Shown here one piece after another: positions 1-33,076 of a stretch of 33,076 bases of DNA. The notes under the pieces are model-generated. The model saw nothing but the letters and a program-made list of their open reading frames with translations, was not told where the DNA came from and did no database searches. The translations under genes were made by a program, and so were the position numbers. This stretch comes from Micropruina sp. Lineage in GTDB: Bacteria; Actinomycetota; Actinomycetes; Propionibacteriales; Propionibacteriaceae. The number at the start of each line of letters is the position of its first letter. Position 1 is the stretch's first letter. The stretch lies in NCBI GenBank assembly GCA_018055925.1, contig JAGPGQ010000009.1, positions 1 to 33,076 of the forward strand, given 5' to 3'.

Positions 1-796
1 CCGAGTACATCACCGTCTCGGCGGGGATCCGTTTGCCGCTCGCCAGGGTGGTGACGGTCCCGTGCCGGCTCTTCTCGACCCGCTCGACGGTCTCGCCGAA
101 CCGGAACGTGACCGACAGGTCGCGCAGGTGGAAGCGCAGCGACTCGACGATCTCGGCGTCGCAGAAGTCGAGCATGGACGGACGAGCGTCGACGACCGTG
201 ACCCGCGTCCCGAGGGCCGCGAACATGGACGCGTACTCGATGCCGATCACACCGGCCCCGACCACCACCATGGTGCCCGGAACCCGTTGTAGATCGAGGA
301 TTCCATCGGAGTCGACCACATTCTCGTCGTCGAACTCGACGTGGCCGGGACGGGCCGGCTCAGTGCCCGGCGCGAGCACGATCCGGCGGGCGCTGACGGT
401 GTGGTGCTCGGTGCCCTCGATCCGCATGGTGTGCGGATCGATGAAGGCCGCGTCCCCGCTGTAGAGCGTCACGTGATTGCGCAGCAGCTGATTGCGGATC
501 ACCTGAGTCTCGCGTCCGATCACGTGCTGGGTACGCGCGGTCAGGTCGGCGATCGTGATCTCGTCCTTGACCCGGTAGGACGCGCCGTACAGTTCGCGCT
601 GGTGCATGCCGGTCAGGTACAGCACGGCCTCGCGCAACGTCTTGGACGGGATCGTCCCGGTGTTGATGCAGACGCCGCCGATCATCTGCTTGCGATCGAC
701 GATCGCCACCCGATGACCGAGCTTCGCGGCCGCGATCGCCGCTCGGTGGCCGCCCGGGCCGCTGCCGATCACCAGCAGGTCGTAGTCGTACTTCAT
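1..796 (-). CDS. sthA: Soluble pyridine nucleotide transhydrogenase, 3' end cut by window edge
   Basis: About 265 N-terminal residues are visible; the C-terminal dimerisation part lies outside the window. This is a FAD flavoprotein of the pyridine nucleotide-disulphide oxidoreductase family. It has a GSGPGG FAD-binding loop at residues 11-16 and a second GAGVIG dinucleotide loop at 180-185. The redox-motif region reads [11 protein letters not shown], so only Cys43 is present and the second redox cysteine of lipoamide dehydrogenase is Thr48. Loss of that cysteine plus close similarity to E. coli SthA (for example TIPSK and the GAGVIGxEYAS segment) points to soluble transhydrogenase, which moves reducing equivalents between NADPH and NAD+ in the cytoplasm. 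The ATG at 796 has a GGAGA Shine-Dalgarno five bases upstream. A mercuric-reductase-like or other single-cysteine relative is the alternative. Confidence 0.88.
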
Positions 797-879
797 CGCG
801 GTCTCCGTCCGTGCGGCTGCCGCGATTATCCGCCCCGACTAGCGCCGACGGCAATGATCGGCGGGTTACGGTCGCGTGA

Positions 880-1899
880 TCAGGACCACAGCCGGTGGTA
901 GGCGTTGATCGCCGGCTGCCCGCCCAGGTGCGCGTACAGCACGGTGGAGTCCCGGCCGATCTCGCCCGAGGAGACCAGGTCGATCAGGCCCGCCAGCGAT
1001 TTGCCCTCGTAGACCGGGTCGGTGATCATCGCCTCCAGCTGGGCGCCGAGGGCGATCGCGTTCATCGTCGACTCGACCGGGATGCCATACAGCTCGCCGG
1101 CCCAGCCCTCGAGCACGGTGATCTCGTCGTCCCGCAGGTCACGGCCGAGCCCGATCAACCCGGCCGTGTTGCGGGCGATCCGGGCCACCTGGTCGCGGGT
1201 CTGCCGCAGCGTCGCCGAGGCGTCGATGCCGATCACCCGGCGCCGCACCCCGGTCAGGTCCTCCACCTCCGCGAACCCGGCGATCATGCCGGCATGGGTC
1301 GAGCCGGTCACCGTGCAGACGATGATCGTGTCGAAGAACACGCCGAGTTCGCGCTCCTGCTCGGCCACCTCGAAGGCCCAGTTGGCGAAGCCCAGACCGC
1401 CCAGCCGGTGCTCCGAGGCCCCGGCCGGGATCGGGTACGGCTTTCCGCCGGACGCCTCGACCTCGGCGAGCGCGTTCTTCCAGGAGTCCCGGATGCCGAT
1501 GTCGAATCCGGCCGGGTCGAGCCTGGAATCGGCGCCCATCATGCGCGACAGCAGGATGTTGCCGACCCGGTCGTTCATCGGGTCCTCCCAGGGCACCCAA
1601 TGCTCCTGCACCAGCCGGCACTTCAGCCCCAGGTGAGCGGCCACCGCCGCGACCTGCCGAGTGTGGTTCGACTGATAGCCGCCGATCGAGACCAGGGTGT
1701 CGGCCCCGCTGGCCAGCACGTCCGGGACGATGTACTCCAGCTTGCGCACCTTGTTGCCGCCGAAGGCGAGACCGCTGCTGACGTCCTCGCGCTTGGCCCA
1801 CACCTGGGCGCCGCCGAGGTGACTGCTGAGCCGCTTCAGCGGGTGGACGGGGCTGGGCCCGAAGGTCAGCGGGTGGCGGGGAAAGTCGGCGATCGGCAT
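880..1899 (-). CDS. acdS: 1-aminocyclopropane-1-carboxylate (ACC) deaminase
   Basis: A 339-residue PLP enzyme of the tryptophan synthase beta/D-cysteine desulfhydrase fold. It opens the ring of ACC, the ethylene precursor of plants, giving 2-oxobutyrate and ammonia. The PLP lysine is K50 in GGNKVRK and the substrate-binding serine is S77 in YQSNHT. The residues used to separate true ACC deaminase from D-cysteine desulfhydrase are both of the deaminase type: Glu298 in VYEGKS and Leu325 in YAHLGG (Glu295 and Leu322 in Pseudomonas AcdS). Length matches the family's 338 or so residues. The ATG at 1899 has an AGGAG six bases upstream. The gene stands alone, without an adjacent AcdR-type regulator. 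It is a common trait of plant-associated bacteria and often spreads horizontally, but its base composition looks like its neighbours'. Confidence 0.93.
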
Positions 1900-1951
1900 G
1901 GCGCACTCCTGGTCGGCTGGATAGCGGGAGGCTACCGCGAGCGCGCCCCGG

Positions 1952-2641
1952 CTACCGGCGCACCGGAAGGTCGGTGGCCGCCAGCCGGACGACCACCCCG
2001 TCGTCGGCGACCGAGAGGCCGGTGACCCGGATGCGTTCGTCCACTGCCAGCGAAATGGGTTTCACGACGCCGTCGATCAGCTGCTGGGAGCGGGACGGGC
2101 TGAGCGTGGCGCCGGCGACGTCGATCCGGGCCTGGGTGAGGTGTACCTGCTGGGTCGCGGCGTCCAGTTCGGGTACCGCCGAGATGCCGATCCGCATGCT
2201 CTGGCCGAGCAGGCTCACGGTGTAGGTGACCAGCAGGCGCCCGTCCCCGCCGGACGCGATGGGCAGGCCGGCCACCTCGCTCAGGCTGCTCCAGCCGAGC
2301 GTCCCGGACAGGTTCAGCCGGCCGATCACCGCCTCCTCGGTGCTGCGCAGCCGGATGTCGGAGGCGTCGTAGTCGATCGAACGGACCGGCACCCGGCGTC
2401 CCTCGAACGGCACCTCGGCGGAGTCGGCGGTGCCCGAGACGTCCACGAAACGGCCCTGGACGAGCGCGGCCAGCACCGAGCCGCCACCCAATTGCAGGGT
2501 CGGGCGCTTGAGTTGGAGGTCGGTGCCGGCGAGCGCGCGCTGCACCTGGGAGTCGATCAGGCCGCGGACGCCGACCTCGGCCCCGACCAGCAGCGCGGCC
2601 AGGACGCCGAGGACGAGCAGCAGCCGGCCGAGGCGTCGCAT
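1952..2641 (-). CDS. DUF2993 (LmeA-like) phospholipid-binding-type exported protein
   Basis: 229 residues. The N-terminus has an Arg-Arg stretch followed by a hydrophobic segment (about residues 6-22, [18 protein letters not shown]) that can act as a signal anchor. The rest is a beta-rich DUF2993 domain with typical segments such as [11 protein letters not shown] and LSLAGLP-like repeats. The characterised member is mycobacterial LmeA, a periplasmic lipid-binding protein needed for lipomannan maturation. A role in envelope lipid or glycolipid handling is therefore reasonable, but it is only family inference. The start is one base after the dapB stop, so the two genes are probably co-transcribed and coupled. 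Confidence 0.75.
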
Positions 2642-2642
2642 C

Positions 2643-3447
<805 letters not shown>

Positions 3448-3677
3448 CGGGTCACACGGCACTCACGCGCCCGGCAGGCCGTCGTCCGCGACGAGGCCCG
3501 GGGTGACGACTCGCATACCGATCGCGCGATCGACCACAGATTTCGGGATCAGGCACCTACTGGACGGAAATAACCCGAAAGCAGTCGCCGTTCCGGCCAG
3601 CAGTGGACGATGGCGCGATCGTCCGGCCGATTGGCCTCCCGGCGCCGGCACAACGCCGGGTGCCCCCGCCACCGGAA
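3448..3677. other. Intergenic stretch with no supported gene
   Basis: This lies between the dapB upstream region and the palindrome at 3678. It has a less GC-rich patch at about 3530-3580. A 69-codon minus frame crosses it but lacks any recognisable motif. I see no RNA gene. Confidence 0.4.
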
Positions 3678-3739
3678 AGCCCTGCCTAACTATCTCTGCC
3701 CTCCCGTCGACGGGAGGGCAGAGATAGTTAGGCAGGGCT
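3678..3739 (-). terminator. Perfect 62-bp palindrome, probable terminator of the glycan operon
   Basis: Two 31-bp arms are exactly complementary with no unpaired loop, centred on GTCGAC between 3708 and 3709. The element sits 11 bases past the stop of the last operon gene (3751). On the minus strand the hairpin is followed at once by TTTCC, a weak U-tract. A transcription terminator is the simplest reading; a protein-binding palindrome or a mobile repeat unit is possible. Confidence 0.6.
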
Positions 3740-3750
3740 CTTCGGGCGGA

Positions 3751-4767
3751 TCAGGTGGCCAGGTCGGGTGCCCGGAACGCGTAGACGGCGGCGAGACGGC
3801 GGGCGGTCAGGGCGCGGTAGCCGGGCAGGCGCTCGCGCACGCCGGCGTCGGGACGGTAGCCGTCGAGCAGGGCGGCGATCGCGTCGTCCGGGTCGGCGAG
3901 CACACCCTGGCGGCCGCGCAGCCGGAGATGCTCGATCAGGTTGGCCAGATCGAGTGCCGGGTCGCCGGCGGCCAGCAGGTCGAAGTCGAGCAGCCCGACG
4001 CCGTCCGGTCCGGGGTCGTCGGACACCAGGAACTGCCCGTCGTGGACGTCGCGGTGGATCGCGACCGGACGGAGCACCGGCGGTGGCGGCGGCATCTCAG
4101 CCACGCTCGGCAGCGGCAGCCCGAACGCCCGGGCCCGCTCCTCCCAGCCCTCGGTCACGGCCAGTTCGTCGGCGGGACCGTGCAACCCCGACCCGGACGG
4201 CGCGGCACAGCCGTGCAGCCGGGCGAGGGCCTCGCCCACCGCGACCAGCGCCGGCCCGGGGTTCGCCGTGGCGAGCAGCCCGGTCAGTGGACGGCCGGGC
4301 AGCGCGTCCGTGGTGACCACCGGTCCGGCATCGTCCCCGGCCAGGACAGGGGTGCGGATCGGCAGCCCCGCCACCCGCCGGAGCCCGCGCCGGATCCGCT
4401 CGGCCCGGCGCCGGCCGTCGACCAGCTTCGCGAACCGGGCACCGTCGTCGAGCGCGACCACCGCCCGGCGTTCGGATCGGTGAGCGATCAGCCGGCTGCC
4501 CGGGCGGCGCAGCAGCCCCGGCAGCTCGGTCAGCACCCGGTCGGCCCCCTCCGGCTGCAGCACGACCCTGCCCGCCGGCCGCGCCCCGGGAGTCGCCGCC
4601 GCCACGTCGGCGGCCACCGATCGGTCGGCGAACCACTGGCCGGCCACCCGAACGCCGGAGCCGGCATCGAGGTCGAGCAGCAGGTGCCCGTCCGACCGCG
4701 GCCAGGACCGGCGCAGCCGCATCCCGGTGCCCTCGATCTCCGCCCGGACGGTGTCGAAGGCGGTCAT
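3751..4767 (-). CDS. APH-fold phosphotransferase, last gene of glycan operon
   Basis: 338 residues, of the aminoglycoside phosphotransferase/choline kinase fold. The catalytic loop reads HRDVHDGQFL (238-247) with catalytic Asp240. The metal-binding position, usually Asn, is Gln245. The second metal-binding motif is LLDFD, with Asp261 and Asp263. The N-terminal lobe is poorly conserved, and FAKLVDG may carry the ATP-binding lysine. The fold phosphorylates hydroxyls of small molecules or sugars, and no substrate can be read from the sequence. The ATG at 4767 overlaps the previous stop as ATGA, so I chose it over a much longer frame that merely runs through the upstream gene. Linkage to glycosyltransferases and an exporter suggests a sugar or glycolipid substrate, not antibiotic resistance. 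Confidence 0.8.
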   Translation of the reverse strand: MTAFDTVRAEIEGTGMRLRRSWPRSDGHLLLDLDAGSGVRVAGQWFADRSVAADVAAATPGARPAGRVVLQPEGADRVLTELPGLLRRPGSRLIAHRSERRAVVALDDGARFAKLVDGRRRAERIRRGLRRVAGLPIRTPVLAGDDAGPVVTTDALPGRPLTGLLATANPGPALVAVGEALARLHGCAAPSGSGLHGPADELAVTEGWEERARAFGLPLPSVAEMPPPPPVLRPVAIHRDVHDGQFLVSDDPGPDGVGLLDFDLLAAGDPALDLANLIEHLRLRGRQGVLADPDDAIAALLDGYRPDAGVRERLPGYRALTARRLAAVYAFRAPDLAT

Positions 4768-5939
4768 GCCACGGACTCCTCCAGCGCCGCCAGCCGGGCC
4801 TGGATCTCGGTGCGCCACTCCACCCGGCACTGCCGCAACGGTTCGGTCAACCGGAGCAGTCGGGTGACCGCGGTGTGCCAGTCGACGGCCTCCGGCAGGT
4901 CTCGGACGGCCGTGTACCCGGCGAGGACCGCGGCGTAGCCGTCCTCGGGGAGCCCCGCCGCGCGGAGGCTGCCCAGGTCGGTGGCGGGGTCGCCCCAGCC
5001 GCCCCGGTCCCAGTCGGTGAGGCCGACGGAGCCGTCCGGTCCGACGATCACCTGGTCGGCCGAGAAGTCGCCGTGGATCGGCCGCACCAGGCGCGCCTCG
5101 GGCGCCCGCGCGGTCAGGCTCAGCAGCAGTTCCCCGGCCCGGGCGCGATGGTCGGGCAGCACCGCGGCGACCTCGCGCAGCACCGCCCGCGCGGCCCGGA
5201 GGCGTCCGGCCACTCCGTCCCCGGGCCGGGCGGGCAGGCCGGCGTGCAGCCGGGCGAGCTGGTCGCCGACCCGGACGAGCAACTCGGTGTCGACCGGGCC
5301 GCCGGCGAGCAGCCGATCCAAGGGTGCGCCCGGCAGCCAGGAGGTGGTCGCGATGCCACCCCGGCGAGCCCGGACGAGGATCCGCGGCAGCACCAGCCCG
5401 GCGCCGCGCGCGGCCACCTCGGTGGCCAGGTCCCAGCCGGCCAACGCCCGGGGCAGATCGTTGCGCCGGTAGGCGCGCACCACGTAGGGCAGGGCGCGCC
5501 CGCTTTCGAACGGACGGGCGACCCAGCGGCGTTGCGGCTTGTAGGCCAGGGTTTCCCAGCGTGCGGCCCGCACCCCCTCGGGCAGCGCCGCGGCCAGCCG
5601 GTCCGGCCGGAGCACGCCGGGCAGGTCGCGGTCGGCGCCAGCCCGGGCGATCAACAGGCCGTTGGCCGGGGACCAGCACAGCACCGAACCCTCCGGCGCC
5701 CGGTCGACCGTCTTGCGCGGCTTCGCCGCGGCGGCGGCACCGACCGCGTAGGCGAAGGCGTGCCCGGAGGCCAGCCGCAGCCCGGCGACCAGGCTGGTGC
5801 CGGGCTTGTACCGCAGGTAGCCGCGGTCGATCAGCCGTTCGCCGGCCTCGGCCAGGATCTGCCACAGCCGGTCGCCGTCGCCGATCAGCGCCACCCCGGG
5901 AACCGACGCGTCGGTGAGCCCGAGTTCTCCGAGGCTCAT
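4764..5939 (-). CDS. APH-fold phosphotransferase, paralogue of the next gene
   Basis: 391 residues from the ATG at 5939, which overlaps the exporter's stop as ATGA. An ATG 12 bases further upstream is possible. The N-terminal 120 or so residues form a separate alpha/beta part without a recognised motif; the kinase lobes follow. The catalytic loop is IHGDFSADQV with Asp291, again with Gln (Gln296) where Asn is canonical. The metal motif is TDWDRG with Asp309 and Asp311, followed by GDPATDLG. The shared Asn-to-Gln change links it to the downstream kinase. The operon position, directly after an ABC exporter and before a second kinase, suggests sequential or paired phosphorylation in one pathway. 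The substrate is unknown. Confidence 0.8.
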   Translation of the reverse strand: MSLGELGLTDASVPGVALIGDGDRLWQILAEAGERLIDRGYLRYKPGTSLVAGLRLASGHAFAYAVGAAAAAKPRKTVDRAPEGSVLCWSPANGLLIARAGADRDLPGVLRPDRLAAALPEGVRAARWETLAYKPQRRWVARPFESGRALPYVVRAYRRNDLPRALAGWDLATEVAARGAGLVLPRILVRARRGGIATTSWLPGAPLDRLLAGGPVDTELLVRVGDQLARLHAGLPARPGDGVAGRLRAARAVLREVAAVLPDHRARAGELLLSLTARAPEARLVRPIHGDFSADQVIVGPDGSVGLTDWDRGGWGDPATDLGSLRAAGLPEDGYAAVLAGYTAVRDLPEAVDWHTAVTRLLRLTEPLRQCRVEWRTEIQARLAALEESVA

Positions 5940-7735
5940 CGCGTCGACCACGCCGGGTCGGGACGGGACGTCTCGGTCAGCACCTCGTCCGGGCGGCCGC
6001 AGGCCCGCACCCGTCCGTCCTCCAGCCAGACCATGACGTCGCAGCCGCGGGCCGCGCTCAGGTCGTGGGTGATCACGAAGGTGGTCCGGCCCGCGGTGAG
6101 CCGGTCGAGCGCGGCGCTGACCTCGCCCACGGTCTCGGGATCGAGCCCGGTGAGGGCCTCGTCCAGGATCACGATCGGCGCGTCCCGGATGGCCGCCCGG
6201 GCGATCGCGATGCGCTGCCGCTGACCGCCCGACAGGGTGGTGCCCCGCTCCCCCACCACGGTGTCGTAACCCTCGGGCAGCGCGCGGACGAAGTCGTGCG
6301 CACCCGCCAGCCGCGCGGCCGCCTCGACCTGCTCGTCGGTGACCGGCCCGGCCGAGCCGAGGGCGATGTTGTCCCGGACGCTGGAGGCGAACAGCACGCT
6401 CTCCTGCAGCACGATCGAGATCTGTCCCCGCACGGACTCCAGGGTCAGGTCGACCAGGTCGTGGCCGTCGATCTGCACCCGGCCCAGATCGGGATCCCGG
6501 AGCCGGCAGAGCAGCGCCATCAGCGACGACTTGCCGGCACCCGACGGGCCGACGACGGCGACCCGCTGGCCCGGCCGGACCTTCAGGTTCAGCCCGCGGA
6601 GCACGGGGTGGCCCTGGCGATAGGAGAGCTGGACGCCCTCGAACTCGACGTAGCCGCGGAAGGGGGGCGCCGGGCGTGCCCAGCTGGCGTCGGTGATCTC
6701 GATCCGTTCGTCGATCACGTCGATGATCCGTTCGCCGGACGCCGCGGCCTTGGCGATCCGGCCGGTGTACTTGGCGATGTCCCGCAGCGGCTTGAACGCC
6801 GTCTTCAGGTAGGTCAGGAAGACCGTCAACTCGCCCGGGGTCAGCCGGCCGGTGAGCACCTGGTGGGCGCCGAAGAACAGCACCAGCCCGGTGGCCAGGC
6901 CGACCAGCACGTCGGTCTTGCGCTCCAGGCCGGCGGAGAGCTTCTTGGCCTTCACCCCGTCGGCCAGGCTGCGCTGGTTGCTGCCGCCGAACCGCTCCTG
7001 CAGCCGCGACTCCAGGGAGTAGCTCTGCACCACCATCATGGAACTGAGCGACTCGGTGGCCAGCGAGGCCAGGTTGCCCTCGGCGGCGCGCTGCTGGCGC
7101 GACACCCCGGCGATCTTGCGGGTCAACCGCAGGCTGAGCAGGCCGAACAGCGGGAACACCAGCAGCACGACCAGCGCCAGCTGCCAGTCCAGGAGGGCGA
7201 TCACCACCAGCATTCCGGCCAGGGTGAGCAGGTTGCCGACCAGCGGCACCATCGCGGTGACCGCGGCCTCCTGCAGCCGGCCGACGTCCCCGGTGACCCG
7301 GGTGACCAGGTCGCCGGTGCGACGCCGGTCGTGAAAGCTCAGCGACAGCGCGTTGAGGTGCGCGTACAGCTCACCCCGGACGCGGGTGAGCACCCGGTTG
7401 CCGGCCAGCGCGAAGCAGATCGTCATCAGGTACGACATCAGCGCCCGCAGGGCGACCACCGCCACCACGGCGCCGGCGCACACCGCGATCAGGACGGTCA
7501 GGTTGCCGCCCCAGACGCCGCGGGTGGCGAGGTCGGAGCCGGACGAGGCGACCACCGCGTCGATCACGTAGGCCAGCGGCCACGGCTCGAGCAGCCGGAA
7601 GCCGACCTCGGCGACCAGCGCCAGCAGTCCCCCGGCCAGCAGCTTGCGCTGTTCGCGGATGTGGTCGCGGAACCGGACGGCGGTCGCCTTCAGTCCGGGC
7701 CAGGAGCCCTTGAGCGTGGTGGGGCGTCGGGCCAT
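5936..7735 (-). CDS. ABC exporter, fused membrane and ATPase domains (type I half-transporter)
   Basis: 599 residues. An N-terminal membrane domain (about residues 30-330, six predicted helices) is fused to an ATPase domain. Walker A is GPSGAGKSS (396-404), the Q-loop lies in VLQESVLF, the ABC signature is LSGGQ (501-505), Walker B ends at Asp525-Glu526, and the switch histidine is His557. All catalytic residues are present, so it should work as a homodimer exporting a lipid, glycolipid or peptide, in the manner of MsbA-like proteins. The ATG at 7735 shares one base with the previous stop. A longer frame reaching to 8593 is a false extension through the upstream gene. The neighbouring glycosyltransferases suggest the exported molecule is their glycosylated product. 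Confidence 0.93.
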   Translation of the reverse strand: MARRPTTLKGSWPGLKATAVRFRDHIREQRKLLAGGLLALVAEVGFRLLEPWPLAYVIDAVVASSGSDLATRGVWGGNLTVLIAVCAGAVVAVVALRALMSYLMTICFALAGNRVLTRVRGELYAHLNALSLSFHDRRRTGDLVTRVTGDVGRLQEAAVTAMVPLVGNLLTLAGMLVVIALLDWQLALVVLLVFPLFGLLSLRLTRKIAGVSRQQRAAEGNLASLATESLSSMMVVQSYSLESRLQERFGGSNQRSLADGVKAKKLSAGLERKTDVLVGLATGLVLFFGAHQVLTGRLTPGELTVFLTYLKTAFKPLRDIAKYTGRIAKAAASGERIIDVIDERIEITDASWARPAPPFRGYVEFEGVQLSYRQGHPVLRGLNLKVRPGQRVAVVGPSGAGKSSLMALLCRLRDPDLGRVQIDGHDLVDLTLESVRGQISIVLQESVLFASSVRDNIALGSAGPVTDEQVEAAARLAGAHDFVRALPEGYDTVVGERGTTLSGGQRQRIAIARAAIRDAPIVILDEALTGLDPETVGEVSAALDRLTAGRTTFVITHDLSAARGCDVMVWLEDGRVRACGRPDEVLTETSRPDPAWSTR

Positions 7736-8901
7736 CAGGCCGCCCGCCGTCCGGGTGCGTGCGCGAGCGTGCGCTGCACCACCTGCGCCCAGGTGTGCCG
7801 TTCGAGGACGGCCCGGCGTCCCGCCGCGCGCAGCTCCGCCCGGCGACCGGCGTCCGCCCGCAGCTCGGCCAGCGCAGCGGCCAGCGCGCCGGCGTCGCCC
7901 GGACGGACCAGCCGGCCCAGCCGGCCGCCGTCCAGCGCCGCCGGCAGCTGGCCCACCGCGCTGGCCACCACGGGCAGCCCGGCGGCCAGATACTCGTAGA
8001 CCTTGAGCGGTGAGAAGTAGCCGCTGCCCCGCGCCGGGTAGGGGGCGCAGGCGACGTCCATCCGGTGCAGCTGCGCCGCCACGTCGGCGGGCGCGACGGC
8101 CCCGGTGAGTTCGGCCTGCCCGGCGACACCGGCGGCCTCCAGCCGTACCGTCACGTCCTCGGCCAGCGGGCCGTCGCCGACGAGTAGCAGTCGCCAGGTG
8201 GGGTCGGCGTCGATCAGCGGGATCATCGCGTCCACCAGGGTCTCGAGGCCGTGCCAGGGCTTCAGGGTGCCGACGAAGCCGACGGTGAAGCCGGCGGCGT
8301 CCGCCGGCGCGGCCCCGCCGGGCGCGACGGCGATCCGGTCCGGGTCCACCCCGTTCGGTTCGACCAGCACGGCCTCCGGGCGGGCGCCGGTGGCGCGGGC
8401 CCAGGCGGCGACCGGTTCGCTGACGCAGACCACGGTGCCGGCCAGCCGCAGCGCGCTGGCCGCCACGTCGCGGGCCTCGCCGGCGTGCACCAGCTCGCGG
8501 AACCTGGCCTGCTCCTCGACCAGGGGCGCGTTCACCTCCAGGACGCTGCGCACTCCGTGCTCGGCGGACCAGGCGGTGGCGGTGCGCCCCCACAGCGCGT
8601 AGCGCTCGTAGACCAGGTCCGGGCCGATCGCCGACAGCAGCGGGACGAGTGCCGCGTCGCTGGCCTGGGCGCGCCGCTCACGGGCACCCGCGGCGCCCTT
8701 GCCGATGGCCGGCAGCGGGTGCACGGTGACCGACGCCAACGGATCGTCGGACGGCAGCTCGCCGCCGGGGCGCGGCGTGCACAGGTGGACTTCGTGGCCG
8801 GCCCGGACCAGTTCGGTCAGCACGGCCTGGGCGTGCACCGAGGCGCCCTTGCGGCCGAACACCGGAATGCCGGGGTCGGTGCAGACGTAGGCGATTCTCA
8901 T
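7735..8901 (-). CDS. Glycosyltransferase family 4 (GT-B)
   Basis: 388 residues. It begins MRIAYVCTDPG and contains KGASVHAQ, typical of the N-terminal acceptor domain of GT4 enzymes. The C-terminal donor domain carries VGFVGTLKPWHG, LLLVGDGP and SPLKVYEYLAAGLPVVAS, the E-containing motif that binds the nucleotide-sugar. It is predicted to be a cytoplasmic retaining transferase. Sugar and acceptor are not deducible. The ATG at 8901 has AGGAGG five bases upstream and overlaps the previous stop as ATGA. Confidence 0.9.
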   Translation of the reverse strand: MRIAYVCTDPGIPVFGRKGASVHAQAVLTELVRAGHEVHLCTPRPGGELPSDDPLASVTVHPLPAIGKGAAGARERRAQASDAALVPLLSAIGPDLVYERYALWGRTATAWSAEHGVRSVLEVNAPLVEEQARFRELVHAGEARDVAASALRLAGTVVCVSEPVAAWARATGARPEAVLVEPNGVDPDRIAVAPGGAAPADAAGFTVGFVGTLKPWHGLETLVDAMIPLIDADPTWRLLLVGDGPLAEDVTVRLEAAGVAGQAELTGAVAPADVAAQLHRMDVACAPYPARGSGYFSPLKVYEYLAAGLPVVASAVGQLPAALDGGRLGRLVRPGDAGALAAALAELRADAGRRAELRAAGRRAVLERHTWAQVVQRTLAHAPGRRAA

Positions 8902-10208
8902 CGGTTCCTCCTTGCGGCCCGCTCCGGCGCGCGTCCAGGAGCGCCGGCCGCGCCGGCGCCGAATCCCTCCGCGACCAGCCGGGCCTGCCGGCGGGCGTCG
9001 AACTCGTTCTCGATCAGGGTGCGGGCGGCGGTGGCCAGCCGGAGCCGCAGCCGTGGCTCGTCCAGCAGCCGGCCGAGCGCCGCGGCCAGTGCGGCCGGGT
9101 CGTGTTCGGGCACCAGCAGCCCGGTGACGTCGTCCTCGATCACCTCGGGGATGCCGGTCACCGGCGTACCGACGCACGGGGTGCCGAGCGCCATCGCCTC
9201 CAGCAGCACGGTCGGCAGGCCGTCCCGGTTGCCGTCGGCGCCGACCACGCAGGGGGCGGCGAACACGGCGGCCCCGGCGACGATCTCGGCCACCCGGTGC
9301 TGTGGCAGGCCGCCCGTCATGCGCACCCGGTCGCCGAGCCCGAGCCGTTCGACCTGGGCGCGCAACGCGCCCTCGTACTCCCCGGAGCCGACCAGCACCA
9401 GGTCGACCTCGCGGCCCTGGCCGATCAGCAACGCGACCGCGTCCAGCAGGTCGCCGAAGCCCTTCTTCTCCACCAGGCGGCCGACGGCGGCGATCCTCGC
9501 CGGCCGGTCGAGCGGGCTGCCGAAGGGGAAGCCGGTCAGGTCGAGCCCGTTGTAGACCCGGCGGACGGCGTGCGCGTCGGTACCGAAGGTGTCCCGCAGG
9601 TAGGCCAGGTTGAACTCGCTCACCGTGACCACGTCGGCGGCGTCGCGGAGCTTGCGGGCCAGGTCGTCGGGGTCGACGTCGGCGTGGAAGATGTCCTTCG
9701 CGTGGGCGGTGAAGCCGTAGCCGATGCCGGCGATCGCGGCCGCCACCCGGGCGACGCCGGCGCCGGCGCTGGCGAAGTGGGCGTGCAGGTGGGTGATCCC
9801 GCGGCGGCGCACCAGCCGGGCGAGCTCCACCGCCTGCAGGGCGTCCCGGGCGTCCAGCCGGAGCAGGTCGGCCAGGTGCGGTCCGAGGTCGCCGAGCTCG
9901 GCGGCGACCTCGGCCAGCGTGGCCCACAGGTCGGCCGCGCGGATCCCGGACGACTTCAGGTAGGTGACCGGGGCCCGCAGGTCGGCCAGGCCGGCGTGGA
10001 ACCGGCCGTCGGTCGGCGGGCGCAGCGAGAACACCTCGACGTCCACGCCCAGCCGCTCGACGTGCAGCAGCTCGGTGAGGATGAACGTCTCGGAGAACCG
10101 CGGGAACATCTTGGTCACGTAACCCACCCGGCGCGGCGGGGCGGCCGGGGTGGGCCGCCCGGCGGGATCGGTGAGGGCGGAGGCGAGGACGGCGGTGTCA
10201 GGCAGCAC
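8898..10208 (-). CDS. Glycosyltransferase family 4 (WcaL-like)
   Basis: 436 residues from a GTG at 10208. The N-terminus has VGYVTKMFPRFSETFI, a signature shared with colanic-acid-type transferases such as WcaL. HLHAHFASAG and FTAHAKDIF follow. The donor domain contains AAVGRLVEKKGF, LVLVGSGEY and DGLPTVLLEAMALGTP. It would add one sugar from a nucleotide donor to a growing glycan or lipid-linked acceptor. The start is chosen because it overlaps the previous gene by only 11 bases and has a purine-rich GGAAGGGGG upstream. The open frame extends further upstream, and this start is less certain than the others. Confidence 0.87.
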   Translation of the reverse strand: MLPDTAVLASALTDPAGRPTPAAPPRRVGYVTKMFPRFSETFILTELLHVERLGVDVEVFSLRPPTDGRFHAGLADLRAPVTYLKSSGIRAADLWATLAEVAAELGDLGPHLADLLRLDARDALQAVELARLVRRRGITHLHAHFASAGAGVARVAAAIAGIGYGFTAHAKDIFHADVDPDDLARKLRDAADVVTVSEFNLAYLRDTFGTDAHAVRRVYNGLDLTGFPFGSPLDRPARIAAVGRLVEKKGFGDLLDAVALLIGQGREVDLVLVGSGEYEGALRAQVERLGLGDRVRMTGGLPQHRVAEIVAGAAVFAAPCVVGADGNRDGLPTVLLEAMALGTPCVGTPVTGIPEVIEDDVTGLLVPEHDPAALAAALGRLLDEPRLRLRLATAARTLIENEFDARRQARLVAEGFGAGAAGAPGRAPERAARRNR

Positions 10209-11448
10209 GGGGACCGACCCCCTTCCGGTCGGCCAGCACGTGCGGATGGCCCAGCAGCCGGCCGGCGATGCCGGGCAGCCGGCCGAGCCCGTCCAGGTCG
10301 ATCCGGGCACGGGCCGCGCCCGAGCCGCCGGCGGCGACCGCCGCGGCCGTCCAGTCGGCGAGCGCCGCGCTGGTCAGCCGGTGCGGCGGCAGCAGTTCGA
10401 CGGCGCCCAGCTCGGCGAGCCGCAGGGCCCGGATCAGCTGCTCCTTGCGCGGCCGCGTCCGGGGGACGAACAACGCCGGACGATCGGTCGCCAGCACCTC
10501 GCAAACCGAGTTGTACCCGGCCATCGACACCACCGCGGCGGCGCCGGCGATCAGCCGGTCGAGGTCGGGGACGAAGTCGCGCACGGTCATCCCCGGATTG
10601 GCGGCGGCGTCCGCATGCACGGCCGCCTGCAGCTCGGGAGCCATGTACGGCCCGCAGACAACCAGGCCGTTATGCCCGGGCGGCAGCGGCGTCTGGGCGA
10701 ACGTGCGGGCCAGCCGGCCGCCGTCCTGGCCGCCGCCGACGGTGCACAGCACGTACGGCTCGGCGACCGGGGAGTCGTCCGGCAGCGGACCGATGCCTGC
10801 GCACCGGCCGGCGGCCAGGTAACCGGTGAACACGCAGCGCCGCTCGACCTCGGCGGGCAGCCCGTACTCGACGACCGGGTCGTAGACCGCCTGGTCGCCG
10901 TAGACCCAGATCTGGTCGTAGAACTCGGCGATGGTGGCGTCGGCGCCGCTCCTCGTCCATTCCGCGACGGCCGTCACCGGATCGTCCAGGATCTCGCGCA
11001 GGCCGAGAACGATCCTGGTGTCGTGCTCCGCGCGGAGCCGGCGCAGCAGTGGCAGCAGTTCGCCGCTCACCCCGAGCGGCACCTTGTCGACGATCAGCAG
11101 GTCGGGCGCGAACGACGTCACCGCGGCCTCGATCACCGCGGCGCGCATCTGCAGCACCGAGTCCACCGAGGCGGTGAGCGTGCGACTGCGGTAGGTGCCG
11201 TCGGCGTCCTTGGCCAGGGTCGGCAGGGTGACCACGTCCGTGCGTGGCGGGAGCGTGAGCGAGGTGGCCTCGGGATTCCCGGCGATCAGCATCGCGTCGG
11301 CGTCCGGCCAGGCATCGATCAGTGCGGCGGCCACCGCGATGCTCCGCCGGGTGTGCCCGAGCCCCACGGTGTCGTGGGAGTACAGGGCCACGCGGGGCCC
11401 CGGCGGGGTGGTCGTCGGTGAGTCTGCTGCAACGGGTCGTCCGGCCAT
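10198..11448 (-). CDS. MurG-like glycosyltransferase (COG4671 type), first gene of operon
   Basis: 416 residues. It begins with a short Pro/Thr-rich tail and then RVALYSHDTVGLGHTRRS, the acceptor-side glycine loop of COG4671 predicted transferases, which are distant relatives of MurG. The C-terminal half has VLCTVGGGQDG, SMAGYNSVCEVLA and RPALFVPRTRPRKEQ, matching the GT28-like donor-binding site. It is not MurG itself: the start, length and context differ and no division genes are nearby. The ATG at 11448 has GGAG six bases upstream and no gene precedes it on the strand, so the operon promoter should lie in 11449-11590. Confidence 0.87.
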   Translation of the reverse strand: MAGRPVAADSPTTTPPGPRVALYSHDTVGLGHTRRSIAVAAALIDAWPDADAMLIAGNPEATSLTLPPRTDVVTLPTLAKDADGTYRSRTLTASVDSVLQMRAAVIEAAVTSFAPDLLIVDKVPLGVSGELLPLLRRLRAEHDTRIVLGLREILDDPVTAVAEWTRSGADATIAEFYDQIWVYGDQAVYDPVVEYGLPAEVERRCVFTGYLAAGRCAGIGPLPDDSPVAEPYVLCTVGGGQDGGRLARTFAQTPLPPGHNGLVVCGPYMAPELQAAVHADAAANPGMTVRDFVPDLDRLIAGAAAVVSMAGYNSVCEVLATDRPALFVPRTRPRKEQLIRALRLAELGAVELLPPHRLTSAALADWTAAAVAAGGSGAARARIDLDGLGRLPGIAGRLLGHPHVLADRKGVGPRAA

Positions 11449-11589
11449 GTCGGCTCCGTCCGTGGAGAAGTCGCGGGTTGGGTGTCGGTGACGGGTATGC
11501 CGTCCTGTGGATCAGCGGTCTGGCATGGCGACCACTGTGCTCACCGACGTTGGGGGCACCATGAGCCCTCCATGAGGAAGCCCTCATGA

Positions 11590-11740
11590 ACCCGGACGGG
11601 CAGCTAGTGGGGGCATCTCCGTTAGTTCCTCGGGGGCCCAGGCGGTGGGCTCGTTGAGGTAGCGGCCGCGGGCCGGTGTCGAGGGCGTCTTCGACAGTGC
11701 CGGGGATGTCAGCCCGGCTGGCGTTGGGGAGATCCTTGGG
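11590..11740 (-). pseudogene. Frameshifted coding remnant of unknown origin
   Basis: On the minus strand one frame reads DLPNASRADIPGTVEDALD and then loses sense. A second frame takes over with RYLNEPTAWAPEELTEMPP. Each piece has protein-like composition and they meet near 11665, as if one coding sequence had suffered a single frameshift. I do not recognise the protein. The remnant abuts the tandem repeat at 11738 and lies within a repeat-rich gap. Chance open frames in high-GC DNA are a real alternative. The rest of 11449-11589 shows nothing beyond the likely promoter zone of the glycan operon. Confidence 0.3.
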
Positions 11741-11809
11741 GACGGTTCCTATTCCGGTTCAGGGGACGGTTCCTATTCCCGTTCAGGGGACGGTTCCTAT
11801 TCCCGTTCA
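11738..11809. repeat. Three 24-bp tandem repeats (GGGGACGGTTCCTATTCC-type)
   Basis: Three head-to-tail 24-bp units occupy 11738-11761, 11762-11785 and 11786-11809. They differ at only one position (first unit CCGG, others CCCG). There are no spacers, so it is not CRISPR. The core GGGGACGGTTC, or AACCGTCCCC reversed, resembles short repeats I recall near REP-associated (RAYT) transposases in other phyla. That link is from memory and unverified. In one minus frame the array encodes a repeated octapeptide, but no gene is supported. Confidence 0.75.
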
Positions 11810-11916
11810 GCCGCTGAGCCAGTGTTTCCCTGGGTTTGGCGTCCTTCAGGCTTGAACCCGGGAAAGGGCGCCACAGGGCCGAGAACGTCCCAGAAACCGC
11901 GCGGTTCTGACCCTGA

Positions 11917-11972
11917 GGTGTTGTCACGGGTGTTGTCTGAAGAGCGAGGTGTTGTCCGTTTCTGACAACACC
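11917..11972. repeat. GGTGTTGTC array: three direct copies and one inverted copy
   Basis: Exact 9-mers occur at 11917-11925, 11929-11937 and 11948-11956, with the inverted copy GACAACACC at 11964-11972. The last two form a perfect 9-bp stem with a 7-base loop. The array ends 57 bases before the DUF222/HNH start. It could be an operator array, a binding or cleavage site of the nuclease, or a transposon end. Confidence 0.7.
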
Positions 11973-12016
11973 ACCATCAGGGGGGGTTCTGGACGAAAAG
12001 TGTCAGTGCCGGTCCG

Positions 12017-12022
12017 TAGCGT
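12017..12022 (+). promoter_or_regulatory. Possible leaderless -10 for the HNH gene
   Basis: TAGCGT lies seven bases before the ATG at 12030, and no Shine-Dalgarno is visible. This spacing would start transcription at or beside the start codon. No convincing -35 was seen. Confidence 0.35.
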
Positions 12023-12029
12023 TCTCTGT

Positions 12030-13355
12030 ATGAGCAGGTCGATCGGGTCGGTGTCGGTGGTGGATTTCACCACCGGTATGGCCGGGCTGCTCGACACCGT
12101 CGACACCACGGTGGGGTTGTTGACCGATCGGGCCCAACTCGACCTGGTCGCCGACCTGCTCCGCATCCAGTCCCGACTCGCCGGAGTACTGCACCACATC
12201 ATCGGCGGAGTCGAGCGGGCCGAGGCGGCACAAACCGCCTATGGGGTGCCGCTGACCAGCTGGCTCGCCGGCGAACTGCGCTACACCCGGCCACAGGCCG
12301 CCGCCCTGGTGCACCACGCGAAGGACCTGCAACGGTTCGGGCAGGTCGGGGACGCGCTACGCGACGGCCGCGCCAACCAGTTCCAGGCCCGGGCCGTCAC
12401 CGACGTGTTACGCAAACTCCCCGACGACCTCCCGGCCGGGGTCGAGCGTGAGGCAGAAGCCACCCTGGTCGGCTTCTGCGACCAGTTCGACAGCCAACAC
12501 CTCAAAGGTCTGGCTCAGCATCTGCTGGAGGTCGTGGCGCCAGAGATCGCCGAGGAAGCCGAAGCCGCCCGCATGGAACGCGAACGCAAAGCCGCGCTGC
12601 GCAACCGGCACCTCACCTTCGCCGAGGACGGGCATGGATCGACGATCATCAAGGGCAAGCTCCCCACCGGGGATGCGGCACTGTTGAAAGCGCAGATTGA
12701 TGCGTTGGCGCACCAGCTGCACCGCACCGCCCTCGAAGAACGCGACCCGCGCCAAGGCGAGGTCACCTGGCCGATGCGCCGTGCTGACGCCCTGGTGGAG
12801 TTGGCCCGGAGAGTCGCCGTTCAGCAGGCCGCACCCAAACATGGCGGCGACCGTCCCCACGTCACGATTACCATCCGTTACGAGGACCTACTCAAGGACT
12901 GCTGGAACGCACGGCTGGCGAACGGCCACACGTTGACCGCCGGCGAACTGCGCCAGTACCTGTGTGATGCCGACATTCTGCCGGTGGTGCTTGGCGGGCC
13001 GCCAGGGGTGCTCGACGTCGGCCAGAAGCACCGGCTCGTCACGCCAACGATTCGGCAAGCCCTCCACGCCCGTGACCAGGGCTGTGTGTTCGCGGGCTGT
13101 AACCGGCCAGCCGCTGACTGTGACGCTCACCACATCGTCCCGTGGCAGCACGGTGGCGCCACCTCGTTGGCGAACCTGTGTTTGCTGTGCAAACACCACC
13201 ACAACCTGATCGAACCCGACGCTCGACGACCGGCCGATCTGCAATGGCAGATCCGGATCAGTTCCGACGGTGTCGCTGAGGTGATTCCGCCGCGTTATGT
13301 GGATCAACACCGGCGGCCACGCCGACACCAACGATTCCGACGAACAGACTGTTGA
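12030..13355 (+). CDS. DUF222 / HNH endonuclease (13E12-type family)
   Basis: 441 residues. The DUF222 region covers about residues 20-320, and a C-terminal HNH domain covers about 352-394 (CVFAGCNRPAADCDAHH, then NLCLLCKHHHN). The histidine pair (367-368), the asparagine (382) and the final histidines (389-391) give a complete metal-finger nuclease; paired cysteines could hold zinc. The family is hugely expanded in Actinomycetota, known in mycobacteria as 13E12 repeats, and its biological role is unsettled. I chose the ATG at 12030 because the longer frame starts inside the GGTGTTGTC array. The gene sits in a repeat-rich island beside a dead transposase, consistent with a mobile or recently duplicated copy. 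Confidence 0.88.
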   Translation: MSRSIGSVSVVDFTTGMAGLLDTVDTTVGLLTDRAQLDLVADLLRIQSRLAGVLHHIIGGVERAEAAQTAYGVPLTSWLAGELRYTRPQAAALVHHAKDLQRFGQVGDALRDGRANQFQARAVTDVLRKLPDDLPAGVEREAEATLVGFCDQFDSQHLKGLAQHLLEVVAPEIAEEAEAARMERERKAALRNRHLTFAEDGHGSTIIKGKLPTGDAALLKAQIDALAHQLHRTALEERDPRQGEVTWPMRRADALVELARRVAVQQAAPKHGGDRPHVTITIRYEDLLKDCWNARLANGHTLTAGELRQYLCDADILPVVLGGPPGVLDVGQKHRLVTPTIRQALHARDQGCVFAGCNRPAADCDAHHIVPWQHGGATSLANLCLLCKHHHNLIEPDARRPADLQWQIRISSDGVAEVIPPRYVDQHRRPRRHQRFRRTDC

Positions 13356-13430
13356 CAACCGGTTCGTCCTTTGCGGGTGAGAGATTCTCTTGAATCGGCT
13401 CCTTGCGTGCCCGCATCAGGATCCCTGCAT

Positions 13431-13503
13431 GTCATCCCGGGCCCCGACCCGGGATCTCACCACCAATGCCGCACCCCGGGATCCCGGCGTTCGCCGGGAT
13501 GAC
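13431..13503. repeat. REP/MITE-like 73-bp element with GTCATCCCGG ends
   Basis: The element begins GTCATCCCGG (13431-13440) and ends with the exact inverse CCGGGATGAC (13494-13503). Internal GGGCCC, ACCCGGGAT and ATCCCGGCGTTCGCCGGGAT segments can form two neighbouring hairpins. This is the classic pattern of short intergenic repeats best known from proteobacteria. It lies directly next to the transposase remnant. The rest of 13356-13430 shows nothing. Confidence 0.7.
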
Positions 13504-13531
13504 GAAATGCACAATCCGTGGAGTTCCTCCA

Positions 13532-13706
13532 TACTGGATCGTCAACAACGGCTCCTTACACCGCGGCCGGACCGCCGCAGACCGCGCGCCCCAACACGAC
13601 CGTGGTCCACCTGCCCGTGCACACCTCCTGGCTGAACCAGAACAGCCACACGTTCACATGGGCACCCGCAACGGACCTCAACAGTTGCCTCACCAGGCTC
13701 ACCAAT
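13532..13706 (+). pseudogene. Decayed IS630-family transposase, C-terminal fragment
   Basis: Three fragments follow the order of an IS630-type DDE transposase C-terminus. One frame (13532-13585) gives WIVNNGSLHRGRTAADR, matching the family's IVDNGSSHRG segment around the second catalytic Asp, which is Asn here. The next frame (13590-13640) gives TVVHLPVHTSWLNQ, matching VHTPVHASWLNQ, but the catalytic Glu that normally follows is gone. Then (13647-13706) HTFTWAPATDLNSCLTRL resembles the family's terminal FxW...DLxxLLxRL. So there is one frameshift, one internal deletion and loss of catalytic residues. No terminal inverted repeats were found. It is a non-functional relic. Confidence 0.7.
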
Positions 13707-13718
13707 CCCGACGAACTT

Positions 13719-14183
13719 CTAGCGAATCACTCGGCGGGTCGCCTCCGAGGCGTGAGTGAGGAAGTCCGCGATGACCCGGAGCGACCCCTCGTCCAGCTGC
13801 TCCAGCCACCGCGTCAGGTCATCGCCCAGCGGGGCCAGGATGCCGAACAGCTCCGGCAGCCGGTCGGGCAGCGCCCGGACGAGCACCGACCGGCGATCCG
13901 TCTCGGCCCGGTCCCGGGCGACCCAGCCCTGCTCGGCCAGCCGGTCGACGATCCCGGTGGTAGTGGCCGGACGGAGGGCCAGCATCCGGGCGAGCTCGCC
14001 GATGGTCACCGGACCGTGGCGATGGACGAGGTTGAAGCACTGCAGGTCGACGGGACGCATCCCGACCCGGGCGCTGAGGTGATGACCGAAGATCGCCAGC
14101 TGCAACTCCAGTTCGCGGTAGCGGTCCAGCACGCGCCAGAGCGGGGTCTCACCGCGGTTGATATCGGGAACGCTCTCCGGCAC
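13719..14183 (-). CDS. MarR-family transcriptional regulator
   Basis: 154 residues. The winged helix is clear: VTIGELARMLALRPATTTG, then IVDRLAEQGWVARDRAETD, and RRSVLVRALP as the wing. Flanking helices would form the dimer interface. MarR proteins bind palindromic operators as dimers and usually repress a divergent neighbour until a ligand binds. Here the neighbour is the DUF998 membrane protein. No ATG is available in frame, so the start is a GTG at 14183. A CAAGAT hexamer six bases before it suggests a leaderless message. Confidence 0.88.
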   Translation of the reverse strand: MPESVPDINRGETPLWRVLDRYRELELQLAIFGHHLSARVGMRPVDLQCFNLVHRHGPVTIGELARMLALRPATTTGIVDRLAEQGWVARDRAETDRRSVLVRALPDRLPELFGILAPLGDDLTRWLEQLDEGSLRVIADFLTHASEATRRVIR

Positions 14184-14270
14184 GTCCTCATCTTGGCAGC
14201 GTTGCCGGCCCGATGGGCTCGTCTCGGACAAAATATTTCGGTTTCTTGATTTTTCGCTTATCGTTGCACC
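14184..14270. promoter_or_regulatory. Divergent MarR/DUF998 promoter region, AT-rich
   Basis: 87 bases with an AT-rich core at 14229-14264 that is unusual here. It contains the self-complementary AAATATTT (14231-14238), a candidate MarR half-site cluster. TATCGT (14259-14264) lies exactly six bases before the DUF998 ATG, giving leaderless geometry. MarR probably controls both genes from here. Confidence 0.5.
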
Positions 14271-14939
14271 ATGGACACCGACTTCGACCGCGCCGCCGCG
14301 ATCACCCGCTCCATGCTCGGCTGGGGAGTGGTCGCGGGGCCGTTCTACCTCGCCTTCGGCGTCGTCCTGGCGCTCACCCGGGACGGCTTCGACCTGTCGC
14401 GGCACGCGCTCAGCCTGCTCACGCTGGGCGAGTCCGGCTGGCTGCAGATCACCAACCTGGCGCTCACCGGCGCGATGACCGTCGTCGCGGGCTGGGGCAT
14501 GCGGCGGGCCCTCGATGGGACCGGTCGGGGTGTGGGGCTCTCCGTGATGATCGCGGGTGCGGCGATCGTCCTGGCCGCGGTGTTCCGTCCGGATCCCGTC
14601 CAGGGCTTCCCCGCCGGAGCGGAGCCGATGGTCAGCTCCAGCGGCATCCTCCACCTGGCCGCGGGTGCGCTCGAGTTCGCCTCCTTCGCGGTGGCCGCGT
14701 TCCTGCTCGGCCGCTACTTCGCGGCCCGCGGGGACGGCGCCCGGGCCGCCTGGTGCCGGATCGCGGGCGTCGTCATCGCGGTGGCCTTCGTCGCGGGAGC
14801 CGCGCTCTCGGCCGGCCCGGCAGGGGTGGCGCTGCTGTGGCTGACCGTGGTCACCTGCTTCGCCTGGCTGCTGACCGCGTCCGGGTGGCTGTACCGGATC
14901 GTGCCTCATCCGGACGGGCCCGCGCGGGCCGGCCGCTAG
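14271..14939 (+). CDS. DUF998 family integral membrane protein
   Basis: 222 residues with about six hydrophobic segments. The family signature appears as DLSRHALSLLTLGESGWLQ after the first helix, followed by FRPDPVQGFP between helices. DUF998 proteins are multi-pass membrane proteins of unknown activity, often beside a MarR or TetR regulator, as here. There is no Shine-Dalgarno before the ATG; a -10-like hexamer six bases upstream suggests leaderless expression. Confidence 0.82.
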   Translation: MDTDFDRAAAITRSMLGWGVVAGPFYLAFGVVLALTRDGFDLSRHALSLLTLGESGWLQITNLALTGAMTVVAGWGMRRALDGTGRGVGLSVMIAGAAIVLAAVFRPDPVQGFPAGAEPMVSSSGILHLAAGALEFASFAVAAFLLGRYFAARGDGARAAWCRIAGVVIAVAFVAGAALSAGPAGVALLWLTVVTCFAWLLTASGWLYRIVPHPDGPARAGR

Positions 14940-14977
14940 GGAGCATCGGTCGAACCCCAGCAGCCGGCGCCGCGACA

Positions 14978-15922
14978 CTAGGCGTCGAACAACGACGAGA
15001 TCGACTCGCCCCGGTCGATCCGGCGGATCGCCTCGGCGAACAGGGGCGCCACGCTCAGCACGGTCATGTTCGGCAGCCGCTTCTCCGGCGGCACCGGGAC
15101 GGTGTTGGTGCAGACGATCTCGACCAGGTCGTCCTGCGCCCGCAGCCGCTCCATCGCCGGACCGGTGAACAGGCCGTGCACGCAGGCGGCCGAGATCGAG
15201 TTGACCCCCACCTCGCGCAGCTTGTCGAACAGTTCGATCAGGGAGCCGCCGGTGGCGATCTCGTCGTCGAGCACGATCACGTCCTTGCCCGCCACGTCGC
15301 CCACGATCGAGTCGATGATCACCTTGTCGTCGGCCATCCGACGTTTCGAACCGGCGGCCACCGGGATGTCCAGCAGCCGCGCGAAGTGGTTCGCCTCCTT
15401 GACGTTGCCGAAGTCGGGCGACACCACGACCGCGTTGCTCAGGTCCCGTTGCCGGAAATGCCTGGCCAGGACGTGGTTGGGGCTCAGGTGATCGACCGGC
15501 ATCTCGAACATGCCGTGCACCTGTGGCGAGTGCAGCGCCATGGTCACCACCCGCTTCGCGCCCGCCTTGTGCATCAGGTCGGCCACCAGCCGGGCGCCGA
15601 TCGAGATCCGCGGCGCGTCCTTCTTGTCGCTGCGCGCGTAGGCGTAGTGCGGCATCACCACGGTCAGGTGGCCGGCGGACGCGCCGCGCGCGGCGTCCAG
15701 CATCAGCAGCAGTTCGACCAGGTTCTCCTGTACCGGCGGGACCAGCGGCTGCACGATGAACACCTCGCGCTTGCGGCAGTTGGCACCCAGGTGCACCTGC
15801 AGGCAGTCGTTGGAGAACCGCGTGGTCTGCGACGGCGCCAGCGGGACGCCGAGCAGGTCACACACCTCCTGCGCGAACTCCCGGTGGGCGGAGCCCGAGA
15901 AAACGGTGATGTCGCTGGCCAC
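14978..15922 (-). CDS. prs: Ribose-phosphate pyrophosphokinase, divergent form
   Basis: 314 residues, matching the usual length. It transfers diphosphate from ATP to ribose 5-phosphate, making PRPP for nucleotide, histidine and NAD synthesis. The N-terminal FSGSAHREFAQEV and the flexible-loop ATP segment YARSDKKDAPRISIGA are present (canonical YARQDRK). The metal-site His131 lies in ALHSPQVHGMF, and the PRPP loop is DDEIATGG (219-226, canonical DDMIDTGGT). These departures suggest a second, divergent Prs rather than the main housekeeping enzyme, though that needs the rest of the genome. The start is a GTG at 15922 with no Shine-Dalgarno; TAGGGT (15931-15936) eight bases upstream could be the -10. 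Confidence 0.9.
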   Translation of the reverse strand: MASDITVFSGSAHREFAQEVCDLLGVPLAPSQTTRFSNDCLQVHLGANCRKREVFIVQPLVPPVQENLVELLLMLDAARGASAGHLTVVMPHYAYARSDKKDAPRISIGARLVADLMHKAGAKRVVTMALHSPQVHGMFEMPVDHLSPNHVLARHFRQRDLSNAVVVSPDFGNVKEANHFARLLDIPVAAGSKRRMADDKVIIDSIVGDVAGKDVIVLDDEIATGGSLIELFDKLREVGVNSISAACVHGLFTGPAMERLRAQDDLVEIVCTNTVPVPPEKRLPNMTVLSVAPLFAEAIRRIDRGESISSLFDA

Positions 15923-15930
15923 GAGTGCAC

Positions 15931-15936
15931 ACCCTA
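15931..15936 (-). promoter_or_regulatory. Possible -10 element for prs
   Basis: TAGGGT on the minus strand is followed by eight bases and then the GTG start, so the message would be nearly leaderless. No -35 was recognised. Confidence 0.3.
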
Positions 15937-15977
15937 GTACCCCGGGCCGCCGCGTGGGGAACGCAACCGGACGGGCG

Positions 15978-17885
15978 TCACCCCGGTTCGCCGCAGGGGA
16001 AGGTAGCGGTCAGGACGGTGCCGTGCAGGGAGTCGGGCTCTATCGTCAGCGCACCACCCAGTTCCTCGCAGCGCTGCCGCATCGACTCCGTGCCGACCCC
16101 GCCGTCACGCGGACCGACGTAGCCACGCCCGTCGTCCCGCACGATGAGGGTCAGCTCCTCGGCCGTCCGCCGGATCTCGACCCTGGCGTGGGTCGCCTCG
16201 GCGTGCCGGACGCAGTTGGCCAGCGCCTCGTCCAGGACGCGATAGAGCGCGACCTCGGCGGCCGCCGGGACTCCTTCCAGCCGGTCATCGATGGCCACGT
16301 CGATCTGCAGGCCGCTTTGGACGTGCCGGTCGACAAGGCCGGTCAGCGCCGGCACCAGTCCCCGGTCGAGGGCCGGTGGCCGCAGACCGTCGATCGCGCG
16401 CCGCAGTTCGTCCGAGGCCAGGCCGAGATCGTCCTCCAGCGCCCGTACCGCCCGCTCGTCGGTGTCCAAGGTCGCCGAGAGCGCACGCAGCTGCATCCGG
16501 GCGCCGCTCAGCACCGGACCGACGCCGTCGTGCAGGTCCCGGCGCAGCCGGCGGCGTTCCTCCTCGCGCATCGTGACCAGGCGTTCGCGAGTGTGCTGCA
16601 GGTCACGGATCAGCCGGACGGCGGCCGCCGGCGCCGCGATCTGCAGGGCGAGCGCCTTCAACAGGCGCCGCTCCCGTGGCAGCCAGGGTTCGTCCGGGGC
16701 GCGCTGCTGCACCACCAGGTGCCCGATCGTCGCGCCCCGATGAACGAGCTCCAACGAGGCGACCGGCCAAGGCCGCCGGGTGCCGGCGGAGCGCTCCGGC
16801 TGGTCCCCCGGCTCCAGCAACACCGCCACGTAGGGCACCCGGAGACCCTCCGCGACCCGCTCGACCACCTCGGTCAACATGTCCCCGGGGGTCAACGCGC
16901 GGCCCACACCGCGGGCCAGCGCCGTGAGCAGCTCGTACGGGCTTCCGCTCTGCCCGTACACCCGTCGATCGATCAGGCGCTGCAGCCAATCGCGCAGCGG
17001 AAGGGCCAGCAGCGCCACCGCGGCGGCCACGACCGGGGCGCCCTCGGCCGGGAACAGGCGGACGACGAACGCGGCCAGCAGGGCGTAGACGCCCACGAGG
17101 GCCGACGCGAGGATTCCGTAGAGCAACGAGCGGTGGATGACCGTATCGATGTCGTAGAGGCCGTAGCGAAGGATCGCCACGACGGTGGCGGCGGGAAAGG
17201 CCAGAGCGGCCAGGATTGCGACCAGCGGCACATCGACCATTTCGAGGAGCGAGCCCACAACGAGCAGCACGGTGGAGATCGCGCCCCAGATCAACGGCCG
17301 GCGACGCCCGGGATCGGTCCGCCGGATCCGCATGACCACGGAGACCAACGCCACGGGAGCCGCCACCAGGAGGAAGATCAGTCCGATCCTCGCCGCATCG
17401 GTGTCCCAGCCGGGGCTGACCCGTTCGCCGGCGAGCAGTTCCTGGGGGCTGCGCCAGCCGAGGGCGATCAGGCCGACGAATCCGTAGCCGAGACCGAGAC
17501 CGAGCACCAAGACGGAGATCCGCCATCGCGGGGACGGCAGCCGCCCGTCGGGGAAGTAGAAGCAGGTCAACGCGAGCAGCGCATAGCTCGGGTAGGACGC
17601 CCAGGTCCGGACGGACAGCCCGGGCCCGACCGTGGCCAACGAGGTCCCGGCCGCCAAGGCTGCCAGGAGCCCGACTCCGAGGAGCAGCCATCCGTAGCTG
17701 TTGCCGGGCGCGTGACTCGCGATCCGGGCACCGACGACGAGCGTCGCGAAGCCGAGGAAGGCGTCGCGCCACTGGACATCGCCGCCCACGGGCCTTTCGG
17801 CCACGAGGCTCACGATCACTACCGTGAGCCCCGTGGCCGCGACCGCCCAGGCCACCAACGACGCCCGGAACGCCGGAGCAGTCAT
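15978..17885 (-). CDS. Membrane sensor histidine kinase, NarL-partner (HisKA_3) type
   Basis: 635 residues. The N-terminal half has roughly eight to ten hydrophobic segments, ending near residue 330. About residues 350-430 look like a GAF-type domain (SPYELLTALARGVG, then VPYVAVLLEPG). The dimerisation helix has EERRRLRRDLHDGVGP with phospho-acceptor His452. The ATPase domain has DEALANCVRHA (Asn557) and DDGRG (584-588). All catalytic motifs are intact. It probably phosphorylates the divergently encoded response regulator at 18353. The ATG at 17885 follows the small-protein stop by 13 bases, so the two are co-transcribed. No extracellular ligand domain is evident; a membrane signal or the small protein may be sensed. 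Confidence 0.92.
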   Translation of the reverse strand: MTAPAFRASLVAWAVAATGLTVVIVSLVAERPVGGDVQWRDAFLGFATLVVGARIASHAPGNSYGWLLLGVGLLAALAAGTSLATVGPGLSVRTWASYPSYALLALTCFYFPDGRLPSPRWRISVLVLGLGLGYGFVGLIALGWRSPQELLAGERVSPGWDTDAARIGLIFLLVAAPVALVSVVMRIRRTDPGRRRPLIWGAISTVLLVVGSLLEMVDVPLVAILAALAFPAATVVAILRYGLYDIDTVIHRSLLYGILASALVGVYALLAAFVVRLFPAEGAPVVAAAVALLALPLRDWLQRLIDRRVYGQSGSPYELLTALARGVGRALTPGDMLTEVVERVAEGLRVPYVAVLLEPGDQPERSAGTRRPWPVASLELVHRGATIGHLVVQQRAPDEPWLPRERRLLKALALQIAAPAAAVRLIRDLQHTRERLVTMREEERRRLRRDLHDGVGPVLSGARMQLRALSATLDTDERAVRALEDDLGLASDELRRAIDGLRPPALDRGLVPALTGLVDRHVQSGLQIDVAIDDRLEGVPAAAEVALYRVLDEALANCVRHAEATHARVEIRRTAEELTLIVRDDGRGYVGPRDGGVGTESMRQRCEELGGALTIEPDSLHGTVLTATFPCGEPG

Positions 17886-17898
17886 CGACAGCCTTCGC

Positions 17899-18255
17899 TC
17901 AGCAGCCGAACAACGAGCAGAACCAACGACGGATGGGGTTGCCCGGGTTGGCCGGGCCCGTGAGCGGGGGCAGATTCTCCAGGTTCGGCCAACCCTTCCG
18001 GACTGTCCACGGGTCGTCCTGCCTGGAAAAGGCGGTTTCCACCCCGCGCCACACCGCGGCAACGGTCACGACGACCGTTCCCTGGGGAACCCGCACGCCC
18101 GCCGTCGGATGTGCGTTGATCCCGCGGCGGTAGAACTCGTCCACCCAGGCCTGGACCGACGGGGTGGCATCGATCACCAGACACCGCTTCGAGTCGGCAC
18201 CCTCGGCCGAATCGGACGATGGTGCGGTCACCATTCCCTGCGTCATTTCCGACAT
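17899..18255 (-). CDS. Small protein of unknown function with C-terminal CxxxxC
   Basis: 118 residues; I do not recognise it. The N-terminal 22 residues are polar and Ser/Asp-rich. A possible folded core follows (RCLVIDATPSVQAWVDEFY, then VPQGTVVVTVAAVW). The tail is Pro/Gly/Asn-rich and ends IRRWFCSLFGC, with Cys113 and Cys118 (the last residue) and one more cysteine, Cys25. It has no signal peptide or membrane helix. The ATG at 18255 has AGGAG six bases upstream; a GTG six bases earlier is too close to that site. It leads an operon with the histidine kinase and is divergent from the regulator, sigma factor and subtilase genes. It could be a signal ligand, a substrate of the protease, or a modified-peptide precursor; all are guesses. 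Confidence 0.7.
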   Translation of the reverse strand: MSEMTQGMVTAPSSDSAEGADSKRCLVIDATPSVQAWVDEFYRRGINAHPTAGVRVPQGTVVVTVAAVWRGVETAFSRQDDPWTVRKGWPNLENLPPLTGPANPGNPIRRWFCSLFGC

Positions 18256-18317
18256 GTTCACTCCTGCTTCTCGACGTGGCCGTAGGGTACGGCTCGCGGA
18301 GAAGATGGACTATCCCC

Positions 18318-18346
18318 ATGACATTGATACGGGTAATTCCTACACT
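18318..18346 (+). promoter_or_regulatory. Promoter of the response regulator, leaderless
   Basis: ATGACA (18318-18323) matches the -35 consensus at five of six positions. A 17-base spacer leads to TACACT (18341-18346), and the ATG follows after six bases. This would place the transcript start at or next to the start codon. There is no Shine-Dalgarno before that ATG. It is the best promoter in the window. Confidence 0.6.
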
Positions 18347-18352
18347 CTGCCC

Positions 18353-19000
18353 ATGGTGGGGGCATTGGAGCCGGCGGTCGTGTTGCTGGTCGACGACCAT
18401 CCGGTGGTCCGGCGGGGACTGGTCGCATTGCTCGGCGGCGAGAACTGGATCGGACGGACGATCGAGGCCGGTACCATCGCCGAGGCGTCGAAGCTCGCCG
18501 TCCTGGAGCGACCGGACATCGCGGTCGTCGACCTGGGGCTGCCCGACGGCGACGGGGTGAGTCTGTTCCGGGTGCTGCAGCGCTCGACTCCGCAGTGCTC
18601 GATCGTGGTGCTCACCATGACCCACGACGACGCCACCGTGCGGACCTGCCTGGAGGCGGGCGCCTCGGGCTATCTGCTCAAGGAGTCCGCTCCCGATGCC
18701 CTGCTCCCGGCGCTGCGCACCGTCCGCGACGGTGGCTTGGTGCTGGGTCCACAGGTCGCAACCAACGCGCTGGTGGGCGTGCGCCGCAGCGTCCCCTCGC
18801 CCTTCGACGTGCTCAGCCCTCGTGAGTTGCAGCACGTCGGCCTGCTCGCCTCCGGACGGTCCGGACCACAGATCGCCAGTGCCCTGAACGTGACCGAGAA
18901 GACTGTCCGCAACCAGATGGCGGGGATACTGGCCAAGGTCGGTGCCGCGGATCGTGTGCAGGTCGCACTGATGGCGCGGGATGCGGGCCTGCAGCTGTAA
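18353..19000 (+). CDS. NarL/LuxR-type response regulator
   Basis: 215 residues. The receiver domain has the acidic pair Asp14-Asp15, phospho-acceptor Asp60 in VVDLGLPDG, a conserved Thr in VLTMTHDD and Lys in YLLKES. The LuxR helix-turn-helix spans about 154-213 (LSPRELQHVGLLASG, then VTEKTVRNQMAGILAKVG). It should dimerise and bind DNA when phosphorylated by the adjacent kinase. The start at 18353 fits the leaderless promoter; an in-frame ATG at 18305 would add 16 residues. Likely targets are its own divergent region and the downstream sigma factor and subtilase genes. Confidence 0.92.
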   Translation: MVGALEPAVVLLVDDHPVVRRGLVALLGGENWIGRTIEAGTIAEASKLAVLERPDIAVVDLGLPDGDGVSLFRVLQRSTPQCSIVVLTMTHDDATVRTCLEAGASGYLLKESAPDALLPALRTVRDGGLVLGPQVATNALVGVRRSVPSPFDVLSPRELQHVGLLASGRSGPQIASALNVTEKTVRNQMAGILAKVGAADRVQVALMARDAGLQL

Positions 19001-19092
19001 GGACGTGAGGCTCTCCGGTCGCCGGGCATTCCTCCCGCTCGGCCCGGGCAATTGTCCTCTTCGAACCGGCTGTGCTGCCGGACGCTCGATAC

Positions 19093-19668
19093 ATGACCAC
19101 ACGGACCAACACTGCCGCCGAGCGCGGAGGCTCCACCCATTGGCCGAAGGATCTCCTGCAGCGCCTCGCCGATCGCGACCCAGACGTCTGGGAACGGGTG
19201 GTCTCGGCCTACCGGCCGTGCATCTACGCCCGGGCGGCCCATCTGCGGCTCAAGCCGTGGCAGCGCCACGATCTCGAACAGCGGGTGTGGCTCGCGCTAC
19301 TGGAGAACGCCATGAGGATCCGGGACGCCGCGTGCCTGCCCGGCTGGCTGTCGACCACGGCACGCCGGGCGGGACTGCAGCTGCTGCAACAGGAGGGCCG
19401 AGAGATCCCCACCGATCACTTCGCGGCGAGCAGCGCCGGCACCGGCAGCAACGACGTGGAGCAGCAACTCCTGGACGCCGAACGCCTGAGCCAACTGCGC
19501 AACGCAGTCGCCCGGCTGAATCCACGACAGCGCCAGGTCGTGCAGGCGCTGCTGAGGGATCTGTCGTACGACCAGTTGGCCGCACAGCTGGGCATCCCCA
19601 TGGGCAGCGTCGGGCCGACCCGACAGCGGGCACTGACCAACCTGCGGATCGCTCTCTCGGCCGCCTGA
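19093..19668 (+). CDS. Sigma-70 family (ECF-like) RNA polymerase sigma factor
   Basis: 191 residues from the ATG at 19093; a GTG at 19072 would add seven. Region 2 spans about residues 25-90 (DPDVWERVVSAYRPCIYARA, then HDLEQRVWLALLE), with a WLSTTARR segment as in region 2.4. Region 4 is clear near the C-terminus: LNPRQRQVVQALLRDLSYDQ, LGIPMGSVGPTRQRAL. No anti-sigma factor gene is adjacent, so activity may be set by transcription from the neighbouring two-component pair. The subtilase lies next on the same strand and is a plausible target. No Shine-Dalgarno is obvious. Confidence 0.88.
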   Translation: MTTRTNTAAERGGSTHWPKDLLQRLADRDPDVWERVVSAYRPCIYARAAHLRLKPWQRHDLEQRVWLALLENAMRIRDAACLPGWLSTTARRAGLQLLQQEGREIPTDHFAASSAGTGSNDVEQQLLDAERLSQLRNAVARLNPRQRQVVQALLRDLSYDQLAAQLGIPMGSVGPTRQRALTNLRIALSAA

Positions 19669-19928
19669 CGCTGGCCGCACCCAACCGGTCACATCCCGGA
19701 TCTCGCCGGCCGAGATTGCCAAAGAACCACCCCGGACAGATCTCGCCAAGCCCGACCGACGACTTTCGACAGGCAGCCGACTATTCGCCGGTTGAGCTTG
19801 TCGCAACCCAACGGCCAAGCTCCGACGAACTCGATCAACGCCCTTCAACCGGAAGGGTCTCGACAAGTCTGGTCATCGGCGATCAAATGAACCGGCGCCT
19901 TCACAGAAGGAAGAACGGAGCACGACCA
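19669..19928 (+). other. Sigma-subtilase intergenic region with three small hairpins
   Basis: There is no gene here. Stem-loops can form at 19700-19716 (ATCTCG/CGAGAT), 19790-19808 (GGTTG/CAACC) and 19841-19857 (CCCTTC/GAAGGG). TTCGACAGGC (19765-19774 or so) and GGTTGAGCTTGTCG (19790-19803) resemble a widespread actinobacterial intergenic repeat that I recall as GGTTGAGCTTGTCGAAACC. The first hairpin may end the sigma message. A subtilase promoter should lie here, but I could not place it. Confidence 0.4.
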
Positions 19929-21446
19929 ATGTCAACCGACGCATCACCGGCCGAGCATTCGCAACCATCCGGAGCCGACCCGATCGGATACGTGCGGCCG
20001 ACGCACGTCATCGTGCGGCTCGATCGCGGAATCGAGGCCGACTCGTTAGACGACCTTCTCGCCGTGGCCACCGAGTTCGGCCTGAGCGATCTGTTCGAGC
20101 AACTCATAAGGCACGATGTCCCGGCGCGACGGGTGATCAGAGAGGTCCCGCCCGAGGAACTCCGCAGGATCGAACGCGAGAACGCCGACGACTCACAGGA
20201 ATGGCCGAGCCTCACCCAATACTGGCGGCTCGACCTCCGGGACGGCCGCTTCCGTCCCGAGGAGGTGGCGTCGGCCTTCCGTGCCCTGGAGGTCGTCGAA
20301 CGCGCCTATGTAGAGCCGCCGGTCGTCCCCGCCGGCGGCCGCGCGGTCCGTCGGGCCCGCCTAGCCGGGCAGCGCGCCGTGCCGGAGGGCCCATCGACGG
20401 CCCTCCCCACCAAGGCATCCCATCTCGACGCGGCACCGCTGGGCATCAACGCCCGGTGGGTGTGGGAGACCTACGGCCTCTACGGCGAAGGCGTCCATCT
20501 TGTCGACGTGGAACAGGGCTGGCTCTTCGACCACGAAGCGCTCCGGCACCTGAAGGTGCCGCCGCTCCTGGCCGGGCTGAACGCCCACGAGGCGGGCGGT
20601 AGTGGCGACCACGGCGCCGCCGTCCTAGGGATCGTGGCCGGCGAGTACGTGCCGCCCAACGGCGTCCGCGGGGTCTGTCCGCGGGCGAGTGTGCTGGCCG
20701 CCTCACACTTCCAGGGCTTCGACGACACGATCCACGTGGCCGACACGCTCGCGAGCCTCGGGTCCCTGCGTCCCGGCGATGTGGTGCTCCTCGAGGTGGC
20801 CGCGATCGAGGGCAGTGACGACGGCTATGGCGACACCGTCGCCGATCAGCGCCCGATCGAGCGGGACGAGTGCGTCCAGAACGCCATTGGTCTCCTCACC
20901 AGGCAGGGCATCGTGGTGATCGAGGCGGCCGGCAACGGTGACCAGGACCTGGACCGACTCGGAACCGACGGCGACCTCGCGCAACTCAGGGTCGGCGCCC
21001 CCGGCTATCTTGACTCGGGGGCGATCATGGTCGGGGGCGCGGAGGTTCCGTCCCCGTCGACCGTGGCCGACTGCCACCCGCGCTGGACGGACGACTACAA
21101 CCCCGGAATCGGATCCAACTACGGCAGCCGAGTCAATTCCTATGCGTGGGCCCGGCGGGTGTGGAGCAGCGGCTGCGAACCCTACGGATCGTGCGATCCG
21201 CGGACCAGTTCCTACCAGATCTTCACCGCCACGAGCGCGGCCAGCGCGATCATTGCCGGCGCCGCGGTCCTGCTCCAGGCCGTCCATCGGGAGTACCTCG
21301 GCTCGTCGCTGGAGCCGGAGAAGCTGCGCGAGCTCTTCGCCGACCCGGACAACGGCACCGATTCGTTGCCGGACGCCCAGGGCGGGCGGGTGATCGGGGT
21401 GATGCCCGACCTGCGTAGGGTCGCCGCCGCCTTGGGCTTGGCCTGA
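19929..21446 (+). CDS. Cytoplasmic S8 family serine peptidase (subtilase)
   Basis: 505 residues. The catalytic residues are Asp193 in LVDVEQGW, His228 in GDHGAAV, oxyanion Asn336 in EAAGNGD and Ser436 in ATSAAS. All are present, so it should be active. There is no signal peptide or membrane segment, so it probably acts in the cytoplasm, unlike most subtilases. The first 160 or so residues are an N-terminal region whose last part (LTQYWRLDLRD through VVERAYVEP) resembles an I9-like propeptide. The DVEQGW form around the Asp marks an uncharacterised subfamily seen in several bacterial phyla, to my knowledge. The ATG at 19929 has GGAG eight bases upstream. The neighbours, a sigma factor and a two-component system, suggest tightly conditional expression. 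Confidence 0.9.
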   Translation: MSTDASPAEHSQPSGADPIGYVRPTHVIVRLDRGIEADSLDDLLAVATEFGLSDLFEQLIRHDVPARRVIREVPPEELRRIERENADDSQEWPSLTQYWRLDLRDGRFRPEEVASAFRALEVVERAYVEPPVVPAGGRAVRRARLAGQRAVPEGPSTALPTKASHLDAAPLGINARWVWETYGLYGEGVHLVDVEQGWLFDHEALRHLKVPPLLAGLNAHEAGGSGDHGAAVLGIVAGEYVPPNGVRGVCPRASVLAASHFQGFDDTIHVADTLASLGSLRPGDVVLLEVAAIEGSDDGYGDTVADQRPIERDECVQNAIGLLTRQGIVVIEAAGNGDQDLDRLGTDGDLAQLRVGAPGYLDSGAIMVGGAEVPSPSTVADCHPRWTDDYNPGIGSNYGSRVNSYAWARRVWSSGCEPYGSCDPRTSSYQIFTATSAASAIIAGAAVLLQAVHREYLGSSLEPEKLRELFADPDNGTDSLPDAQGGRVIGVMPDLRRVAAALGLA

Positions 21447-21479
21447 AACGCCGGCCTGCCCCCGGATCGCTGCGTCTTG

Positions 21480-21485
21480 TAGCCT
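21480..21485 (+). promoter_or_regulatory. Possible leaderless -10 before the EAL unit
   Basis: TAGCCT lies exactly six bases before the ATG of the 24-codon ORF at 21492. The spacing matches the DUF998 and response-regulator starts. The -35 is weak. Confidence 0.35.
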
Positions 21486-21491
21486 TCGCCC

Positions 21492-21566
21492 ATGTCGGAA
21501 CCCACCCCCCAGAACCGGCGCCGCCAGCCACGTCAGGACGCGCACAGAACAGCCACCCGGCGGTGA
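21492..21566 (+). CDS. 24-residue upstream ORF coupled to the EAL gene
   Basis: It encodes 24 residues, rich in Arg and Gln (NRRRQPRQ). Its stop overlaps the EAL gene's GTG start as GTGA. The ATG is the natural first codon of a leaderless message. It could be a translational leader that delivers ribosomes to the GTG, as no Shine-Dalgarno stands before that GTG. It may lack any function as a peptide. Confidence 0.45.
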   Translation: MSEPTPQNRRRQPRQDAHRTATRR

Positions 21567-22333
21567 GCGTCCAGGTCACGGACGCCGTCGGGTTGCGCCG
21601 GGCGATCGCCGCCGGGGAGATCATCCCCTGGTACCAGCCGATCCTCGACCTGGCCGGCGGCCGGGTGATCGGTGTCGAGGCCCTCGCCCGCTGGCCCCGT
21701 CCGGACGGCCTCGTCCCGCCGCAGGAGTTCATTCCCCTGGCCGAGGACAGCGACCTGGTGATCGAGCTGGACCTGGTGGTCATCCGCCGCGCCCTGGCCG
21801 ACCTGAGCCGGTGGCAACGACTCCGGCCCGGCTTCGAGCTGAACGTCAACGTCTCGGGCCGGCACCTCGATTCCGCCACGGGGGTCGCCGACCTGATCGC
21901 GGCGGTCGAATCCGCCGGCGTCGCCCCCGGCACGCTGTCGGTCGAGCTGACCGAGAGCGCGCGTCCGGTGGCGGCCGATCGCGGAGCCCCCGGCCTGGAC
22001 GCCCTGCGCCAGGCCGGCGTGCTGGTGTTGCTGGACGACTTCGGCTCCGGCTACTACGGCCTGCGGGACCTGATCCGGCTGCCGGTGGACGGGATCAAGT
22101 TCGACCGGACGTTCACCGCCCTGCTGGACCTGCCCCGCACCGCGCCACTGCTCGGCGGGCTCACCGAGGCGGCCCACCGGATGGGCCTGCGGGTCACTCT
22201 CGAGGGCATCGAGACCCCGGCGCAGGCGGACATCGCCCGCGAGCTGGGGTGCGACTTCGGCCAGGGCTTCCTGTGGTCGCGACCGGTGCCGGCCGAGATG
22301 GTGCCCAGCCTGCTCAGCGCGACACCGGGGTAG
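21563..22333 (+). CDS. Stand-alone EAL-domain cyclic-di-GMP phosphodiesterase
   Basis: 256 residues, almost all EAL domain. The metal and catalytic set is complete: Glu39 in the EAL motif (39-41), Asn96 in NVNVSG, Glu128 in ELTES, Asp158-Asp159 in LLDDFGSG, Lys179 in GIKFD, Glu214 in EGIET and Gln234 in FGQGFLW. It should hydrolyse cyclic-di-GMP to pGpG. It has no sensor or membrane domain. The gene runs convergently into the membrane GGDEF gene and overlaps it by 20 bases, and a BcsA-like synthase with a PilZ domain lies just beyond. It is the likely off-switch of that module. Confidence 0.92.
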   Translation: MSVQVTDAVGLRRAIAAGEIIPWYQPILDLAGGRVIGVEALARWPRPDGLVPPQEFIPLAEDSDLVIELDLVVIRRALADLSRWQRLRPGFELNVNVSGRHLDSATGVADLIAAVESAGVAPGTLSVELTESARPVAADRGAPGLDALRQAGVLVLLDDFGSGYYGLRDLIRLPVDGIKFDRTFTALLDLPRTAPLLGGLTEAAHRMGLRVTLEGIETPAQADIARELGCDFGQGFLWSRPVPAEMVPSLLSATPG

Positions 22334-24554
22334 CCGGCACATCGCCGTACAGCGGTCCCAGCCCCAGCTCGCACCCGGCGGCGGCCAACGCCTCGGCCTC
22401 CGACTCGGTCGAGATCCCGGGCGCGATCACCCCGTAGCCGAACGCGTTCGCCGTCTCGACGGTCAGCCGCAGCAGCAGGGTGCCGTCGGTCAGGTTGAGC
22501 AGCCGACGATCGAGCCGGACGTAGTCGAACGGCACCCGGGCCCAGCGGTCCGTGCCGCTGTCGTCGGCGCCGAAGCTGTCGGCGCAGATCCGGACGCCGA
22601 GCCGGCGGAGCTGCGCCAGCGTGTCCAGCACCCGCACGCCGCCCGCCTCGTCCGACGGGACCAGCAGCATCAGCCGGCCGGCCACCAGTCCGGCCTCCAG
22701 CGCCGAGGTCACGTCGGCCAGGATCGTGCCCTGGGCGAGGTGGCGTCCGGTCACGGGAACCAGCAGCCAGCCGTCGCCCGGCCGGTCCAGCACCCCGGTG
22801 CGCAGCACCCAGCTGTCCAGGTCGCACAACTTGTCGGTGCCCCGGGTCAGGGGCAACAGGTCGGGGCGCGGCCACCGTTCCCCATCCGGTCCGGTCACCG
22901 TCACCTCGAGCTGTTCGCCGGCGAGCAGCCCGGTGCGCAGGTCGATCATCGGGCTGGGCTCCACCGTGGCCGTGCCGTGCCGCAGGGCCCCCACGATCGC
23001 CGCCTCGACCGCGGCCCGGCTCTCCACCTCGGCGCGCAGCGACGGCGCGAACACCTCGACCCGCCCCCGGCCACCGGCCTTCGCCCGGAAGACCGCATGA
23101 TCGGCCTCCTGCAGCAGCCGGTCGGGGTCGATCGCGATGTCGCTGTTGATCGCCACCCCGATGCTGGCACCGATCCGGGCCTCGCGACCGGTGCTCAGCC
23201 GGATCGGTTCGGCCAGGTCGGTGACCAGCCGTTCGGCCACCCGCACCGCACTCACCTCGTCGTCGATCGGCTCCAGCAGCACGACGAACTCGTCGCCGCC
23301 CAGGCGGGCGACCACGTCGCCGCCCCGGACGGCCCGCTGCATCCGTTCGCCGGCCACCGAGAGCACCTCGTCGCCGGCCGCGTGGCCCAGGGTGTCGTTG
23401 ACCTGCTTGAACCCGTCCAGGTCGATGAACAGCAGGCCCACCAGGTCGCCGGCCCGCCGGGCGCGGTTCAGCGCGCCCCGGATCACCTCGATCGCCTGCG
23501 CCCGATTGGGCAGGCCGGTGAGCGGATCGTGCGTCGCCTGGTGCCCGAGCGCCACCAGAGCCCGTTCCCGCTCGGCCTGGGTCTGCTCCATCGCCCGCAC
23601 CGCGACGCCGATCCGCGCCATCACCAGCACGCAGGTCAGCGCCCAGCCGATCACGATCGGCCAGACATCGACGGGCTGCCCGCTCAGCGCCTTCGCCGCC
23701 AGCAGGGCAACGGGCATGACCAGCGCCACCGCCAGCGCGATCAGCCCGGAGCGGCTGAAGGACCGCTCCGGTTCGGGCGCCGGACGGCTCACCGGCGCCA
23801 TGGACGGATGCAGCGCGGCGGCCGCCCACAGCAGGTAGGAGGTCATCCAGACGAACTCGAGCTCGTCGCTGGCGGCCCAGGTCAGCTGCTCGAAGGCCGA
23901 CGCGAGCACGTCGGCGAGCAGCAGCGCCCCCACCGCGCCCGTCAGCAGCCAGAACGACGGCGTCCGTCCCCACGGTGTCGGCACCATCCGGATGACGATG
24001 GTGGCCAGCACGACATCGGCCACCGGATAGGCGATGCTGACGACCGCGGCCAGCGTGGACACGTCCAGGGCGGCGAGCGTCGGCTGGGCGAGCGCGACCC
24101 AGGTGAGCAGGCCCAGCGCGGCCGCCAGGATGCCGCTGTCCAGGCGTCCGGCCAGCCCACGCCGGGAGCGTTCCCGGTTCAGCAGCAGCAGGCCGACGCC
24201 GACGACCGGGTAGCCGATCAGGTAGACCACGTCGGCCGGTGCCGGGAACCGTTCGTGGCCGAGCAGGTCGGCGTCGATCGCGCCGACCGTGTCGGCGATC
24301 GACCAGACCAGCTGACCGGCCGCCATCAGGTACCAGGGCAGCGCCCGTGCCGGGCGGTGCATCCGGATGCCGACGACGATGCCCACGGCGGAGACCAGGC
24401 CGAACAGCTGGAAGGCGATCGAACGGGGCAGCCCGTCCGGCAGCAGCCGGCTGACGATGATCCCGGCGGCCCCGAACACCAGCAGCAACCACCACGCCCG
24501 GGACCCGGACGCACCCGTGCGGGGCGCCGGTTCGACGGGCCGGGCGTCAGCCAT
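22314..24554 (-). CDS. Membrane diguanylate cyclase with degenerate EAL domain
   Basis: 746 residues. About eight to nine membrane helices occupy residues 20-315. The GGDEF domain follows, with the active site ARLGGDEF (419-423) intact and an inhibitory-site RGGD (410-413) at the correct five-residue spacing, so product inhibition is expected. The C-terminal 230 or so residues align to an EAL domain but lack its catalytic set: the EAL region reads GEQLEV, NVN becomes PVTGRHL, DDFG becomes ADSFGAD, EGIET becomes PGISTE. It probably makes cyclic-di-GMP and uses the dead EAL for binding or interaction. The ATG at 24554 overlaps the synthase stop by eight bases, so the two are one operon. Confidence 0.9.
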   Translation of the reverse strand: MADARPVEPAPRTGASGSRAWWLLLVFGAAGIIVSRLLPDGLPRSIAFQLFGLVSAVGIVVGIRMHRPARALPWYLMAAGQLVWSIADTVGAIDADLLGHERFPAPADVVYLIGYPVVGVGLLLLNRERSRRGLAGRLDSGILAAALGLLTWVALAQPTLAALDVSTLAAVVSIAYPVADVVLATIVIRMVPTPWGRTPSFWLLTGAVGALLLADVLASAFEQLTWAASDELEFVWMTSYLLWAAAALHPSMAPVSRPAPEPERSFSRSGLIALAVALVMPVALLAAKALSGQPVDVWPIVIGWALTCVLVMARIGVAVRAMEQTQAERERALVALGHQATHDPLTGLPNRAQAIEVIRGALNRARRAGDLVGLLFIDLDGFKQVNDTLGHAAGDEVLSVAGERMQRAVRGGDVVARLGGDEFVVLLEPIDDEVSAVRVAERLVTDLAEPIRLSTGREARIGASIGVAINSDIAIDPDRLLQEADHAVFRAKAGGRGRVEVFAPSLRAEVESRAAVEAAIVGALRHGTATVEPSPMIDLRTGLLAGEQLEVTVTGPDGERWPRPDLLPLTRGTDKLCDLDSWVLRTGVLDRPGDGWLLVPVTGRHLAQGTILADVTSALEAGLVAGRLMLLVPSDEAGGVRVLDTLAQLRRLGVRICADSFGADDSGTDRWARVPFDYVRLDRRLLNLTDGTLLLRLTVETANAFGYGVIAPGISTESEAEALAAAGCELGLGPLYGDVPATPVSR

Positions 24555-26679
24555 CCTTCGCGGACCCGGTGAGCATCGGCGGCTGTTCGCCGTACTGGGC
24601 GGTCAGGGTCGGGATCCGGGTGGAGCGTGGCCCGGTGCGCAGGGCGACCACCGGAACCCCGTCCGGCAGTCCCTCGGTCACCCCGGCCGGGGTGTGGAAC
24701 AGCCACAGCGCGATCACGCGGTAGGCGGCCCAGTCGCCGAACCGGACGCGGAAGGAGGCGATCTCGGACGCCCCCTCGCCGCGCACCCGCACGGTTTCGA
24801 GCAGGATCGGCTCGTCCTGCCCCGGCAGCACCAGGGCGATCTCGGACGCCGGCGGCAGCGCCCCGGCGGGCATGGAGACGGCGACCCCGCCGAGGGAGAT
24901 GTCGACCAGTTCGCCGGCCGCGCCGTTCACGGTGATCGGCGCCCGGACTCCCACCCGGTAGGCGTTGCGCCTCGAGGTCGCGAACTGCACCGCCTGGATC
25001 CGCCGGATGCCCATCAGCAGCACCACCCCGGCCAGCACCACCCAGGCGCCGGCGGTCACGGTGGACGACGGCGAGCTCTGCCACGGGACGACGCCGGCGA
25101 CCCCGAGGGCCGCGTACAGGACGACCGCGACGATCAGTCCGAGCAGCCACCACAGGATCCGCGGGACGTGGCCGCGGCGGCGCTCGTCGGAGCCGGCCTT
25201 GGGGGTGACGGCGAAATCGAGCGAGCGCCGGGTGAGCAGCCACCACAGGCAGGCCAGTCCGACCGGGATCCGGAGGATCCGCAGGGCGAACGCCGTGCCC
25301 CAGTGCAGGTGCAGCCGGTACAGCCGCCGGGCTCCCCAGAGCCGGACCACGAACAGCGCGGTGAACACGGCCAGGAACAGCCACGGGTCGGCCGTGGACA
25401 CCTGTGCCCCGCTGAGCAGCACGATCACCGGCACCAGGAAGCCGGCGACGGTCGCGACCCCCTCCAGCCACCACACCGTGGCGTCCAGGTACTCGTAGTA
25501 GCCGCGCCACGACAGCCAGCGCTTCGCCGCCCACAGCCGCTCGCGGACCAGCACCTGCATGCAGCCCAGCCCCCACCGGCGGCGCTGCAGCAGGTACTGC
25601 TCGGGGGTCGCGGGCGCCAGCCCCAGCGCCAGCACCTGGTGGTGGTAGGCGGTCTTCCAGCCGGCCCTGACCAGCAGCATCGTGGTGTGCAGGTCCTCCA
25701 CGATCGTGTCGATGGCGATGCCGCCGACCTGCTGCAGCGCGCTCACCCGGATGAACGAGGTGGAGCCGCACCAGGACGTCCCCGCCCCCGCGTGGTCGCG
25801 GGCGGGCAGCTGCACGTGGAAGAACACGCCCTGCTCGCCGGTGTCGCCGTCGTCGTCGAAGGCGCCCGAGTTGTAGTAGGTCTGCGGCGCCTGGACGAGC
25901 GCCAGCTCGGGGTCGCGGAACCAGCCCAGCGTGCCGGTCAGGAAGTGCGGCAGCGGGACGTGGTCGCAGTCGAGCACCCCGATGATGTCGACCGGCTCGG
26001 CGCCGGCGGCGACCTCGGCGGCCATCAGCTCCAGGGCGTGGTTCATGTTGCCGGCCTTGGCGTGCACATGCTCGTCCCGCCGGACGTAGCGGGCGCCGTA
26101 GGTCTCGCAGAGCTCCCGCACCCAGGGCCGGTCGCCGTCGTCCAGCACCCAGGTCTGGTGGGCGGGTTCCAGGGCGACGGCCGCGGCGATGGTGGGCGCG
26201 ATCACCTCGACGGGCTCGTTGTAGGTCGGGATGAAGACGGCGGCCCGCAGGCCGGTCTCGACCGTGGTCACCGGCTCCGGCCCGGAGCAGTCGAGCCGCC
26301 ACAGATTGCACGCCCGGATCACCAGGCCGGACACCGGGAGCACCTCGAACGCGACCAGCAGCCAGGCGGCGAACAGGTTCCAGCCGCCCGACGGCAGGGT
26401 GAACATGATCCGCCAGGTGCCGTACACGACGATCGCGGTGATCGACGCCAGCACACCGATCCGCGCCCAGGTCCGGGAGCGGCTGGTCTCGGTCCCCAGC
26501 AGCCGCAACCCGGGCGTCCAGCCGGCCAGCCGGGTGTCGGGTGCCGTCGCGACACGCGCCACGTCCGCCCGGAAGGACGAACGACTCATTCCGCCGGTGG
26601 CGGGCCGGGCGTCGTCCGGTGGCGGGTCGGTGGGCCCGGGGCGCGCCTCATCGAGCGCGGAGGACGGCTGGGGGTACAC
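24547..26679 (-). CDS. BcsA-like polysaccharide synthase (GT2) with PilZ domain
   Basis: 710 residues. Two helices lie near residues 74-120, then a family 2 transferase core: PTYNEP (151-156), Asp180-Asp181, DCD (237-239), the base motif VED (327-329, canonical TED) and QRRRW (365-369). The SWCGS segment (302-306) and the gating-loop motif FAVTPK (489-494, canonical FxVTxK) match cellulose synthase BcsA. Further helices follow, and a PilZ domain binds cyclic-di-GMP through RNAYR (571-575) and DISLGG (593-598). It should polymerise a beta-glucan, probably cellulose, across the membrane when cyclic-di-GMP is high. BcsB and a GH8 endoglucanase are not visible. The GTG at 26679 has GAGGAG seven bases upstream. 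Confidence 0.92.
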   Translation of the reverse strand: MYPQPSSALDEARPGPTDPPPDDARPATGGMSRSSFRADVARVATAPDTRLAGWTPGLRLLGTETSRSRTWARIGVLASITAIVVYGTWRIMFTLPSGGWNLFAAWLLVAFEVLPVSGLVIRACNLWRLDCSGPEPVTTVETGLRAAVFIPTYNEPVEVIAPTIAAAVALEPAHQTWVLDDGDRPWVRELCETYGARYVRRDEHVHAKAGNMNHALELMAAEVAAGAEPVDIIGVLDCDHVPLPHFLTGTLGWFRDPELALVQAPQTYYNSGAFDDDGDTGEQGVFFHVQLPARDHAGAGTSWCGSTSFIRVSALQQVGGIAIDTIVEDLHTTMLLVRAGWKTAYHHQVLALGLAPATPEQYLLQRRRWGLGCMQVLVRERLWAAKRWLSWRGYYEYLDATVWWLEGVATVAGFLVPVIVLLSGAQVSTADPWLFLAVFTALFVVRLWGARRLYRLHLHWGTAFALRILRIPVGLACLWWLLTRRSLDFAVTPKAGSDERRRGHVPRILWWLLGLIVAVVLYAALGVAGVVPWQSSPSSTVTAGAWVVLAGVVLLMGIRRIQAVQFATSRRNAYRVGVRAPITVNGAAGELVDISLGGVAVSMPAGALPPASEIALVLPGQDEPILLETVRVRGEGASEIASFRVRFGDWAAYRVIALWLFHTPAGVTEGLPDGVPVVALRTGPRSTRIPTLTAQYGEQPPMLTGSAKDG

Positions 26680-26782
26680 GAATCATCTCCTCGGGGTCGC
26701 CGACCATGGCCCCCCCGAGTTGCGCCAACCATAGCGGCCCTCACCGGGCTCCACCAACGGTTCGGGACGAGCCCGGGCAGCG

Positions 26783-26816
26783 AAAACCCCCAATCACCGG
26801 GAGGCGATGGGGGGTT
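26783..26816 (-). terminator. Rho-independent terminator of pnp
   Basis: On the minus strand AACCCCC pairs with GGGGGTT, extended by a short ATC/GAT pairing, and runs directly into TTTT. It begins about 16 bases past the pnp stop. Confidence 0.75.
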
Positions 26817-26832
26817 CCCTGGAATAAATCGA

Positions 26833-29028
<2,196 letters not shown>

Positions 29029-29204
29029 AGGGAATCCTTTCGGGTTGTGCCCACCGCGGCGGCGACACGGCCGAGATGGCGACTTGAACCCGGTCTTCGA
29101 TCGAGGCCCGCGGGGTTCATCGACCCGAAAGCCACTACCGAGGACCGAAGGCTCACGTGAGTTCGCGCGGTGGACGGTGGTTGGTTCTTATTCAGTTGTG
29201 CCGA

Positions 29205-29242
29205 GCATTCCCGGGACGAGACCTTCGTCCGCTCGGGAATGC
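29205..29242 (-). promoter_or_regulatory. 15-bp stem-loop in the rpsO-pnp interval
   Basis: GCATTCCCG plus GGACGA pairs with TCGTCC plus CGGGAATGC around a five-base loop, with a three-base bulge on one side. No U-tract follows, so it looks more like an RNA processing or stability element than a terminator. In E. coli an RNase III-cut hairpin in the same interval mediates PNPase autocontrol. Confidence 0.55.
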
Positions 29243-29247
29243 CGCGA

Positions 29248-29271
29248 GGGGAGCGGCCGGAGCCACTCCCC
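29248..29271 (-). terminator. Hairpin directly after rpsO
   Basis: GGGGAG pairs with CTCCCC and an inner GGC with GCC around a four-base loop. It starts eight bases past the rpsO stop. A U-tract is lacking. It may attenuate transcription or protect the rpsO 3' end. Confidence 0.5.
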
Positions 29272-29279
29272 TCTCACGT

Positions 29280-29543
29280 TCAGCGACGCAGGCCGAGACG
29301 CGCGATCAGTTCGCGGTAGTGCTCGATGTCCTGCTTGGCGACGTAGTTCAGCAGACGACGCCGCTGGCCGACCAGCAGCATCAGGCCGCGACGGCTGTGG
29401 TGGTCGCCCTTGTGCACCTTGAGGTGCTCGGTCAGGTGCGCGATCCGCCGGGTGAGCAGCGCGATCTGCACGTCCGGCGAACCGGTGTCGCCCGGCTTCG
29501 TGGCGAACTCTTCGATGGTCTTCTTCTTCAGTTCAGCATCCAT
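29280..29543 (-). CDS. rpsO: 30S ribosomal protein S15
   Basis: 87 residues, close to the usual 88-89. It binds 16S rRNA early in small-subunit assembly. The sequence is fully typical: [20 protein letters not shown], then [20 protein letters not shown] and [18 protein letters not shown]. The ATG at 29543 is preceded by a rather distant GAGGAG, about 14 bases upstream. It is followed by pnp. Confidence 0.97.
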
Positions 29544-29665
29544 GGAAAGGGGCTGCTCTCCTCTCGGTTTCCCGTTGCGCGGCGCCGCCTCACCGGATGG
29601 TGCGATGCAGTTGCGATCGTCGGGCGGCTCTTGGGGTTCCGCGGGCGTCCTGACGCCAATGGACG

Positions 29666-29671
29666 ACTCTA
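29666..29671 (-). promoter_or_regulatory. Possible -10 of the rpsO promoter
   Basis: TAGAGT on the minus strand, with TTCGCC 18 bases further upstream as a weak -35. It would give a 5' leader of about 115 bases, long enough for S15 autoregulation. That is inference only. Confidence 0.35.
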
Positions 29672-29721
29672 CCGCAGCGCCCCAACGCTGGCGAATCGAC
29701 GCCTCGTGGACGGCCCCGCGC

Positions 29722-29955
29722 TCAACCCGCCATCGGCAGGTCGTCGCCGTTCTCGCCGCGGCGCTTGGGCGCGTCCCGGTCGGTCTCGTCCGGGCCCGGT
29801 TCGTCGAACTCCTCGTCGCTGTCGAAGCCCTGGCCCGGCGCGATGCCGGCCCGCGAGTCCAGCATGCGCGATCGGCGCTCGAACAGGTACCCCATCACGA
29901 TGACGAACGTGACGAAGACGAGGTAGCCGACTCCGGCCCACAACCAGATGCTCAT
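29722..29955 (-). CDS. Small single-pass membrane protein, unknown function
   Basis: 77 residues. One hydrophobic helix lies at about residues 3-24 ([20 protein letters not shown]), followed by the positive [10 protein letters not shown] and an acidic, disordered-looking tail ([18 protein letters not shown]). This implies an outside N-terminus and a cytoplasmic tail. I do not recognise the family. It starts at the ATG at 29955; a TTG six bases earlier is less likely. It may form its own unit upstream of rpsO. Confidence 0.65.
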
Positions 29956-30091
29956 GTTCAACCCGCAACCTTGAATTGACCGACGTGCTGAAGCACAACG
30001 CTAAGGGTCACATCCGGAAGTTCCAGCCAGATGGACCCAGATTTGGCTCAAGGTTTCCTGAGTTCTGCTCATGTTCCGTGCGACATTGCGG

Positions 30092-30127
30092 CCGCGAATT
30101 CCCTAGGGTCGATAGGAATTCTCGCGG
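30092..30127 (-). terminator. Inverted repeat after cobT, likely terminator
   Basis: CCGCGAATTCC (30092-30102) faces GGAATTCTCGCGG (30115-30127), pairing with one bulged base around a 12-base loop. It starts five bases past the cobT stop. No U-tract follows on the minus strand. Confidence 0.5.
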
Positions 30128-30132
30128 CGCGA

Positions 30133-31164
30133 TCAGCCGAGGTCGCTCAATTGCGCGATGTCGCGCAACGCCGCCACCGCCGACCGGACGATCGGCACCG
30201 CGAGCACCGCCCCGGTGCCCTCGCCGAGTCGCATCCGCGCCTGCAGCAGGGGTTCCAGCCCGAGGCGTTCCAGCGCCAGCGACTGTCCGGGTTCGGTCGA
30301 ACGGTGCCCGGCCCGCAGCCAGCCCAGCACCCCGGGGTCGAACGAGGCCGCCACCGAGGCCTCGGCGACCGCGATCAGCCCGTCCAGCAGGACGGGGACG
30401 CCGGCGCGGGCGGCGCCGAGCATGAAGCCGACGCCGGCCGCCAGGTCGGCCGAGCCGAGCGCCTTCAGCCGTTGCCGGGGATCGGCGGCCCGGGGGCCGA
30501 CCCGCAGCAGCGCTCGCTGGATCACGGCCGTCTTGTGCGCCAGCGTCGCGTCGTCGATACCGGTGCCGCGACCCGCGACGGCGGTGGCGGGCAGCCCGAA
30601 CGTGGCCGCCACCAGGGCGGCGGCGATGGTGGTGTTGCCGATCCCGAGGTCGCCGGCGATCAGCAGCTGCGCCCCGTCGGCGGCGGCCTCGGCGGCCAGC
30701 CGCTCCCCCGCCCGCAGCGCGGCGTCGACCTGGTCGTCGGTCAGGGCATCCTCGACGTCGATGGCGGCCGAGCCGTGGCACACCTTGACCCGGGCGACGG
30801 CCGGGTCGAGATCGGCCAGGTCCTCGGCGACGGCGATGTCGACGACCTCCACCCGCACCCGGTTTGCCGTGGCCAGGGCCGAGATGCCGGCCACGCCGGC
30901 GGCGATCGCGCGCACCATGGCCGGCGTGATCGCCGCCGGATAGGCGGAGACCCCGCTCGCGGTCACTCCGTGGTCGCCGGCGAAGACGGTGACCCGCACG
31001 TCGTCCAGCGGACGCGGCGGGCAGGCACCCTGGCAGCCGGCGATCCAGGCCCCCAGGTCCTCGAGCACGCCGAGCGATCCCGGGGGCTTGGCCTGGCCGG
31101 CGCTCAGCTCTCTCGCGGCCGCGACGGCGTCCGGGTCGGGTGGCTGGATCGGTGCGTGCTGCAT
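30133..31164 (-). CDS. cobT: Nicotinate-nucleotide-dimethylbenzimidazole phosphoribosyltransferase
   Basis: 343 residues. It makes alpha-ribazole phosphate from dimethylbenzimidazole and nicotinate mononucleotide for the lower ligand of cobalamin. Conserved segments include KPPGSLG near the N-terminus, VFAGDHGVTASGVSAYP, GDLGIGNTT and EGTGA near the C-terminus with catalytic Glu315 (Glu317 in Salmonella). Length is normal. I chose the ATG at 31164, 117 bases inside the longest frame, as it fits the family N-terminus and has AAAGGG eight bases upstream; the longer frame runs into an inverted repeat. No other cobalamin genes or riboswitch are in view. Confidence 0.95.
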   Translation of the reverse strand: MQHAPIQPPDPDAVAAARELSAGQAKPPGSLGVLEDLGAWIAGCQGACPPRPLDDVRVTVFAGDHGVTASGVSAYPAAITPAMVRAIAAGVAGISALATANRVRVEVVDIAVAEDLADLDPAVARVKVCHGSAAIDVEDALTDDQVDAALRAGERLAAEAAADGAQLLIAGDLGIGNTTIAAALVAATFGLPATAVAGRGTGIDDATLAHKTAVIQRALLRVGPRAADPRQRLKALGSADLAAGVGFMLGAARAGVPVLLDGLIAVAEASVAASFDPGVLGWLRAGHRSTEPGQSLALERLGLEPLLQARMRLGEGTGAVLAVPIVRSAVAALRDIAQLSDLG

Positions 31165-31223
31165 GTCGCCAACCCTTTCACCACCCGGAGCCGGACGGCC
31201 GCGGATCGCCGCGGCGTGGAAAT

Positions 31224-31300
31224 CCCGACAATCCACCAGTCGATCGCGACTCCCCCGTGCGGCGCAACGCCGGAGGGTCATCGACCGGTGGATTGTCGGG
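31224..31300. repeat. Long imperfect palindrome between cobT and the serine hydrolase gene
   Basis: Arms 31224-31244 and 31280-31300 match at 20 of 21 positions, the outer 14 (CCCGACAATCCACC) perfectly. The 35-base centre contains further pairing (GGCG/CGCC and a GACTCCC/GGAGGGTC pair). It starts 11 bases past the serine hydrolase stop, so it may terminate that operon. Its size and symmetry also fit a MITE-like insertion. Confidence 0.6.
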
Positions 31301-31311
31301 TATCTCGCGGG

Positions 31312-32799
31312 CTACAGCACGGCGATGCCGAGAGCGACCAGCGCCAGCGCCACCACGAGCCCCAGCCAGGCGAGCCAGGCGCGTCGTTCGGGCAGCCACG
31401 ACAGGCGTCGGGCGCGCAGCGACAGCAGGACGACGGCCGCCAAGGCCGGGCCGAGCGCAAGTCCCCACAGCCAGCCGCCGACCATCGTCCAGGGCCCCCA
31501 CGCCCAGGCCAGCAACAGGCCGAACGCGCTGGCCAGCAGGTCGTTGATCCCCGGCAGGAGCGACGGGGTCCGGACGGCGCGTCGCAGCGCGGCCAGGCCC
31601 AGCAGCAGGGCCAGCGCCACCGGCGCCACCGACCAGGCGATGATGTCCGCCGTCGGCGCGGGCACCTGGGCGGGCGCGCCGCGCAGCAGGGCCAGCGCGA
31701 AGGCATCGAGGTCGGTTGCAGTGTTGCCCATCATCACCACGGCGCGTCCCGCCTCGCGGTCGAGGGCGAGCATCGTCCGGAATCCGGCGGTGCCGCCGTT
31801 GTGGAAGGTGGTCGCCGGTCCGCCCGCCGGTGCGACGGTGATCCAGGCCCAGCCGATCCGCGCGCCGCCACCGAGATCGGCGGTCGGCTCCAGCGCCCGC
31901 ACGCCCGGGGTCCTTCCGGTGAGCTGCGCCTGGGCCCAGCGGGCCAGGTCGGTCACCGTCGTGAAGGTGGACGAACCGGCGGGCAGATAGCCCGCACCGG
32001 TCCAGCGGGCGGCCGGCAGCCCGTTGGCCGCGTGGCCGGGCGCCGGCGTCGGCGGCACCTCGGCGTCGGTGTCGGCGAGCGTGGTCCCGGCCATGCCGAG
32101 CGGCCCGGTGATCCGCTGGGCCAGCAGGCTCCGGTAGTCCGGCGCATCGGTCGCCCGCACCAGCGCCGTGCCCAGCAGCGCCACCCCCAGGTTCGAGTAG
32201 GTCGGCGGCTGCTCCGGGTTGACCGGCGCCGCCGCCGCGTCCGCGATCAGCCGCTCGACGGTCATCGCACCGTAGGGGTTGTCGTTCAGCAGCAGCTCCA
32301 GGAGGGCAGAGTCGGCACTGGCACCCATCCGCGGCAGCCCCGAGCGGTGTTGTGCCAGCGAGCCGAGGGTGACCGAGCCCGCCGGGCTCCCGCGCAGCTC
32401 CGGCAGATGGGCGGACACCGTGTCGTCCGCCGTGACCTCGCCACGCCCGATGGCGTCCGCGAACAGCGCGCCGGTGAACGTCTTGGTGATCGAGCCGAGC
32501 TCGTAGGTGGTGGATTCGGTGGGCGCGACGCCGGGATTGCGGCCCGCGCCGACGTTGCCGAGCCCGGCCCAGCGGATCGAGTCCTTGGTGACCTCGGCCA
32601 CCACGACCGACCGCAGCCCGTCGCCGGTTCCGATCGCGGACCGGGCCCGCTCGGCCAGCTCCCGGTCGCCCGAGGAGACCGTGCCGAGCTGCTGATGTTC
32701 GGGTCCCACCAGGAATCCGGCGCCGGCGCCGATCAGCAGGCTGAGCAGGACCGTCACCCACACCAGTCGCGCGGGTAGCCGCGTCGTCGGGGCGCTCAT
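31312..32799 (-). CDS. Serine hydrolase (beta-lactamase/PBP4* family) with membrane tail
   Basis: 495 residues. An N-terminal hydrophobic segment (about 10-30) anchors or exports it. The active site has the nucleophile motif SITK (103-106), YSN (201-203) and the third motif HNG (333-335). The last 115 or so residues carry about four membrane helices. The catalytic domain would face outside. Members are esterases, peptidases or D-Ala-D-Ala-acting enzymes; the substrate is unknown. The ATG overlaps the stop of the upstream ArsR-like regulator as ATGA, so expression is coupled to it. Confidence 0.88.
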   Translation of the reverse strand: MSAPTTRLPARLVWVTVLLSLLIGAGAGFLVGPEHQQLGTVSSGDRELAERARSAIGTGDGLRSVVVAEVTKDSIRWAGLGNVGAGRNPGVAPTESTTYELGSITKTFTGALFADAIGRGEVTADDTVSAHLPELRGSPAGSVTLGSLAQHRSGLPRMGASADSALLELLLNDNPYGAMTVERLIADAAAAPVNPEQPPTYSNLGVALLGTALVRATDAPDYRSLLAQRITGPLGMAGTTLADTDAEVPPTPAPGHAANGLPAARWTGAGYLPAGSSTFTTVTDLARWAQAQLTGRTPGVRALEPTADLGGGARIGWAWITVAPAGGPATTFHNGGTAGFRTMLALDREAGRAVVMMGNTATDLDAFALALLRGAPAQVPAPTADIIAWSVAPVALALLLGLAALRRAVRTPSLLPGINDLLASAFGLLLAWAWGPWTMVGGWLWGLALGPALAAVVLLSLRARRLSWLPERRAWLAWLGLVVALALVALGIAVL

Positions 32800-33076
32800 C
32801 GGTTCGCCGCCAGGATCGTCACCAGCAGCGGAACCACCCGGTGCGCGGGCACCATGTACTCGCCGCGCTTCACCATGGTGAGCCAGCCCGCGGCCACCAG
32901 TTGCCGGAGGTGGTGGTGCAACTGGCCGGCGGTGCCCAGCGACTCCTCATCCACCAGGGCGGCGGTCGTCCGCACCCCGGTCAACACCAGCCGCACGATC
33001 GTCAGCCGTGCGGGGTGGGACAACGCGTCGATGGTGGCGGCCAGCTCCGTCCAGTCCTGGCCGAACAGGGCGTCCG
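32796..33076 (-). CDS. ArsR-like winged-helix regulator, 5' end cut by window edge
   Basis: 93 C-terminal residues are visible. The frame is open to the window edge (DWTELAATIDALSHPARLTI), so the gene begins outside. LSHPARLTIVRLVLTG, then LGTAGQLHHHLRQLVAAGWL and a short wing (MVKRGEYMVPAHR) match the ArsR/SmtB-type winged helix. No cysteine metal site is visible, so metal sensing is unlikely. It probably controls the coupled serine hydrolase gene. Confidence 0.82.
   Translation of the reverse strand, partial: DALFGQDWTELAATIDALSHPARLTIVRLVLTGVRTTAALVDEESLGTAGQLHHHLRQLVAAGWLTMVKRGEYMVPAHRVVPLLVTILAANR

Follow-up and report, generated by a model that had tools for sequence, protein, structure and literature searches.

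Why does a perfect 62-bp palindrome stand between two genes of a Micropruina genome, and what keeps its two arms matched to the last base? The palindrome was found in a stretch of 33,076 nucleotides of contig JAGPGQ010000009.1 (assembly GCA_018055925.1), hereafter the window, and an earlier note made from the letters alone had described it as free of any loop; its position and sequence, with 31-bp arms, no mismatch and no spacer, proved exact (Table 1). The same note considered the arms less GC-rich than their surroundings, which is true of the middle 12 bp and wrong for the outer and inner 7-bp blocks, both of them GC-rich. In the following, G000 denotes the window's own genome (3.95 Mb, 391 contigs) and G001 to G005 other genomes of the genus.

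Table 1 Features of the palindrome and of its neighbourhood (window positions; family 1 is the repeat family to which the palindrome belongs).
Feature	Positions	Strand	Basis
Perfect spacer-free palindrome, one family 1 copy	3678-3739		Sequence; arm matches, covariance model
58-bp core, exact in 24 of 38 own-genome copies	3680-3737		Alignment of copies
Left arm, outer 7-bp block CCCTGCC; mirror image 3731-3737	3680-3686		Sequence; layout compared with family 2 by eye
Left arm, middle 12 bp TAACTATCTCTG; variable between subfamilies, both arms altered together; mirror image 3719-3730	3687-3698		Comparison of copies
Left arm, inner 7-bp block CCCTCCC; mirror image 3712-3718	3699-3705		Sequence
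Centre GTCGAC; in most G004 copies GCATGC, GCATGT or ACATGC/T instead	3706-3711		Sequence, comparison of copies
76-bp span including outer flanks; loose mirror-symmetric consensus, CCCGNAARS at left	3671-3746		Alignment of copies
APH phosphotransferase gene (Pfam); stop codon 3751-3753, 11 bp from the palindrome; ends a row of minus-strand genes	3751-4767	-	Own gene calls, Pfam
dapB, next gene on the same strand; ATG (3377) 300 bp beyond the palindrome	2643-3377	-	Sequence, gene calls

The palindrome is the strongest short-loop hairpin of the window, the runner-up having a score of 13 (17 pairs, 1 mismatch, loop of 8). Folded as minus-strand RNA it reached -86.2 kcal/mol for 101 nt (z = -12.3) and as plus-strand DNA a z of -9.7, with 0 of 200 shuffles equally stable in either case; as RNA or single-stranded DNA the hairpin retains a 4-nt loop. 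Among other actinobacteria (80 loci, 790,570 bp) we found seven hairpins with perfect arms of at least 20 bp, the longest of 26 bp, each of them with a loop of 1-10 nt. GC-rich actinobacteria have few T-run terminators. The remark of the earlier note that such arms are longer than a terminator needs is fair. A consensus terminator scan of window positions 2500-5000 gave 0 sites, so that no canonical U-tract terminator was detected there, and the consensus flank after the stem carries about three T. The Rfam scan of the window assigned no family to the palindrome; its sole match was an Actino-pnp RNA elsewhere (RF01688, 29089-29149, minus strand, 62 bits), which directly precedes a long gene of that strand (26833-29028).

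The surroundings of dapB hold further repeats. A second dispersed repeat with imperfect inverted ends lies between the palindrome and dapB (3517-3629), with BLAST matches in the G004 contigs C11, C78, C99, C118 and C121 and one in the own genome at 72% (L158). A Micropruina MAG (L001) has a dapB with 92% identity to the window's, and a long imperfect inverted repeat (CGGTCTGATATCGAC..., 236-336) is located upstream of the gene there. Palindromes upstream of dapB occur in both the window and G002; the neighbouring gene differs, and they were not counted as a shared locus.

The palindrome belongs to a dispersed repeat family. The check proposed by the earlier note, a genome search for copies of the arms, was run with the arm 15-mer CTAACTATCTCTGCC, which gave 38 matches per strand in G000 at up to 2 mismatches; the 76 matches fall without exception into 38 opposed pairs at a distance of 31 bp, with no single arms and no arm match at a larger distance among them, and a control search with the pattern reversed found 0. 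Chance or one local event is ruled out by these 38 paired copies. With 1 mismatch allowed, the same 15-mer matched, among 57 genomes, only G000, G003 and G004, all of one genus. A covariance model built on 51 of the 53 aligned copies (two shifted copies were excluded) found, with at most 84 candidates scored per genome and both strands counted, at least 80 matches in G000, at least 42 in G003, at least 64 in G004 and at least 4 in G005, and none in G001 and G002 among the matches listed. A deeper search of seven genomes likewise gave none in these two and 6 matches in G005, 4 of which come from two strong places, each counted once per strand. Relatives of family 1 are consequently present in three of the five other genomes of the genus, and the other two gave none. 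Outside the genus, the model search of 57 genomes returned weak or short matches alone, in six genomes (E 5e-5 to 9e-4), which were taken for ordinary GC hairpins. A 22-mer of the palindrome had no exact match in viral contigs and the 101-bp stretch had no blastn match in plasmids and phages, which speaks against carriage by phages, plasmids or viral contigs.

A scan of the retrieved stretches gave a catalogue of 85 copies (39 in G000, 16 in G003, 29 in G004 and 1 in G005), beyond which there is a second G005 copy in L198 and a diverged G004 copy in L264. Perfect arms of at least 29 bp were present in 27 of the 39 G000 copies, 12 of the 29 G004 copies, 5 of the 16 G003 copies and not in the G005 copy (0 of 1). 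The perfection of the palindrome had been read in the earlier note as a sign of recent origin. In favour of this, 24 of the 38 own-genome copies with full flanks share one identical 58-bp core; against it, perfection is a trait of a family of about 40 members, and related copies occupy loci shared with a sister species, so that the family is older than the species split though its sequence stays uniform. At two own-genome copies (L163 and L247) the flanks reach 98-100% identity with G003 or G005, in contrast to 80-92% at other shared loci, and these copies may represent assembly contamination or recent transfer. An open-access literature search gave no account of these repeats: the main text of the Micropruina genome paper (PMC5974061) mentions no palindromes, hairpins or terminators, and Micropruina is not named in the excerpts of a REP survey (PMC12306157).

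The copies are placed at gene ends. According to our own codon-usage gene calls, and with loci common to two species counted more than once, the 85 copies comprise 36 in tandem gaps, 31 in convergent gaps, 5 in divergent gaps and 13 at contig edges, so that 5 of the 72 copies flanked by genes on both sides are divergent. A stop codon lies within 100 bp of 64 of the 67 tandem or convergent copies. In the tandem gaps the upstream stop is nearer than the downstream start in 33 of 36 cases (medians 36.5 and 109 bp; Wilcoxon p 4.8e-6). The copies of G000 alone (10 convergent, 23 tandem, 3 divergent), compared with 60 copy-free gaps (5, 34 and 21, respectively), are depleted in divergent gaps (Fisher p 0.0034; chi-square p 0.0024), and lowering the gene cut-off changed little for the 38 own copies (24 tandem, 9 convergent, 3 divergent, 2 edge). 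The copy at L143 follows an ordinary-looking GC hairpin (by eye) and may be redundant there. Placement, symmetry and stability together point to a two-way terminator or a 3'-end stabiliser; the weak T-tail, the copies in divergent gaps and the possible redundancy at L143 speak against it.

The two arms change in pairs. Subfamilies differ in the middle 12 bp (for instance TAACTATCTCTG, TAACTAGTTCTG, TAACTAGTTCAG, TAACCATCTCTG and CAATCAGTTCTG) and also in the centre, which is GTCGAC or, in G004, GCATGC or a similar sequence. The covariation alignment used 49 of the 85 copies; of the remainder, 31 repeated an included row letter for letter and five were excluded for shifted arms. In its 45 distinct rows 96.1% of the cells are paired and 12 of the 27 pairs show double changes; double changes occupy 94 cells, compared with 28.7 in shuffled alignments, none of 500 of which reached that number, and with no more than 6 when the partner was slid. 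These cells are not independent events because the subfamilies are related. The non-Watson-Crick cells (1215 cells in all) were 11 G-U, 18 A-C and 29 others, and in the sense RNA of the tandem copies 5 G-U, 5 A-C and 25 others. G-U is thus not favoured over A-C, indicating that the arms stay paired by the rules of DNA or for the sake of both strands. Since each G-U of one transcript appears as an A-C in the opposite transcript, DNA-level matching and selection on both strands fit equally; the latter, proposed in the earlier note, agrees with the gene 3'-end positions if the palindrome is a signal read from both strands. A few copies (L229 at 2511, L233) combine arms from two subfamilies, as recombination would give. 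Within single copies, the left and right flanks match no better than expected, despite the mirror-symmetric consensus of the flanks.

Copies are uniform within a species, even at loci that two species share. Comparison of the flanks of the G000 and G004 copies gave eight clear shared loci, at which the identity of the 58-bp core was 0.988 within G000 and 0.915 within G004, the latter uniformity being overstated to some degree by the more diverged G004 copies that exist outside the catalogue of 85. Between the species, orthologous copies were 0.860 identical and non-orthologous pairs also 0.860, and all random pairings reached the observed value; an earlier version with 10 pairs, including two of doubtful pairing at L142/L229, gave 0.853 for both, with 0.80 of permutations as high. 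Orthologous copies are therefore no more alike than other cross-species pairs while identity within each species is high, which indicates concerted evolution. At a ninth shared locus, L166/L264, the copy of G004 is decayed, with an identity of 0.76. Some pairs match closely at their junctions by eye (L148/L177, L157/L224 and the right side of L139/L216), which argues for one old insertion there; at shared loci whose gaps are too diverged, repeated insertion at the same place may have occurred.

The gaps of relatives that match own-genome copies were compared as well. The 14 locus pairs with both flanks, from 14 own-genome loci against G002, G003 and G004 (two L160 pairs with one flank only were excluded), gave one diverged family 1 copy (L264), three palindromes of a second family (L256, L257 and L270), one run of N (L261) and nine gaps with neither. 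Matching gaps are thus mostly without a copy, indicating that presence differs between species. The gap with the run of N, in G004 and matching L153, is filled with repeats of the type TTGGTCGAGCTTGTCGAGACC.

The second family (family 2) was encountered in the G002 stretch matching the L151 gap, as a perfect 60-bp palindrome (CGCTCGCCCAACTACCGAG..., centre AAGCTT). Its 19-mer, at up to 3 mismatches, gave 24 + 21 matches in G002 (control 0 + 2) and 3 + 4 in G004 (control 1 + 2), with the other four genomes at control level; many copies are imperfect. When long hairpins were counted, 400 kb of G002 contained five, two of them family 2, and 200 kb of G005 contained one, with none in the 200 kb examined of G001. 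By eye, the layout is that of family 1: a 7-bp block, 12 bp starting YAACTA, a 7-bp block again and 3 bp to the centre. Thirteen G002 copies, located by approximate centres, comprise 7 tandem, 4 convergent and 1 divergent copy and one at an edge; a stop codon lies within 100 bp of all but one of the 11 in tandem or convergent gaps. It is a tentative and rather unlikely proposal that families 1 and 2, which have this layout in common and occupy corresponding gene ends in different species, are versions of one self-maintaining 3'-end element, all copies of which each lineage would rewrite to its own version, by a non-RAYT copying process or a reading factor undescribed in the literature searched.

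Several other accounts of these repeats have to be weighed. A small non-autonomous mobile element (REPIN- or MITE-like), served by a trans-acting transposase, would need no function, and its gene-end bias would reflect the loss of other insertions; this is possible, though we find it doubtful. Dispersed, intergenic and nearly uniform copies, subfamilies that differ by species and own-genome copies missing from the relatives' matching gaps in most tested pairs are what such an element would leave, but no target duplication or exact empty site was readable in the 14 matching-gap pairs, and several copies stand at matching junctions in two species. Of the six genomes, which are 84-89% complete, only G003 and G005 matched the Y1 transposase family PF01797, once each, and no hairpin passed the cut-off in the 3.3-kb stretches around these two genes; the two genomes richest in copies, G000 and G004, gave no match, and neither did G001 and G002. 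PF01797 does not track the copies, and mobilisation by RAYT (Y1/RAYT, the one mobiliser family tested) is not supported.

The concerted change could alternatively come from selection for a changed binding factor instead of recombination. A DNA site for a symmetric binding protein (e.g. a nucleoid or topology protein) between transcription units, whose copies change with the protein, would account for the spacer-free symmetry, for the mirror-symmetric flank consensus without left-right matching, for the altered sequence that every copy of a lineage carries at shared loci and for G-U not being favoured over A-C; we judge it improbable, as the uniform 58-bp core far exceeds a usual protein site and the middle 12 bp are free to vary between subfamilies provided that the arms match. 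A role as a DNA uptake signal, by analogy with Neisseria, where uptake sequences arranged as inverted pairs double as terminators, seems very improbable: the inverted pairs at gene ends and the species-specific versions do resemble those described for Neisseria (in parts of PMC3630211 and PMC2267715), but the 76 of 76 paired arm matches leave no single sites and there are only about 40 copies. An assembly or binning artefact, which might be suspected from the several G003 and G004 contigs that end in or beside a copy and from L163 and L247 as possible contamination, is hardly credible. The same palindrome stands between different unique flanks at 38 places of one genome, making assembly error unlikely, and it recurs in two other assemblies, while family 2 lies on long contigs of G002.

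On balance, and with modest confidence, we take the palindrome for a dispersed intergenic hairpin repeat of Micropruina-like actinobacteria that most likely acts as a two-way terminator or 3'-end hairpin and would be homogenised by recombination or template switching. A polymerase leaving the upstream gene on either strand would produce an RNA hairpin of 27-29 bp, which would stop or pause the polymerase and protect the new 3' end. In the window the palindrome would close off the minus-strand gene row ending at 3751 and keep read-through transcription out of dapB. Gene conversion, by recombination between copies, would keep the copies of one genome alike, and template switching between arms would keep the arms of each copy complementary. 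Gene conversion was reportedly proposed for REPs by Higgins et al. in 1988. Template switching makes and mends perfect hairpin stems, as described in part of PMC8794818. Dispersed repeats in compact bacterial genomes are usually attributed to transposases or to site-by-site selection; here, copies at loci that two species share follow the species and not the locus, with the arms still complementary, offering a clean natural case for the homogenisation of short non-coding repeats. They also offer a test case for repeated hairpins as a possible standard means of ending transcripts in GC-rich actinobacteria.

Compared with known systems, the repeats share with intrinsic (Rho-independent) terminators, including tail-poor and bidirectional ones, a GC-rich hairpin just past stop codons in convergent and tandem gaps, but they differ in having about three T after the stem, no match in the terminator scan, a stem of 29-31 bp and one sequence throughout the genome. 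According to sections of PMC13155455, inverted repeats with a 4-bp spacer are preferred in bacteria, and the ends of transcripts are enriched in repeats. The REP/BIME units and REPINs (treated in parts of PMC8049555 and PMC3116915; stem-loop survey in PMC2267715) are likewise short, palindromic, intergenic, many-copy and often 3'-end repeats; whereas REPs and REPINs consist of two imperfect units and a spacer, with singlets common, the present palindrome is perfect over its full length and lacks a spacer, the arm search gave no single halves, and no linked Y1/RAYT gene was found by the PF01797 search of six genomes. The uptake-signal terminators of Neisseria and Haemophilus, as far as the cited sections describe them, also use one repeated sequence as an inverted pair at gene ends in species-specific versions, but uptake sequences number hundreds of mostly single sites, in contrast to the 38 pairs without a single site in G000. 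Asanoa ishikariensis has a genus-specific repeated hairpin too (GTTAACAAGGG; 50 + 38 matches against 0 + 0 in the control, one genome; places L054 at about 5765, L344, L346 and L347), which differs in sequence and has a loop of several bases or a mixed arrangement. The palindrome is therefore ordinary as a repeated intergenic palindrome, and unusual in its perfection, in the 7-12-7-3 layout found in two families and in its strict within-species uniformity at shared loci.
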